Notes under the pieces: generated by a model
Seen by the model: the letters and a program-made list of their open reading frames with translations, nothing else
Database searches by the model: none
What the model was told of the DNA's origin: nothing
Translations under genes and position numbers: made by a program
NCBI GenBank assembly: GCA_947479915.1
Contig: CANKAU010000005.1
Coordinates: forward strand, 1 to 64,000
From: Chloroflexota bacterium
GTDB taxonomy: Bacteria > Chloroflexota > Dehalococcoidia > UBA2979
Direction of reading: 5' to 3'
DNA: 64,000 bases
Part shown: positions 1 through 64,000 of the stretch, in pieces
How positions within the stretch are numbered: the first letter of the stretch is position 1
Layout of the letters: every line of letters begins with the position of its first letter

Positions 1-1658
1 AGACCACCGACGAAGACGTCGATGCTCGACAGGTCGATCGGCAGCTCCGCCGTCAGCGGGATGCCGAGGCGCTCCTTGATCTTGTCGAGGTAGGCGCTGA
101 AGAGCAGGAACGCCGCGAGGCCGGCGGAGGCCACCGCGTAGCCCTTCGTGAGGGCCTTCGTCGTGTTACCAACCGCGTCCAGGGCGTCCGTGATGTCGCG
201 CGCGCTGGAGGGCGCGTGGGCCATCTCGTTGATGCCACCGGCGTTGTCAGTGATCGGGCCGAAGGTGTCCATCGCCAGGATGTAGGCGGCGGACATCAGC
301 ATGCCCATGGTCGCGACCGCGGTGCCGAAGATGCCGGTCGTGTAGGCCGGGACGTTCGGGATCGCGGCGTGCGAGCCAACGACGAACGAGATGATCAGCG
401 CGAGGCCGATCGAAATGGCGGTCGCGGCGGTCGTCTCAAGACCGACAGCCGTACCGATGATGATGTTGGTCGCCGGACCCGTCAGGGACGCGTCGGCGAT
501 CTCCTGCACCGGGCGCCACGAGCCAGCGGTGTAGTACTGCGTGATGTAGACGAACGCGATGCCGGTGATGATGCCGACGACGCCACAGGTGAAGAACGGG
601 GCCCAGTGGACACCCATCATCGCCTGCGTGCAGATGAAGAGACCGACCACGGACAGCACGGAGACGACGTAGTAGCCGCCGTTGAGCGCTGCCATGGGGT
701 TCTTGATCGTCTTCGCCTCGTCACGCGCGAAGAACGGGACGGTGAGCAGACCAACCACCGCCGCGATGATGCCGAACGAGCGCAGCACCAGCGGGAAGAT
801 GATCCACTCGACCTGGCCGGTGACCGCGGCAATCGCGACACCCAGGATCATCGCGCCGATGTTCTCGGCGGACATGGACTCGAAGAGGTCGGCACCGCGG
901 CCGGCGCAGTCGCCGACGTTGTCGCCCACCAGGTCGGCGACGACGGCCGCGTTGCGGGGGTCGTCCTCCGGGATGCCAGCCTCGACCTTACCGACGAGGT
1001 CAGCACCAACGTCGGCGGCCTTGGTGTAGATGCCGCCGCCGATCTGAGCGAACAGCGCCACGAAGGAGGCGCCGAAGCCGAAGCCGACGAGCAGGAACGG
1101 GGCCACGAACACCGAGATCCCGAAGATCATGGTGTACGTGTAGAAGAGGCCGGACACGCCGACGAGGCTCATCGCCACGACGAGGAAGCCCGACACGGCG
1201 CCACCACGGAGCGCCACGGTGATGGCGTCCTTCAGGCTCTTCTGCGCCGCCGCGGCGGTGCGGATGTTGGCGCGCACCGCGATGTACATACCGATGTAAC
1301 CCGCCACGCCAGACGCGAACGCGCCCAGCAGGAAGGAGACACCCGTGAGGATGCCTTCACGCATCGGCTCGACGACGGTTGCGCCGTACTGGAGCGTCTT
1401 GCCGTCGAAGGCGATTACCTTCACGCCCTCGGAGACCGTGGCCACCACGCCAGCGATCAGGACGGCGACTACGAGCGACAGGACGGCGATCGTGCCGTAC
1501 TGGCGGCGCAGGAACGCCATCGCCCCTTCGAAGATCATGTCGGCGATGTCCTGCATCGCAGGCGTGCCCGTGCCCCGGCTGAGCACGTCACGTGCGAGCC
1601 AGAGAGCGAAGACTACGGCCAGGACGCCGGTTATCGGCACCAGCCAAACGAGATCCAT
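1..1658 (-). CDS. hppA: Membrane-bound K+-independent proton-pumping pyrophosphatase (partial, C-terminus beyond left edge)
   Basis: Hydrolyses cytoplasmic pyrophosphate and pumps H+ across the membrane. About 552 codons are present and the C-terminal part lies off the window. The frame reads as repeated hydrophobic helices with the family's catalytic segment DVGADLVGK at residues 216-224 and acidic/Asn-rich pyrophosphate-site residues after it. At GNTTKALT, residue 501 is Lys and 504 is Thr. The family rule is that Lys here marks K+-independent H+ pumps and Ala marks K+-dependent ones, so this is inferred to be the K+-independent type. The ATG start is preceded by a strong GGAGGGG ribosome site. 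It is transcribed away from the secreted-protein gene at 2207, with a long shared leader. A Na+-pumping subtype is unlikely given the Lys. Confidence 0.96.
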   Translation of the reverse strand, partial: MDLVWLVPITGVLAVVFALWLARDVLSRGTGTPAMQDIADMIFEGAMAFLRRQYGTIAVLSLVVAVLIAGVVATVSEGVKVIAFDGKTLQYGATVVEPMREGILTGVSFLLGAFASGVAGYIGMYIAVRANIRTAAAAQKSLKDAITVALRGGAVSGFLVVAMSLVGVSGLFYTYTMIFGISVFVAPFLLVGFGFGASFVALFAQIGGGIYTKAADVGADLVGKVEAGIPEDDPRNAAVVADLVGDNVGDCAGRGADLFESMSAENIGAMILGVAIAAVTGQVEWIIFPLVLRSFGIIAAVVGLLTVPFFARDEAKTIKNPMAALNGGYYVVSVLSVVGLFICTQAMMGVHWAPFFTCGVVGIITGIAFVYITQYYTAGSWRPVQEIADASLTGPATNIIIGTAVGLETTAATAISIGLALIISFVVGSHAAIPNVPAYTTGIFGTAVATMGMLMSAAYILAMDTFGPITDNAGGINEMAHAPSSARDITDALDAVGNTTKALTKGYAVASAGLAAFLLFSAYLDKIKERLGIPLTAELPIDLSSIDVFVGG

Positions 1659-2206
1659 CCACCCCTCCAACATCGTTCACCGGCTTGGCGAGCGCCGTGC
1701 CCTGGTGTGAACCGGCAGAGGGGTGACGTCAGGGAGCAGCGTGCTCCCGGTTGACGTCGGACATCTCGTGAGCGTGCTCAGCATCCGGGCAAGCCCGGGC
1801 TCGCGGCTCACGGCCCCTCTGCGCGTCGACCGGCGGATAATACGGGTGTTTCAGGGTGTGCGCGAGCGCATTGTGAGTCTGTCCCGAATCTGGCCGAGCC
1901 TGCCATGAGGTGCGCGGGGCGCATCCGCGATCGGCGTCGGGAGCGATGCGTCCCTGGATTCGGGATAGGGCGTTGGCACCACCACCCGTCCCGGTCGCGT
2001 TGCTGCCCGTCGGGGGGTGATCGCCCGCCGGATCCGGCTCGCGCGTGTCACCACAGGCGCCGCCGCGCGCCCCCGCGCCTTCTCCGTACCCATCCGTCTC
2101 GAACAAGTGTGCGACGAGCGCGGAACCGTGTCGTTCCCTCATGCGTCCTACTGGCAGCCGCAACCAGGGCGCAGTGCGCTGCAGAGCGCCGAATGGAGAC
2201 GCGACG
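1659..2206. other. Divergent intergenic region between hppA and a secreted-protein gene
   Basis: This 548-base stretch has no convincing gene; the frames present are Arg/Pro-rich shadows. It holds a perfect 7-bp hairpin, GGGAGCA-GCG-TGCTCCC, at 1732-1748, flanked by two TGACGTC words. TATTAT near 1838-1843 on the minus strand could be a -10 element for hppA, without a good -35. A 9-base inverted pair, TCCCGAATC at 1882-1890 and GATTCGGGA at 1957-1965, is also present. These are possible regulatory elements and nothing stronger can be claimed. Confidence 0.4.
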
Positions 2207-2626
2207 ATGAGAACGATGACACGGCTGGGTCGGATCGCGGCGCTGCTGGCAGTGGTGCTGGGGCTGGCCGCCTCGGCAGCGGGGCGGCACGTCGAGGCCA
2301 GCGAGGCGACGGGGGCCGTACCGCAGGCGACCGGAGCGCAGCAGGTGATGCCCGTGCCTCCGGGCGGCGGCTCCTTTAGTGGGTCGGTGACGTTCAGCGA
2401 CAGCGGCTTCGCCATGGCCGTCTACCGGGGCAGCATCGACGACCTGGAGACATCGGCCGGCGCGGCGGGCGCGACCGGCGTCTGGGTGCAGGACTCGGCG
2501 GGGCGCTTCCAGCTGCTGCCGGTGCGCGGGCCGGTGTTCCTGCGCTCGGGCTTCGCGGCGGCGTTCCCCGCGCCTGCCGGCGCGCTCGCTTTCCCGCAGA
2601 TGACTGCGGTCACGCTGGTCCGATAA
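2207..2626 (+). CDS. Small secreted protein of unknown function
   Basis: A 139-residue protein that I do not recognise. It begins with a basic N-terminus and a hydrophobic run (RIAALLAVVLGLAASAAG, about residues 8-25) typical of a Sec signal peptide with likely cleavage near the Ala-rich end. The mature part is short, rich in Gly/Ala/Val and contains a GSFSGSVTFSDSGFA-like segment suggesting beta structure; no cysteines or catalytic motif are visible. The start is the ATG with GGAG eight bases upstream; an in-frame ATG at 2045 gives an implausible Pro/Arg-rich extension. It lies alone, divergent from hppA, and ends at a strong hairpin shared with the convergent OsmC gene. Confidence 0.6.
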   Translation: MRTMTRLGRIAALLAVVLGLAASAAGRHVEASEATGAVPQATGAQQVMPVPPGGGSFSGSVTFSDSGFAMAVYRGSIDDLETSAGAAGATGVWVQDSAGRFQLLPVRGPVFLRSGFAAAFPAPAGALAFPQMTAVTLVR

Positions 2627-2655
2627 GGCCGACGCCGGAGAGCAGCGGGAATACA

Positions 2656-2684
2656 GAACGGGGAGGCCGAAGGCCTCCCCGTTC
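2656..2684. terminator. Bidirectional hairpin terminator without a T-tract
   Basis: A perfect 13-bp stem, GAACGGGGAGGCC with a GAA loop and its complement, sits between the convergent secreted-protein and OsmC genes, so it can serve both. It is followed by TCGTCATGC and not by a run of T. The same GAAC...GTTCTCGT style recurs near 45018 and, in part, near 34868. Confidence 0.75.
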
Positions 2685-2712
2685 TCGTCATGCAACGAAC
2701 GCGGTGCTGAGG

Positions 2713-3159
2713 CTAGGCCTCGAGGGTCGCCTCGACGGTGATGTCCACGTTGCCGCGGAGCGCGTTCGAGACGGGGCAGCCAGCCTCGCCCATCTTCGCC
2801 AGCTCCTCGAAGCGGGCCTGGTCGATGCCGGGAACCTTGCCGCGGACGGTGAGTGCGCTGCTCGCGATGCGGAACCCGCCGCCTTCCTTCGGGGCGAAGG
2901 TGACCACGGAGGTCACGGTCAGCTGCTCCGGCGGCGCCTCGTTGCGGCCGAGGGTGGCGGAGAACGCCATCGCGTAGCAGGACGCGTGCGCGGCGGCGAT
3001 GAGCTCCTCCGGGCTGGTCTTGCCACCGGGCTCCTCCGTGCGGGCGGGCCACGAAACGGCCTGCTCCGGGATCGAGCCGCTCCCGACGGTGAAGGTGCCG
3101 CTGCCCTGGAGCAGGGTGCCGTTCCAGACCGTGGTCGCGTTTCGAGTGATATCCGCCAT
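2713..3159 (-). CDS. osmC: OsmC family peroxiredoxin
   Basis: A 148-residue protein of the OsmC/Ohr family, which reduces organic hydroperoxides in the cytoplasm with a reactive Cys pair. Both family cysteines are present: C61 in HASCYAMAF and C128 in GEAGCPVSNAL. The SPEELIAAAHASCYAM segment is the OsmC-subfamily signature. Length is normal. The ATG start is preceded by GGAGGTGAC, a strong ribosome site. It is a single gene, convergent with the secreted-protein gene. OsmC fits better than Ohr because of the KTSPEELIAAAHASC arrangement. Confidence 0.93.
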   Translation of the reverse strand: MADITRNATTVWNGTLLQGSGTFTVGSGSIPEQAVSWPARTEEPGGKTSPEELIAAAHASCYAMAFSATLGRNEAPPEQLTVTSVVTFAPKEGGGFRIASSALTVRGKVPGIDQARFEELAKMGEAGCPVSNALRGNVDITVEATLEA

Positions 3160-3358
3160 GTCACCTCCATAAGTACGTGCGATAAGGACGAGCTTGAGTG
3201 CGTTTACCTTACCGCACGAGCCGTCGCGGCTCGATCCGCCGAACGATCACCACCTTCACACGAATCTCCAATGCTTTTGCCGCACACCCCGTCTATACCT
3301 CGATCGGCGGGTCGCTCGGCCCGCTGCGCTCGCCGCCTCGCGGCGAGAGAGGTCGAAG

Positions 3359-3841
3359 ATGCAGATCGCCGGGATCCCCGCCCATCCCTTGATGGTGCAC
3401 GCCGCCGTCGTGCTCGTGCCGCTCGCGCTGCTGGGCTACCTCGGCCTGCTGTGGCGCGTCGAGGGACGCCGTACCTATGGCTGGCTGGTCACGGGCGTTG
3501 CGGCCGCCGGTGCGGTGGCCGCGATCCTCGCGGCACAGTCGGGGGAGTCGCTGGAGCATGCACTCCGGCTGGCGTCGGGCGCGCGTCCGCAGTTCGGGGA
3601 GCACCCGGACCAGGGTGATACAGCCGAACTGCTCTCGGTCGCCTTCGGTGCGGCGGTCGTCGCCCTCTGGGGCCTGGAGCGGTTCGGGGCGCGCTGGCCG
3701 CTCCCGGCGTGGACGCCCACGGCGCTCTACGTGCTGGGCGCGCTCGTCGGCCTCGCGGCGACGGGGATGATCGTCGTTGCCGGGCACTCCGGCGCGACGC
3801 TCGCGTGGGACACGCTGGGCACGTTCGTCAAGCCGAAGTAG
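3359..3841 (+). CDS. DUF2231 four-helix membrane protein
   Basis: A 160-residue integral membrane protein. It opens with GIPAHPLMVHAAVVLVPLALL, the pattern of DUF2231 proteins: a conserved His in HPLMVH followed by a membrane helix. Four hydrophobic segments lie at about residues 9-27, 40-58, 89-103 and 118-140, with a hydrophilic loop holding GEHPDQGDTAELLS. A second His is in VAGHSGATLAW. The family is often linked to redox or heme-associated membrane functions, but no specific role can be assigned. The start is the ATG after GAGAGAGG; longer in-frame starts add a Pro/Arg-rich leader. Its 3' end overlaps the convergent hydrolase gene by 14 bases. Confidence 0.8.
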   Translation: MQIAGIPAHPLMVHAAVVLVPLALLGYLGLLWRVEGRRTYGWLVTGVAAAGAVAAILAAQSGESLEHALRLASGARPQFGEHPDQGDTAELLSVAFGAAVVALWGLERFGARWPLPAWTPTALYVLGALVGLAATGMIVVAGHSGATLAWDTLGTFVKPK

Positions 3842-4613
3842 GGGAGTGGGCGTTCCCATCGCGCGCGCCCTGGCGCACGCGCGCCGCGTCGAGGAACGCC
3901 GAGAACAGTCGAGGCGCACCCGCCTCGAGCACCGCATCGTCCTGCATCTCCGCACGCTCCGGGTGCCACTGCACGCCGAGGGCGAACGGGTGGCCGAGGA
4001 CCTCCACCGCCTCGATCACCGCGACGCCGCCCTCGTCGGTTCGTCCGTCCGCGACGAGCCCGGGCGCGAGGCGCTCGGGCGTGACCGCCTGGTGGTGGCG
4101 CGAGTTCACGCGCAGCGTTGAGGCCTCGGTGAGGCGCGCGAGGAGCGTCCCGGGTGTGACCTCGACGTCGTGCCAGCCCGACTCCCACACGCCTGAGTCG
4201 TCGCGCTGGCGCGGCCGGTGCGGTTCGAGATGCTCGAGGTGCTGCAGCAGGGTGCCGCCGGCAACGACGTTCAGGACCTGAAAGCCTCGACAGATCGCAA
4301 ACAGGGGAACATCTGTCGCGAGAGCGTCGCGCGTCAGCGCGAACTCGGCCTCGTCCCGTGCGGCCGACGGGCGCTCCGTCTCGGGGCCGGGCGCCTCGCC
4401 GTAGCGCGCGGGGTCGACGTCGACGCCGCCGGTCACGAGCAACCCGTCGAACGCGCGGACATCGAGATCGCTTGTGTACTCGTGCGCGTCGAGCGCGACC
4501 GGCTCGCCGCCAGCGCGTTCCACCGCCGCCGCGTACGCCTCCCACTGGTCGAGGGTGCGCCGCCCACCGAATGTCACGAGGATGCGGGGGCGGTTTGCGG
4601 GTTCGGGGGACAT
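3828..4613 (-). CDS. Class I glutamine amidotransferase-like gamma-glutamyl hydrolase (PuuD type)
   Basis: A 261-residue peptidase C26 family protein, expected to hydrolyse gamma-glutamyl amides such as gamma-Glu-GABA in the cytoplasm. The nucleophile Cys is C108 in FAICRGFQVLNV and the His-Glu partners are H217 and E219 in GVQWHPE. The substrate loop motif VTGGVDVDPARYGE is typical of PuuD-like enzymes. The ATG is preceded by GAGGAGC. It follows the VanZ gene with a 31-base gap on the same strand and the two may be cotranscribed, though no shared function is obvious. No other putrescine-pathway genes are visible, so the exact substrate is unknown. Confidence 0.88.
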   Translation of the reverse strand: MSPEPANRPRILVTFGGRRTLDQWEAYAAAVERAGGEPVALDAHEYTSDLDVRAFDGLLVTGGVDVDPARYGEAPGPETERPSAARDEAEFALTRDALATDVPLFAICRGFQVLNVVAGGTLLQHLEHLEPHRPRQRDDSGVWESGWHDVEVTPGTLLARLTEASTLRVNSRHHQAVTPERLAPGLVADGRTDEGGVAVIEAVEVLGHPFALGVQWHPERAEMQDDAVLEAGAPRLFSAFLDAARVRQGARDGNAHSPTSA

Positions 4614-4644
4614 GTGTGCTCCTCGGCGTGTGGGATGCGCGGTG

Positions 4645-5043
4645 CTAGCGGCCGCGTTGACCGCTCGATGCGAACAGGCGGCGCGCGTCGGCGGCTACGA
4701 GGAACGCGGGCAGCGCAGCGATCAGATCGACGGCGGCGTCGCGCCATTCCGGGCTGCGGCCCGTGAACCCCTGTGCAACTTCGGTCAGCGGCCCGTAGCA
4801 GATCATTGCGATTAATCCGAGGACGAACCCGCGGCGCCACGATGCGGCGGACCGCAGCCGGACAAGCAGCCCCGTCGACGTCCCGAGCGTAAAGAACAGT
4901 ACGAGATGCCCCACCCAGTCCGGCGCTTTCCCGCCGCCGACGGGATGAGGCGCGAGCAACAGGTACAGGCTGAGCAACACGATGAGCGCCGTCGCGAGGC
5001 CCGCCCACTGATGCTTCGCCACGCGCACGGTTGCTTCTTTCAT
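4645..5043 (-). CDS. VanZ-like membrane protein
   Basis: A 132-residue VanZ-family membrane protein with four hydrophobic segments (about residues 14-30, 43-60, 72-88 and 105-118). Characteristic conserved positions are visible: KAPDWVGHLVLFFTLG, then EVAQGFTGRSPEWRDAAVDLIA, which matches the family's K/H, E-x-Q, R and D pattern. VanZ proteins are associated with teicoplanin resistance and cell-envelope biology, but most have no tested function. The gene ends 31 bases before the PuuD-like gene. The Z-prenyltransferase at 5218 is divergent; a shared link to polyprenol or cell-wall metabolism is only suggestive. Confidence 0.82.
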   Translation of the reverse strand: MKEATVRVAKHQWAGLATALIVLLSLYLLLAPHPVGGGKAPDWVGHLVLFFTLGTSTGLLVRLRSAASWRRGFVLGLIAMICYGPLTEVAQGFTGRSPEWRDAAVDLIAALPAFLVAADARRLFASSGQRGR

Positions 5044-5217
5044 CGCGCTGCATCAGCGCACCAGAGCGCACGATGCGTCCGGCCTGCCTCGCCCTCGGCG
5101 AAACGCGCGATCCCATCGTAGTCCGGCGATCCGCGAGTAGCGTGTGAGGAAGCCTGGTGAGCCAGTGCGCTCAGTTGCGGTGGCGATCGCGTACCGTGGT
5201 CATGCCGCCGCGCCGGC

Positions 5218-6033
5218 GTGACGGCGACCGCGATCGACCTGTGCGAAGGGGCTGCCGCTGTGTTGCGCTCACTTCTCTACCGGCTCTACGGCCGCCAGTT
5301 GGAGCGCGGCATCCGCGATGGCCAGCTCCCGCACCACGTTGGTGTGATCCTCGACGGGAACCGTCGGTACGCGCGGCGTGTCGGGCTCGCACGACTCAGC
5401 GACGGTCACGTGCACGGCGCAGACAAGGTCGAGGAGCTCGTCCAGTGGTGCGACGACCTCGGCATCCCGATCGTGACGTTGTGGGCGCTTTCCACCGACA
5501 ACATCAACCGCCAGCCGCAGGAACTCGCGGCGATCTTCGAGATCATCGAGCGGAAGGTGGAGTCGTTCGCCCGCCAGGAGGACACCCCGAAGCGGCGTCG
5601 CGTGCGCGTGGTCGGACGACGTGAGCTGCTGCCGGAGAGCACCCGCGCCGCGATCGAGCGCGCCGAGGAAGCCACGGCAACGGCGGGTCCCGGTGAACTC
5701 CTGGTCGCAATCGGTTACGGCGGCCGCGAAGAGATCACGGACGCGGTGCGTCGGCTGCTCGCTGACCGCGTGCGCGCGGGCGATTCCCTCGAAGGGATCA
5801 TCAACGACCTGCAGCCGGACGAGATCAGCCGCTATCTCTACGCCCCGGACATCCCGGACCCCGACCTCATCATCCGGACGTCGGGCGAGTTGCGGCTCTC
5901 CGGTTTCCTGCTGTGGCAGAGCGCGTACAGCGAGTACTACTTCTGCGACGTGTTCTGGCCCGAGTTCCGCCGGATCGACTTCTTGCGGGCCTTGCGGTCC
6001 TACGCCAACCGGGAGCGTCGTCGAGGGCGCTAG
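5218..6033 (+). CDS. uppS: Cis-prenyltransferase, short-chain Rv1086-like type
   Basis: A 271-residue Z-type isoprenyl diphosphate synthase that condenses isopentenyl diphosphate onto an allylic diphosphate. The catalytic Asp motif is GVILDGNRRYARRVG and the distal region is RTSGELRLSGFLLWQ followed by SAYSEYYFCDVFWPEF. From memory the N-terminal LLYRLYGRQLERG, the DGNRRxAR form and the C-terminal DFLRALRSYANRERRRGR resemble mycobacterial Rv1086, a short-chain (omega,E,Z-farnesyl) synthase, more than long-chain UppS. Chain length is therefore uncertain and the symbol denotes the family. The start is a GTG with no clear ribosome site. Divergent from the VanZ gene. Confidence 0.88.
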   Translation: MTATAIDLCEGAAAVLRSLLYRLYGRQLERGIRDGQLPHHVGVILDGNRRYARRVGLARLSDGHVHGADKVEELVQWCDDLGIPIVTLWALSTDNINRQPQELAAIFEIIERKVESFARQEDTPKRRRVRVVGRRELLPESTRAAIERAEEATATAGPGELLVAIGYGGREEITDAVRRLLADRVRAGDSLEGIINDLQPDEISRYLYAPDIPDPDLIIRTSGELRLSGFLLWQSAYSEYYFCDVFWPEFRRIDFLRALRSYANRERRRGR

Positions 6034-6205
6034 TCCTCGGTGCGGTGGCACGCGGACTCGCTCCCGCGATCTCGCGCACATTCTGGTTCACCGCTCGCGG
6101 CCTGATGCTCGGATGTTGCGGCTCGCGTCGCTGGGCAACGGGAACACGATTTGCCGCGTGCGACAGTCGTGTAGCCACCGAGTGCCCGCCCATTGGATCG
6201 CACCC

Positions 6206-6601
6206 ATGCTCATGTCCCGCACGGTCAGTGTCTCGATCGAATGCCCATCGCATGTGGTCTATGACTACATCGCGGATCGCGACCACCTGTCGGCCTGGGC
6301 AGTCGAGGACGATGCTCGCGCTGGGGAGGCGTCCCGGCCCTCGATGGACGGGGAGGCCTCGTCCGCACCGGAACTGCAACTCGGCGTGTCGGTAGCCGGC
6401 CCGGGCGGCAGCAGCCACACCCTGCGCGCGGGTACGCTCCCCGGCTGCATCAGCGTTCTGCCGAACTGCGACGGCGCGGACGTGCTCCTGACGCTGTTCC
6501 GTCCGTCCACCGCCTCCGACTCAGGCTTCGAGGAAGCCGTGCGTTTCGGTGAACACAACATCAGGGCGCTCAAGCGTCTGCTCGAAGCCAACGCCGAGTA
6601 A
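6206..6601 (+). CDS. Probable SRPBCC (START-like) family protein
   Basis: A 131-residue protein whose N-terminus, SRTVSVSIECPSHVVYDYIADR, matches the opening strand and helix of polyketide cyclase/dehydrase or START-like SRPBCC domains (beta strand, then P-x-x-V-Y-D-Y-I-A-D). The middle is acidic and loop-like, and the C-terminal helix is FEEAVRFGEHNIRALKRLLE. Function unknown; such folds bind hydrophobic ligands. ATGs at 6206 and 6212 are both possible, neither with a strong ribosome site. It is the last intact gene before the accessory island. The assignment rests on the N-terminal pattern. Confidence 0.55.
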   Translation: MLMSRTVSVSIECPSHVVYDYIADRDHLSAWAVEDDARAGEASRPSMDGEASSAPELQLGVSVAGPGGSSHTLRAGTLPGCISVLPNCDGADVLLTLFRPSTASDSGFEEAVRFGEHNIRALKRLLEANAE

Positions 6602-6630
6602 GCTGCACTGGGACGGTGGGCAGCAGCGCC

Positions 6631-6816
6631 CTAGAGCGTCTGCCGCTGTCCCGTCGCCGAGGCGCGCTCGATCGCGTCGAGGAAGCGGTGCAGGTCGACC
6701 GCCGTGTCGAACGAAGCGTCCACGGGCGTGCCACCCCGGATCGCCTCGGCGAGGCGTGAATGATATCGGAGGGTTTGCCCCTCGCGAAGCTGGACCGCGG
6801 GCGATGCTACGGCGCG
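6631..6816 (-). pseudogene. Truncated C-terminus of a Gfo/Idh/MocA-type oxidoreductase
   Basis: On the minus strand a frame of about 61 codons reads VQLREGQTLRYHS, then RLAEAIRGGTPVDASFDTA and VDLHRFLDAIERASATGQ before a TAG. This is the usual end of Gfo/Idh/MocA dehydrogenases (helix, G-x-P-V, D-A-V/T, LDAIERS-type last helix). Upstream the frame hits a stop at 6817-6819 and no NAD-binding N-terminus follows; instead lower-GC accessory DNA begins. The remnant overlaps the start of the Cys-rich gene on the other strand. I infer that insertion of the island removed the 5' part. Family assignment is by pattern only. Confidence 0.62.
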
Positions 6817-7607
6817 CTACCGAAGCGCTGGTGAACACCGCCGATCTTGTCGAGACAAGACATCGATCGATCGTCAACCTTCCAGCCACCGCCGGCCCAG
6901 TCTGGAGCGCTTGGCAATTCGCCTTCCAGGTCCTCAGCGAAGCAGCCGTCGCCCAACTCTCAGTCATCGACGCGCTCGACAAAGGTGAGCCCCCTTCCGG
7001 CGGGGAGGTGCTGACTCTCTTGGGGCAGGCGGAACAAGCTCACAAGAATGCGGAGCGCGAGGAAGCGCGGCTCCTCGGACAGCTAGGACTTACGGCAGTG
7101 GAGTTGCAGGAGATGATGCGGCTCGCACTGCTGTCCGCCGGCGCAAATCCAGCGCCGGAACCGTATTGCTTTAAGTGCGGATTCCGCGGCGAGATGATCT
7201 TCGTCAGAAACCCGGGGTCTAGTGGGACGTGGTTGTGCCGCTACGACGCTGCCCTCCGGTGCGATGAGCACATAGCCGCCACTGCTGAGGCGGGCTACTA
7301 CTTCGACAACATGTTGGACGCTTTTGTGCCAGCTTCTGAAACGGCACGCAAACCCGAGGCGCTGCTCGCTGCTGGAGTACCTCGCGGTCAGAACATCGCG
7401 ACGCAGTTGCCTGCCGATCTTGGACAGAAGGATCTCGACTGTCGCATATGCTTGCATCCGCGCGTGTCTCACTCCGACAGTCCAGAGGAAGAGAGTTACT
7501 GCATGAGATGCTTCCTCCTCGGAAGAGGCCTCGGAATGGGCAAACCTAATATCCCTAAGGTGGACCACTCCTTCCAATCACGCGCGATCGACCCGGATGC
7601 GCTCTGA
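6804..7607 (+). CDS. Cys-rich hypothetical protein with two zinc-finger-like clusters
   Basis: A 267-residue protein I do not recognise. The N-terminal half is helical (TEALVNTADLVETRHRSIV, then a Leu/Ala/Glu-rich segment to about residue 110). The C-terminal half has Cys pairs typical of small zinc knuckles: YCFKCGF plus LCRYDAALRCDEH, then DCRICLHPR and SYCMRCFLLG. A treble-clef or rubredoxin-like role is possible. The ATG at 6804 is chosen because the upstream in-frame stretch is Arg/Pro-rich shadow over the dehydrogenase remnant; the ribosome site is weak. Base composition is visibly less GC-rich than neighbours. First gene of the accessory island. Confidence 0.6.
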   Translation: MLRRATEALVNTADLVETRHRSIVNLPATAGPVWSAWQFAFQVLSEAAVAQLSVIDALDKGEPPSGGEVLTLLGQAEQAHKNAEREEARLLGQLGLTAVELQEMMRLALLSAGANPAPEPYCFKCGFRGEMIFVRNPGSSGTWLCRYDAALRCDEHIAATAEAGYYFDNMLDAFVPASETARKPEALLAAGVPRGQNIATQLPADLGQKDLDCRICLHPRVSHSDSPEEESYCMRCFLLGRGLGMGKPNIPKVDHSFQSRAIDPDAL

Positions 7608-7774
7608 GATGCGGCAATTGTTTGTGCATCACCGGGCACCGTGTACCGTGCCTTCTCCCTCGCTTGAGGGGTGTAGGGTCGCGGCCCGAGCGGTTTCGTG
7701 GGCGTGATCCCCGGTCACGCGCAGAGGCCCGAGGCTAGGCCCCATCGGGGGGATCGCCGACGTACAGTGCGCAC

Positions 7775-8545
7775 ATGAAATGCCTGTTGACCGCCGTTGC
7801 CCTGTTGCTCGCGCTACCCGTGGGCTGTGCGTCGAACGCGGCCGGCCCGACGAGCGCGGTTGCTCCTACTGGCGGTACGTCCTCCCCTCTTGCTGCTGTT
7901 GCCACGCAGCAGTCTTCAGCGACCATCTCCTCCGCATCGCGTTGCAGCGCCCGGGACGGGCTTCCTGACGCATCCTGTACGCCTGGCGTTGCTGATCCGC
8001 GTGTCACTCAGGCGAACATCGCCACGACGATTTGTAAGCCCGGTTACAGCACCAGCGTCCGCCCGCCGACATCAGTTACGAGCCCGATCAAAGCCGAGCG
8101 GATGGCCGCGTATGGCTACAGCGATGCCCCGGCGAACTACGAACTCGATCACCTCATCAGCCTCGAGTTGGGGGGGCACCCGTCCGACGTAAAGAACCTC
8201 TGGCCCGAGGCGTACGGGCGGGGTGAGTGGGATGCTGCTCGCAAGGACCAGGTCGAGAACAAGCTGCATGACCTGGTCTGCGCGGGCGCGATCCCCCTCG
8301 CCGACGCGCAACGTATAGAGTCCACCGACTGGAAGTCCGCGTGGACGCAGTTCGTCGGGAACGGGAAGACCGCTACCCCGGCGTCACGATCAGGAACAGG
8401 GACCGTCACACCGCAGCCCGGGCCTGACGTGTACTACCCGAACTGCTCAGCAGCGAAGGCGGCCGGCGCCGCGCCGCTCTTACGAGGTCAGCCCGGGTAT
8501 CGCGCGGCGCTCGACCGAGACAGCGATGGGATCGCTTGCGAGTGA
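7775..8545 (+). CDS. Secreted lipoprotein with HNH nuclease-like and excalibur domains
   Basis: A 256-residue protein with a lipobox (LALLLALPVGC, Cys at about residue 18) and a Ser/Thr/Ala-rich linker to about residue 60. It then carries a domain with ELDHLISLELGG and NLWPEAYGRGEW, the D-H and N of an HNH fold, followed by KDQVENKLHDLVCAG. The last 35 residues are an excalibur domain: YYPNCSAAKAAGAAPLLRGQ and the calcium-loop DRDSDGIACE. I infer an extracellular membrane-anchored DNase, Ca2+-assisted. This architecture is common in actinobacteria and their mobile DNA. ATG start; convergent with the zinc-ribbon gene. Part of the A/T-richer island, so probably acquired. Confidence 0.82.
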   Translation: MKCLLTAVALLLALPVGCASNAAGPTSAVAPTGGTSSPLAAVATQQSSATISSASRCSARDGLPDASCTPGVADPRVTQANIATTICKPGYSTSVRPPTSVTSPIKAERMAAYGYSDAPANYELDHLISLELGGHPSDVKNLWPEAYGRGEWDAARKDQVENKLHDLVCAGAIPLADAQRIESTDWKSAWTQFVGNGKTATPASRSGTGTVTPQPGPDVYYPNCSAAKAAGAAPLLRGQPGYRAALDRDSDGIACE

Positions 8546-8664
8546 GAACCGGGTAGTGGGTCAGTTTGACTAGTAGGGATACGTAACTGCGTCGATCCAC
8601 TGGCGGAGGTTGCTCTCACCGTGGAGTGCCGCTCCATCCGCGCTCGCGCCACGTCTCGCGAGAC

Positions 8665-9081
8665 CTACCTAGTCGCAGCGTTCACAGCGACGATCGCAAG
8701 AACTGTTCCGATCACGATGACGGCAACTCCGACGTGGGAGTCGCGTCGGTACTGCTCTCCACGACGGAGGGCGGTGAGACGTCTGTTGTCCGCGTCGCTT
8801 GGCATAGGCGGGAGGTCACGGCCGCAGTACCGACAGACGCTCGCGTCACGCTTGATCAGCTCGGCGCAGAACTGGCACTTCTTCGAGCCGCCGCTGACGA
8901 GTGCTCGCCCCTCTAAGGCCTTGAGATCGGGCGATATGAGGAGTGCGTGGGGCAGCGCCACGATGAACAACACGGCTCCGTAGATCCACCATTCCAAGAA
9001 GTCGCGGCCCTTGGAAGCGGCGATCCGCGCAGGTATAAGGCCGATGAGCACTCCGACGAAGATGACGCCAACTATCTCCAC
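8665..9081 (-). CDS. Membrane protein with zinc-ribbon
   Basis: A 138-residue protein with an N-terminal helix (EIVGVIFVGVLIGLIPARIA), a second helix in WWIYGAVLFIVALPHALL preceded by ASKGRDF, a cytoplasmic zinc ribbon CQFCAELIKRDASVCRYCG (four Cys in two CxxC pairs), and a C-terminal helix VGVAVIVIGTVLAIVAV. The ASKGR-F-WW-YG-LLFIVALPHAL arrangement is a recurrent small-membrane-protein family of unknown role. The start is GTG. It lies head-to-head against the HNH lipoprotein's 3' end, in the accessory island. Confidence 0.7.
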   Translation of the reverse strand: MEIVGVIFVGVLIGLIPARIAASKGRDFLEWWIYGAVLFIVALPHALLISPDLKALEGRALVSGGSKKCQFCAELIKRDASVCRYCGRDLPPMPSDADNRRLTALRRGEQYRRDSHVGVAVIVIGTVLAIVAVNAATR

Positions 9082-9154
9082 TTACCCCATCCCGTCCTGA
9101 GCTGGTGTCGTGGTCATCAGACGGCTGATTCGCTCACTTGCGGCGCTCTGACGA

Positions 9155-9463
9155 TCACTTCAGCAGGATGCGCGCCTTCCAGTTTGCGGTCATGCAATCG
9201 GGGATTCGCTTCCCCACTTCCGCCTTGTCCCAACACCAGAAGTCACCGGGTTCACGGCCATCTGCTTCCCAGAGTCCGTTAGTTGCGCCTCCCGGCAGCG
9301 TGTAGCGGACGCTCAATCGCTGTGAATTCGAAACTAATCCGGACGAGATACCCGTCACGATGTACGGGCGCGCACTCCATGCCTTCCAGCCGAGGTCAGC
9401 GGCAAGGATCACAAGCAGCAGCGCGATGACGGTTGGAGTTGGTGGAGACGAGGGAGAACTCAT
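9155..9463 (-). CDS. Small single-pass membrane or secreted hypothetical protein
   Basis: A 102-residue protein with one hydrophobic N-terminal segment (VIALLLVILAADLGW, about residues 12-27), which may be an uncleaved anchor or signal peptide. The rest is a small domain with YTLPGGATNGLWEADGREPG and two Cys in FWCWDKAEVGKRIPDCMTA. No family recognised. ATG start preceded by a weak AGTTCTCCC-like region. It lies in the accessory island, downstream of the four-helix gene on the same strand, separated by 164 bases that hold nothing recognisable. Confidence 0.5.
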   Translation of the reverse strand: MSSPSSPPTPTVIALLLVILAADLGWKAWSARPYIVTGISSGLVSNSQRLSVRYTLPGGATNGLWEADGREPGDFWCWDKAEVGKRIPDCMTANWKARILLK

Positions 9464-9627
9464 CCCAGCGGAGCCGAAGCTTACGAGTCAGTTGGTACGT
9501 GGTCGCGCTCGCTATCAACCGCGGGTGTACGCCTCGGCTTGGGGTACGTGCCTACCCCCCCCCCACATCGAGCACGGCGGTGGAACACTAAACCTCCAAG
9601 TGGCATGAATACCGGCGGCAGATCACG

Positions 9628-10278
9628 CTAATGGGCATCGAAACGGGTGTTAGTGCCGAGTTGGTCGAGGCGGGCAATCTGACGTTGCGTAACTAATGAA
9701 AGCTGTCTCACGAATTCTTCGTCCGTCCCCTGACGGATCGCGTGGCTGGCTTCGAGGTACTCGAGGCGCGCGGCTTGGAGCGTTACCAGTTTCACTTTGT
9801 CTCTAGATCTCGCGCTGTTCGCGACCTGATTAGCCTGGCTGATCCGCAACTTCGCACCTATGTGGCGACTAGCGTCTAAGACGTCCAGAGGTACGAAAAA
9901 AATCAGCAAGTGAAAGGCGATGGAGATTACCGGCATCACGATTGCAGCAGATACTCTCGATAACAGTGATACGGATTCGTCTGCCCACGACATGAGAACT
10001 GCCGCCACGGCGAGCGCCACAGCTAGCAACACTGCCAATATCCAAGCCGGCACCAGACGCCAGTGCCCGCTCCGCCAAGTACTGCTCCATCCACGGAGCA
10101 CAACTACGTACATCGCCTCCACCACAACGATGCCGAATGGCAGTAGGTACCCCATCCATGCCCAGCCGCCTCCGAAGCCGGCGGCCGTCGCGACGTCTTT
10201 CATGAGCGCACCCGAGATGAGCAGGTCGAAGAACGCGGTCACCACCAGTAGTAGGAACAGCAAGACGGCGGGCGGCAA
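9628..10278 (-). CDS. Multi-pass membrane protein, hypothetical
   Basis: A 216-residue protein with four or five hydrophobic helices (about residues 4-22, 39-60, 74-98, 105-130) and a long basic-helical C-terminus (RLEYLEASHAIRQGTDEEFV and RQLSLVTQRQIARLDQ). Not recognised. The first usable start is TTG at 10278, without a ribosome site; the frame stays open upstream for about 31 codons (containing ALRFSDGESERLRFGG) before a TGA, with only CTG-type starts, so the true N-terminus is uncertain or was cut by the island's end. Last gene of the accessory island. Confidence 0.5.
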   Translation of the reverse strand: MPPAVLLFLLLVVTAFFDLLISGALMKDVATAAGFGGGWAWMGYLLPFGIVVVEAMYVVVLRGWSSTWRSGHWRLVPAWILAVLLAVALAVAAVLMSWADESVSLLSRVSAAIVMPVISIAFHLLIFFVPLDVLDASRHIGAKLRISQANQVANSARSRDKVKLVTLQAARLEYLEASHAIRQGTDEEFVRQLSLVTQRQIARLDQLGTNTRFDAH

Positions 10279-10395
10279 GCCGCGTGGGGAGGCGATGAGC
10301 CCGCCGAAGCGCAGTCGTTCGCTCTCGCCGTCGGAGAAGCGCAGTGCGGTGTCGCCGTCAGTGACCAGTCACTGGCACGGGAGCCGTACTGTTCG

Positions 10396-10437
10396 CGAGT
10401 CGGTAGGTTGGCCCCCTGTTGGCCCCCTACCGACTCG
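10396..10437. repeat. 12-bp inverted repeat enclosing direct TTGGCCCCCT repeats (candidate recombinase arm site)
   Basis: CGAGTCGGTAGG at 10396-10407 is perfectly inverted at 10426-10437. Between and into the right arm lies TTGGCCCCCT twice (10408 and 10419), an 11-base step. This lies at the right edge of the accessory island, about 50 bases before the nrdJ stop. Short direct repeats next to island ends often are arm sites for tyrosine integrases. It could alternatively work as a terminator for nrdJ, though it lacks a T-tract. Confidence 0.45.
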
Positions 10438-10483
10438 TCTCTGGTCTAGAGATAGGCCGCATCCCTAGTATTGGCGCGGGCTG

Positions 10484-13400
10484 CTAGCTGCAGCCGCTCG
10501 TCGCGCCGCAGTTCATGCACTTCAGGCAGGTGCCGTTGCGCACCATCATCAGCTGACCGCACTCCTCGCACGGGTCGCCCTCGAAGCCCTTCTGGCGGGC
10601 CTCCATGATGGCCTCGCGCTCCTCGAGGAGCGCCGTGTTCACCGTGCGCGCGACAGCCGCCGGGGCGGCAGCGGCGACGGCGACGGCGACGGGCGCCGCG
10701 ACCGTGGCGGGCCGAGGAGCCACGGGAGCCTTCGGCGCGGCGATCGCGACCGGCGCGGCGGCGGGAGCCTCCGCAGCGGCCTGCTGCATGTCGTCGGCCT
10801 GGTAGTCCGTGACGGAGTCCTGGGCACCCACGTGCGCCAGGTCGTCACGGTCGAGGTACGTCACCGCGAGCTCGCGGAAGATGTAGTCGATGATCGACGA
10901 CGAGAACTTGATGCGGTCGTGGCCCATCACCGGGCCGGACGGCTCGAACTTCGTGAAGACGAAGGTGTCCACGAACTTCTCCAGCGGCACGCCGTACTGG
11001 AGACCCATCGACACCGAGATCGCGAAGCAGTTCATCAGCGCGTTGAACGCGGCGCCGTTCTTCGACGTGTCGACGAAGAGCTCGCCGAGGCGCGGGGCCT
11101 CGCCGGGGCGGCGGTCGAACTCACCCGTGTGGATGTAGATCGTGTGCCCGCCGACCTTCGCCTTCTGCGTGTAACCGGCACGGCGCGAGGGCAGCGCCTC
11201 GCGTTCGCCGCGCGTCAGGCCAATCATGCGCTCGGCCGCGGCGATGACCGCGTCCACCGGCATGTTGTCGGCCGCCTCCTCATCGTCGTAGAGGTCGAAG
11301 TCGTCGAACGCCATGCCCGCGAGCGGCTGCGAAAGCTTGGAGCCGTCGCGGTAGAGCGCGAGGGCCTTCACCATCGTGTCCGCGGCGGCCATGTAGACGT
11401 CCTTCACGTCCTGGACGGTCGCCTCGGTCGGCATGTTGATCGTCTTCGAGATGGCGCCGCTGATGAACGGCTGCGCCGCCGCAAGGATGCGCACGTGCGC
11501 CATGGGCGCGATGTAACGAGTGCCGTACTTACCGCACTTGTTGGCGCAGTCGAAGACCGGGTAGTCCTGCTCGCTCAGGAACGGGGCGCCCTCGACCGTC
11601 ATGCGGCCGAGGATGTGGTCGTTCGCCGCCTCCACCTGCTCCTTGGTGAAGCCGAGGGCCTCGAGCATGTTGAAGCCCGGCGTGCGCATCTGCTCGTCCG
11701 TGAACCCGAGGGTGTCGCGGCAGAAGTCATCGCCCAGCTGGAAGCGGTTGAAGATGAACGAGATGTGGAACGCGGTCTTCAGGCCCTGCTCCAGCAGGTC
11801 CAGCGCCGGCTGCGTGAAGCCCTTCTGCGCGAGCGTGTTCCGGTTGATGTGCGGCGCGCCCTCCAGCAGCTGGGTGCCGACGCAGTACTCCACGATCGCC
11901 TTGATCTGATCCTTGGTGTACTCCAGGCGCTTCAAGGCCGTGGGAACGGACTCGTTGATGATGCGGAAGTAGCCACCGCCGGCGAGCTTCTTGAACTTCA
12001 CCAGCGCGAAGTCCGGCTCCACACCCGTGGTGTCGCAGTCCATCAGCAGCCCGATGGTGCCGGTCGGCGCGATGAGCGAGGCCTGCGCGTTGCGGTAGCC
12101 GTACTCCTCGCCCAGTCGCAGCGCGCGGGTCCACGCGTCCTGCGCAGCCTGCAGGAAGTGCGTGGGGGTGAGCTCCTGGTCGATGCCCTTCGGCAGGACG
12201 GTGAGGCCCTCGTAGCGGTCGGCCGGGGCGTTGTACGCCGCGCGGCGGTGGTTGCGGATGACCCGCAGCATCGCGTCGCGGTTCTCCGCGAACTTCGGGA
12301 ACGCCCCGAGCTCACGCGCCATCTCCGCGGACGTTGCGTAGGAGACGCCCGTCAGGATCGAGGTGAGCGCACCGGTCCACGCCAGCGCGGCGTCGGAGTC
12401 GTACGGGATGCCTTCGAGCATCAGGAGCGCACCGAGGTTGGCGTAGCCGAGGCCCAGCGTGCGGTAGTCGTACGACTGCTGCGCGATGATCGGGCTCGGG
12501 AACTGCGCCATCAGCACCGAGATCTCGAGCACCACGGTCCACAGCCGCGTCGCGTGCTCGTAGCCCTCGAGGTCGAACTCGCCCGTCTCGACGTTCGTGA
12601 ACGCGAGCAGGTTCAGCGACGCGAGGTTGCAGGCCGTGTCGTCCAGGAACATGTACTCGGAGCACGGGTTGGAGCCATTGATGCGGCCGCCCGCCGGGCT
12701 GGTGTGCCACTCGTTGATCGTCGTGTCGTACTGGAGGCCGGGGTCGGCGCTCTGCCACGCGGCGAGGGCGATGCGGTCCCACAGGTCGCGGGCGCGCAGC
12801 GTCTTGTGGATGCCCTTGTCACCGGTGCGGCGCGTCAGGTTCCAGTTGCGGTCGTGGCGCACGGCGTCCAGGTAGTCGGCCGTGACGCGCACCGAGTTGT
12901 TGGAGTTCTGGCCGGAGACGGTGTTGTACGCCTCACCCTGCCAGTCCGTGTCGAACTCGCGGAAGTCGATGACCTCGGCGCCCTGCTCGGCAAGCTGCAT
13001 GATGCGCTGGATGTAGACCTCGGACACGCCGTCGGCACGCGCGGCACGGACGGCCTTGCGCAGGTCGCGGTTCGTCTTCGGGTCGAGCCCGTCCACGGTC
13101 GCCTCGAAGACGGCCTGCAGGTGGCGGCGCGTGACGCGGGAGCCGGTCACCATGGCGGCGACCTTCTGCTCCTCGTTGGCCTTCCACTCGATGAACTGCT
13201 CCACGTCGGGGTGGTCCGCGTCCACGATGACCATCTTCGCCGCGCGGCGCGTGGTGCCGCCCGACTTGATGGCGCCCGCAGCGCGGTCACCGATCTTCAG
13301 GAAGGACATCAGGCCGGACGACTTGCCGCCGCCCGAGAGCGACTCATCTTCGCCGCGGATGTTGGAGAAGTTCGAGCCCGTGCCGGAGCCGTACTTGAAG

Positions 13401-14056
13401 ATGCGCGCCTCGCGCGTCCACAGGTCCATGATGCCGCCCTCGTTGACGAGGTCGTCCGCGACGGACTGGATGAAGCAGGCGTGCGGCTGAGGGCGCTCGT
13501 ACGCGTTCGTGGAGCGCATCATCTCGCCGGTCTTCGGGTCGATGAACGAGTGACCCTGGGCCGGGCCGGTGATGCCGTAGGCCCAGTGCAGGCCGGTGTT
13601 GAACCACTGCGGCGAGTTCGGCGCGGCCTTCTGCGACGCCATCATGTTGCAGAGCTCGTCGTAGAACGCGTGCGCGTCTTCCTCGGTGTCGAAGTAGCCG
13701 TGCTTCCAGCCCCAGTACGTCCACGTCCCGGCGAGGCGGTGGAAGGTCTGCCTGGCGTCGGTCTCGCCGCCCATGGTGGTGCCGGCGGCAGGCACGCGGC
13801 GCTGCAGCCACTCCGGCACGCCGTCCTCGGCGACCGCGACGGTCTCCGCGGGCACGCCGGCCTTGCGGAAGTACTTCTGCGCCATGATGTCCGTCGCGAC
13901 CTGCGAGAACTGGGCGGGCATGTCGATGTCGCGTGCCTCGAAGACCACCGAGCCGTCGGGGTTCACGATGCGCGAGGTGCGCTGGGCGAAGGGGATGCCT
14001 GCGTAGGTGTCCGCCTGGGAGCCGGCAGCGGTGGTGAAACGGCGCGGAATGCGCAT
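10484..14056 (-). CDS. nrdJ: Vitamin B12-dependent (class II) ribonucleotide reductase
   Basis: A 1190-residue adenosylcobalamin-dependent reductase that makes deoxyribonucleotides. The active-site Asn-Cys-Glu are in GSNPCSEYM (N463, C465, E467); GSGTGSNFSNIRGEDE and ALIAPTGTIGLLMDCDTTG-type segments are family hallmarks. The C-terminus has an Ala/Pro linker of about 50 residues and then a zinc ribbon, CEECGQLMMVRNGTCLKCMN, ending in Cys, which probably delivers reducing electrons. The ATG is preceded by GAGGAGAAAGG; a longer frame to 14251 runs through the promoter and palindrome and is rejected. A 411-base leader with promoter-like and DnaA-box elements precedes it. Needs B12, matching the metH and cob genes at the right end. 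Confidence 0.97.
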   Translation of the reverse strand: MRIPRRFTTAAGSQADTYAGIPFAQRTSRIVNPDGSVVFEARDIDMPAQFSQVATDIMAQKYFRKAGVPAETVAVAEDGVPEWLQRRVPAAGTTMGGETDARQTFHRLAGTWTYWGWKHGYFDTEEDAHAFYDELCNMMASQKAAPNSPQWFNTGLHWAYGITGPAQGHSFIDPKTGEMMRSTNAYERPQPHACFIQSVADDLVNEGGIMDLWTREARIFKYGSGTGSNFSNIRGEDESLSGGGKSSGLMSFLKIGDRAAGAIKSGGTTRRAAKMVIVDADHPDVEQFIEWKANEEQKVAAMVTGSRVTRRHLQAVFEATVDGLDPKTNRDLRKAVRAARADGVSEVYIQRIMQLAEQGAEVIDFREFDTDWQGEAYNTVSGQNSNNSVRVTADYLDAVRHDRNWNLTRRTGDKGIHKTLRARDLWDRIALAAWQSADPGLQYDTTINEWHTSPAGGRINGSNPCSEYMFLDDTACNLASLNLLAFTNVETGEFDLEGYEHATRLWTVVLEISVLMAQFPSPIIAQQSYDYRTLGLGYANLGALLMLEGIPYDSDAALAWTGALTSILTGVSYATSAEMARELGAFPKFAENRDAMLRVIRNHRRAAYNAPADRYEGLTVLPKGIDQELTPTHFLQAAQDAWTRALRLGEEYGYRNAQASLIAPTGTIGLLMDCDTTGVEPDFALVKFKKLAGGGYFRIINESVPTALKRLEYTKDQIKAIVEYCVGTQLLEGAPHINRNTLAQKGFTQPALDLLEQGLKTAFHISFIFNRFQLGDDFCRDTLGFTDEQMRTPGFNMLEALGFTKEQVEAANDHILGRMTVEGAPFLSEQDYPVFDCANKCGKYGTRYIAPMAHVRILAAAQPFISGAISKTINMPTEATVQDVKDVYMAAADTMVKALALYRDGSKLSQPLAGMAFDDFDLYDDEEAADNMPVDAVIAAAERMIGLTRGEREALPSRRAGYTQKAKVGGHTIYIHTGEFDRRPGEAPRLGELFVDTSKNGAAFNALMNCFAISVSMGLQYGVPLEKFVDTFVFTKFEPSGPVMGHDRIKFSSSIIDYIFRELAVTYLDRDDLAHVGAQDSVTDYQADDMQQAAAEAPAAAPVAIAAPKAPVAPRPATVAAPVAVAVAAAAPAAVARTVNTALLEEREAIMEARQKGFEGDPCEECGQLMMVRNGTCLKCMNCGATSGCS

Positions 14057-14109
14057 CGGGGGGGACCTTTCTCCTCGACCTCTGTCGAGTGACGTCCCGT
14101 CGCGGGGGT

Positions 14110-14125
14110 CCCCAAGATCTTGGGG
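14110..14125. promoter_or_regulatory. Perfect 16-bp palindrome in the nrdJ leader
   Basis: CCCCAAGATCTTGGGG is exactly self-complementary. It lies 54-69 bases upstream of the nrdJ ATG and downstream of the predicted promoter. Being a full dyad without a loop, it looks more like a dimeric repressor operator than an RNA hairpin. It does not match the usual NrdR box. Confidence 0.5.
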
Positions 14126-14152
14126 TCGGTGGGCGGCGGAGATACTAGGGGT

Positions 14153-14161
14153 TGTGGATAA
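14153..14161 (-). promoter_or_regulatory. Perfect DnaA box upstream of nrdJ
   Basis: TTATCCACA on the minus strand matches the strict DnaA box consensus. It sits about 95 bases before the nrdJ ATG, between the predicted promoter and the palindrome. DnaA is known to regulate nrd operons in other bacteria. A single box does not make an origin. Confidence 0.55.
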
Positions 14162-14201
14162 CTGCTCATGCGCTTGAGCGGCTAACTCGGGCGCGAAGGC
14201 G

Positions 14202-14230
14202 ATGATTGATCCCCTGAGAGGGGCTGTCAA
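14202..14230 (-). promoter_or_regulatory. Candidate sigma-70-type promoter for nrdJ
   Basis: Perfect -35 TTGACA (14230-14225), 17-base spacer, -10 AATCAT (14207-14202, 4 of 6 matches including the key second A and final T). The spacer contains an inverted CCCCT/AGGGG. It predicts a transcript start near 14195 and a leader of about 140 bases. Confidence 0.45.
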
Positions 14231-14467
14231 TGCGATCGATCTGGTGATCAAAAATAACCAGACAAGAGGGCGAACCCGTAGATTCGGCCCCTGTGAGAGC
14301 CCGCGAGGTTCGCCCAGAATCGGGGCGTAACACGTGCGCAGTCGACGCGAGACGGCACACCGTTCGAGGTCGCGCGGATCGCGCGCGGGGCGCTGCGAGG
14401 TCTGTCGAGGCGCGCGGATCGGCCCTTGCGGCGGCTACTTATCGACGTCGAGGGGCGCTCTCGGGCC

Positions 14468-15787
14468 TCAGTCGCCCGACCCCACGAGCGCCTCGAGCGC
14501 CTCAACCGTGGAGGGGATGCGTCCGCTGAGGTTCCGGCGGCCGGACGGCGTCACGAGGACGTCGTCCTCGATGCGCACACCGATGCCCTGCAAGCGCTTC
14601 GGGACGCGTGGTGCGTCGCTTGCGAGGTACAGGCCCGGCTCCACCGTCAGCACCATCCCCGGCACGAGTGCCGTCGACTTCCCGTTCGCGCGGTAGATGC
14701 CCGCGTCGTGGACATCGAGGCCGAGCCAGTGGCTGGTGCCGTGCATGAAGTACGGCCGGTAGGCGTCCCGTTCGATGTTCGACTGCACGCTCCCGCGCAG
14801 GATCCGCAGGTCGATGAGCCCTTGCACCAGCACCTTCAGCGTGGCGTCATGGACGGAATGGAAGGTCACGCCGGGGCGCACCCGCGCGATGCCGGCCGCC
14901 TGTGCCTCCCAGACGATCTGGTACACGTCGCGCTGCGCGGCGGTGAAGCGGCCGTTCGCCGGGAACGTGCGGGTGACGTCCGCGCCGTAGTAGTCGACCT
15001 CGGCGCCGGTATCGAGGAGCAGCAGATCGCCGTCCTCGATACGCGCGCGGTTCGCGGTGTAGTGCAGCGTGCAGGAGTGCTCGCCCGCGGCGGCGATCGT
15101 CGGGAAGCCGTCGCGCGGCGACCCGGCGAGGCGGTACTCGGCCTCGAGGATCGCCTGCACCTCGTACTCATGCATCCCCGGGCGCGTCGCGCGCATCGCA
15201 GCGTGCAGCCCGGCGCCCGTCGCGTCGATGGCCGCCTGGAGCGCGGCCACCTCGGCCCGGCTTTTCACCACGCGCATCGCGTCGACCAGTGGCAGCGGGT
15301 CGCGCACGGCCTCCAGCGGTGCCATGCCGCGCTGCGCGGCCGCGCGACGGCGGGCGACGATGCGCGAGATCAGCGGTTCGACGTTGGAGTGCTCCACTTC
15401 GCCAAAGGGGAAGTACAGCGTGGTCGCAGAGGACAGCAGCCCGCCCAGGCGCTCGTCCAGCTCCTCGATCGGGAAGGCGAGGTCCGCGCCGTAGGTCGCG
15501 CGCGCACCCTCGATCCCGGCGCGGGGGCCGACCCAGATCGCCTGCTCCGGGTCGTGCGGGCGGACGAACATCACGAACGGCTCGTCGTGGCCCGGGCGCA
15601 GGACGGCGACGGCGTTCGGCTCCTCGAAGCCCGTGAGGTAGTAGAAGGTCGAGTCCTGCCGGAACGGGTGGTCGACGTCGCCGTTGCGGGTGGTCTCCTG
15701 TGCGGAGACGAAGACCGCTGCGCTTCCACGCCCCATCTGGCTCATCAGCCGGCGGCGGCGCGTGGCGAACTCTGGCATCGACGTCAT
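14468..15787 (-). CDS. pepP: Xaa-Pro aminopeptidase (M24B)
   Basis: A 439-residue metallopeptidase removing N-terminal residues before proline. An N-terminal creatinase-like domain (to about residue 170, with FYYLTGFEEPNAVAVL) precedes the pita-bread catalytic domain. The five metal ligands are visible: two Asp in LLLDTGAEVDYYGADVTRT, His in MHGTSHWLGLDVHD, Glu in TVEPGLYL and Glu in GVRIEDDVLVT. Length is normal. Start MTSMPEFATRRRRL fits PepP; an in-frame internal Met at residue 4 is equally possible. It is read toward nrdJ, from which it is separated by the nrdJ leader. Confidence 0.93.
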   Translation of the reverse strand: MTSMPEFATRRRRLMSQMGRGSAAVFVSAQETTRNGDVDHPFRQDSTFYYLTGFEEPNAVAVLRPGHDEPFVMFVRPHDPEQAIWVGPRAGIEGARATYGADLAFPIEELDERLGGLLSSATTLYFPFGEVEHSNVEPLISRIVARRRAAAQRGMAPLEAVRDPLPLVDAMRVVKSRAEVAALQAAIDATGAGLHAAMRATRPGMHEYEVQAILEAEYRLAGSPRDGFPTIAAAGEHSCTLHYTANRARIEDGDLLLLDTGAEVDYYGADVTRTFPANGRFTAAQRDVYQIVWEAQAAGIARVRPGVTFHSVHDATLKVLVQGLIDLRILRGSVQSNIERDAYRPYFMHGTSHWLGLDVHDAGIYRANGKSTALVPGMVLTVEPGLYLASDAPRVPKRLQGIGVRIEDDVLVTPSGRRNLSGRIPSTVEALEALVGSGD

Positions 15788-15968
15788 CGACGTTCCTTCT
15801 CGGCTCAGGGCACCGTCGAGGTGGATCGGTGCGCGGGCGCTAGCGTACCGCGCGGCATGGTCCGCCGGGCGGCGCGGGATGGCTTCGGTCGCGGCATGTG
15901 GCGCGTGCGGCGTACGCTTTCGGTCTCAGGACGACCGGACGACCGGAGTTCGCAGGCAGGGGCGCGGT

Positions 15969-16790
15969 GTGATCGAGTTCGGGCTACTCGCGCTCCTCGG
16001 CGTGGCGCTGGGCGCCTTCGGCACGCTGGTGGGCGCGGGCGGTGGGTTCCTGCTCGTCCCGATCCTGCTGTTCGTGTACCCCGATACACCGCCCGACACC
16101 ATCACCGCCATGTCGCTCTTCGTCGTCTTCGCGAACGCCGCGTCCGGCACGGTCGCGTACTGGCGTCAGCGCCGCATCGACCTCCTCACAGGCGGCCTGT
16201 TCGCCCTCGCGACGCTACCGGGCGCGGTGGCTGGCGCCGTGCTGGTCGGTTACATCCCGCGACATGTGTTCAACGTGCTGTTCGCGGCCGCACTCGCCGG
16301 GATCGGTGCGTGGCTGATCTTCTCGAGGACCGCGACGACGATTCGCGAGCCGCTGGTTGGTCGAGGCATCCTGCGCCGCAGCATCACGGACGCGACGGGG
16401 CACACCTATGTGTACGGCTACAACCTGTGGCAGGGCATCGGTATCAGCGCCGTGGTGGGCTTCGTGTCCAGCCTCCTCGGCATCGGCGGTGGGATCGTTC
16501 ACGTGCCGGTGATGGTCGTGATGCTGCGCTTCCCGGTGTACGTGGCCACCGCCACGAGCCACTTCGTGCTGGCGCTCATGGCGCTGGAGGCCACGGTGGT
16601 GCACGTCGCGGACGGCACGCTGGCGTGGAACGTGGTCCTCGCGCGGTCGAGCGCGATCGCCGTCGGCGCGATCGTCGGCGCGCAGGTCGGCGCCTACTTC
16701 TCCCACCGCGTCCGAGGCGACACGATCCTGCGCGCGCTGGGCGGGGCGCTCATCCTCGTCGCCGCGCGTCTCGTCTGGGTCGCGCGCTAG
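15969..16790 (+). CDS. TauE/SafE-family sulfite/organic-anion permease
   Basis: A 273-residue membrane protein with about eight hydrophobic helices in two similar halves. The N-terminal half carries GTLVGAGGGFLLVP and the second half SSLLGIGGGIVHVP, the duplicated glycine-rich signature of the TauE/SafE (formerly DUF81) family. Members export or import sulfite, sulfoacetate or similar anions; the substrate here is unknown. The GTG at 15969 is preceded by AGGGG with good spacing. Monocistronic, and convergent with the BNR propeller gene 9 bases downstream. Confidence 0.87.
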   Translation: MIEFGLLALLGVALGAFGTLVGAGGGFLLVPILLFVYPDTPPDTITAMSLFVVFANAASGTVAYWRQRRIDLLTGGLFALATLPGAVAGAVLVGYIPRHVFNVLFAAALAGIGAWLIFSRTATTIREPLVGRGILRRSITDATGHTYVYGYNLWQGIGISAVVGFVSSLLGIGGGIVHVPVMVVMLRFPVYVATATSHFVLALMALEATVVHVADGTLAWNVVLARSSAIAVGAIVGAQVGAYFSHRVRGDTILRALGGALILVAARLVWVAR

Positions 16791-16799
16791 CGCCTGCCG

Positions 16800-17963
16800 T
16801 TAGTAGACGGCCGTCGAGACGCTGAGGATGGGCGGCAGGGTGCCGGGCAGGCGCTGCCAGTGGTCACCCGCATCCATCGAAGCCCACACCTCGCCGTTGG
16901 TGGTGCCGATGTAGACGCCCTCGGACGGCTGGCCGTCGGTGTCCATCGCCTCGCGGTACACGCTCTGGTAGTCGTGCGGGCCGGGGAGGCCGTTGGTCAG
17001 CGGCTCCCAGGTTCCGCCGTGATCCTTCGAGCGGTACACGGTGAACTGGCCCGGCATCACGCGGAAGTTGTCTGCCTCGAACGCGAGCGGCGTGACAAAG
17101 GCGAAGCCCTGGCCATTGCGCGACACCGCGATCGGGAACCCGTGGAACGAGGGCAGCCCCACGGTGACGTCCTGCCATGACTGCGCAGCGTCACCCGAAG
17201 TGAACACGCCGACGTGCGTCTGCGCCCACAGCCGGTCGGGGTTCGCGACGTCGATGCGCATCTTGTGCATCTCGTTCACCGCCTGCGGGTCGACGCCCGG
17301 CGGGACAGGGAACTCCATGTCGGCGAACTGCGGGTAGCGTTCGGCGAACTCCTTCCACATCGCCGCCTGCATCGGGTTCGTGGCGATCGCGCGATGCGAG
17401 CAGATGTCCCACGTCTTGCCGTTGTCGTGCGTGACGTAGGTGCCGCCGGTCGCGATCGAGATGTACATGCACTGCGGGTCGGTGGGGTGCAGCTCGATCG
17501 TGTGCAACGTCGAGGCGCCACCGCCGGTGTCGCCCCAGAACTCGCGGTAGGGGTGGTTGTTCACCTCATCGACGGGACTCCACGTCTCGCCCCAGTCGGT
17601 GCTGCGAAACATGCCCGCAGGCTGCGTGCCGGCGTACACCACGCCGGGCTCCGAGGCGCGACCGGGCTGCACCTGCCACACCGACCCGACCGACACGCCG
17701 CGCTCCGCCTCGAAGGCGATGCCCGGCGAGCGCTCGGTCCACGTCACGCCGCCGTCGTCGCTGCGCGCGACCATCGGGCCCCACGCCCAGTGCGCGCCGC
17801 CGGCGAGCAGCCGAGGCGTGTCGCGGCGTGTGTCCACGGCGAGGTGGTTGATCGTCCAGCCGGGCATCATCGGCGGAGACAGCGTCCACTCGCGTCGCGC
17901 CTCGTCGGCCGTGTAGACCCACGCGCCCTTCTTCGTCCCGACCAGTACGTGCACCGACGCCAT
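16800..17963 (-). CDS. BNR/sialidase-like beta-propeller protein
   Basis: A 387-residue protein built from repeats with Asp-box motifs S/D-x-D-x-G-x-T-W: DDGGVTWTE, DWGETWSP, DNGKTWDI, GDAAQSWQD, DHGGTWEP and DAGDHWQR, about every 40-70 residues. This is a six- or seven-bladed propeller of the VPS10/sialidase type. No signal peptide and no sialidase Arg triad is evident, so catalytic activity is not implied. The N-terminus VHVLVGTKKGAWVYTAD is typical of WD40/YVTN-repeat-like proteins of unknown function in environmental bacteria. ATG start with GGGAGG upstream. Confidence 0.8.
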   Translation of the reverse strand: MASVHVLVGTKKGAWVYTADEARREWTLSPPMMPGWTINHLAVDTRRDTPRLLAGGAHWAWGPMVARSDDGGVTWTERSPGIAFEAERGVSVGSVWQVQPGRASEPGVVYAGTQPAGMFRSTDWGETWSPVDEVNNHPYREFWGDTGGGASTLHTIELHPTDPQCMYISIATGGTYVTHDNGKTWDICSHRAIATNPMQAAMWKEFAERYPQFADMEFPVPPGVDPQAVNEMHKMRIDVANPDRLWAQTHVGVFTSGDAAQSWQDVTVGLPSFHGFPIAVSRNGQGFAFVTPLAFEADNFRVMPGQFTVYRSKDHGGTWEPLTNGLPGPHDYQSVYREAMDTDGQPSEGVYIGTTNGEVWASMDAGDHWQRLPGTLPPILSVSTAVY

Positions 17964-18079
17964 TTCGCGACCTCCCGCTGCGCGATCGAGGATAGCGGAA
18001 GGGCGTGTTGCCCTCGGCGGCATGATGCCGCGGGGCGGTGCAGCGTGGTGCGGAAGCGCGGTGCGGGGTCGAGGAAGAG

Positions 18080-18154
18080 TGGTGCCCCCGGCAGGAATCG
18101 AACCTGCGCGCAAGGTTTAGGAAACCAATGCTCTATCCACTGAGCTACGAGGGC
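18080..18154 (-). tRNA. tRNA-Arg (anticodon CCT)
   Basis: Folds as a cloverleaf with encoded CCA: acceptor GCCCTCG/CGGGGGC with discriminator A, D-arm GCTC/GAGC, T-arm GCAGG-TTCGATT-CCTGC. Anticodon loop TTCCTAA gives CCT, reading AGG. The anticodon stem is abnormal: TTGGT against ACCTT leaves two adjacent T-T mismatches at 27-43 and 28-42 and only three pairs. The variable region is 4 bases. A tyrosine integrase starts 82 bases beyond its 5' end. Confidence 0.9.
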
Positions 18155-18208
18155 GCGCCGCGAGTTTACTGGGGATTCGGGTAGGTAATGATCAGCGCGA
18201 GGCGCTGA

Positions 18209-18228
18209 ATGTACCCCCGCATGTACCC
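18209..18228. repeat. Direct ATGTACCC repeats beside the integrase
   Basis: ATGTACCC occurs at 18209-18216 and 18221-18228, a 12-base step, between the integrase stop and the tRNA-Arg 5' end. Short spaced direct repeats at this place suit integrase arm-binding sites. Compare the TTGGCCCCCT repeats at 10408-10428. Confidence 0.4.
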
Positions 18229-18236
18229 ACCAGCCG

Positions 18237-19460
18237 CTAAGGAGCCCCCAGTGACACCCGCGGCGTACCCAACGCGACATCCATTGCGCTAGCGGCGTCT
18301 CGCTTCAGTTCTTCGCTGAGGTGAGCATAAACGTCGCGCGTGAACGCAAAGGACGAGTGTCCAAGTACCTCTTGGATTGTACTCAACGGCACGCCTTGAG
18401 CGAGCAGAAGCGAGGCGCACGAGTGCCGGAGGTCGTGGAAGCGCATACGCGGCAGCGAGCGGAATGCGTGGTCTTGCAGATCGGCGTGACCGGCCTCGTT
18501 ACGGCCGCACTCGTCGCAGATCAAGGAGAGGATGCGTTGGAATCGCCGTGTGACGTTCGGGCCGTAGAGCGGCTGGCCAGTCTCACCGGTGAAGACGAGA
18601 CCGTGGTCGTCCCATTTCTTGCCTAACCGGAGGCGCTCTTCCAACTGGTGCGTGCGGTGGCGCCGCAGGGCTTGGATGACGACGGCGGGCAGCGGGATCG
18701 TGCGGCGGCTCTTTGTGGTCTTGGGTGGGAGGTACTGGTATTCGCCGTCGATGCGCTGGAGGGACTGTCGGACGGCCAGAGAGCCCGTGTCGAGGTCGAT
18801 GGCATCCCAGGTCAACCCGAGCGCTTCGCCCTGCCTGAGGCCCACCGCAAGCGCCACCGTGACGAGCCCTTCCAGCCTGTCGCCTTCGATGTGAAGGAGC
18901 AGTTTCTTGGCCTGTTCGGCGTCGAGGTACGTGACCTCGTACCGCACCATGACCGGGGGCTCGGCGAGTGCCGCCACGTTTCGCTGCACAAGTCCCCAGC
19001 GGGCGGCCTGATTGAGTGCGACTCGTAGTACAGCGCGCGCCTGCTGGCACGTGCGAGGCGCGAGACCCGATCGCTGCATCTGATGGAGGAGGCCTTCGAC
19101 GTGGAGTGGGGTCAGCGCTGAGAGACGGTAGCGACCAAGCACGGGGGTGAGGTACTTCGTGACGGCGAACTCGTCGCGGTGAAAGGTCGACGCTCGAACC
19201 TTGGGGCGGTGTGTGTCTTCGAGCCACGCCGCAAGGAACTGCGCGATCGTCGGTTCCCGACCCGCGGAGACGCGCATTCCCGCGTCATGGGCCTCGCGGA
19301 CTCGTCGCAACTTCTCGCGGGTCTCGCGCTGGGTCGCTGCGTAGACCGAGCGGCGGATGCGCTTCCCCTCGGAGTCGTAGCCGAGGCTCAGCCGCCCGAC
19401 CCAGAGGCCGCGCGCCTCGTCTAAGTGAAGACTGCCGTCACCGGACGCACGTCGTGTCAT
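18237..19460 (-). CDS. int: Tyrosine site-specific integrase (phage/ICE type)
   Basis: A 407-residue integrase with an N-terminal arm-binding domain (about 1-60, ending in TREKLRRVREAHDAG), a SAM-like core-binding domain (70-165) and the catalytic domain. The catalytic set is complete: R209 (VGLRQGEALGL), K250, H342 and R345 (FHDLRHSCASLL), H368 (LGHSS) and Y378 (DVYAHLSEE). A CDECGRNEAGH insertion at about 315-335 could bind zinc. ATG with GGGAGAAAG upstream, overlapping (ATGA) the stop of a remnant zinc-finger frame. It reads toward tRNA-Arg. No other phage or conjugation genes are nearby, so it is a lone remnant or part of a very small element. Confidence 0.93.
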   Translation of the reverse strand: MTRRASGDGSLHLDEARGLWVGRLSLGYDSEGKRIRRSVYAATQRETREKLRRVREAHDAGMRVSAGREPTIAQFLAAWLEDTHRPKVRASTFHRDEFAVTKYLTPVLGRYRLSALTPLHVEGLLHQMQRSGLAPRTCQQARAVLRVALNQAARWGLVQRNVAALAEPPVMVRYEVTYLDAEQAKKLLLHIEGDRLEGLVTVALAVGLRQGEALGLTWDAIDLDTGSLAVRQSLQRIDGEYQYLPPKTTKSRRTIPLPAVVIQALRRHRTHQLEERLRLGKKWDDHGLVFTGETGQPLYGPNVTRRFQRILSLICDECGRNEAGHADLQDHAFRSLPRMRFHDLRHSCASLLLAQGVPLSTIQEVLGHSSFAFTRDVYAHLSEELKRDAASAMDVALGTPRVSLGAP

Positions 19461-19561
19461 CGCACTTTCTCCCGATCCCGCGCTTTCTTGGCGTTGTTGT
19501 GATCGTTCTTGCACTTTTCAGAGCAGTACTTTCGCGTTTTGCGATCTCTCTGACGGTCCGG
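19457..19561 (-). pseudogene. Remnant of a small zinc-finger ORF upstream of the integrase
   Basis: Reading into the integrase start is a frame ending RKYCSEKCKNDHNNAKKAR and then DREKVR, with its TGA overlapping the integrase ATG as ATGA. The CxxxC followed by N-x-H and a Lys/Arg/Asn-rich tail matches the second half of a small zinc finger. No in-frame ATG, GTG or TTG with supporting coding character precedes it, and the expected first Cys pair is missing, so the 5' end appears lost at the junction with GC-rich host DNA near 19560. It was probably once cotranslated with the integrase. Confidence 0.5.
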
Positions 19562-19591
19562 ATAACGACGGCGGCCGCGCCTGCGACCACG

Positions 19592-19981
19592 GTGCTCGAC
19601 CCGATCGAGACCCAGGACTGGCGCGTGCTGGTGGTCGACGATGAGCCGAACCTGCTCCAGCTCGCGCGGTTCGTCTTCTCCGAGACGCTCGCGCGCATCA
19701 CCACCGTCGAGGACGCGCAGGCCGCGCTGATCGAGGTGCAGCAGCAGCCGTTCAGCATCGCGCTGATCGACGTGAACCTGCCGGGCATGGACGGCTGGCA
19801 GCTCCTCGAACGCATCCGCGAGATCGACCCGGGGCTGCCGGTGGTCGTGGTGTCCGGCTACCTCGACGCGCTCGACGTGCGTCGCCACCGGCCCGCTGCG
19901 GCGATCGGCAAGCCGTATGAGGCGCGCATGCTGCTGGAGACGGTGCGTCGGGTGATCGCGGAGCATCCGCGCGCGGACTGA
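19592..19981 (+). CDS. Single-domain response regulator
   Basis: A receiver-domain protein of about 129 residues. WRVLVVDDEPN supplies the acidic pair, IALIDVNLPGMDG the phospho-acceptor Asp, VVVVSGY the Ser/Thr switch, and IGKPYEARML the conserved Lys-Pro. No output domain follows, so it is a CheY/Spo0F-like single-domain regulator. No histidine kinase is nearby. GTG at 19592 is the closest start to the domain; there is no clear ribosome site and the frame is open further upstream through the integrase junction, so the 5' end may have been altered there. It is convergent with the transporter at 20005. Confidence 0.85.
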   Translation: MLDPIETQDWRVLVVDDEPNLLQLARFVFSETLARITTVEDAQAALIEVQQQPFSIALIDVNLPGMDGWQLLERIREIDPGLPVVVVSGYLDALDVRRHRPAAAIGKPYEARMLLETVRRVIAEHPRAD

Positions 19982-20004
19982 CCGCGGTCGAAGGCGGTGC
20001 GCGG

Positions 20005-21297
20005 TTACGGGCGCTGCGGATCCGCCTCGGCGGCCCGGCGCGCCTCGGCGAGGCCTCGCCACTCCGCTTGCAGCGCGGTCGGTGGGCGCTCGAACGCGAC
20101 CGCACCGAGGCCGACGATCATGATCGCCGCAGCCGCGAGCCAGCCGACGAGGTACGTCCCGGTCTGATCGACCGCGAACCCCACGAGGAGCGGACCGAGC
20201 GCCGACCCGATCGTCCGCACGAACACCGCGATGCCGTTGATCGTCCCGAAGTACGTGCTGCCGTAATGCTCGGCGATCATGGCGCTGCGCACGGGGACCG
20301 TGCCGCCGATACCGGGGCCGAGGAGCAGAAGTACACCGATCACCTGCCAGAGCGTGGTGACGAACGGCAGCAGCACAAGGCCCATCGCTGACATCACCAT
20401 GCATGCCGCGAGGATCACCCGCGCGTTGAAGCGGTCCGCCAGGATGCCGAAACCGAGTCGCCCCGCGACGGAGGACAGCGCGTAGAACGAGACCGTGAAC
20501 GCGGCCACGCTCGTCGGGAACCCCACCGATTCGAGGAACGGGATCTGCAGGACGGTGACCGTCGCCGTGCTGAACGAGATCGCGGCGAGACCCAGCGACA
20601 GCATGACGAACGAGGGCGTGCGCACCGCACGCCACGCCGGGATGCCCCACTGCACCGCCGGCCGCACGACCTGGCCGTCCTCGACGCGCTCCGCGCCGTC
20701 CATGGGTTGCGGGTGGTTCGGGGGCCGGAACCGGGTGGTGCTCGCCGGGATGATGCCCGCGACGAGGAGCGCGACTGCCTCGAGGCGGACGGCGTCGCGC
20801 CATCCGACGTATCCGACGAGGGCGGCGATCGGTACGACCATGACGCCGGCGAGCCCGCCGCCGATCGTCATCAGCGCGAACGCGGTCGCACGGCGGCGCT
20901 GGAACCAGGTGCTGACCGCCGCCATGCCTACGGCCCCGCCCACGCTGCTGGTGCCGACCGAGATCATGAGCATCACGAAGTAGAACTGCCAGATGTTCTG
21001 GATGAACGACAGTCCGAGGACCGCTCCGAACACCACGAACACGCCGAGGATGACCGTGCGTTGTGGCCCAAAGCGATCGTTGATGATGCCGACCAGCGGC
21101 GCGGCGATTCCGCTGGCCTCCTGACGGACGGAGAACGCGAACGCCGTAGCGGCGACGCTCCAGCCGAACTCCTCGCGCAGCGGGATGAAGATCGTGCCGA
21201 AGCCGTAGTTGATCGCGCCGGACACCAGCGTGATGTAGAACGCCGAGGCGGCGACCACCAGCCAGCCCTCGTAGACGTTCGGGAAGAGGCGGCGCAC
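20005..21297 (-). CDS. MFS transporter, OFA/monocarboxylate-like
   Basis: About 430 residues with twelve hydrophobic helices. The opening FPNVYEGWLVVAASAFYITLV and INDRFGPQRTVILG (loop 2-3 signature) resemble oxalate/formate or monocarboxylate antiporters; a hydrophilic loop near the middle holds GAERVEDGQVVRPA. The second signature, GILADRFNARVILA, marks the second half. Substrate unknown. The frame is open to a GTG at 21375, but that adds a polar, low-complexity leader without ribosome site, so GTG at 21297 with GGAG upstream is preferred. A similar transporter lies at 39082. Confidence 0.85.
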   Translation of the reverse strand: MRRLFPNVYEGWLVVAASAFYITLVSGAINYGFGTIFIPLREEFGWSVAATAFAFSVRQEASGIAAPLVGIINDRFGPQRTVILGVFVVFGAVLGLSFIQNIWQFYFVMLMISVGTSSVGGAVGMAAVSTWFQRRRATAFALMTIGGGLAGVMVVPIAALVGYVGWRDAVRLEAVALLVAGIIPASTTRFRPPNHPQPMDGAERVEDGQVVRPAVQWGIPAWRAVRTPSFVMLSLGLAAISFSTATVTVLQIPFLESVGFPTSVAAFTVSFYALSSVAGRLGFGILADRFNARVILAACMVMSAMGLVLLPFVTTLWQVIGVLLLLGPGIGGTVPVRSAMIAEHYGSTYFGTINGIAVFVRTIGSALGPLLVGFAVDQTGTYLVGWLAAAAIMIVGLGAVAFERPPTALQAEWRGLAEARRAAEADPQRP

Positions 21298-21406
21298 TAC
21301 GCCGCTCCGGCGAGGAAGGTCGCCCGCATCACCACTCCCGCCGCGAGGTCGTTCACGATGCTGCGACTCTAGCACTCACATCGTGGAGGTCGAGGCCGGC
21401 ATCGCG

Positions 21407-22009
21407 TCACCCCAGCGGGCCGCGCTCCGCCTCCCACCGTGCGCGCGCGCCGGGCCACTCATCCTCGAGGATCGTGAGGTACTGCGTGTCGCGGTACTCG
21501 CCGTCGATGAGGTCGTTGTGGCGCAGGATGCCGCCGATGCGGAAACCCGTGCGTTCGTAGACGTGCACCGCGCGGGGGTTGGTGACCTCCGGGTCGATCG
21601 TGACGCGGTGCAGCCGCTTCACCTCGAACAGGTGGCGCAGCAGCACGCGGATCGCCTCAATGCCCGCGCCGTGGCCACGCGCGTCCGGCTCGCCGATGAG
21701 GACGTCGATGCCCGCGTCCCAGTAGTAGTCCGGGTCGGGGTAGCGATGCGAATACTGGATCAGGCCGACGGCCCGCCCCGCGAGCTCGATGACGAACCCC
21801 CACGCGGGGTACAAGTCAGGCTCGATGTACTCCTCGCGGAGTTCCTCGATCGTGCCTTCGGGGGTGCCCCAGAACTGGCGCACCTCGGGCTCGTTCAGCC
21901 ACCGCATCAGCGCCGGGAGGTCGGCCTCCGACAGTGGGCGCAGTGAGACGTCGTGCGGGCCGGGGATCGGCTCGTGGTCAGTCGGGTCGATCAGTGCGTA
22001 CTTCGCCAT
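21407..22009 (-). CDS. GNAT N-acetyltransferase, AAC(6')/RimJ-like
   Basis: A 200-residue GNAT protein. It has VSLRPLSEADLPALMRWL at the start of the fold, a GLIQYSHRYPDPDYYWDAGI strand region, and the acetyl-CoA loop GEPDARGHGAGIEAIRVLL, then NPRAVHVYERTGFR for the last helix. The W-L-N-E-P-E-V and Y-R-D-T-Q-Y patterns resemble aminoglycoside 6'-acetyltransferases, but a resistance role cannot be claimed from sequence. ATG start. Follows the ABM-domain gene by 33 bases on the same strand. Confidence 0.85.
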   Translation of the reverse strand: MAKYALIDPTDHEPIPGPHDVSLRPLSEADLPALMRWLNEPEVRQFWGTPEGTIEELREEYIEPDLYPAWGFVIELAGRAVGLIQYSHRYPDPDYYWDAGIDVLIGEPDARGHGAGIEAIRVLLRHLFEVKRLHRVTIDPEVTNPRAVHVYERTGFRIGGILRHNDLIDGEYRDTQYLTILEDEWPGARARWEAERGPLG

Positions 22010-22042
22010 CGTCCGATGCTGCCACGCGCCGCTGCGAGGCGT

Positions 22043-22369
22043 CTAGCGCGCGTCCTGCTCGATGACAGAGTCGTACAGCGTGACGACGGGCGGGCCCTGC
22101 AGGATGCCCATCAGCGAGCCCTGCGCGTGGCCCTTGCGGAACGCGTCGCTCTCGGTCCACGCAGCGAACGCCTCGCGCGAGGCCCACGTGGAGTGGGAGA
22201 TGTAGTCGCCGGGGTCCGCCGCCGTGCCGTGGCCGCCGTCGTTGCGCAGCAGGGCGAAGCGCAGGAAGCCCGGCACGCCGTCCAGGTGCGTCTCACGCTC
22301 GCGCCAGATGCGCTCGAACTCCTCGGCCTTCTCGGGGACGACCTTGAAGCGGTTCATGGCGACGAACAT
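22043..22369 (-). CDS. Antibiotic biosynthesis monooxygenase (ABM) / HmoA-like protein
   Basis: A 108-residue dimeric alpha-beta barrel protein. MFVAMNRFKVVPEKAEEFERIW is the canonical first strand and helix, and SHSTWASREAFAAWTESDAFRKGH matches the W-x-S-x-x-x-F-x-x-W-x-x-S-x-x-F-x-x-x-H pattern of heme-degrading HmoA/IsdG-like proteins. A heme-degrading role is plausible but unproven; many ABM proteins have other roles. It begins 25 bases after a tRNA-Ala terminator and is followed by the acetyltransferase gene. Confidence 0.82.
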   Translation of the reverse strand: MFVAMNRFKVVPEKAEEFERIWRERETHLDGVPGFLRFALLRNDGGHGTAADPGDYISHSTWASREAFAAWTESDAFRKGHAQGSLMGILQGPPVVTLYDSVIEQDAR

Positions 22370-22393
22370 GCGCGGATCCTGTCTGAGACAAGA

Positions 22394-22415
22394 ATGGCGG
22401 CCCGGAGGCCGCCAT
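22394..22415 (-). terminator. Hairpin terminator after tRNA-Ala
   Basis: ATGGCGGCC, a 4-base loop, and GGCCGCCAT form a 9-bp stem followed on the minus strand by TCTTGTCT, the most T-rich tail of the terminators in this window. It lies between the tRNA-Ala 3' end and the ABM gene. Confidence 0.75.
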
Positions 22416-22434
22416 CTCGTTCGGTTGCGAATGG

Positions 22435-22510
22435 TGGTGGAGACGAGGGGATTCGAACCCCTTACCTCTGCAATGCGAATGCAGCGCTCTACCAGATGAG
22501 CTACGCCCCC
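22435..22510 (-). tRNA. tRNA-Ala (anticodon CGC)
   Basis: Cloverleaf with encoded CCA. Anticodon arm CTGCA-TTCGCAT-TGCAG gives CGC, reading GCG. The acceptor stem GGGGGCG/CGTCTCC has G3-T70, the alanine identity pair. T-arm GGGGTTCGAATCCCC region is regular. It lies 61 bases downstream of rimM on the same strand, followed by its own terminator. Confidence 0.95.
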
Positions 22511-22571
22511 ACGGCGTCCTGCCAGTATAGGAAGACCCCCGCGTCAGCGGCAAACGCGCGCCGGTCGAGCG

Positions 22572-23219
22572 TTAGTCGAGGAGGCCCGGGATGACCTGGA
22601 TGACCATGCGCTTCGCCGCAAGGTCGACGGAGATGACGACGTCGTTGATGGCCGGGATGAGCGCGTCCTTCGCGCCGGGGCGGGCGATGACGTAGACGTC
22701 GTTTGCGCCGGTGCCCAGTACCTCGCTCAAGCGACCCACGGCTTCGCCCTCGGTGGTGACGACCTCGAGGCCCACCAGGTCGTCCACGTAGTACTCGTCG
22801 TCCGGCAGGGCAGGGAGGTCGGCCTCGTCGATCTCGATGTAGCTGCCGCGGAGGCGCTCGGCCGCCGTGCGGTCGGGGTAGCCCTGGAACTTCACGATGG
22901 GGTAGCCCTGCGGGGTGACGACCTCGGCGATCTTCGTCGGGCGGCCGAGCACGCGGACCTCGGAGCCGGCCTTGAGGCGCTCCGGGTTGGTGCTGAGGGG
23001 CGTGACCTTCACGTGGCCCTTCATGCCCCAGATGCCGTTGATGTAGCCCACGGCGACACGGCCGGGCGCAGGCCCGTCGGGGGGAGTGGGGTTCGAGGGC
23101 TGCTGGGGCGTCGAGGCCGTCGAGGGCGCGGCAGACGCAGTCGGCGGCGTGGCGGAGGTGGGAGCCTCGTCGGGAGCGGACGTGCCCTCGCCCGGCGAGG
23201 GCACGTTGGTGTCTGACAC
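22572..23219 (-). CDS. rimM: 16S rRNA-processing protein RimM
   Basis: A 215-residue ribosome maturation factor for the 30S head. The RimM core starts with VAVGYINGIWGMKGHVKVTPLS and runs through AAERLRGSYIEIDEADLP, and the PRC-barrel half has YYVDDLVGLEVVTTEGEAVG and LIPAINDVVISVDLAAKRM. Before it lies an unusual Pro/Ser/Thr/Ala-rich leader of roughly 45 residues, probably disordered. The GTG at 23219 begins eight bases after the khpA stop; no strong ribosome site, so coupling is likely. The usual trmD and rplS do not follow: tRNA-Ala does. Confidence 0.92.
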   Translation of the reverse strand: MSDTNVPSPGEGTSAPDEAPTSATPPTASAAPSTASTPQQPSNPTPPDGPAPGRVAVGYINGIWGMKGHVKVTPLSTNPERLKAGSEVRVLGRPTKIAEVVTPQGYPIVKFQGYPDRTAAERLRGSYIEIDEADLPALPDDEYYVDDLVGLEVVTTEGEAVGRLSEVLGTGANDVYVIARPGAKDALIPAINDVVISVDLAAKRMVIQVIPGLLD

Positions 23220-23227
23220 GGCGCTCG

Positions 23228-23455
23228 TTATTCGATGCTGAGGGTGGCGCGGACACCCGCGCGCACCGCAGCGACGTGGAGCAGGGAGCGCAGCGCGTTC
23301 GCGCATCGACCATCGCGGCCGATCACGCGCCCCTTGTCCTCCTCGGCGACGTAGAGGTGCAGGACGATGCGGTCACCGTCGTGCTCTTCCTCAACGACGA
23401 CCTCGTCGGGCTTCTCCGCGAGGGCGCGGGCCACGTACTCGATGAGCTTCTTCAC
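23228..23455 (-). CDS. khpA: KH-domain RNA-binding protein KhpA
   Basis: A 75-residue single KH domain. The RNA-binding GxxG loop is GRVIGRDGRCANALRSLL, preceded by EEEHDGDRIVLHLYVAEED. KhpA binds RNA, often with KhpB, and affects cell division and RNA stability in Gram-positive bacteria. Its place between rpsP and rimM is the conserved one. Six bases separate it from rpsP and eight from rimM, so all three should be on one transcript. Confidence 0.95.
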   Translation of the reverse strand: MKKLIEYVARALAEKPDEVVVEEEHDGDRIVLHLYVAEEDKGRVIGRDGRCANALRSLLHVAAVRAGVRATLSIE

Positions 23456-23461
23456 GGATGC

Positions 23462-23932
23462 TTACTCGGCAGCCGGGGCTTCGGCGGCGGGCGCCTCGGC
23501 AGCAGCGGCCTCGGCCGCGGCAGCCTCCTCCGCAGCCTTGGCGGCGGCGGCAGCGGCTTCCTCGGCAGCCTTCGCAGCAGCCTCGGCCTCAGCCTTGGCG
23601 GCCTCGCGGGCCTCGGCAGCAGCCTTCTCGGCGGCGGCGGCGGCCTCGCGCTCCACGCGGCTCGGCTTGGTCGGCTGCTGGCGCGGGGCGACCGCGATCA
23701 GGCCTTCCTTGTGGAGGATGCGGTGCACGGTGTCGGAGGGCTGCGCGCCCACGCCCAGCCAGTACTTGATGCGCTCCTCGTTCACCACGATCTCGGTCGG
23801 CTCGGAGCGCGGGTTGTAGTGACCCACGATCTCGACGAAGTCGCCGTCACGGCGCGCGTTCTGGTCCGCGACGACGAGGCGGTACGAGGGCTGGTGCTTC
23901 TGGCCGGTGCGGCGCAGGCGGATACGTAGCAA
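23462..23932 (-). CDS. rpsP: Ribosomal protein bS16 with long Ala/Glu-rich tail
   Basis: The first 85 residues are a normal bS16: MLRIRLRRTGQKHQPSYRLV, ARRDGDFVEIVGHYNPRSE and NEERIKYWLGVGAQPSDTV. Residues 95-156 are an added tail made almost only of Ala, Glu and Lys, ending in APAAEAPAAE; it is predicted to be one long charged helix plus a Pro-broken end. bS16 is usually 80-100 residues, so this is a marked extension. The same codon bias as the rest of the gene argues against a frameshift. Second gene of the ffh-rpsP-khpA-rimM block. Confidence 0.96.
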   Translation of the reverse strand: MLRIRLRRTGQKHQPSYRLVVADQNARRDGDFVEIVGHYNPRSEPTEIVVNEERIKYWLGVGAQPSDTVHRILHKEGLIAVAPRQQPTKPSRVEREAAAAAEKAAAEAREAAKAEAEAAAKAAEEAAAAAAKAAEEAAAAEAAAAEAPAAEAPAAE

Positions 23933-24073
23933 GGGAACCTCCGGGGAGCCGTCTTCTGCGGCCGGGCTGAAACCTCACGCCCTTCGGCGTTGTGTACGAA
24001 GTGGTCGCTGGATGGTGGTGGGCGGGTGTCGAGGGCGCGGGCCGTCCGCGCGCAATCCGACCGAACCGTCAGT

Positions 24074-25408
24074 CTACATCCCCAGCATACGCATGATCCC
24101 CCCGGCACCCTTGCCGGAGGTCATCGCTTGCATCAGTTTGCGGGCATCCTTGAACTGATTCAAGAGGCGGTTCACATCTGCGGGGGTTGTCCCTGATCCC
24201 CGGGCGATGCGCCGACGGCGGGATCCGTTCAGGATTTCCGGGTTTCGGCGCTCCTGGAGGGTCATCGAGCGGACGATCGCTTCGCTCTGGCGGAAGAATC
24301 CGTCGTTGAAATCCACCCCGCCGAGTTGCTTTTTGATGCCCGAGGCCCCCGGAAGCATGTCCAGCAGGCCCCCCAGCGGCCCCATGGACTTCACCTGCTC
24401 CATCTGGCCCAGGAAGTCCTCCAGGTCGAACTGGCCGCTCCGCATCCGCTTCGTCATGTCCTCGACGCTGCGGGTGCCCATCGAGGCCTTGGCCTTTTCG
24501 ACGAGGCTGACCACGTCACCCATGCCGAGGACGCGCGAGGCGAAGCGATCCGGGTGGAAGTCCTCAAGCGCTTCGAGGCGCTCGCCGGTGGTGATGAGCT
24601 TGATCGGGAGGCCGGTGACCTCGCGGACGGAGAGGACGGCGCCACCGCGGCTGTCCGAATCCACCTTCGTCACGACGATGCCGGTGCCTTCGATCGCCTC
24701 GTCGAACTCCTTGGCGATCGTCACGGCCTCCTGGCCCGACATCGCGTCGACGACGATCAACACCTCGGTCGGATCCACTTCGTCCGCGAGCGCGGCGAGG
24801 GCATCGGCGGTCGCGTCGTCGAGCGCGACAGCGCCGACGGTGTCCACGATGAAGGCCGTGGCGTTCTGCTTCTTGGCCTCGGCCAGCGCGCGGCGCGCGA
24901 CATCGACCGCGGGCGCTTCCTTTTCCTCGACGTAGCAGGGCACATCGATGGAGCTCGCGAGCACCTGGAGCTGCTCGGAGGCAGCCACGCGCTCGAAGTC
25001 GGTGGAGACGAGCAGCGGGCGGTGCCCGGCGTTCTTCAGGCGCAGCGCGAGGCGGCCGGCCAGCGTGGTCTTGCCGGAGCCCTTGGTGCCGACCACCAGG
25101 ATCTTCACCATGCCGCTGTCGGGCTTGAGCAGCGGCGCATCCTCGCCGCCGAGCGTCGTGACCAGCTCGGCGTGCACGATACCGATGACCTGCTGGCCGG
25201 GGGTGATCGAGTTCAGGACTTCCTGGCCGAGCGCCTTCTCGCGCACGCGGGCGATGAAGTCACGCACCACCTTGAAGTTGACGTCCGCCTCGAGCAGCGC
25301 GATGCGCACCTCGCGCAGCGCCTCGTCGAGTTCCTTCTCGCCGATGCGGCCGCCCGAGCCGAGGCGTCGGAAGGTGTTCTGGAGTCGTTCAGAGAGTGCG
25401 TCGAGCAT
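24074..25408 (-). CDS. ffh: Signal recognition particle protein Ffh with altered GTPase motifs
   Basis: A 444-residue SRP54 homologue: N domain (1-95), G domain (96-300), M domain (about 320-444). SRP RNA-binding residues are normal (RRRRIARGSGTTPADVNRLL) and GLGMGD-type linker VLGMGDVVSLVEKA is present. The GTPase motifs differ from the near-universal forms: P-loop GTKGSGKTT instead of G-L-Q-G-S-G-K-T-T (K109), DFERVAA for D-x-x-R-P-A-A, DTVGA (189-193) for DTAGR, and TKVDSDSRGG for TKxDGxxRGG. The P-loop Lys, D137, R140, D189 and TKxD are kept. Function in co-translational targeting is expected but GTPase control may be changed. Heads the ribosomal block, 141 bases before rpsP. Confidence 0.95.
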   Translation of the reverse strand: MLDALSERLQNTFRRLGSGGRIGEKELDEALREVRIALLEADVNFKVVRDFIARVREKALGQEVLNSITPGQQVIGIVHAELVTTLGGEDAPLLKPDSGMVKILVVGTKGSGKTTLAGRLALRLKNAGHRPLLVSTDFERVAASEQLQVLASSIDVPCYVEEKEAPAVDVARRALAEAKKQNATAFIVDTVGAVALDDATADALAALADEVDPTEVLIVVDAMSGQEAVTIAKEFDEAIEGTGIVVTKVDSDSRGGAVLSVREVTGLPIKLITTGERLEALEDFHPDRFASRVLGMGDVVSLVEKAKASMGTRSVEDMTKRMRSGQFDLEDFLGQMEQVKSMGPLGGLLDMLPGASGIKKQLGGVDFNDGFFRQSEAIVRSMTLQERRNPEILNGSRRRRIARGSGTTPADVNRLLNQFKDARKLMQAMTSGKGAGGIMRMLGM

Positions 25409-25463
25409 GCATCGAGTGTATCGAGGCGGGCGAGCGCTCCGCTAGCGCGGTCCGACAGGGAGA

Positions 25464-25504
25464 TGGCACGGACGCAGGCTCGAGCCGCCGCGACGTCCGT
25501 GCCA
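25464..25504 (-). promoter_or_regulatory. 11-bp inverted repeat in the ffh leader
   Basis: TGGCACGGACG (25464-25474) is exactly inverted at 25494-25504 with a 19-base loop. It lies 56-96 bases upstream of the ffh ATG. It could be an RNA stem-loop or an operator. It does not contain the SRP-RNA core sequence, so it is not the 4.5S RNA gene. Confidence 0.35.
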
Positions 25505-25620
25505 CCCGTACCGGGCGAGGTCGCCCCGCCGCCCGGCATCGAACATAACGTTACACCTCGGAGGCGAGGCTCGCATCGGGGATCTGGCGCGATCCCCCGA
25601 ACCCGGTGCCCGCCCAAGCG

Positions 25621-25646
25621 GAACGCCCCGGTCTCCCGGGGCGTTC
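25621..25646 (-). terminator. Hairpin downstream of gap
   Basis: GAACGCCCCGG, a 4-base loop and the complement form an 11-bp stem 22 bases after the gap stop codon. It starts with GAAC and ends with GTTC as in the other terminators here, again without a T-run. On the minus strand it separates gap from the ffh leader. Confidence 0.6.
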
Positions 25647-25668
25647 GAGGTGCTTCGACGGGCGGCGG

Positions 25669-26682
25669 CTACTCGAGGCCGCGCTCCGCCATCATCGCGA
25701 CGACGTCCGTCAGGCGGCAGGAGTAGCCCCATTCGTTGTCGTACCAGGAGATGGTCTTTGCCATGCCACCCTCGAGGATCGCGGTGGAGGCGGCGTCGTG
25801 GATCGCGGAGCCGGGGTGGCCCTTGAAGTCCATCGAGACCAGCTCGTCCTTCTCGTAGTAGAGGAAGTTCTTGAGCGGTCCGCTGGCTGCGGCCATGTAG
25901 GCCTCGTTGATCGCGCCCACGGAGGGCTTGTCGCGCAGCGTGGTGACGAGGTCCAGCAGCGACACGGTCGGCGTGGGCACGCGGAACGCGATGCCATCGA
26001 ACTTGCCGGCGAGCTCCGGGATGATCCCGGCGACGGCGTCCGAGGCGCCCGAGGACGTCGGCACGATGTTCAGGGCGGCAGCGCGGGCGCGGCGGAGATC
26101 CTTGTGCGTGCCGTCCACGAGGTTCTGGTCGCCGGTGTACGAGTGGATGGTCGACATGAAGCCGCGCTCTACGCCGAAGGCGTCGTGCAGCACCTTGATC
26201 GCGAGCACCACGCAGTTGGTGGTGCAGGAGCCGGCGGAGATCACCCTGTGCGACTTCGCGTCGTACTGCTGGTCGTTCGCGCCCATGATCACGGTCCAGT
26301 CCACGCTCTTGCCGGGCGCGGAGATGACGACCTTCTTCACGGAGTCGCGGATGTGCGCGCCAGCCGACTTGCCGTCGCGGAACTCGCCCGTGCATTCGAG
26401 GACCACGTCCACGTCCGCGTCGCCCCACGGGATCTCGCCGGGGTTGCTGGCGTTGAAGACGGCAACCTCGTGCTTGCCGACCTTGAAGGAGTCGGTGCCG
26501 TCGATGATCTCGGCGGGGAAGCGGCCGTAGTCAGAGTCATAGCGGAGCAGGTGCGTTCGAAGGGCGACCGGGCCGCGGTTGATCGCGACGATCTCGAAGT
26601 CGTCCTGGCGGTTCTCGAACCATGCGCGGAAGGCCTGGCGTCCGGTCCGACCGAACCCGTTGATGCCGACTCGCAACGTCAT
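25669..26682 (-). CDS. gap: Type I glyceraldehyde-3-phosphate dehydrogenase
   Basis: A 337-residue GAPDH. The NAD fold is GINGFGRTGRQAFRAW, the catalytic Cys is C153 in AGSCTTNCVVLA with the His partner in STIHSYTGDQ, and the C-terminus has SWYDNEWGYSCRLTD. At the end of strand 2 the usual I-N-D-L is I-N-R-G (N35, R36): the acidic residue that grips the adenosine ribose of NAD is replaced by Arg. This suggests NADP use or dual specificity (inference). The following region is also one residue short. No pgk adjoins it; it lies downstream of eno and an unknown gene on the same strand. Confidence 0.95.
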   Translation of the reverse strand: MTLRVGINGFGRTGRQAFRAWFENRQDDFEIVAINRGPVALRTHLLRYDSDYGRFPAEIIDGTDSFKVGKHEVAVFNASNPGEIPWGDADVDVVLECTGEFRDGKSAGAHIRDSVKKVVISAPGKSVDWTVIMGANDQQYDAKSHRVISAGSCTTNCVVLAIKVLHDAFGVERGFMSTIHSYTGDQNLVDGTHKDLRRARAAALNIVPTSSGASDAVAGIIPELAGKFDGIAFRVPTPTVSLLDLVTTLRDKPSVGAINEAYMAAASGPLKNFLYYEKDELVSMDFKGHPGSAIHDAASTAILEGGMAKTISWYDNEWGYSCRLTDVVAMMAERGLE

Positions 26683-26864
26683 GTCGTGACTCCCCGGTCT
26701 GTTGCCGCACCGTTCGCGGTGGGCTGGCGTGACGTGTCCCCTCGCGCCCCGCAGGGGAGGGGGAGCGCGGTGGCCATTCTACCCAACACTGCCCTTAGCG
26801 GCGTGCGAGCCCATCCGCCGAGGGCTCACGAAACCCTCTCAGCCGCACCCGTGCCCAGCCGGAG

Positions 26865-29107
<2,243 letters not shown>

Positions 29108-29302
29108 TCACAGGATCGCAAGGCGCGGCGTGGGGCACAACAAGACGAGGTTGCGGGCCGGCGGGCGGCTCCACTTCAGACGCCCCCGGCGCTGCCGATG
29201 ATCCCGCTGTACCCGAATGCTCCGTGACCTGACCTCGACAGTCGTTCGAGGGGGGCGGATCGCGCCCGGTGACGCGCGGGGTGTTCTGACGCGCGAGTAG
29301 AC

Positions 29303-30616
29303 GTGCCCCCCATCGGTCTCCCCCAGTCTGTCGACCTCGCAGCGCTGGTCCTCCCGGCCGGCCGGCTGGCTGCGCTCGCGCTGCTCAACAGTCCAGAGGT
29401 GCGGGTTTCGGCGCTTGCGAGCCTCGTGCGCTCCGATCCCGGCCTGGCGATGATCCTGATGCGCGCCGCGAACTCGGCTGAGTCATCCTCACGTCGTCGC
29501 GTGCTCGATCCGGGCGATGCCGTGGTGCGCGTCGGACTGAACCAGACGAAGCGGCTCGTGGCCGCTGCGGTGGTCGGTGGCGCGCTCTCGCCGCTCAAAG
29601 GTTGCGGCCTCGACCTGGGCGCCTTCTGGTCGTACTCGCTGGCCTCCGCGATCGCGACCGAGGACGAAGCGGACAGCGGGGCGCTCCGTGCCGGGGCGTT
29701 CTCCGCCGGGCTCCTCCACGACCTCGGGCGGCTGGCGCTCGCTGCCTCCGCTCCCAGCGCCTACGCGCGCCTCGCGGCGAAGCATCACAGCGACCAGGTG
29801 ATCCTCGGTGCGGAGCGGCTCATGTTCGGCGAGCACCACGCCGATGCCAGTGGGCGGCTGCTGGCGAGCATCGGTCTGCCCGGTGACCTCGTGGACATGG
29901 TCGCGCACCACCACGGCGTGCCCGGACGCGAGGCGGACACGCCGCTCACGCGCGCACGTCGGCTCGTCGCCGCGGCCGGGTTCTCCGATGGCCTTCCGTT
30001 GCACCTCGAGATGCGGCCAGTGGACGAGGCCGACCTCAGACGCGCTTCGTCGTTGCTCGATCACGTCGAGTGGTACCGGTCGGCACTCCACAGCTCCGAC
30101 CACCTCGGTCGGATCGAGGCCGCGCCGTCACATGAGTTCGCGGGTGGGGGCGACGCTGCTCCGGCGGACGCGCGATCCCGACGGCACGGCGCCTCGGTCA
30201 ATCGTCGTGCGGTCTTCCGTGCGCTGGCTCTCGCGCAGGCGTCGCTCTACACGATCGTTGGCGACCGCCTCGCCGCTGCCTACAGCGGCACGATCCGCGA
30301 CGTGAGCCTGGAGGGCGCGGGGGTGACGCTGTCGACCTCGAGGCTGTTCCCCGGCGACCGTGTGGCGGTCGGATTCGCGCTGGACGGGGAGCAGTACTGG
30401 CTGCGGTCGGAGGTGCGCTGGATCCACTCCGCGCAGCACGACGGTGGGCAGGAGCTGGGCGTGTCGTTCGAGCCGCTCTCGCTGGCGGATCAGAAGCGGC
30501 TGTGGGCCCAGATCTCGGAGGCAGAGCGGACGCACCGGCCGATTGGTCCCGCGGACATCCCGCTCACGGCCGAGGTCCGGCGTGCACGCAGTGCGCGCAT
30601 CGGTGCCGCGCTCTAG
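29303..30616 (+). CDS. HDOD-PilZ signalling protein
   Basis: A 437-residue two-domain cytoplasmic protein. Residues 1-250 form an HDOD domain (SVDLAALVLPAGRLAALALL, SDPGLAMILMRAANSA, HD pair H139-D140 in GLLHDLGRLAL, and MVAHHHGVPG). Residues 300-425 form a PilZ domain with both c-di-GMP motifs intact: RAVFR at 302-306 (RxxxR) and DVSLEG at 333-338 (DxSxxG). It probably binds c-di-GMP and changes an HDOD-dependent interaction. The start is GTG with a weak site. Divergent from eno and convergent with xerD. Confidence 0.85.
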   Translation: MPPIGLPQSVDLAALVLPAGRLAALALLNSPEVRVSALASLVRSDPGLAMILMRAANSAESSSRRRVLDPGDAVVRVGLNQTKRLVAAAVVGGALSPLKGCGLDLGAFWSYSLASAIATEDEADSGALRAGAFSAGLLHDLGRLALAASAPSAYARLAAKHHSDQVILGAERLMFGEHHADASGRLLASIGLPGDLVDMVAHHHGVPGREADTPLTRARRLVAAAGFSDGLPLHLEMRPVDEADLRRASSLLDHVEWYRSALHSSDHLGRIEAAPSHEFAGGGDAAPADARSRRHGASVNRRAVFRALALAQASLYTIVGDRLAAAYSGTIRDVSLEGAGVTLSTSRLFPGDRVAVGFALDGEQYWLRSEVRWIHSAQHDGGQELGVSFEPLSLADQKRLWAQISEAERTHRPIGPADIPLTAEVRRARSARIGAAL

Positions 30617-30634
30617 CGAGGTCGTGGCACGCGT

Positions 30635-31543
30635 TCAGCGCGCGCGCGGGTGGACGTTCTCGTACACCTCGCGGAGGTGCTCGTCGGCGAGCTGGGTGTA
30701 GACCTGCGTCGTGCTGACGTTCGCGTGGCCCAGCAGCTCCTGCACGTCCCGCACGGAGGCGCCGCCGCGCAGCAGGTGCGTGGCGAAAGAGTGACGCAGC
30801 GTGTGCGGGGTCACGTGGCCAGTGATGTCTGCGCTCTTCGCGTAGCCCTTCAGGATCAGCCAGAAGCCCTGCCGCGTGAGGCGCTCGCCTCGACGGTTCA
30901 CGAAGAGCGCCGTCTGCGGGCGGTTCTTCAGCAGCGCCGGGCGCGCCTCGTCGAGGTACGAGTCGAGCGCGCCGATCGCGCGGTGCGCGACGGGCAGGGT
31001 GCGCTCCTTGGAGCCCTTGCCCAGGCAGCGCACCCAAGCGGGCAGCGGGTCGATGTGCAGGCTGCCCATGTTCAGCGACACGAGCTCGGTGACGCGCATG
31101 CCGGTGGCGTACATCAGCTCCAGCATCGCCGCGTCACGTACGGCCTCCGCGGAGTCGAACTTCTTCGGCTCTGCGAGCAGGGCGTCGACCTCGTCGGTGG
31201 TCATCGGCTTCGGCACGGGCTTGGGGGCGCGCGGCGAGTCGATCTGCGCGGTGGGGTTGGTGGTGATGTCACCGTGGTCGAGGAGGAACGCGCAGAACGA
31301 CTTCACCGCGGCGACCTTGCGGGCCACCGTGGCCTTCGCGTAGGAGCGCTGGTTGAGGTCCGCGATGAACCCGATCACCACGTCGCGGTTGATCGCCTTC
31401 GGGGAGACGCCGCCCTCGCCGGTCGCGCCGACGACGAACTTGGCGAATCCCGTCAGGTCGTTGCGATACGCATCCGTCGTGTTCTTCGAGGATCCGCGCT
31501 CGGCAGACAGGTAGTGCAGAAAGTCGTCGACTCGCTCTTGCAC
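30635..31543 (-). CDS. xerD: Tyrosine recombinase XerD/XerC
   Basis: A 302-residue chromosome-dimer-resolution recombinase. N-terminal SAM-like domain (1-105) with QERVDDFLHYLSAERGSSKNT, catalytic domain with R150 (TGMRVTELVSL), K176/K179 (GKGSKERTLP), H247 and R250 (HTLRHSFATHLL), H273 (LGHANVSTTQ) and Y282 (VYTQLADEHL). The GKGSKER and length near 300 set it apart from the phage-type integrase at 18237. XerC versus XerD cannot be decided. ATG start. It lies convergent with the HDOD-PilZ gene; 237 bases without recognisable features separate it from uvrC. Confidence 0.92.
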   Translation of the reverse strand: MQERVDDFLHYLSAERGSSKNTTDAYRNDLTGFAKFVVGATGEGGVSPKAINRDVVIGFIADLNQRSYAKATVARKVAAVKSFCAFLLDHGDITTNPTAQIDSPRAPKPVPKPMTTDEVDALLAEPKKFDSAEAVRDAAMLELMYATGMRVTELVSLNMGSLHIDPLPAWVRCLGKGSKERTLPVAHRAIGALDSYLDEARPALLKNRPQTALFVNRRGERLTRQGFWLILKGYAKSADITGHVTPHTLRHSFATHLLRGGASVRDVQELLGHANVSTTQVYTQLADEHLREVYENVHPRAR

Positions 31544-31780
31544 CGACGAACCTCGCTCGATCCGGCCGCGCGATCACAAGGATCGCGTCTCACAGTCGAG
31601 GCGAGCAGTCGCCCCGACAGCCTTCGATGTCGGATGGAGCGTGTTGCCCCCCGCCGGTGGTCATGTATACCGGGTGCGGATGGTGCTGTCTACATAACCG
31701 CGTGATGCGCGACGGTTGAGATCGGGTGATGGGCCGCGTTCAGACTCGGATTCGCGTTCAAGCGGGCGAGGTGACACGGA

Positions 31781-33727
31781 CTACAGCGAGCGCTTCAGCG
31801 TCTCCGCAAGCCGCTGCGTGAACCCGACCGTCGAGGCGATCTCGCTCACGTCCGCCTCGCGGATTGCCTTCACCGATCCGAACTTGCGGATCAGCGCCTT
31901 CTTCCGCTTCGGTCCGATCCCGGGGATCGAATCGAGGATGGACTGCGTCGCGGCCTTGCCGCGCAGGTTGCGGTGGTACGTGATCGCGAAGCGGTGCGCC
32001 TCGTCGCGGATGCGCTGCACGAGGTAGAGCGCCTCGGACTGTCGAGGCAGCACGATCGACTCGGAGACGTCCGCGACGAAGATCTCCTCCTCGCGCTTGG
32101 CGAGGCCGCATACCGGCACATCGCGCAGGTCGAGGTTGCGCATGACGTCCAACACCGCGCCGAGCTGCCCCTTGCCGCCGTCGATGATCACGAGGTCGGG
32201 CACCTCGTCCCACGGGGAGAGATCCTCCGGCTCGGCGGCCTCGATCGGCGCGTCCACCTCGGGGTCGGCCGGCGCGTCCACGAGGGCGACGGTGCCGCTG
32301 GTTTCGTCCGTCACCTCGGCGGCCGGGGTGAGGCCACGCTCGGCGCGGCGGCGCTCGGCGATGCGTTTGAAGCGACGCGTGAGCACCTCGTGCATCGAGG
32401 CGAAGTCGTTCTGGCCCTCGACGGTCTTGATGCGGAAGCGGCGGTACTGGCTGGTCGCCGGGTGGCCGTCGCGGAACACCACCATCGAGGCGACCGTGTT
32501 CGTGCCCTGGATCGTCGAGATGTCGTAGCACTCGATGCGGTTCGGGCGGCCGGGGAGATCGAGCTCCTCCTGCAACATGGAGAGTGCGGCCTCGGTCTTG
32601 TCGCGGTCGGCGACCCAGCGCACATGGTGCATGCGCAGCGCCTCGCGCGCGTTGTCCTCCGCGCTGGTGACCAGTGCGCGGCGCTCTCCGCGCACCGGCA
32701 CCGCGAGCTCCACGGAGCGTCCACGCTGCTCGCGCAGCATCGCCTCGATCTGCTCGCGATCCGTCGGCTCCTGCGACAGCAGCAGCGCGCGGGGAACGTA
32801 GGTCGCCGACTCGTAGAACTGCGCGAGGAACGCGCTCAGGATCTCGGCGTCGCTGGCATCGCGCGTGCCTTCGAGCATGAACGAGTCCGTGTCCGCGACC
32901 ACGGTGCCGCGGACAAAGAAGACCTGCACGCAGGCCTCGTCGTCCTGTCGCGCCAGCCCGAACACATCGGCGTCGAGGGGCGTCGTCGTTGCCATCTGCT
33001 GGCGCTCGGTGACGCGACGGATCGCCTCGGCCTGATCGCGCAGGCGCGCGGCGCGCTCGAAGTCGAGGGCGTCCGAGGCGCGCTCCATCTCCGCGACGAC
33101 GTGACGGCGCACCTCGTCCGAGCGGCCTTCGAGGAACAGGATCGTCTCGTTGATGACCTCCGCGTACTCCTGGGGCGTGCAGTACGCGGTGCACGGCGCG
33201 ATGCACCGCTTGATGTAGTAGTCGAGGCAGGGACGGGGGTCGGTGCCGGTGATCTCCTTCGTGCAGGAGCGCCACGGGAAGAGCTTCTTCACGACGTCCA
33301 GCGTGCGCCGCACCGATCCGGCGGAAGCGTACGGCCCGAAGTAGCGCGCGCCGTCGTTCTCCACGCGGCGCGTGATCGTGACCCGCGGCCACGGGTGCTG
33401 CACGTCGACCTTCAGGTACGGGTAATGCTTGTCGTCCTTCAGCCGGACGTTGTAGATGGGCTGGTGACGCTTCACGAGCGTCGCCTCGAGGTGGAGCGCT
33501 TCCGCCTCGTTCCTCGTCACGACGTGCTCGATGACCCGCACCACCTCGGCGAGCGCACGCACCTTCGGTTCGAGGCTGCGGGAGGAGCCGAAGTACGAGC
33601 GGACGCGATCGCGCAGGCGGGTCGCCTTGCCGATGTAGATCACGTCGCCGCGGGCGTCTCGCATGATGTAGACGCCCGGCCGCTCCGGGAGCGAGTGGAC
33701 CTGGTGCAGGACGGATTCGTCGGTCAC
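31781..33727 (-). CDS. uvrC: Excinuclease ABC subunit C
   Basis: A 648-residue nuclease making both incisions in nucleotide excision repair. GIY-YIG domain at the N-terminus (GVYIMRDARGDVIYIGKATR), UVR motif near 200 (DFERAARLRDQAEAIRR), the RNase H-like C-terminal endonuclease (ECYDISTIQGTNTVASMVVF, then IIDGGKGQLGAVLDVM), and helix-hairpin-helix repeats (SIPGIGPKRKKALIRKFGSV). An acidic Pro/Glu/Asp insertion of about 45 residues (around TPAAEVTDETSGTV) interrupts the endonuclease before PDLVIIDGG. The GTG at 33727 gives the usual N-terminus. It lies just downstream of a tRNA cluster read the same way. Confidence 0.96.
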   Translation of the reverse strand: MTDESVLHQVHSLPERPGVYIMRDARGDVIYIGKATRLRDRVRSYFGSSRSLEPKVRALAEVVRVIEHVVTRNEAEALHLEATLVKRHQPIYNVRLKDDKHYPYLKVDVQHPWPRVTITRRVENDGARYFGPYASAGSVRRTLDVVKKLFPWRSCTKEITGTDPRPCLDYYIKRCIAPCTAYCTPQEYAEVINETILFLEGRSDEVRRHVVAEMERASDALDFERAARLRDQAEAIRRVTERQQMATTTPLDADVFGLARQDDEACVQVFFVRGTVVADTDSFMLEGTRDASDAEILSAFLAQFYESATYVPRALLLSQEPTDREQIEAMLREQRGRSVELAVPVRGERRALVTSAEDNAREALRMHHVRWVADRDKTEAALSMLQEELDLPGRPNRIECYDISTIQGTNTVASMVVFRDGHPATSQYRRFRIKTVEGQNDFASMHEVLTRRFKRIAERRRAERGLTPAAEVTDETSGTVALVDAPADPEVDAPIEAAEPEDLSPWDEVPDLVIIDGGKGQLGAVLDVMRNLDLRDVPVCGLAKREEEIFVADVSESIVLPRQSEALYLVQRIRDEAHRFAITYHRNLRGKAATQSILDSIPGIGPKRKKALIRKFGSVKAIREADVSEIASTVGFTQRLAETLKRSL

Positions 33728-33878
33728 GTGTCTATCGTACCGCCGCCCGATCGGGGGATTCGGGACGCGCGGCTGGCACATGCCGGACGAGCCGAGGCGC
33801 CCTGAGGGCGCGGCGGCGGACCGAGGCGGAGGCGGCTCTCAGGTCAGGTGACGGACGGTGGGTTGGTTCGAGGTGAAA

Positions 33879-33954
33879 TGGTGCGCCCGGCAAGATTCGA
33901 ACTTGCGGCCTCTGCCTCCGCAGGGCAGCGCTCTATCCCCTGAGCTACGAGCGC
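33879..33954 (-). tRNA. tRNA-Arg (anticodon GCG)
   Basis: Regular cloverleaf with encoded CCA. Acceptor GCGCTCG/CGGGCGC, anticodon arm CTGCC-CTGCGGA-GGCAG giving GCG (reads CGC). The D-loop AGGGGATA keeps the A20 typical of arginine tRNAs. Most bacteria use ACG here, deaminated to inosine, so GCG is uncommon. Third tRNA of a Val-Leu-Arg operon. Confidence 0.92.
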
Positions 33955-33986
33955 ACGACCTCGAACGAAACAACCACGACGGAAGA

Positions 33987-34073
<87 letters not shown>

Positions 34074-34101
34074 ACGGGTTCCCGTCGCTGGCTCGCTTCG
34101 C

Positions 34102-34178
34102 TGGTGGGCGGTACTGGACTCGAACCAGTGACCTCTCGCGTGTGAAGCGAGCGCTCGTACCAACTGAGCTAACCGCCC
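34102..34178 (-). tRNA. tRNA-Val (anticodon CAC)
   Basis: Regular 77-base cloverleaf with encoded CCA. Acceptor GGGCGGT/ACCGCCC; anticodon arm CTCGC-TTCACAC-GCGAG gives CAC, reading GTG. First of three tRNAs read toward uvrC; spacers are 28 and 32 bases. Confidence 0.95.
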
Positions 34179-34396
34179 GCGAGCGGACCGTCCTCAGCCA
34201 TGCTATCGCCGCCAATGGCTTGCGCACAACCGGGGGGTCTCTCGACCCCCCGCCGGGACGTTCGGGCCAGTTTGCCGGGACGTTCGTCCCGAGAGTTGCC
34301 GTGTCTCGCGTGCGCTGCCTTGCCGCTAGTCGGAGGCGCTGCGATGGTCGGAATCGACACACGCGCGGCCCGCGGGCCGGAGAAAGGCACTCATTG

Positions 34397-34831
34397 ATGC
34401 GCAAGTTCACGACCGCCATCGTCGTCGGGGCGGCCTCGCTCACGCTCTTCCTCGCGGGCTGCTCTGGCGGCGGCGAGAAGGAGGCCGCGAAGCCGGCCGA
34501 GGGCGGTTCGGCGTCCGCTGCCGCGCTCAAGATGGAAGACATCAAGTTCGACAAGACCGCTCTGACGGCCACCAAGGGCCAGGCGCTCACGGTCACCATC
34601 ACCAACGCCGGAGCGCTGGACCACGACTTCACGATCGAGAAGATCGACGCGAAGGCCACCCTGGACGGCAAGGACGCGAAGACCGACAAGTACGCGGTTC
34701 ACGCTGCGCTCAAGGCGAAGGCCAACGGCAAGCTCGAGATCACGCCGAACGCGGCGGGCACCTTCGAGTACTTCTGCACCGTCGCCGGTCACAAGGAAGC
34801 GGGCATGAAGGGCACCCTGACCGTCAAGTAA
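34397..34831 (+). CDS. Cupredoxin-domain (plastocyanin-like) lipoprotein
   Basis: A 144-residue exported copper protein. Lipobox LFLAGC (Cys about residue 22) follows a clear signal peptide, then an Ala/Glu/Lys/Gly linker. The cupredoxin fold shows the type 1 copper ligands: His in GALDHDFTIE, then Cys, His and Met in EYFCTVAGHKEAGMKGTL. It is likely a membrane-anchored electron carrier. ATG with GGAG upstream. Followed by a strong hairpin terminator, so monocistronic; SURF1 elsewhere supports a respiratory chain it might serve. Confidence 0.9.
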   Translation: MRKFTTAIVVGAASLTLFLAGCSGGGEKEAAKPAEGGSASAAALKMEDIKFDKTALTATKGQALTVTITNAGALDHDFTIEKIDAKATLDGKDAKTDKYAVHAALKAKANGKLEITPNAAGTFEYFCTVAGHKEAGMKGTLTVK

Positions 34832-34867
34832 CGGTTTCGGCTCCTCTGCCCCAACAGGGCACCTCGG

Positions 34868-34895
34868 ACGGCCGGGCGCGCAAGCGTCCGGCCGT
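34868..34895 (+). terminator. Terminator with GCAA tetraloop after the cupredoxin gene
   Basis: ACGGCCGGGCGC, a GCAA loop, and GCGTCCGGCCGT make a 12-pair stem with one G-T pair, followed by TCTCGTACCC. It lies 37 bases after the stop codon. Confidence 0.75.
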
Positions 34896-34952
34896 TCTCG
34901 TACCCTCCGTCCGAGGCGCCCCAGCGACGCCGCGCGCATTCCAAGGAGCACG

Positions 34953-35510
34953 ATGCCCGACCGATCACGCTGCACCTGGGCCGACGGCGACGACGACCTG
35001 ATGCGCCGCTACCACGACGAGGAGTGGGGCGTGCCGGTGCGCGACGGCCGGGTGCTCTTCGAGTTCCTGACCCTTGAGGGCGCCCAGTCCGGGCTGTCCT
35101 GGCGCACCGTCCTCCACCGCCGCGAGGGCTACCGCGCTGCCTTCCACGACTGGGATATCGGCCGTATCGCCGCGATGACACCCGAGGACGTGGAGCGGCT
35201 ATTGCTTGACCCCGGCATCATCCGGCACCGCGGGAAGGTGGAGTCGACCATCCAGAACGCGCAGGCGGCGGTCGCCCTGGGCGGCCCCGAGGCGCTCGCG
35301 GCACTCGTGTGGGGTGTGGTCGGCGGGCAGCCGCGGCGAAACCGCTGGAGCGGCCTGCACCAGTTCCCGGCGGAGACCGAGGAGTCCCGCACGCTGAGCA
35401 AGACGCTGCGGAAGGCGGGCTTCCGGTTCGTGGGGCCCACCACGGCCTACGCGTTCATGCAGGCCTGCGGGCTGGTCGATGACCACATGCCCGTCTGCTT
35501 CCGCGCCTAG
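34953..35510 (+). CDS. tag: DNA-3-methyladenine glycosylase I
   Basis: A 185-residue base-excision repair enzyme removing 3-methyladenine. CTWADGDDDLMRRYHDEEWG is the family N-terminus with its zinc Cys; FEFLTLEGAQSGLSWRTVL carries the conserved Glu, and FRFVGPTTAYAFMQACGLVD and DDHMPVC close the fold with His/Cys ligands. Length matches E. coli Tag. The ATG is preceded by AAGGAG. Monocistronic, upstream of acnA on the same strand. Confidence 0.95.
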   Translation: MPDRSRCTWADGDDDLMRRYHDEEWGVPVRDGRVLFEFLTLEGAQSGLSWRTVLHRREGYRAAFHDWDIGRIAAMTPEDVERLLLDPGIIRHRGKVESTIQNAQAAVALGGPEALAALVWGVVGGQPRRNRWSGLHQFPAETEESRTLSKTLRKAGFRFVGPTTAYAFMQACGLVDDHMPVCFRA

Positions 35511-35718
35511 CCGCCGTCTGTCACCGAGGAAGGCGCCGGGCACCTCGTGGCGTTCTCGGGCATCGCGTCGCTGATTGCGCTCCGGGCCTGGGGCGGGCGT
35601 ACCCTCGGACAAGCGCGAGAGATCGTTTACCATGCGCCCGCGCGGACGCGCACCGACCTCTGGGCGGCGCGCTGCGACGGGTAGCGCCTGCGAAGGCATG
35701 AAGGATGGGGGCCCGCTG

Positions 35719-38394
<2,676 letters not shown>

Positions 38395-38416
38395 CGACCG
38401 GCCGCGGGGCAGACAG

Positions 38417-38572
38417 ATGGTGTTCGGGTCGGCCCGCGAGGAATACGAACAGATGCGTTCGTGGATCCTCGCGGGCCGCTCGGACGACGAGATCGCACTC
38501 GCGCTGCTGGTCTCGGTGAAGGTGGTCCGTCTCGTGCGACGCGAGGTGGAGGCAGAGGTTCGGCCGCGCTAG
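38417..38572 (+). CDS. Small HTH-like protein
   Basis: A 51-residue protein: MVFGSAREEYEQMRSWILAG, then RSDDEIALALLVSVKVVRLV and a basic-acidic tail. The pattern W-I-L-A-G-x-S-D-D-E-I-A-x-A-L-x-V-S-x-x-V-V is that of a DNA-binding helix-turn-helix. It begins 22 bases after the acnA stop with GGGG upstream of the ATG, so it may be read from the acnA transcript. Too short to assign; could be a regulator of acnA. Confidence 0.5.
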   Translation: MVFGSAREEYEQMRSWILAGRSDDEIALALLVSVKVVRLVRREVEAEVRPR

Positions 38573-38661
38573 ATCGCGGGCCGACTGCGCGAAACACGGT
38601 GGAGGGCATCGCCCCGCCGCGCTAGGCTCCAATCAGGGGACCACCCCGGAGGAGCCGCATC

Positions 38662-39075
38662 ATGTCACCGTTCCTGCGTCATTACCTCGAAATGGTCGTC
38701 GCGATGTTCGCGGGGATGTTCCTGCTCGGCCCGATCACCTTCATGGTGCTCGGCATGCACGGCCCCGAAGGCGCGATGGCGAACCCGTTCCTGCGCACGA
38801 CGCTGATGGTCGTGTACATGAACATCGGCATGGGTGCATGGATGCGATATCGAGGCCACTCGTGGGAGCGCATCAGCGAGATGGCGCTGGGCATGACTGC
38901 CCCGTTCTTCGTGCTGCTCCCCGCGCTCTGGCTGGGTGCTGTGTCGGAGTCGTTCGTGAACGTCGTCGGCCACCTCGGCATGCTCGTGACGATGTACCTC
39001 GCGATGCTCGTCCGCCGCGCCGAGTACTCCATGGACCACTCGCAGCACGCGCACATGCATGAGCACGGCGGCTAG
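38662..39075 (+). CDS. Small multi-pass membrane protein, His/Met-rich
   Basis: A 137-residue protein with four hydrophobic helices (about residues 8-30, 43-58, 74-94, 100-117). It is unusually rich in Met, including MVVAMFAGMFLLGPITFMVL, and ends in a His-rich cytoplasmic tail, MDHSQHAHMHEHGG, suggesting metal binding. No family recognised. The ATG is preceded by GGAGGAGC. Convergent with the transporter gene 6 bases downstream. Confidence 0.7.
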   Translation: MSPFLRHYLEMVVAMFAGMFLLGPITFMVLGMHGPEGAMANPFLRTTLMVVYMNIGMGAWMRYRGHSWERISEMALGMTAPFFVLLPALWLGAVSESFVNVVGHLGMLVTMYLAMLVRRAEYSMDHSQHAHMHEHGG

Positions 39076-39081
39076 CGAGTC

Positions 39082-40410
39082 TTAGCCCGCGGGCTCGGCC
39101 AGTGCGGGCGCTGGGGCCATCTCGGCGTCTTCCGGGCGCCGAGGCAGCGGCGGGCGCGAGGCGAAGACGAAGAACAGCGAGCCGAGGATCGCGAGCACCG
39201 CGATCACGGTGAAGCCCGCGGTGTACGAGCCGGTGCGGTCGTACAGGAACCCGGCGAGGATCGGGCCTGTCACCGTCCCGAACATCGTGATCAGTGACGA
39301 GAACCCCATGATCTTGCCGAACGAGGCGCGCCCGAAGTAGTCGGCGCGCATCGCCTGCATCAGCGGGCCGCGGGCTCCCCACGCGGCGCCGTGCAGCATC
39401 GCGAACGCGACCACCGCCGGCACGGTGCCCACGTGCGCGACGAGCAGCAGGCCGACCGCGTGCATGCCCATGCACGTCACCACGATCACGCGCTTGCTGA
39501 TGAGGTCGCCCAGGTAGCCGCCGATGAGCTGCCCGGCGATCTGGCTCACCGTCATGACAAGGATGAACGCCGCGGCCGCCTCGTCCGAGTGGCCCAGCGA
39601 GTCCGTCAGGTGCAGGAACAGGTGCGCCATCACCGCGCCGACGACCAGCAGCGCCGAGGCGTGACCGAGCGAGATGAGCCAGAACGCGCGCGTGCGCAGT
39701 GCCTCGCGCGCCGTGTAGTCCACGGTGGTGCTGTTGGACAGGCGATTCGTTACCGCATCCTGCGCCTGGAGCCGGGCCACTTCTTCCTCGGTCAGCCCGT
39801 CGATGCGCAGGCCCATGTCTTCGGGGCGCGCCCGCATCAGGAACGTGATCGGCAAGCCGACCAGCAGGACGATGATGCTCGACGCGAACGCGACCTCGCG
39901 CCAGCCGATGTGCGTGATCGCGAGGATGACGAGGCCGGCGATCAGTCCGCTCAGCGCGAAGCCGATCTGTCCGATCCCCAGCGCCCGCGCACGCTGCCGG
40001 TCGAACCAGTTCACGATCGCAACGGTGATCGGCATGAACCCCGCGAGGCCCGCGCCGAGCGCCATCAGCCCGAACGACAGGTAGAACGTGGGGATCGAGT
40101 TGAGCCGGCTGAACGCGAGGAAGCCGACCGCGAGGAGGCACAGCCCCAGGCGGATCACCCACTGCGGCCCGAACCGGTCGATCATCCAGCCCTGGAGTGG
40201 GCCGAGGATGCCGTTCTCCAGCCTCGACAGCGAGAAGCCGATGCCGATCGTGCTGCGGTTCCAGCCGTACTCGCGGGTCAGAGCAGCGGCGTAGCCGCCG
40301 AACACCTGCTGCATCAGCGCGCCGACCGTGAAGTCCACCCCGGCGCCCGCGGCGACGACGACCCAGCCGTAGAAGAACCGCGGGCGGCGAGGTGGAGCTA
40401 CGTCATTCAC
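39082..40410 (-). CDS. MFS transporter, OFA/monocarboxylate-like
   Basis: A 442-residue twelve-helix transporter. FFYGWVVVAAGAGVDFTVGA opens it and MIDRFGPQWVIRLGLCL is the loop 2-3 signature; it shares the Y-G/E-G-W-x-V-V-A-A opening with the transporter at 20005. A hydrophilic loop with DGLTEEEVARLQAQDAVT sits between the halves. Substrate unknown, perhaps a monocarboxylate. Its GTG start overlaps the pepN stop by four bases (GTGA). Confidence 0.88.
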   Translation of the reverse strand: MNDVAPPRRPRFFYGWVVVAAGAGVDFTVGALMQQVFGGYAAALTREYGWNRSTIGIGFSLSRLENGILGPLQGWMIDRFGPQWVIRLGLCLLAVGFLAFSRLNSIPTFYLSFGLMALGAGLAGFMPITVAIVNWFDRQRARALGIGQIGFALSGLIAGLVILAITHIGWREVAFASSIIVLLVGLPITFLMRARPEDMGLRIDGLTEEEVARLQAQDAVTNRLSNSTTVDYTAREALRTRAFWLISLGHASALLVVGAVMAHLFLHLTDSLGHSDEAAAAFILVMTVSQIAGQLIGGYLGDLISKRVIVVTCMGMHAVGLLLVAHVGTVPAVVAFAMLHGAAWGARGPLMQAMRADYFGRASFGKIMGFSSLITMFGTVTGPILAGFLYDRTGSYTAGFTVIAVLAILGSLFFVFASRPPLPRRPEDAEMAPAPALAEPAG

Positions 40411-42959
40411 GAGGCGGCGAACTCCCGGCACTTGATCGCGCGCTCCAGGTCGTCGATCGCCTCGCGCAGGGAGCGCTGCAGTACCGGCAGCGTGTCGCCG
40501 AGGCTGGCGAGCAGCGTCTGCGCCCGCTCCAGCGTCTCGCGGTCGACGAGGTAGCCCGGCCACAGGCCGCCGAAGTACGTGGTCGCGTACTCGTTCTCCT
40601 CGCGCTCGAAGATGCCCGGGAGTGCCTCGAAGTAGCGTCCGATGTACGGCGTGAGCAGGTCGCGCTGCACCCACCAGTGGAAGCCGTTCATGGCGGCGCT
40701 GACCTGATGCAGCGAGCCGTAGCCACGGATACCGATCTGGAAGCGCGCCCACGCCTCCGCCTTCGCGCGGGCCTCGGGCTTCGAGGTGGCGCACCGCAGC
40801 GCCGCGCGCTGGCCGCGGTCGCTCGGGTCGCGCGCCGTCTCGGCGTCGACGCGGTCCTGTGCGCCATCGAGGCCGTACGCGACGTAGCGCTGGGCGATGC
40901 TCCAGCGCATGTCCTGGTCGATCGTCAGGCCGGGCACCTCGATCGCGCCGTCCGCGAGCTGGCCTGTGGTGAGGATGTCCTCCGGGGTGATCGCGATGCC
41001 GATGAGCGTGCGCGCCCACGTGATCTGCATGTCGGAGTCGGTGGTCGCGCGCAAGGCGTCGAGGGCGAGCGCGAAGAAGCGGTGGGCTGCGCCCGTCTTC
41101 TGCTCCTCCGGCACGTAGCGCGAGATCGCCGCGGACATTGTGGACAGGATCGTCTCGATGAGTTCGTGGTCCTGCTCGGTGGCCACCTTCGAGCCGGCGA
41201 GCTCGAGGTAGTCGGTCGACTTCAGCTGCTGGTCGCGCACCATGTTCCACAGCGCCTGCCAGATCAGCTGGCGCAGCAGCGAGTCGTCGATGCGGTCGAG
41301 GTTCTCGCGGAGGAACGCCAGCGAGCGCTCGTCCAGCGCGACCTTCGCGAAGTCGTGGTCGTGGTGATTCGGGAAGACCAGGTCGGGGAGCGGCTGGCCC
41401 TGTGCGCCCTCGATCGTCGCGGTTGCGCCCTCGATGCGCGCGGGCACCTCGCGGACGGTGATCGTGCCGCCCTCGTCGCGCACGAGTGCGATGTCCATGA
41501 CGTGCGGGCGCAGCGTCGGGTAGCCCGCGGGGGCTGCCTGCGTCAGGGTGAGCGCGGCGATGCGGTCGCCGTCCGCCTCGACCTGCGCCGCGATCGTGTT
41601 GAGCGAGGGCGTCTCCAGCCACAGTGCGGCCCAGCCATGCAGGTCGCGCCCGACGCCCTCGCCGAGTGCATCGAGCCACTGCGAGAGCGTTGTGTTGCCG
41701 AAGGCGTGCTTCTGGAAGTACCCGCGCATGCCGGCGCGGAAGCCGTCCATGCCCATCGCGGCGACGAGCTGCTTGATGACGGAGGCGCCCTTGCCGTAGG
41801 TGATGCCGTCGAAGTTGAGGAAGGTCGCGTCGGTGTCCGCCACCTGCCCGGCGATCGGGTGGGTGGTGATCAGCTGGTCCTGCCGGTAGGCCCAGTTCTT
41901 CATCCCCGAGTTGAACGCCTGCCACGACGTGGTGAAGCGTGTCGCCCCGTCCAGCGCGAGGTAGGCCATGTACGTGGCGAACGATTCGTTCAGCCAGAGG
42001 TCGTTCCACCAGCGCATGGTGACCAGGTCGCCGAACCACATGTGCGCCATCTCGTGGAGGATGACCTCCGCACGGCCCTGGCGCTGCGTGTCGGTCGGCG
42101 GGTCGCGGAAGACCATGCGCTCCGAGTGCGTCACTGCGCCCACGTTCTCCATGGCCCCGGCGTTGAACTCCGGCACAAAGACCTGGTCGTACTTGCCGAA
42201 CGGGTACGGGTAGTCGAAGAAGTCCGCGAAGAACGTCAGTCCCTGCTTCGTCACCTCGAACAGCTCGGCCTCGTCGACGTACGGCTGGAGCGACTTGCGG
42301 GCGAAGAACCCGAGGGCGATGCCCTGGTGCTCGCTGCGGAACGCGACGAACGGGCCGGCGATCAGCGCGAAGAGGTAGGTCGAGAAGCGCTGGGTCGGCT
42401 CGAACGAAGTCGTCACGCGGCCCTCGGCGGCCGGAGTGCGCGCCTCGACCTTGCTGTTGGCGATCAGCTCCCACGCCTCGGGCGCGGTCACCGTCAGGTG
42501 GTACGTCGCCTTCACGTCCGGCTGGTCGAAGCACGGGAAGAGCTTGTGGGCGGAGTACGGCTCGAAGTTGGTGTAGAGGTACTCCTCGCCGTCCTCGGGG
42601 TCGATGAACTGGTGGAGGCCGTCGCCGGTGTGGTCGTAGTCGTTCTCGTACACGACGTGCACGGTGGTCGCGGCCGCGAGCAGGGCGCCGCCGAGCGTCA
42701 GCCGCACGCCGCTCCAGTCCGGAGCGTCCACCAGCGTTCCGTTGACCTCGAGTCGTTCGATGCGCTTGCCGGTGAAGTCGAGGAACAGCGGCCCGCTGCC
42801 GCTGCACGCGAACGTCGCGGTCAGGTCGCCTCGGTACGTGGGCGAGCCCTTCGTGAGTTCGAGGCGCAGCTCGTAGGCGACGTCGGAGACGCGGGGCGCG
42901 CGGGCCTCGGCCTCGACCTGGGTCAGGACGTCCTTGGGCTGCGTGGAGGGTGCGTTCAT
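40407..42959 (-). CDS. pepN: M1 family aminopeptidase N
   Basis: An 850-residue zinc aminopeptidase. Substrate motif GAMENVGAVTHSE, zinc site H302-E303-x-x-H306 with E325 (HEMAHMWFGD and LWLNESFATY). The C-terminal helical ERAP1-like domain covers about residues 520-850. The N-terminus lacks a signal peptide, so cytoplasmic. ATG with GGAGGG-type site. It lies between SURF1 upstream (71-base gap) and a coupled MFS transporter downstream; uptake and digestion of peptides may be linked. Confidence 0.95.
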   Translation of the reverse strand: MNAPSTQPKDVLTQVEAEARAPRVSDVAYELRLELTKGSPTYRGDLTATFACSGSGPLFLDFTGKRIERLEVNGTLVDAPDWSGVRLTLGGALLAAATTVHVVYENDYDHTGDGLHQFIDPEDGEEYLYTNFEPYSAHKLFPCFDQPDVKATYHLTVTAPEAWELIANSKVEARTPAAEGRVTTSFEPTQRFSTYLFALIAGPFVAFRSEHQGIALGFFARKSLQPYVDEAELFEVTKQGLTFFADFFDYPYPFGKYDQVFVPEFNAGAMENVGAVTHSERMVFRDPPTDTQRQGRAEVILHEMAHMWFGDLVTMRWWNDLWLNESFATYMAYLALDGATRFTTSWQAFNSGMKNWAYRQDQLITTHPIAGQVADTDATFLNFDGITYGKGASVIKQLVAAMGMDGFRAGMRGYFQKHAFGNTTLSQWLDALGEGVGRDLHGWAALWLETPSLNTIAAQVEADGDRIAALTLTQAAPAGYPTLRPHVMDIALVRDEGGTITVREVPARIEGATATIEGAQGQPLPDLVFPNHHDHDFAKVALDERSLAFLRENLDRIDDSLLRQLIWQALWNMVRDQQLKSTDYLELAGSKVATEQDHELIETILSTMSAAISRYVPEEQKTGAAHRFFALALDALRATTDSDMQITWARTLIGIAITPEDILTTGQLADGAIEVPGLTIDQDMRWSIAQRYVAYGLDGAQDRVDAETARDPSDRGQRAALRCATSKPEARAKAEAWARFQIGIRGYGSLHQVSAAMNGFHWWVQRDLLTPYIGRYFEALPGIFEREENEYATTYFGGLWPGYLVDRETLERAQTLLASLGDTLPVLQRSLREAIDDLERAIKCREFAAS

Positions 42960-43030
42960 GGGGCTCGCTCTCAGCGAAGTCGGCACGGTGGGTGGGAGAC
43001 CCGCATGGTACCGGACGGCCCCGCGATCGG

Positions 43031-43771
43031 TCAGGTCGACCGGGCTGCGGCCTCGCGGGCGAGGGCGCGCCTCGGCTCCACGACCAGGCGCAGCACGGCG
43101 ATGACGGCGAGGGCCCCCGCGATGCCGAACCACGTCAGGGCGTACTCCATGTGCGGGACGGGGCTCGTGTAGGGGGTGAAGCCTTGTGCCGGGTAGGTGG
43201 TCGGCGCAGGGGCATCCTCGGGCAGCACGCCGCCCTCGATCACGCTCCACGGGGCGAGGCGGTACGGCAGCCCGGTGCCCATCGACTCCGGCGCGATGCC
43301 AGTCCATGTTCCGGCGGGCGTCATCGAGGCCTGAAGGCCCTCGGCGGTTCGGGCGAGGCCGCGCACGCCGCCGCTGGTGCCTCCGGCGCGGAGCTTCGCC
43401 AGCGTGGCGTCCCGCTGGGCCACGGGGTACCAGCCGCGGTCGACCAGCACCGCCTCGCCCGGCGCGATCACCAGCGGCTGGACGACGTTCTCGCCCTTCG
43501 TCCCGTAGCGCGCCCGGTTCGCCAGGATCATGAGGTGGTCGGCGTCCCAGGTGCCATCGAGCTGCACGAGGCGGTAATCGAGGGCGTCGGGGGACAGCGC
43601 GCGCGCCTCGGCGGTGCCCAGCGGCTTGCCGCTGAGCTGGGCGTTGCGGGTGGCGACCAGTTCGGCGCGCCAGCCGGCGCGCTGCACCTGCCAGACGCCG
43701 AGGGCGACGAGGATCGTGAAGACCAGCCCGAGGAGGACGAGCAGGACGGGCGTGGGCAGTCGGAAGGGCAT
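43031..43771 (-). CDS. SURF1 family cytochrome oxidase assembly protein
   Basis: A 246-residue membrane protein with one helix at each end (about 7-27 and 212-230), the SURF1 topology. ALGVWQVQRAGWRAELVATR near the N-terminus, LVQLDGTWD, VLVDRGWYPVA in the middle and PHMEYALTWFGIAGALAVIA at the end are the family's conserved blocks. SURF1 helps insert heme a into the aa3-type oxidase, so aerobic respiration is expected. Divergent from glnII, upstream of pepN. Confidence 0.93.
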   Translation of the reverse strand: MPFRLPTPVLLVLLGLVFTILVALGVWQVQRAGWRAELVATRNAQLSGKPLGTAEARALSPDALDYRLVQLDGTWDADHLMILANRARYGTKGENVVQPLVIAPGEAVLVDRGWYPVAQRDATLAKLRAGGTSGGVRGLARTAEGLQASMTPAGTWTGIAPESMGTGLPYRLAPWSVIEGGVLPEDAPAPTTYPAQGFTPYTSPVPHMEYALTWFGIAGALAVIAVLRLVVEPRRALAREAAARST

Positions 43772-43885
43772 GTGGGGCGTCGCTCCGGTCTGTCATCCCA
43801 GTCTCGACCCGGGTGCAGATGCCCGCAAATGCCAGTGGGCGCATGATGTGCATGGCACGGAAAGCGGGCCCGCGTGTGCGAGATT

Positions 43886-43912
43886 CGTGAAATACGTCTG
43901 AAACGTCTCACG
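43886..43912. promoter_or_regulatory. Imperfect dyad upstream of glnII
   Basis: CGTGA and TCACG bracket two ACGT words, with GAAAC and GTAAC words nearby, 66-92 bases before the glnII ATG in the divergent glnII/SURF1 region. The GAAAC/GTAAC words recall actinobacterial GlnR sites, but the spacing (8-9 and not 6) does not fit. Confidence 0.3.
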
Positions 43913-43977
43913 GGTAACTTCTGCACATCACCGGGGCCGCGAGTGGCTTCTAGCTGGGGAAACACGGAAGGCGGGAT

Positions 43978-44988
43978 ATGGCTTACAAGGCTGAGTACAT
44001 CTGGATCGACGGTGCGGAGCCCACGCAGAAGCTGCGCTCGAAGACCAAGATCATGGAAGACGGCGCTGAGCCGGGCATCTGGGGCTTCGACGGTTCCAGC
44101 ACGAACCAGGCGGCGGGCGAGTCCTCCGACTGCGTGCTGAAGCCGGTGCTCGTTACGCCGGACCCGATCCGCGGCGGCGACAACAAGCTCGTGCTCTGCG
44201 AAGTGCTGCTCATCACCATGAAGCCGCACCCCACCAACAAGCGCGCCGCGCTCGTCGCGACCGCGAAGAAGTACGCGAAGCACGAGATGTGGTTCGGCAT
44301 CGAGCAGGAGTACACCTTCTTCGATGGCATCAAGCCGCTGGGCTGGCCGGACAACGGCTTCCCGGCCCCGCAGTTCGGCTACTACTGCGGCGTGGGTGCG
44401 GACGAGATCTTCGGTCGCGAGATCGTGGAGGCGCACTCTGACGCCTGCATCGCCGCGGGCCTCAAGATCGCCGGCACCAACGCCGAGGTCATGCCCGCGC
44501 AGTGGGAGTTCCAGATCGGGCCGAATGACCCGGTCGAGTGCTCCGACCACATGTGGCTCGCCCGCTGGCTGCTCTACCGCATCGCCGAGGACTTCGATGT
44601 CAGCGCCACGCTGAACCCGAAGCCGATCCCCGGCGACTGGAACGGGGCCGGCTGCCACACCAACTTCTCCACCAAGGCGATGCGCGAGTCCTACCCGCCC
44701 ATCGAGGCGGCCTGCCGCGCCCTGGGCGAGAAGTGGGAACTCCACGTCAAGAACTACGGTGACGGCATCGAGCGACGCCTGACGGGCCGCCACGAGACCG
44801 CTCCGTGGAACAAGTTCTCGTGGGGCGTGTCCAACCGCGCTGCCTCGATCCGCATCCCGTGGCAGGTCGCGGTCGACAAGAAGGGCTACGCGGAAGACCG
44901 CCGCCCGAACGCGAACATGGACCCGTACGTCGTGACCCGCCTCATCACCGAGACGGTGTGCGCCGCGGCCGAGAAGAACGGCAAGTAG
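43978..44988 (+). CDS. glnII: Glutamine synthetase type II (eukaryote-like)
   Basis: A 336-residue GSII making glutamine from glutamate and ammonia. KAEYIWIDGAEPTQKLRSKT, WGFDGSSTNQA, WFGIEQEYTFFD, PAQWEFQIGPNDPVECSDHM and NGAGCHTNFSTKAMRE are diagnostic of the short, eukaryote-type enzyme and differ from GlnA type I. It therefore lacks the adenylylation site of GSI. ATG with GGAAGGCGGG upstream; strong terminator at 45018. Alternate forms of GS elsewhere in the genome are likely. Confidence 0.96.
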   Translation: MAYKAEYIWIDGAEPTQKLRSKTKIMEDGAEPGIWGFDGSSTNQAAGESSDCVLKPVLVTPDPIRGGDNKLVLCEVLLITMKPHPTNKRAALVATAKKYAKHEMWFGIEQEYTFFDGIKPLGWPDNGFPAPQFGYYCGVGADEIFGREIVEAHSDACIAAGLKIAGTNAEVMPAQWEFQIGPNDPVECSDHMWLARWLLYRIAEDFDVSATLNPKPIPGDWNGAGCHTNFSTKAMRESYPPIEAACRALGEKWELHVKNYGDGIERRLTGRHETAPWNKFSWGVSNRAASIRIPWQVAVDKKGYAEDRRPNANMDPYVVTRLITETVCAAAEKNGK

Positions 44989-45017
44989 ACCAGCTTCTCG
45001 GGCACTCGCAACCCAAA

Positions 45018-45047
45018 GAACGGGCGGCCCGCAGGGGCCGCCCGTTC
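45018..45047. terminator. Terminator between glnII and the phosphodiesterase gene
   Basis: GAACGGGCGGCCC, a GCAG loop and a perfect 13-bp complement, then TCGTGCAGG. Convergent genes flank it, so it may serve both. Ends CCGTTCTCGTGC, very like the hairpin at 2656. Confidence 0.78.
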
Positions 45048-45079
45048 TCGTGCAGGACGCGAGGCCTCGAGGCGAGGCG

Positions 45080-46348
45080 CTAGCCTCGGCGGCGCGGGGT
45101 GAAGTCGAGCTCGCGCTGGGCGTCGCCCGGCTCGGTGGGGATGAGGATCAGCGGGATCTGCATCTCGGACGCGCTCAGGCCGGAGTGGTGCGACCGCTGC
45201 GCGAGGTACTTGTCGCGCCCGGGGCCGCCGGTGTACCGCAGCACCTCGCGGCCCAGCGACACGCTCATGAAGTCGCCGATGCGCGCCCGCATCTCCGCCG
45301 AGAGCAGGTCGGGCCCGAAGAGGCCGAGGATCTCCGCGTCGGTGGTGCTCAGCAGCAGGAAGTACTCGCCGAAGCGCCGCTTGAAGGCGCGCTTGAAGTC
45401 GACGTGCATGCCGGGGTTCACGTGCCAGTACAGCGTGCGCACGTCGCCTGACGGCGGACAGGTGAGGTAGTCCAGCAGCGGATCCTCCGCCTTTACCTCC
45501 AGGTGACCCGCGCCGCCGACGTCGAGGTGGCCGTGGTCCGCGGTCACCACGATGCGCGCGGTGATATCGCGCTCGCGCAGCAGACCGACCAGCGTTCCGA
45601 TCGCGTCGTCGAGGTCCTCGACGCTGCCCATGACGCGCTCGTCACGCGTACCGTGTTCGTGGGCGATGCTGTCGGGGTACGGCGTGTACCAGTAGGTGTA
45701 TGTGGGGCCGGGCGCCTGCACGATGCGCTCGGCGATCTTCGCGGCGGCCTCCGCGTGACGGCCGTAGCCGACGGTCGGCTTGCCGCCGGCCATGTACTTC
45801 GTGAACGGGCTGTCGATGACGTGGCTCGGCATGTAGAGCGCGACGTCGCGCTGCATCCTCGGCATGAGCGCGGGGCGCTGGCATACCTCCTCGAACGGCA
45901 CGCCGAGATCCTTGAGCGAGACGTCGTCCGTCGCGCGGCTGTTGTGGAACACCGTGACCGGGGCGTTGAGCGAGGGCAGGTGCGTCCACCAACCCGTGAT
46001 CGCGTGGCAGCCCGGGTAGTCGCCCGTGGCGACCGAGGTGAGCGCGACCGGCGTCGTCGGGGGGTACGGCGCCAGGATCGTCCGCCGCGTGTGGCGGCGG
46101 AGCCACGAGCCGCGCGGCAGCTGGTCGATGAACTGGATGCCGAGGCCGTCCGCGAGCAGGAAGATCAGGTGGTCGGCGCGCTTGAGGTGGTCCGCGATCG
46201 CGCGCGTCGAGTTGTTCATGGGGATGTCGTCGACGCCGGAGACCTTCGCACAGGCGCGGACGACATCGACCAGCGACGTGCTGCCCGCGAAGGGGCGCAC
46301 CAGTTCGCCGGCATCGAAGCCGTCGATCATGCGCTGTAGTTCGGACAT
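45080..46348 (-). CDS. Alkaline-phosphatase-superfamily phosphodiesterase
   Basis: A 422-residue type I phosphodiesterase/nucleotide pyrophosphatase-like enzyme. The metal site is built from FLLADGLG, the nucleophile Thr in PPTTPVALTSVATGDYPG, the YTPYPDSIAHEHG Asp/His pair, TADHGHLDVG, and a late His in HHSGLSASEM. No signal peptide is seen, so cytoplasmic or peripheral. The ATG at 46348 with GAGGGC upstream is preferred; a GTG five codons earlier is possible. Substrate unknown; some relatives cleave sugar phosphate or nucleotide diesters. Confidence 0.82.
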   Translation of the reverse strand: MSELQRMIDGFDAGELVRPFAGSTSLVDVVRACAKVSGVDDIPMNNSTRAIADHLKRADHLIFLLADGLGIQFIDQLPRGSWLRRHTRRTILAPYPPTTPVALTSVATGDYPGCHAITGWWTHLPSLNAPVTVFHNSRATDDVSLKDLGVPFEEVCQRPALMPRMQRDVALYMPSHVIDSPFTKYMAGGKPTVGYGRHAEAAAKIAERIVQAPGPTYTYWYTPYPDSIAHEHGTRDERVMGSVEDLDDAIGTLVGLLRERDITARIVVTADHGHLDVGGAGHLEVKAEDPLLDYLTCPPSGDVRTLYWHVNPGMHVDFKRAFKRRFGEYFLLLSTTDAEILGLFGPDLLSAEMRARIGDFMSVSLGREVLRYTGGPGRDKYLAQRSHHSGLSASEMQIPLILIPTEPGDAQRELDFTPRRRG

Positions 46349-46534
46349 TGCGCCCTCGTTCACCCGTGCGAGGTCACTCTACCGGTTGTACCGGCTTGGG
46401 GCGCGTCGCTTACCGAGATTTCAGGAGATCGGCGGCGGCATCAACGTGGTGATACGCACGCTGGCCTAGGCAATGCGCGCAGCGGTGGAGGAATGCCCGC
46501 GTTCACGCCGCACATTGCGGCGTGGGGGCCGACG

Positions 46535-47860
46535 CTACGGGTAGCGATACTCCCGTAGCTCCTTCATCGCCCACCACACGATGAACGTGCAGACCAGCGC
46601 GAGGATGCCGCCCAACTGCATCGTGTGGGCCTCGCCGAGGCCGCCGAAGCGGAACGAACCGACCGCGATGCCGCCAGCGAGGAAGCCCACCCACATCGTG
46701 CCGACGTTGTTCGCCGTCGTCGCGACCAGCGAGCCGAGGCTCAGCGTCCGGCCCAGCATCTGGTCGGGGGTGGTGAGCTGCATCATCGCCTGGCGCGTGG
46801 TCATGCTGACCGCGTCCATGGCGCCCATCCCGAAGATCACCGCCATGCCGAGCCACAGCGACGGCACGTAGCCGAACAGGAAGACGAATACGCTGAACGC
46901 CAGCGTGACGTAGACCACCAGCATCCCCTTCGCGCGGTAGCGCGCGAAGAACACCACGGCGGCCGCGCCGACGACTGCGCCGATCGAGTTGCTCGTCGTC
47001 AGCCAGCCCACCTCGACGGCGCCGCCGCCGAAGAGGCCGTTCGCCAGCGCCGGGAGCAGATCGCGGTAGAAGGTGAAGACGGTCATGCCGATGTCCAGGA
47101 TGAACAGGCCCGGCAGGATGCCGTGGTGGCGGACGTACTGGAAGCCCTCCCACACGCGCGTCGGCATGCTGCCTCGGACAGTCACGCCCACCGGCTTGCC
47201 GTCGGCGCGGATGAGCAGCGGCATGAACGCGCTGGGGATCGCGGTGAGCGCGGTGATCACGATCGCGGCGTTGATGCCCCAGACGCTGTAGACCAGCGCG
47301 AACATCAGGGGCGCGACGATCGAGCCGATCTGCTGGGTGAACGTGTTCGCCGTGACCGCGTGCAGCAGGTGCGTCCTCGGCACCACGACCGCGGTCAGTG
47401 CGGCGCGCGCCGGCTGCCCGACGACGACCGAGGCGCTGAGGACCGCTGTGACGAGGTAGATGTGCCACGGTGCCAGGCCGCCCAACAGCGCCAGCAGCGC
47501 GAGCAGGGTGAGCGCGACGGCGGTCAGGCCCTGCGTGATCGCCATCAGGCGTTTGCGGTCCATCTCGTCTGCGAGCGTGCCGCCCCACAGCAGCCCGGGG
47601 ATCTGCACCGCCAGGCGGATGACGCCAAGGAAGCCAAGGTCGGTCGCGGAATGTGTCGTCTCGAAGAGCGCGATGCCGGTCACCAGCACGACGAGCTGGT
47701 TGGTGAACATGGCAGCGACGGAGCCGAACCAGAAGAGGCGGTAGTCCGCGAAGGCGAACGGTGCCCATGCCGGGACCTGGTGCGCCTGTGCGTCGGCCTC
47801 CGCGCCCTCGTCCGGGGACGGTGCGTCCGTGGACGGAGGGCTACCCGACGAGTTGGTCAC
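46535..47860 (-). CDS. MFS transporter, DHA3/exporter-like
   Basis: A 441-residue MFS protein with about twelve helices. The opening [20 protein letters not shown], then [16 protein letters not shown] and [20 protein letters not shown], is the pattern of the DHA3 (enterobactin/macrolide exporter-like) group. Substrate unknown. The GTG at 47860 gives a hydrophilic N-terminus of about 28 residues and lies inside the 3' end of the YyaL-like gene (20-base overlap), so the two are probably cotranslated. Confidence 0.86.
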
Positions 47861-49901
47861 GGAACGTCTCCACATCCAGCGCGGGCAGGTCGCACACCAT
47901 GTCCTCGCAGACGTAGGCGACAGCCCCCTGAGGCGCGTCGCGTCCGGCGAGAATGGGGAGGCTACCACCATTGGGGGCAGGCGCCAGCAGCGCGGTCGGG
48001 AGGAAGTGTCGCGCGAACTCGCGCTCGAACGGCGCGCGCGCGGCGGGCTCGCCGACGACCGCGATCTCGAGGTGCGGGGTGAGTGCCAGGGTCAGTGCCT
48101 GCAGCGTGGCGCCGAAGCCCGTGGGGGCGCGCTCCAGCTGCTCCGACACGAGCGCGATGACCTCGGTCGACAGGGACTCCCACTCGGGCCGCCCGAGGTA
48201 GCGCCCGAGCCACGAAGCAAGCAGGGCGATCGCGCCGTTGCCGCTGGGCGTCGGCGCGTCGAAGAACGGCTTCTGGCGCAGGATCAGCTCCTCGCCGTCG
48301 CTTGGCGACTCGAAGAAGCCGCCGTCCTCGTCGTCGTGGAACCGCTCGATCGCCGCGTCCAGCAGCTGTGCGGCCCACGCGACGAGGTCGAGGTCGCCCG
48401 TCGCGCGGTACAGATCCAGCGCGCCGAGACCGACGCTCGCGTAGTCATCGAGCTGGCCGTCGATCTTCGCGACGTTCCCGGCAAACACGTGGCGCAGGCG
48501 CGTGCCGTCCCACATGGTCGTCCGCAGGAACGTCGCGATGCCTCGGGCCGCCTCGAGGTAGCGCGCGTCGTCGAGGATGCGCGCCGCCTCCGCGAACGCG
48601 GACAGCGCGAGGCCGTTCCACGCGGTGATGACCTTGTCGTCGCGCGAGGGATGCACGCGCTGCTCCCGTGCCGCGAGCATCTGCTCGCACAGCACCTCGA
48701 CGCGGGCCGTGAGCTCGATCAGATCGATGCCGTTCGCCGTCGCGATCTCTTCGAGGGCGTGTGGGCGGCTGAGGACGTTGCGGCCGGTCAGCTCGGGGTG
48801 GTGCGGGTCGGAGAAGTTGCCCTCCAGAGTCACGCCGAAGACCGTGCGGAAGAGCTGCCCATCGTCGCTGCCGAGGATCGCGTCGATCTCCTCGACGGTC
48901 CAGACGAAGAACTTGCCTTCGATGCCCTCGGAGTCGGCGTCCTGCGCGGCGTACAGGCCGCCGGCCTCATCGCGCATCTCCCGCAGGAGGTAGTCCAGCG
49001 TCTCGCGCGCGATGCGCTCGAACAGCGGGTCCTCGGTGAGCTGCCACACGTGGAGGTACACGCGCGCGAGCTGCGCGTTGTCGTAGAGCATTTTCTCGAA
49101 GTGGGGCACCAGCCAGCGCGCGTCCACGGAGTACCGCGCGAACCCGCCGCCGAGGTGGTCATAGATGCCGCCGTGCGCCATGCGCCGGAGGGTCTGCGCC
49201 ACCATGTCGAGGGCGCTCGGCTCCTCCTCGTCGCCGGTCACCGTCGTGTGGTACCAGAGCAGGAACTCGAAGACGGTCGTGGTGGGGAACTTCGGCGCGC
49301 CGCCGAAGCCGCCCTGCTCCGGGTCGTACGAGGCGCGCAGGCCGTCGACGACGTTGGCGAGCACCTCCGGGGCAATCGTGCCGCCGCGGACGGCCACGCG
49401 GTCGGAGGCCTCGCGGATCTGCTTCGTGATGCTCGCCGCGGACTCCTCGACCTTCTCGCGGTTTTCCTGCCACGCGTGGCGGATGTTCGCGAGCAGGCGC
49501 GGGAACGCGGGGCGACCGTGCTGGTCGGTGGGCGGGAAGTACGTGCCCGCGTAGAACGGCTCGAGGTCGGGCGTGAGGAACACGGTCATCGGCCAGCCGC
49601 CCTGGCCGGTCAGCGCCTGCGTGAACGTCATGTAGACGGAGTCGATGTCCGGTCGTTCTTCGCGGTCGACCTTGATGTTCACGAACGCGTCGTTCATCAG
49701 CGCCGCCGTCGCGAGGTTCTCGAACGACTCGTGCGCCATGACGTGGCACCAGTGGCAGGTGGAGTAGCCCACGGACAGCAGGATCGGCTTCTGCTCGGCC
49801 TTCGCCTTTGCCAGGGCCTCCTCGCCCCACGGGTACCAGTCCACCGGGTTCTCGGCGTGCTGGCGGAGGTAGGGGCTGGTCTCGTGGGCGAGCCGGTTCA
49901 T
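47841..49901 (-). CDS. Thioredoxin-domain protein of YyaL/DUF255 (spermatogenesis-associated 20) type
   Basis: A 686-residue cytoplasmic protein. N-terminal thioredoxin fold with [20 protein letters not shown], then C49-x-x-C52 in [15 protein letters not shown] and [12 protein letters not shown]; the C-terminal half is an (alpha/alpha)6-like barrel, with [20 protein letters not shown] and [17 protein letters not shown]. Family known as DUF255/SSP411; exact reaction unproven, cellobiose-epimerase-like fold in the C-terminal part. ATG start. The MFS gene overlaps its 3' end; the next gene on the other side is divergent. Confidence 0.92.
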
Positions 49902-49960
49902 CTCGGTCCGATCGCGGATGCGTGGAGGTTGGAAGAAGCGTCTACGGTACCATCCGTCTC

Positions 49961-50455
49961 ATGACAGACACCCGTGTGCGCCCCGCCCAGCCCGAGGATG
50001 CCTCGACGATCGTCGAGTTCGTGCGCGGCCTCGCCGCGTTCGAGCACGAGCCGCTGGAGCAGGTCCACCTGACCGAGGCGGACGTCCTGCGCGATGGCTT
50101 CGGCGAGCAGCGCTTCTTTGAATGCTTGATTGCCGAACAGCCGTCCGCCTTCGGTACGAGGCCGGTCGGCTTCGCGCTGTTCTTCCCGAACTACTCCACG
50201 TGGGAGGGCCGCGCCGGCATCTACGTGGAGGACATCTTCGTGGTGGAGGACGTCCGCCGCAGCGGCGCCGGCCGCGCGATCCTCGAAGCCCTCGCGCGCA
50301 TCGCCCGTGATCGCGGCGCCCCGCGCATCGACCTCGCGGTGCTGGACTGGAACCCCGCACGAGGCTTCTACGAGCGCCTCGGCTTCCGCCAGCAGGCGGA
50401 GTGGCTGCCGTACCGGCTCGAGGCGGACGGGATCGCGGCGCTGGCTGGTGAGTAG
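49961..50455 (+). CDS. GNAT N-acetyltransferase, spermidine/diamine acetyltransferase-like
   Basis: A 164-residue GNAT protein. DTRVRPAQPEDASTIVEFV begins the fold and IYVEDIFVVEDVRRSGAGRA supplies the acetyl-CoA loop, followed by RIDLAVLDWNPARGFYERLG. The YVEDIFV, DVRRSGAG and LDWN blocks match SAT1-like thialysine/polyamine acetyltransferases. No strong ribosome site precedes the ATG; a leaderless start is possible. Divergent from the YyaL-type gene and convergent with the propeller lipoprotein. Confidence 0.87.
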   Translation: MTDTRVRPAQPEDASTIVEFVRGLAAFEHEPLEQVHLTEADVLRDGFGEQRFFECLIAEQPSAFGTRPVGFALFFPNYSTWEGRAGIYVEDIFVVEDVRRSGAGRAILEALARIARDRGAPRIDLAVLDWNPARGFYERLGFRQQAEWLPYRLEADGIAALAGE

Positions 50456-50494
50456 ACGGCGGCTCGCTGACCTGGGTGTTGCGGTCCGTGACTG

Positions 50495-51979
50495 CTAGAT
50501 CTGGGTGTATTGCGGAATGACCTGAATCGCACGGCCGTCTGAGGTCCAAACGGGGACGGGGCTGTCCATCCCGATCCCGCACAACGTCAGGTCGCGACTC
50601 CAGCGCTCGGTGAGCTCCGGTAGGTCGTAAACGCGGACGGCGCAGATGTTCTCCGCCTTGTTCGACTTGAAGCCATCTCGAAACGAGACGGCAAGCTGCG
50701 TCGCGTCTGGAGACCACGCTACCCAGTCGACCGGGCCGAGGAGGCAGCGAGATTTGTCGCCTAACGCGGGGTGGTACACCTCGGCTCCGCATTGCGCCCA
50801 GTTCGGCGCGGCTCGACTGGACTTACTTGTCTTGATCGCGAAGGCCACCCCCGCGCGAGTCAGCGCGAAGGACTGTTGTCGACCGACGCCCTCGTACCCA
50901 CCAGTCCCGCGCGTGTGCGTCCACTCCGCGAGGACGTTGCCCACTACCAACTCGCGGATCCGTGTGCGTGTCTCGCTGAACTCCTCGGCAATCGTCATAC
51001 CCTCGATCACGCTCGGCCGCGCCTCGCTCCCGATGGCGTACAGACGATCCGTGGGCGCCTCGTACAGACTCAACATGTACTTCCCATCGGCGATGCCCGT
51101 GGGGACGAGGATGCGATCGCTGTCGGGTGCCCACCATGAGAACGGACGTCCGCACCTGTCGCAGGACGCCGAGAACTCCCTGCTCACCTCGGTATGAACG
51201 TCGTACACCACGACGTTGTAGCGACTCCGTTCGGCTTCGTTTCGCACGTAGGCGATGTACCGCCCTGACGGTGACCAGCGCGGGTCGGTTCCCACTACGG
51301 CGAGTCGGAAGTCAGTGCCGCCGATCGTGTCGCGGACCGCCAGCATCTTCTCGGCGCCAGTCGCGTTGGTACGCAGTCGTACTTCTTCGCGAACGCTCGC
51401 AGATGAACCAATGCGCGAGGTGTAGGCGAGGTACTCACCGTCCATCGAGAGGGCTGGGTGCCAACTGTTCGCGATGAGCTCAACCGGCGGGCGTCCTCGG
51501 TATCGGAGGGTCACCTTTCGGTCGGGCCAGTCGCCGCCCACGATCAGCGTGACTCCACCATCTGCACTTCGCGTGGGCCTCTGCAAGTCAGCGGCCCACG
51601 GCATCGTGTCCGGCTCGCGACCGTCGCGTGTCCACAGTGAGCCTTCCGCCGAGGTAGGGGCGCCTGTCGTGGCTTCCAAGGTGACGGCGCCCATCCTCAC
51701 CGCCGGCCCGGGAAGGTGTGCGGGAGTCGTCGGTGGGATCACCGTCGTTGTCGGAGGCGGGGTGCGCGTTGGCGTGGCTGTGGGGATGAGTGGTGGCGTG
51801 GATGTCGCGGGCCGCGGTTCGGTCACGGGTGCAACTGACGCTGAGACGCCGGGGGATGGCGTTGCGATCGTCTGAGGTGCATGTGGCGTTCGGTCACAGG
51901 CGACGGCGAAGGCCGTCATGAAAGACAAGGCGACCAAGAGGCCGCTCGCTCGCATCCGCCTAGGCTGGATTCGACTCAT
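50495..51979 (-). CDS. TolB/WD40-like propeller lipoprotein
   Basis: A 494-residue exported protein. A lipobox-like FMTAFAVACD (Cys about residue 28) follows a signal peptide, then a Pro/Thr/Ser linker to about residue 90 rich in TPTRTPPPTTT. The rest has repeated propeller strand motifs, PRWSPSGRYIAYVRNE, SWWAPDSDRILVPTG and VAWSPDATQLAVSFRDG, typical of PD40/TolB-type blades. It is probably anchored outside the cytoplasm; ligand unknown. Codon use looks less GC-biased than neighbouring genes, so it may be acquired. It overlaps the small gene upstream by 20 bases. Confidence 0.75.
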   Translation of the reverse strand: MSRIQPRRMRASGLLVALSFMTAFAVACDRTPHAPQTIATPSPGVSASVAPVTEPRPATSTPPLIPTATPTRTPPPTTTVIPPTTPAHLPGPAVRMGAVTLEATTGAPTSAEGSLWTRDGREPDTMPWAADLQRPTRSADGGVTLIVGGDWPDRKVTLRYRGRPPVELIANSWHPALSMDGEYLAYTSRIGSSASVREEVRLRTNATGAEKMLAVRDTIGGTDFRLAVVGTDPRWSPSGRYIAYVRNEAERSRYNVVVYDVHTEVSREFSASCDRCGRPFSWWAPDSDRILVPTGIADGKYMLSLYEAPTDRLYAIGSEARPSVIEGMTIAEEFSETRTRIRELVVGNVLAEWTHTRGTGGYEGVGRQQSFALTRAGVAFAIKTSKSSRAAPNWAQCGAEVYHPALGDKSRCLLGPVDWVAWSPDATQLAVSFRDGFKSNKAENICAVRVYDLPELTERWSRDLTLCGIGMDSPVPVWTSDGRAIQVIPQYTQI

Positions 51980-52163
51980 CGTTCACGCCACCCTTCGCCC
52001 CCACGGGAGCCCAGCGGTGCAGCTCGCGGGCGGGGGCGTCGAGGGCGGCGGGGGTGCGCGAGGAGCGGGTGAGCTTCGAACGGATGCTGTCGCGTACGAC
52101 GCGACTGAAGGGGAGCGCCGCGGCCATCATCGGGGCCCAGATGTGGACGGGGCATCCGGACAT
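51960..52163 (-). CDS. Small conserved-looking protein with CPVH motif
   Basis: A 67-residue protein, MSGCPVHIWAPMMAAALPFS then RVVRDSIRSKLTRSSRTPAA. The Cys-Pro-Val-His at the start followed by a hydrophobic stretch suggests a metal- or membrane-associated small protein; not recognised. The ATG has GAGGAGA upstream with ideal spacing, which is the best evidence that it is real. It lies between the ketopantoate-reductase-like gene and the propeller lipoprotein and overlaps the latter by 20 bases. Confidence 0.5.
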   Translation of the reverse strand: MSGCPVHIWAPMMAAALPFSRVVRDSIRSKLTRSSRTPAALDAPARELHRWAPVGAKGGVNDESNPA

Positions 52164-52238
52164 GCGCGTCTCCTCGTGCCGTTCGCGCACCGTTCGAGGT
52201 GCGTCGCGGGGAGACTACCAGACGCGCGGCGCCCGAGG

Positions 52239-53225
52239 CTACGAGATCGGTGATGAGGCGGCACGCGCGGCAGCGAGGGCGAGCACCTGCTCCGCGGTCA
52301 TGGTGCCGGGCGTCCGACCGGTACGGGCGAACTCCGCGCTCAGGTCCTGCACCACGCGGTTCACGGGCGTTGGCACGCCGAACTCCACGCCCAGCGCCGT
52401 GATCTCGCCGTTCAGGTAGTCCGTCTCCAGCGTGGAGGCACCGCGCAGCACGCTCTGCATCGTCGAGTTGCCGGAGCGAGGCACGCCGGGGATCTCCACG
52501 ATGTCGCAGAGCGCGGTGCGCGCGGCGTATTCTTCGGTCGGGGCGCAGTCGATGCCGGCAGCGCGGTAGACCGCGTCGGCCTCGGCGCGGAGGGCGTGGA
52601 CGACGGGACGACCGCCCGCGGCGCCGGTGATCAGCGGCACGGCGTTGCCCAGGTTCCGCAGCAGCTTCGCGTACTTCAGGCGCATCACGGCCGCCGAACG
52701 CGCCGCGACGAACCCACTGGCCTCGAGGTCTGCGCAGAGCCGCTCGACGACCTCGTCCACGCCGAGCGGGAAGCGGCCGGTGTCCAGCACGCCGGCGGCG
52801 GGGCCGCCCTCGGTGACGATCTCGCCGGGCTTCAGGTGGGTCGCCGGGAGCTGCATCAGCATCCCGTACACCCGGTCGAAGCGGCGGGCGGCCTCGCGCT
52901 CGTTCGCCACGCCGTTCTGCGCGCAGACCACCGGGACGGCGCTGCCCGCAGCGGCACGGAGCGCCTCGAGCGCGGCGACGGTGTCCTGCGACTTCATCGC
53001 CAGCAGGACGCAGTCGTCCTGGCGGAACGCGATCTCCGACGGCGAGGCAAAGGCGGGCACCGGGAGGTGGGCGTCGAGGTTCGGGGTGACGAGGTGCAGC
53101 CCGTGCTCGCGGATCGCGTCGAGGTGCGCGCCGCGGGCGATCAGGGCGACATCGAAGCCCGCGTGGTGCAGCAGGCCGCCGATCGCGCCACCCACTGCGC
53201 CTGCGCCGTAGATCACGTACCGCAT
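52239..53225 (-). CDS. panE: 2-dehydropantoate 2-reductase family protein
   Basis: A 328-residue ketopantoate-reductase fold. RYVIYGAGAVGGAIGGLLHH is the Rossmann NADP loop; LLAMKSQDTVAALEAL and VCAQNGVANE are the conserved catalytic-cleft blocks, LKYAKLLRNLGNA contains the catalytic Lys and Asn, and STMQSVLRGASTLETDYLNG holds the C-terminal Ser/Glu block. NADPH reduction of ketopantoate would serve pantothenate synthesis, but paralogues with other ketoacid substrates are common. ATG with GGAGACGGAGC upstream. Confidence 0.85.
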   Translation of the reverse strand: MRYVIYGAGAVGGAIGGLLHHAGFDVALIARGAHLDAIREHGLHLVTPNLDAHLPVPAFASPSEIAFRQDDCVLLAMKSQDTVAALEALRAAAGSAVPVVCAQNGVANEREAARRFDRVYGMLMQLPATHLKPGEIVTEGGPAAGVLDTGRFPLGVDEVVERLCADLEASGFVAARSAAVMRLKYAKLLRNLGNAVPLITGAAGGRPVVHALRAEADAVYRAAGIDCAPTEEYAARTALCDIVEIPGVPRSGNSTMQSVLRGASTLETDYLNGEITALGVEFGVPTPVNRVVQDLSAEFARTGRTPGTMTAEQVLALAAARAASSPIS

Positions 53226-53284
53226 CGCCGCTCCGTCTCCGCGAGGCGCCCGTCGGCCTCGCGCGCCGGGGCACAGCATAGCGA

Positions 53285-54544
53285 CTACGCGGCGCGGCGC
53301 TCCTCGGGCGGGGGGTGGGAGCGGAACTGCCACAGCAGCAGCAGGTCGTACACGATCTTGATCGCGCCCCCGGCGATCAGCGGTCCGCCAGAGGCGCCCA
53401 TGGTCAGTAGCCACCCGGCGAGGAGCGGCGCGAACGCGGAGGCGAGGCTCCTCGGGACGTTGGTCACGCTGGCGGCCGCCGCGCGCTCCTCGGGCGGGAC
53501 GACGGCCATCGTGTAGGACTGGCGCGCAGGGACGTCCATCGCGGAGAGCAGCATGCGCGCGAGCAGGAACGCGATCGCGAGGTACACGTTCGGCATCAGC
53601 GCGGCGAGGATAAGGAAGGCGTTCGCGGGGAGGTGCGTGAAGACCATCGTGTTGATCAGCCCGATGCGCTTCGCGAGCCACGGCGAGCCGAGCTGCGACA
53701 GCGCCGACAGCAGCCCTGACACGAAGAAGATCGCCCCGGCTGTGCTGACGGCCATGTCGAAGCGCTCGAAGAGCCACAGAGTGATCAGCGTCTGCACGAC
53801 GAACCCGCCCCCGAACGCGTCGAGGCTGAACAGCAGCGACAGCCGGATCACGATGCTCCGTGCCTCGCGCAGGGGCGCGGCAGGGCGGGGCGCCTCGCGG
53901 CCCTCGGCGTCGTCGCCCTCGGGTGTGAGCCGTGCGTACACCAGCACGAGGATCGCGGCGACGAGCGCGTAGATCAGGAACGACGCGCGCTGCACCTCGA
54001 CGAGCGGCCAGCCCTCGAGCCGCGCGATGACCACCGGCACGCCTACGACTAGCGACCCGAGCGCGGCGGCGAACAGCCCGCTGAGGTTGTAGCGCGCGAA
54101 CAGACTCGTGCGGTCGCGGTCGGCCGCGCCCTCGGACAGCAGGGACTGCTCGGTGGGGAGGAACACGCTCACGTCGCCGGCGGTCGGGTTCATCGTGCCG
54201 ATCACGGCGACCGCCAGCAGCACCCAGAAGTTGGTGGCCAGGGCGAAGCCGAAACCCGTAGCGAGCATGAGCCCCGTCGAGGCGAACAGGAGGCGTCGGC
54301 GGCTCAGGCGGTACCCCATCAGCCCCACCGCGAGCGTCAGGACCGCCGATCCCAGGAGCGTGCCGGTCACCACCGCGCTGATCTCGAAGGCCGTGAAGCC
54401 TCGACCGTGCAGGTAGGAGGCCAGCATCACGGACACGAAGCCGTCCGCGAAGCCGCGGAGCGCGCGGGCGGTGACGAGGCGGCGCGCGTCCGCCGTGGCG
54501 CTGGCCGGGAGCAGGTGGAACCGAGGGATGACCGCCGCCTGCAT
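53285..54544 (-). CDS. MFS transporter, unknown substrate
   Basis: A 419-residue MFS protein with about twelve helices. ALRGFADGFVSVMLASYLHG and VGLMGYRLSRRRLLFASTG are in the first half, and GSPWLAKRIGLINTMVFTHL with PARQSYTMAVVPPEERAAAA in the second, the latter typical of multidrug-type transporters. The ATG at 54544 follows GGGGGC; the frame stays open to 54769 through the metF promoter and is rejected. Divergent from metF with 91 bases between starts. Confidence 0.85.
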   Translation of the reverse strand: MQAAVIPRFHLLPASATADARRLVTARALRGFADGFVSVMLASYLHGRGFTAFEISAVVTGTLLGSAVLTLAVGLMGYRLSRRRLLFASTGLMLATGFGFALATNFWVLLAVAVIGTMNPTAGDVSVFLPTEQSLLSEGAADRDRTSLFARYNLSGLFAAALGSLVVGVPVVIARLEGWPLVEVQRASFLIYALVAAILVLVYARLTPEGDDAEGREAPRPAAPLREARSIVIRLSLLFSLDAFGGGFVVQTLITLWLFERFDMAVSTAGAIFFVSGLLSALSQLGSPWLAKRIGLINTMVFTHLPANAFLILAALMPNVYLAIAFLLARMLLSAMDVPARQSYTMAVVPPEERAAAASVTNVPRSLASAFAPLLAGWLLTMGASGGPLIAGGAIKIVYDLLLLWQFRSHPPPEERRAA

Positions 54545-54635
54545 GGGAGCCCCCGTGACCGGCCTCGACCTCCGGGCGGGGCCCGGAGGGTAGGGTGACT
54601 TTACGCCGCGGCCTCCATCAGGCAAGGATCGCAGC

Positions 54636-55516
54636 ATGGCATTGATCACCGACCTCCTCGCACAGGGCCGCACCCTCTCCTTCGAGTTCTCCGCGCCGCG
54701 CGACGCCGAGGGCGTGCAGCGGCTCGATCGCACGCTGGGACGGCTGGCTGGCCTCCGGCCCTCGTTCATGTCGGTGACCTACGGCGCTGGGGGATCGTCA
54801 CGCGGGCCGACCTACGAGGTCGTCGAGCGCATCCACCGCGACCTCGCGCTGACCACCATGCCGCACCTGACCTGTGTCGCGCATACCCGCGGCGAGATCG
54901 AGGTGATCGTGGAGCGCTACCGCGCGCTCGGCACGGAAAACATCCTCGCCTTGCGCGGCGACGTGCCGGCGGACGGCCCGGACCATCCCGCGGGCGACTT
55001 CACCCGCGCGATCGACCTCGTGTCGTTCATTCGCGAGCGCGCGCCGTTCAACATCGCGGTCGCCGCGCACCCGGAGGGCCATCCACTCGCGACGAGCCGC
55101 GTCGATGACCTCGATCACCACGCGGAGAAGCTGCGCGAGGCGGACTTCGCCATGACGCAGTTCCTGTTCCGCGCGGAGTACTACGAGCGCTTCGTCGAGG
55201 AGATGGCGGCGCGCGGCGTCACCACCCCGGTGATCCCCGGCGTCATGCCGCCCACGAACGCCGAGGGCATCGCGCGCATGTCCGCCGCGAACAACACCGA
55301 GTTCCCCGCCGACCTGCGCGCGCGCCTCGAGGCATGCGGCGAGGATGCCGCCGCCCGGCGCGAGGTGGCGACCGACGTCGCAACGCGGCTGTGCGAGGCT
55401 CTGTTGGCCGCGGGCGCTCCCGGGGTGCACCTGTACACGCTGAACTTCTCGGAGCCTGCGCTCACCATCGCCCGCAACCTCGAGGCGGCGCTGGGCCGCG
55501 GCGTCGAGGCGGTCGG

Positions 55517-55520
<4 letters not shown>
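54636..55520 (+). CDS. metF: Methylenetetrahydrofolate reductase
   Basis: A 294-residue flavoenzyme forming 5-methyl-THF, the methyl donor for MetH. The catalytic Glu lies in [47 protein letters not shown] and [12 protein letters not shown] are MTHFR hallmarks, and [13 protein letters not shown] closes it. ATG, with AAGGATC upstream. Its TAG stop overlaps the convergent metH gene's TAA, sharing three bases (TTAG). Confidence 0.96.
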
Positions 55521-58191
<2,671 letters not shown>

Positions 58192-58195
<4 letters not shown>

Positions 58196-59292
58196 CGGGC
58201 GACCTCGAACGGCTCCATGCCGGCGAGGCGCAGGCGCGGCTCGATGTGCGGGGGCACGCGCGGCGACACGCCACGCATCGCCTCCGCGATCGCCGCGATG
58301 TGCGGGGGCTTCGTGCCGCAGCAGCCGCCCACGATGTTCACGAGGCCGGAGCGGGCCCACTCGCCCATCTTGGTGGCCATGTCCTCGGGCGTTTCGTCGT
58401 AGCCCCCGAACTCGTTCGGCAGGCCGGCGTTGGGGTACGCCGACACGCCGGCGTCCGCGACGCGCGACAGCTCCGCGACGTACTCGCGCATCTGCGAGGG
58501 GCCGAGGGAGCAGTTCAGCCCGATCGCCAGCGGCTTCGCATGGCGCATCGAATTCCAGAACGCCTCGACGGTCTGGCCCGAGAGATTGCGGCCCGATAGG
58601 TCGACGACCGAGCCGGAGATGATGATCGGCAGCGTGTAGCCGCGCTCCTCGAACACCTCGTCGATGGCGAAGATCGCCGCCTTCGCGTTCAGCGTGTCGA
58701 AGATCGTCTCGACCAGCAGGATGTCGGCCCCGCCATCGATGAGCCCGCGAGCCGCGTCCGCGTATGCCACGCGCAGTTCGTCGAAAGTCACGCCGCGCGC
58801 GCCGGGGTCGTTCGCGTCCGGGGAGATCGAGGCGGTCCGGTTCGTGGGACCGATCGAGCCGGCGACCCAGCGCGGCTTGTTCGGCTCGGCCGCCGTGAAC
58901 TCGTCGGCGACCTCGCGGCCCAGTCGCGCGCCCTCGCGGTTCAGCTCGTAGGCGAGCGATTCCATGCCATAGTCGGCCTGGGCGATGGTCGTGGACGAGA
59001 AGGTGTTGGTGGAGGTGATATCCGCGCCGGCCTCGAGGTACGCGCGGTGGATGCCGCTCACGATGTCCGGGCGGGTGAGCACCAGCAGGTCGTTGTTGCC
59101 CTTCAGGTCGCTGGGCCAGTCCTTGAACCGCTCACCGCGATAGTCGGCCTCGGTCAGCCCGTAGCCCTGGATCAGCACGCCCCAGGAGCCATCGAGCACG
59201 AGGATCCGCTCGCGCAGCGCGTCATGGAGCGCGGCAATGCGCTCCTCGCGCGTGGCGAAGGCGGGCACGGTCGAGGTGGGGTGGTTGGTCAC
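58192..59292 (-). CDS. metH: Methionine synthase homocysteine-binding module (split MetH)
   Basis: A 366-residue zinc-dependent homocysteine methyltransferase domain: [20 protein letters not shown] at the N-terminus, [20 protein letters not shown], and the zinc Cys ligands in [14 protein letters not shown] and [12 protein letters not shown]. It ends in PFEVAR and TGA overlapping the ATG of the following gene (ATGA). It supplies homocysteine to the partner protein at 55517-58195. GTG at 59292 with AGGAGAGG upstream is chosen; ATG at 59322 is an alternative adding ten residues. Confidence 0.93.
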
Positions 59293-59443
59293 GGGGGCTG
59301 GGGCCTCTCCTGCCTGTTCCATGATACCGGGCGATGCGCGCTGAGGCTCCCGCCCCTCGGACGCGCGTTCGAGGCGCTGGACGAACGGGCCGTGGGCCGC
59401 GATGCTCCCCGCGAACCCCTCGATCGACCCGAAGGAGCCACGT

Positions 59444-59998
59444 ATGGCCCGACTCCCGTACCTCGATGCCACGGATCTGCGGGAGGAGGACCGCGACCAG
59501 CTGGCGCGGCCGATCAACCTCAACCGGCAGCTGGTGCACAGCATCCCGACCTCGCGGCACTTCTGGGACATGGCGAACTGGATCCGCTTCGACGCCACCG
59601 TCGACCGCCGCCTGCGCGAGATGGCGATCATGCAGGTGGGCTACACCGCACGCTCGGACTACGAGTGGTCGCACCACGTGCAGCTGGGCATGAAGGACTT
59701 CGGTGTGTCCGAGGCGGACATCCGGGCGCTCATCGATGAGTCCGAGGGTCGTGGCAGCGACCTGCCCGCTCTCGACAGGGCGGTGCTCCGTCTCGCACGT
59801 GAGATGACCACGGACCGCGCTGGCTCCCGCGAGGCGTTCGATGTGATTCGTGAGGCCCTCGGCGAAGCGCAGACGACCGAGCTGGTCGTCACGATCGGCT
59901 TCTACCAGACCGTGGTCGCCTACCTCCTCACCATGGAGATCGACGTCGAGCCTGAGTACATGCAGTACCTGGAGCAGTTCCCGCTGCCGAAGGACTAG
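59444..59998 (+). CDS. Carboxymuconolactone decarboxylase/AhpD-like protein
   Basis: A 184-residue all-helical protein of the CMD family. The core is [20 protein letters not shown] then [20 protein letters not shown], matching the family E-x(n)-EWxxH pattern, with the usual Cys replaced (YTARSDYEW), so AhpD-like thiol peroxidase activity is unlikely. It may act on a small cyclic substrate or be a gamma-carboxymuconolactone decarboxylase-like enzyme; no aromatic pathway genes are nearby. ATG with GAAGGAG upstream. Divergent from the metH pair; terminator at 60013. Confidence 0.82.
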
Positions 59999-60012
59999 CC
60001 GCCACGTTCGTC

Positions 60013-60040
60013 GCGTCCCGCCTCGAACGAGGCGGGACGC
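60013..60040 (+). terminator. Hairpin terminator before the cobalamin riboswitch
   Basis: GCGTCCCGCCTCG, AA, CGAGGCGGGACGC: a 13-pair stem (inner pairs probably open as a loop) 14 bases after the upstream stop codon and 23 before the riboswitch. No T-tract. Confidence 0.7.
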
Positions 60041-60063
60041 GGTGCTATGCTCCGCCGCATTCG

Positions 60064-60163
60064 ACGTGGTGTCCGGGGAAGACCGGTGCGAAACCGGCGC
60101 TGTCCCGCAACTGTGACTCGCTACGCCATCCGGCGGGCGGGGAGCCAGAGTACCGGCCCACGT
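60064..60163 (+). promoter_or_regulatory. Cobalamin (AdoCbl-type) riboswitch aptamer
   Basis: Carries the conserved B12-box features: GACCGGTGCGAAACCGGC and GCTGTCCCGCAACTGTGA in the core and GGAGCCAGAGTACCGGCCC near the 3' end. The closing P1 stem is ACGTGG (60064-60069) with CCACGT (60158-60163). It precedes the cobalamin-binding lipoprotein gene by about 125 bases and should repress the btuF-cobB-cobQ set when cobalamin is plentiful. Confidence 0.92.
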
Positions 60164-60235
60164 GTTCTTGTCGGACCTGCGAGGACAGGCGACGGCAGGC
60201 TGCGTGGCATCGCCTCGCACCCCGCCTTCCATCCT

Positions 60236-60282
60236 GCCCCCTCGCGCCTGAGGGGGCGTTCCGTGCCTCCTCGCGCAGGAGG
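60236..60282 (+). promoter_or_regulatory. Riboswitch expression platform: hairpin plus Shine-Dalgarno-masking stem
   Basis: First, GCCCCCTC and GAGGGGGC (60236-60243, 60250-60257) form an 8-pair stem. Second, CCTCCT (60266-60271) pairs exactly with AGGAGG (60277-60282), the ribosome site of the next gene, five bases before its ATG at 60288. This predicts control of translation start, perhaps with the first stem as an alternative partner. Confidence 0.7.
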
Positions 60283-60287
60283 TACTC

Positions 60288-61259
60288 ATGCGTGTTTCCC
60301 GTTCGGTCGCCTCGGCGGCTATCGTGTTCGTAGTCGTCGCGCTCGCCGGCTGCTCCGGCGGGGCGTCGAAGGCGCTCGTCACACCCACTGCCAGCGGCAC
60401 GCCCACGGCCTCCACGCCCACCGCGGCTGCGACCGCCTCGGCGTTCCCGCTGACGCTCACAGACTCCGGGGGCGCCGCCGTCACGCTGAAGGCGCCGGCG
60501 AAGGCGATCGTGTCGCACTCGCCGGGCGCGACGGAGATCCTGTTCGCCATCGGCGCGGGGTCGCAGGTGATCGCCGCCGATGAGTTCTCGGACTTCCCCG
60601 CGGCGGCGAAGGCGCTGAAGAAGGTGAAGTACACCGACCCCAGCCCGGAGGCGGAGGTCGCCCTGCAGCCGGACCTCGTGATCCTCGCGACCAACCAGAA
60701 GGCGGTGATCGAGCCGTTCCGCCGCCTGGGGCTGCCGGTGTTCTACAACCAGGAGCCCGACAGCCTGGAGGGCGTCATCGCGAACGTGCGCCTGCTCGGA
60801 CGCGCCACCGGTCGCACCGCCGAGGCGGAGACGCTGGCGACGCAGATGAAGGCGCGCATCGACGCCGTGACCTCGAAGCTCACGGATGTGCAGCAGGGGC
60901 CGAAGGTCTTCTACGAGCTGAGCGACACGCTGTTCACCGCCGCGCCGAACACGTTCATCGGCGGGATGCTCACCGCGCTCAAGGCGCGCAACATCGCGCA
61001 GGGCTCCGCCTCGCCGTTCCCGCAGCTCACGGCCGAAGCCGTCATCGCCGGCGCGCCCGAGGTGATCCTGCTCGCCGACGCGAAGTTTGGCGGCGCGCCC
61101 GAGAAGGTGAAGACGCGCCCGGGCTGGTCGTCGCTTCCCGCGGTGAAGAACGACCGCCTCCACCCAATCGAGGCTGACGTCGTGAACCGCCCCGGCCCAC
61201 GCATCGTCGAGGGGCTCGAGCAGACCGCGAAGCTGCTGTACCCGGAGCGATTCAGGTGA
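60288..61259 (+). CDS. btuF: Cobalamin-type ABC transporter substrate-binding lipoprotein
   Basis: A 323-residue exported protein. Lipobox VALAGC (Cys about residue 22), then a Ser/Thr/Pro-rich linker, then a type III periplasmic-binding fold: SHSPGATEILFAIGAGSQVI, PEAEVALQPDLVILATNQ, VFYELSDTLFTAAPNTFIGG and APEVILLADAKFGGAP. It resembles BtuF-type binding proteins for cobalamin or heme-like ligands; the upstream cobalamin riboswitch supports B12 or cobinamide. No permease or ATPase gene lies between it and cobB, so those must be elsewhere. Its TGA overlaps the cobB GTG. Confidence 0.9.
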   Translation: MRVSRSVASAAIVFVVVALAGCSGGASKALVTPTASGTPTASTPTAAATASAFPLTLTDSGGAAVTLKAPAKAIVSHSPGATEILFAIGAGSQVIAADEFSDFPAAAKALKKVKYTDPSPEAEVALQPDLVILATNQKAVIEPFRRLGLPVFYNQEPDSLEGVIANVRLLGRATGRTAEAETLATQMKARIDAVTSKLTDVQQGPKVFYELSDTLFTAAPNTFIGGMLTALKARNIAQGSASPFPQLTAEAVIAGAPEVILLADAKFGGAPEKVKTRPGWSSLPAVKNDRLHPIEADVVNRPGPRIVEGLEQTAKLLYPERFR

Positions 61260-62641
61260 GCACCTCCCGTGGCGGGGGGCGCGGGCTGATCGTCGCGGGG
61301 ACACACTCGGGCGTGGGGAAGACCACGATCACTAGCGCGATCGCGGCGGCGCTTGCCGCGCGTGGGCTCGTCGTTCAGCCGTACAAGGCCGGGCCGGACT
61401 ATATCGACCCGGGCCACCTCGGGCGCGCCGCCGGTCGCGACGCGCGCAACCTCGATACGTGGATGCTGCCGCGCGCCGCCGTCGCCGAGCTCTTCGCGCG
61501 GGCCGCACGAGGCGCCGACGTGACGCTGGTCGAGGGCGTCATGGGCCTCTTCGACGGTCGCAGCGGCACGGACGACGAGGGCTCGGCGGCGGACATCGCG
61601 CGGCTGCTCGGGTTGCCGGTGTTGCTGGTGGTGGACGCCTCCGCCGTCGCGCGATCCATCGCGGCGACCGTCCTTGGCTTCCAGACGTTCGATCCGCGCG
61701 TGCGCGTGGTCGGGGTCGTGCTGAACCGCGTCGGCAGCGAGGGGCACGCCGAGATGTGCCGCAGCGCGATCGCGCAGGCGACGGGCCTGCCTGTGCTCGG
61801 GTGGGTCCCCCGCACCGCCGACATCGAGTGGCCCGAGCGCCACCTCGGCCTCGTGCCCGACGCGGAGACGGGCGGCGACGAGGTGCGGCGCGGCCACCTC
61901 GCCCGCGTCGCGGAGACGCAGCTCGACCTCGACCTGCTGCTGCGCCTCGCGGTGCCCGTCGCGGACGCCGCCCCGACGGGACTCTTTCCCTCGGCGCCAC
62001 CGAGCCAGCGCGTGCCCATCGCCGTGGCGCGGGACGCGGCGTTCCACTTCACGTACCCCGACTCGCTGGACCTGCTGGAGGCATGGGGTGCGGACCTGCT
62101 GCCGTTCAGCCCGCTCGAGGATGCCGCTCTGCCCGCGGGTGCGCGCGCCGTGCTCCTCGGCGGCGGGTTCCCGGAGGTCTTCGCTCGCGAACTCTCCTCG
62201 AACACGGCGATGCACGCGTCCCTGCACGCGGCCGCCGCGCGCGGTGTACCCGTGTACGGCGAGTGCGGCGGCCTGATGTACCTCGGCCGCGCGCTCATCG
62301 ATGCCGAGGGTGTCCGTCATGGGATGGCCGGACTGGTGCCGTGTGAGTCGACGATGCACGGCACGCGCCTGACGCTCGGCTACCGCGAGGCGGAGTCGCT
62401 CGGCACGCCGCTGCTCCCGGCGGGCGAGCGGGTGCGCGGCCACGAGTTCCACTTCTCCACGCTCACCGTGCCGCCCGAGGCAGCCAGCGCCGCGTACCGC
62501 TTCCTCGACCCCGATCGCGTGGAGGGCGTCCGCGCCGGGAGCGTCACGGGGACGTACCTCCACACCCACCTCGCCGCGCGGCCCGACCTCGCGCCGAACC
62601 TGATCGCCGCGGCGCGCGCCGCGCGGGCCGGCTCCGCGTGA
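61256..62641 (+). CDS. cobB: Cobyrinate a,c-diamide synthase
   Basis: A 461-residue CbiA/CobB amidotransferase adding amides to the a and c side chains of cobyrinic acid using glutamine and ATP. N-terminal P-loop GTHSGVGKTT (about 15-24), synthetase region with KAGPDYIDPGHLGRAAGRD, and a C-terminal glutamine amidotransferase with C337 in YGECGGLMYLG and LLGGGFPEVFA. The GTG start overlaps the upstream stop by GTGA, and its own TGA overlaps cobQ in the same way. CobB and CbiA names cover aerobic and anaerobic pathway variants, which cannot be told apart here. Confidence 0.95.
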   Translation: MSTSRGGGRGLIVAGTHSGVGKTTITSAIAAALAARGLVVQPYKAGPDYIDPGHLGRAAGRDARNLDTWMLPRAAVAELFARAARGADVTLVEGVMGLFDGRSGTDDEGSAADIARLLGLPVLLVVDASAVARSIAATVLGFQTFDPRVRVVGVVLNRVGSEGHAEMCRSAIAQATGLPVLGWVPRTADIEWPERHLGLVPDAETGGDEVRRGHLARVAETQLDLDLLLRLAVPVADAAPTGLFPSAPPSQRVPIAVARDAAFHFTYPDSLDLLEAWGADLLPFSPLEDAALPAGARAVLLGGGFPEVFARELSSNTAMHASLHAAAARGVPVYGECGGLMYLGRALIDAEGVRHGMAGLVPCESTMHGTRLTLGYREAESLGTPLLPAGERVRGHEFHFSTLTVPPEAASAAYRFLDPDRVEGVRAGSVTGTYLHTHLAARPDLAPNLIAAARAARAGSA

Positions 62642-64000
62642 CCGCGCCCGTACTGATGGTCGTCGGGACGGCGTCCTCCGTGGGGAAGTCGGTCCTCGTC
62701 ACGGCGCTCTGTCGGATCCTGCGACAGGACGGCGTGCGCGTGGCGCCCTTCAAGGCGCAGAACATGTCGAACAACGCGGACGTGACGCCGGACGGACTGG
62801 AGATCGGCCGCGCGCAGTCCGAGCAGGCTGCCGCCGCGGGCCTCGCCCCGCGTGTCGAGATGAACCCCGTGCTGTTGAAGCCGCAGGGCGACCGTACCTC
62901 GCAGGTGGTGTTGAACGGGCGACCCGCCGGGCTGCTCACCAGCGCGGACTTCGACCGCCGCGCGGAGTTCTGGCCGCACGTCACGAGCGCCCTCGACACG
63001 CTCCGCGAGGGGTTCGAGGTGGTCGTGGTGGAGGGCGCAGGCAGTCCCGCCGAACCGAACCTGTACGACCGCGACATCGTGAACATGGCGGTCGCGCGAT
63101 ATGCGCATGCGACCACGGTGCTCGTGGGGGACATCGATCGAGGGGGCGTGTTCGCGCACTTCGTCGGCACGCTCGCGCTGCTGGCTCCCGCGGATCGTGC
63201 GCTGGTGCGCGGGCTGATCATCAACCGCTTCCGCGGGGACCCCGTGCTCCTCGAACCCGCCATCCGCGACGTCGAGGCGCGGACGGGCGTGCCAGTGCTC
63301 GGCGTCATCCCGTGGATCGACCACCTGGACGTCGCGCAGGAGGACGCCGTTGTGCTGGAGCGCGGCAGCAGTGGTGCCGCTGAGCGCGGGATGTTCGACG
63401 TCGCCGTGATCCAGTTGCCGCGCATCGCCAACTTCGATGACTTCGACCCGCTGGCCGCCGAGCCCGGGGTGCGTGTCCGGTACGTCGAGCGACCCGAGGA
63501 TCTCGGCGAGCCGGGGCTGCTCGTCATCCCCGGGACGAAGGCAACGATCGCCGACCTCGAGTGGCTGCGTGCGAGCGGGCTGGACGAGGTGATCCGCGCG
63601 CACGCGGCGCGCGGGGGCGCGGTGCTGGGCGTGTGCGGCGGGATGCAGATGCTCGGCGAGCGCCTGCTCGACCCCGGGGGCGTCGAGGCGGCCGCTGGCA
63701 GCGCCACAGACGGCCTCGGCCTGCTGTCCCTTGAGACGACCTTCGTCGCCGACAAGACCACAAGGCGGGCGCGCGGGCACATCGCTGCCGGGCGGGGCCA
63801 CTGGTCCGCCGTGCGCGGGCACAGCGTGGAGGGCTACGAGATCCACATGGGCCGTACCACCCCCACCAGCACCGCGCTCGACCCGCTGCTCGTCCTCGAC
63901 GGGCACGAGGATGGCGCGGTCTCGCTGGACGGGCGCATCGCGGGGACATACCTGCACGGGCTGTTCACCAGCGATGCCTTTCGGCGCACGCTGCTCCGCT
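62638..64000 (+). CDS. cobQ: Cobyric acid synthase (partial, C-terminus beyond right edge)
   Basis: 454 complete codons are visible. It adds the remaining amides to adenosylcobyrinic acid a,c-diamide. MVVGTASSVGKSVLVTALCR is the P-loop, PFKAQNMSNNADVTPDGLEI the substrate block, EGAGSPAEPNL and VGDIDRGGVFAHFVGTLALL follow, and the amidotransferase half has C333 in GVCGGMQMLGE. Probably a few dozen residues are missing at the end. The GTG start overlaps the cobB TGA (GTGA). Confidence 0.96.
   Translation, partial: MTAPVLMVVGTASSVGKSVLVTALCRILRQDGVRVAPFKAQNMSNNADVTPDGLEIGRAQSEQAAAAGLAPRVEMNPVLLKPQGDRTSQVVLNGRPAGLLTSADFDRRAEFWPHVTSALDTLREGFEVVVVEGAGSPAEPNLYDRDIVNMAVARYAHATTVLVGDIDRGGVFAHFVGTLALLAPADRALVRGLIINRFRGDPVLLEPAIRDVEARTGVPVLGVIPWIDHLDVAQEDAVVLERGSSGAAERGMFDVAVIQLPRIANFDDFDPLAAEPGVRVRYVERPEDLGEPGLLVIPGTKATIADLEWLRASGLDEVIRAHAARGGAVLGVCGGMQMLGERLLDPGGVEAAAGSATDGLGLLSLETTFVADKTTRRARGHIAAGRGHWSAVRGHSVEGYEIHMGRTTPTSTALDPLLVLDGHEDGAVSLDGRIAGTYLHGLFTSDAFRRTLLR

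Follow-up and report, generated by a model that had tools for sequence, protein, structure and literature searches.

The arginine of the DTAGR motif in the GTPases of the signal recognition particle (SRP) is described as strictly conserved (Arg191; PMC2568955), and its counterpart in FtsY is needed to activate both GTPases. What becomes of this GTPase site when Ffh reads DTVGA instead? The question is raised by an ffh gene in the window, that is, the whole 64,000-nucleotide stretch of DNA analysed here, which belongs to a Dehalococcoidia-class Chloroflexota bacterium. The original prediction had described an Ffh with altered GTPase motifs and a normal RNA-binding domain, and each motif that it named is present (GTKGSGKTT from residue 107, RVAA from 140, DTVGA from 189 and TKVDS from 247). 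The relevant features are as follows.

24074..25408, minus strand: ffh (signal recognition particle protein), ATG start codon, 444 aa with N, G and M domains; the genome's only ffh (profile and Pfam matches)
25064..25090, minus strand: P-loop GTKGSGKTT, residues 107-115 (motif reading, alignment)
25082-25084, minus strand: codon of K109, which replaces Gln (T. aquaticus Q107) (alignment)
25052..25054, minus strand: R119, Lys in all sampled Ffh from outside the family (alignment)
24971..25000, minus strand: insertion-box DFERVAASEQ, residues 137-146; Pro141 changed to Val; D137, R140 and Q146 kept (alignment)
24830..24844, minus strand: DTVGA, residues 189-193, DTAGR elsewhere; Arg193 (T. aquaticus R191) changed to Ala (alignment)
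24656..24670, minus strand: TKVDS, residues 247-251; Asp250 kept, Gly251 changed to Ser (alignment)
24131..24433, minus strand: M domain, signal-peptide and RNA binding (Pfam, alignment)
24203-24229, minus strand: NGSRRRRIA, inside the M domain (alignment)
23462..23932, minus strand: rpsP, downstream neighbour of ffh (ORF list)
25669..26682, minus strand: gapdh, upstream neighbour of ffh (profile match)
G000:C1:118545-119372: FtsY of the window genome (SRP54-type GTPase match)
about G000:C1:104778-105039: SRP RNA of the large type, normal GGAA loop region (RNA-model match)

Residue numbers of the window Ffh equal those of Pyrococcus SRP54, where Lys113, Asp137, Arg140, Gln146, Asp189 and Arg193 have been described (PMC2568955), and are two higher than those of T. 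aquaticus (Q107 = 109, R191 = 193). The RNA-binding sequence GSRRRRIA is kept, as predicted. A cobalamin riboswitch is also present in the window (60023-60176, plus strand), at 35 bits just above the gathering score.

The open reading frame is the genuine and sole Ffh of a bacterium with a complete SRP (Ffh, SRP RNA and FtsY). Its whole-protein score against TIGR00959 is 530 bits (cut-off 473.2 bits), and SRP54_N (PF02881), SRP54 (PF00448) and SRP_SPB (PF02978) are all matched in a single chain. The DTAGR arginine is a conserved feature of Ffh on which the family profile does not depend as a criterion. In an AlphaFold2 model most ten-residue blocks of the G domain (residues 100-290) have pLDDT values of 79-95; the nearest solved structures are Ffh proteins, with B. 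subtilis Ffh (7o5b) the best match in sequence and fold. The altered residues are encoded by AAG (K109), GTG (V141), GTC (V191), GCT (A193) and TCG (S251). The genome is a draft of 2.32 Mb in 67 contigs, 93.6% complete, which leaves some room to explain these motifs by errors in sequencing or assembly, or by a canonical ffh at another place. Such an explanation is nevertheless extremely improbable: the assembled genome has only two full SRP54-type GTPases, Ffh and FtsY, and no second canonical ffh, and the A193 codon is at least two bases from any Arg codon. Independently assembled relatives also carry the same residues, and the motif changes are therefore neither sequencing error nor chance. 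A third, weak SRP54-type match (C43) was rejected as a second ffh because it is an ArgK/MeaB-type GTPase.

Alignment with related Ffh, the first check suggested for the original prediction, shows that the altered form recurs. The DTAGR arginine is absent from all 38 sampled Ffh of the window's GTDB family (f1), where residue 193 is Ala (27), Ile (6), Thr (4) or Val (1). Lys109 is present in 36 of the 38, and Ser251 and Arg119 in every one. D137, R140, Q146, D189, G192 and D250, the last being the specificity Asp, are invariant throughout, which extends to all 38 the earlier claim that D137, R140, D189 and the TKxD aspartate are kept. Residue 191 is more variable, with Arg in 18 (DTRGA), Val in 14 and Gln in three. 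In the tree most of the family's other branches include DTRGA, DTVGA is characteristic of the branch that holds the window, and for this reason DTVGA looks derived from the DTRGA form. In many genera (L011-L030) DTRGA places an arginine two residues earlier than in DTAGR. Of the 105 positions with at least 93% invariance among outgroup Ffh, only ten differ in the family; five of these fall within or next to the GTPase motifs (108, 109, 141, 193 and 194), and another, 119, sits in the helix directly after the P-loop. TKVDS was rejected as a unique mark of the altered Ffh, TKxDS/N being present in canonical Paenibacillus-type Ffh as well. Ffh of this family also occur on contigs of public MAGs (L055, L057) whose titles, Dehalococcoides mccartyi and Thermoflexus hugenholtzii, look wrong.

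The wider comparison covers 189 Ffh, comprising 60 further Ffh from the class and the earlier set. R191 (T. aquaticus numbering) is absent in 62 of the 189, and K107 is present in 60 of these; conversely, R191 is kept in 118 of the 120 Ffh without K107. The two residues coexist in nine Ffh, from families f16 and f36, in which the P-loop lysine stands for Gln107, Val or Met for Pro139, and DTAGR is intact. Pro139 is in fact replaced in every K107 Ffh. K107 without R191 occurs in the window's family and eight others (f1, f31, f34, f50, f53, f59, f60, f66 and f70), and the DTAGR arginine is replaced on this background by Tyr, Gln, Cys, His or small residues. The two Ffh with neither residue come from genus g6, inside the window's family, and have Gln at 107 and Ala at 139; we read this Gln107 as a probable K-to-Q reversal. 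The original observation was right, but its scope and interpretation were incomplete, since the altered form is fixed in the family and occurs in eight more. In six K107 Ffh of f59 and f66 (L248, L250, L255, L257, L265 and L268) DTAGR is replaced by DTxGQ, the form with the Gln61 of Ras.

With the motif columns left out, the tree requires three changes for Lys107 and four for Arg191, and constraining the K107 Ffh to one clade gives a slightly better likelihood than the free tree. The loss of R191 as a single clade was tried as well; here the free tree is better by 38 log units (p-AU 0.087). A single loss of R191 and several losses are both compatible with the trees. An independent-pairs test of K107 against R191 yields two to four independent pairs, at which the sign test has no power, and Fisher tests of the counts ignore relatedness and were not relied on. 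The tie between R191 loss and K107 is suggestive rather than proven because independent events are few.

Does the partner compensate? The FtsY of the window genome has the motifs GVNGSGKTT, DTFRAAA, DTAGR and TKLDG. N111, the insertion-box arginine and DTAGR are kept in each of the three groups of FtsY compared, 31 from the window's family, 22 from the other families with Lys107 and 16 from the remaining families, and no compensating change was found in the N111, DTFRA and DTAGR motifs of the 31 family and 38 other FtsY. In the FtsY check suggested by the original prediction these motifs are unchanged, but a family-specific Lys-to-Arg change mirrors one in Ffh. FtsY residue 136, after the P-loop, is Arg in 31/31 family members (including L167-L196) and Lys in 38/38 others, and the homologous Ffh residue 119 has changed from Lys to Arg in 38/38 family members and in none outside. 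A separate change, Gly to Ala at FtsY residue 251, is seen in 21 of 22 non-family Lys107 genomes (L306-L324) and is absent from the window's family. An SRP RNA that lacks its Alu part was considered and rejected; short stretches matched the small model and longer stretches the large one.

The lost Gln and Arg had been assigned to the composite active site formed with FtsY, and published work on T. aquaticus Q107 and R191 bears this out. Their FtsY homologs, N302 and R386, define Class II mutants, in which the complex forms but neither GTPase is activated (PMC517823). In the solved complex no side chains other than Q107 of Ffh and N111 of FtsY contact the nucleotide of the opposite partner, and Arg191/195 is a late-docking residue whose FtsY mutant has the same phenotype, with both sites impaired (PMC517823). 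Arg138 is the arginine with the main stimulatory role in the GDP:AlF4 complex (PMC9599734), and the window Ffh keeps it as R140. Lys or Arg fingers are used by SIMIBI dimers (PMC9599734).

Judged from the sequences compared, the altered Ffh is a family-wide, and partly class-wide, step-wise rebuilding of the GTPase site. Because Lys+Arg intermediates exist (f16, f36), the P-loop change Gln107Lys, together with Pro139 to Val or Met and with DTAGR still intact, probably came first. Loss of the DTAGR arginine on this K107/non-Pro139 background would have been the second step, and a third, in the window's family, would have brought DTRGA and then DTVGA, TKVDS and, in Ffh and FtsY alike, the Lys-to-Arg change that follows the P-loop. 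We propose, with a probability of roughly 45%, that in this rebuilt site a lysine across the interface replaces the need for the Ffh DTAGR arginine. As the side chain of residue 107 reaches the partner's nucleotide, a lysine there would add positive charge at the twinned GTPs, like the signature lysine of MinD across its dimer, and could make Arg191 dispensable; the contact of Lys107 itself is an inference, its geometry being taken by homology from Q107. Since the main stimulatory arginine is kept, we think that the Ffh:FtsY pair still hydrolyses GTP. FtsY, with its canonical site, would keep normal hydrolysis chemistry, and the two GTPs would thus probably be activated unequally. It is more doubtful that SRP reciprocal activation as a whole has switched from a DTAGR arginine latch to an interface lysine, convergently with MinD, in a series from canonical through Lys+Arg and Lys-only forms to the absence of the GTPase in one genus. 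Against the proposed role of the interface lysine, genus g6 has Gln107 yet lacks R191, and the MinD lysine lies one residue earlier in the loop.

The main rival to the proposed interface lysine is a half-site mechanism, in which Ffh would be a slow or nearly inactive GTP binder, hydrolysis by FtsY alone would dissociate the complex, and K107 would be neutral or structural. Both missing residues are indeed on the Ffh side, opposite a canonical FtsY, and FtsY mutants of the half-site type show nearly normal turnover, which means that one hydrolysis is enough (PMC517823). A dead site would, however, have no need of D137, R140 and Q146, which are invariant in Ffh, though these are also interface residues; the homologous FtsY arginine mutant was impaired at both sites rather than one (PMC517823), and the tie between R191 loss and K107 is left unexplained. 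We consider this mechanism possible and on the unlikely side.

Decay is less probable still. Here relaxed selection on the SRP GTPase cycle would mark a lineage that is heading for the loss of SRP, a loss that genus g5 of the window's family seems to have undergone, and SRP also seems to be missing altogether from several other families of the class. In the g5 genome G009 (1.2 Mb, 88% complete) the order eno-gapdh-ffh-rpsP is the same as in the window, and the position of ffh between gapdh and rpsP is taken by a 134-aa open reading frame (L147:3677-4081; G009:C19) that matches the Ffh M domain (PF02978, 83 bits) and has neither N nor G domain. Its RNA-binding stretch, SNERKREIA, has lost arginines. 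When every candidate in G009 and G023 was scored, neither genome yielded FtsY, any other SRP54-type GTPase or an SRP RNA (rpsP is also absent from the G023 assembly). Genus g5 thus seems to have dropped the GTP-splitting part of Ffh, as seen in one genome. Yet the genomes of g5 are reduced, with a GC content of about 33% (the value of the G009 ffh contig is 33%), against 69% for the window. In the window's family at large the variant is fixed across many genera, the catalytic residues are 100% kept, and FtsY and SRP RNA are intact in most genera. The family's altered Ffh is, on substitution counts, evolving under purifying selection, with a G-domain dN/dS of about 0.11-0.16 between the window and four congeners (simple NG86 counts).

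The apparent absence of SRP elsewhere in the class comes from a survey of 294 genomes for SRP54-type GTPases, in which the best ten candidates per genome were scored. On these candidates 18 genomes have no SRP54-type GTPase and 13 have only weak side matches; 26 of these 31 are at least 90% complete, including single-contig genomes of f13 at 99-100%. With all candidates checked, none was found in G055, G056 or G090. SRP RNA was found in none of 15 SRP54-less genomes tested, and rpsP is present in every tested genome of at least 90% completeness. The whole SRP (Ffh, FtsY and, where tested, SRP RNA) therefore appears to be absent in several families of the class. Apparently SRP-less members are G055, G090 and G136 (f13/g29), G108, G170, G239 and others (f13/g75), and further f62, f71, f73, f76, f77, f78, f83, f84, f14/g30 and f43/g156.

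These lineages, together with the single M-domain-only genome, bear on the universality of SRP. With the natural Arg-less lineages and their intermediates, one can test what the residue does, and in which order the GTPases are activated, without having to engineer mutants. A limited literature search found no publications on Ffh without the DTAGR arginine or on SRP loss in Dehalococcoidia.

How does the window protein compare with known systems? With bacterial Ffh (TIGR00959; T. aquaticus, E. coli, B. subtilis) it shares the N, G and M domains, GSRRRRIA, the residues D137, R140, Q146, D189 and D250, and a paired FtsY and SRP RNA; it differs in Lys for Gln107, Val for Pro139, Ala for Arg191, Ser for Gly in TKxDG and Arg for Lys after the P-loop. 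The G009 protein, rather than the window gene, resembles mitochondrial MAP67/mL105 (PMC8321541), likewise the M-domain remnant of an Ffh that has lost N and G, although it is bacterial and stands at the original ffh locus. With the deviant Walker A ATPases MinD, ParA and Get3 (SIMIBI) the window Ffh has in common an extra P-loop lysine and a dimerising NTPase with nucleotides at the interface. In MinD and ParA, however, this lysine is second in the loop (GKGGVGKT) whereas in the window Ffh it is third (GTKGSGKT), and by every profile and by fold the window protein is an SRP GTPase.
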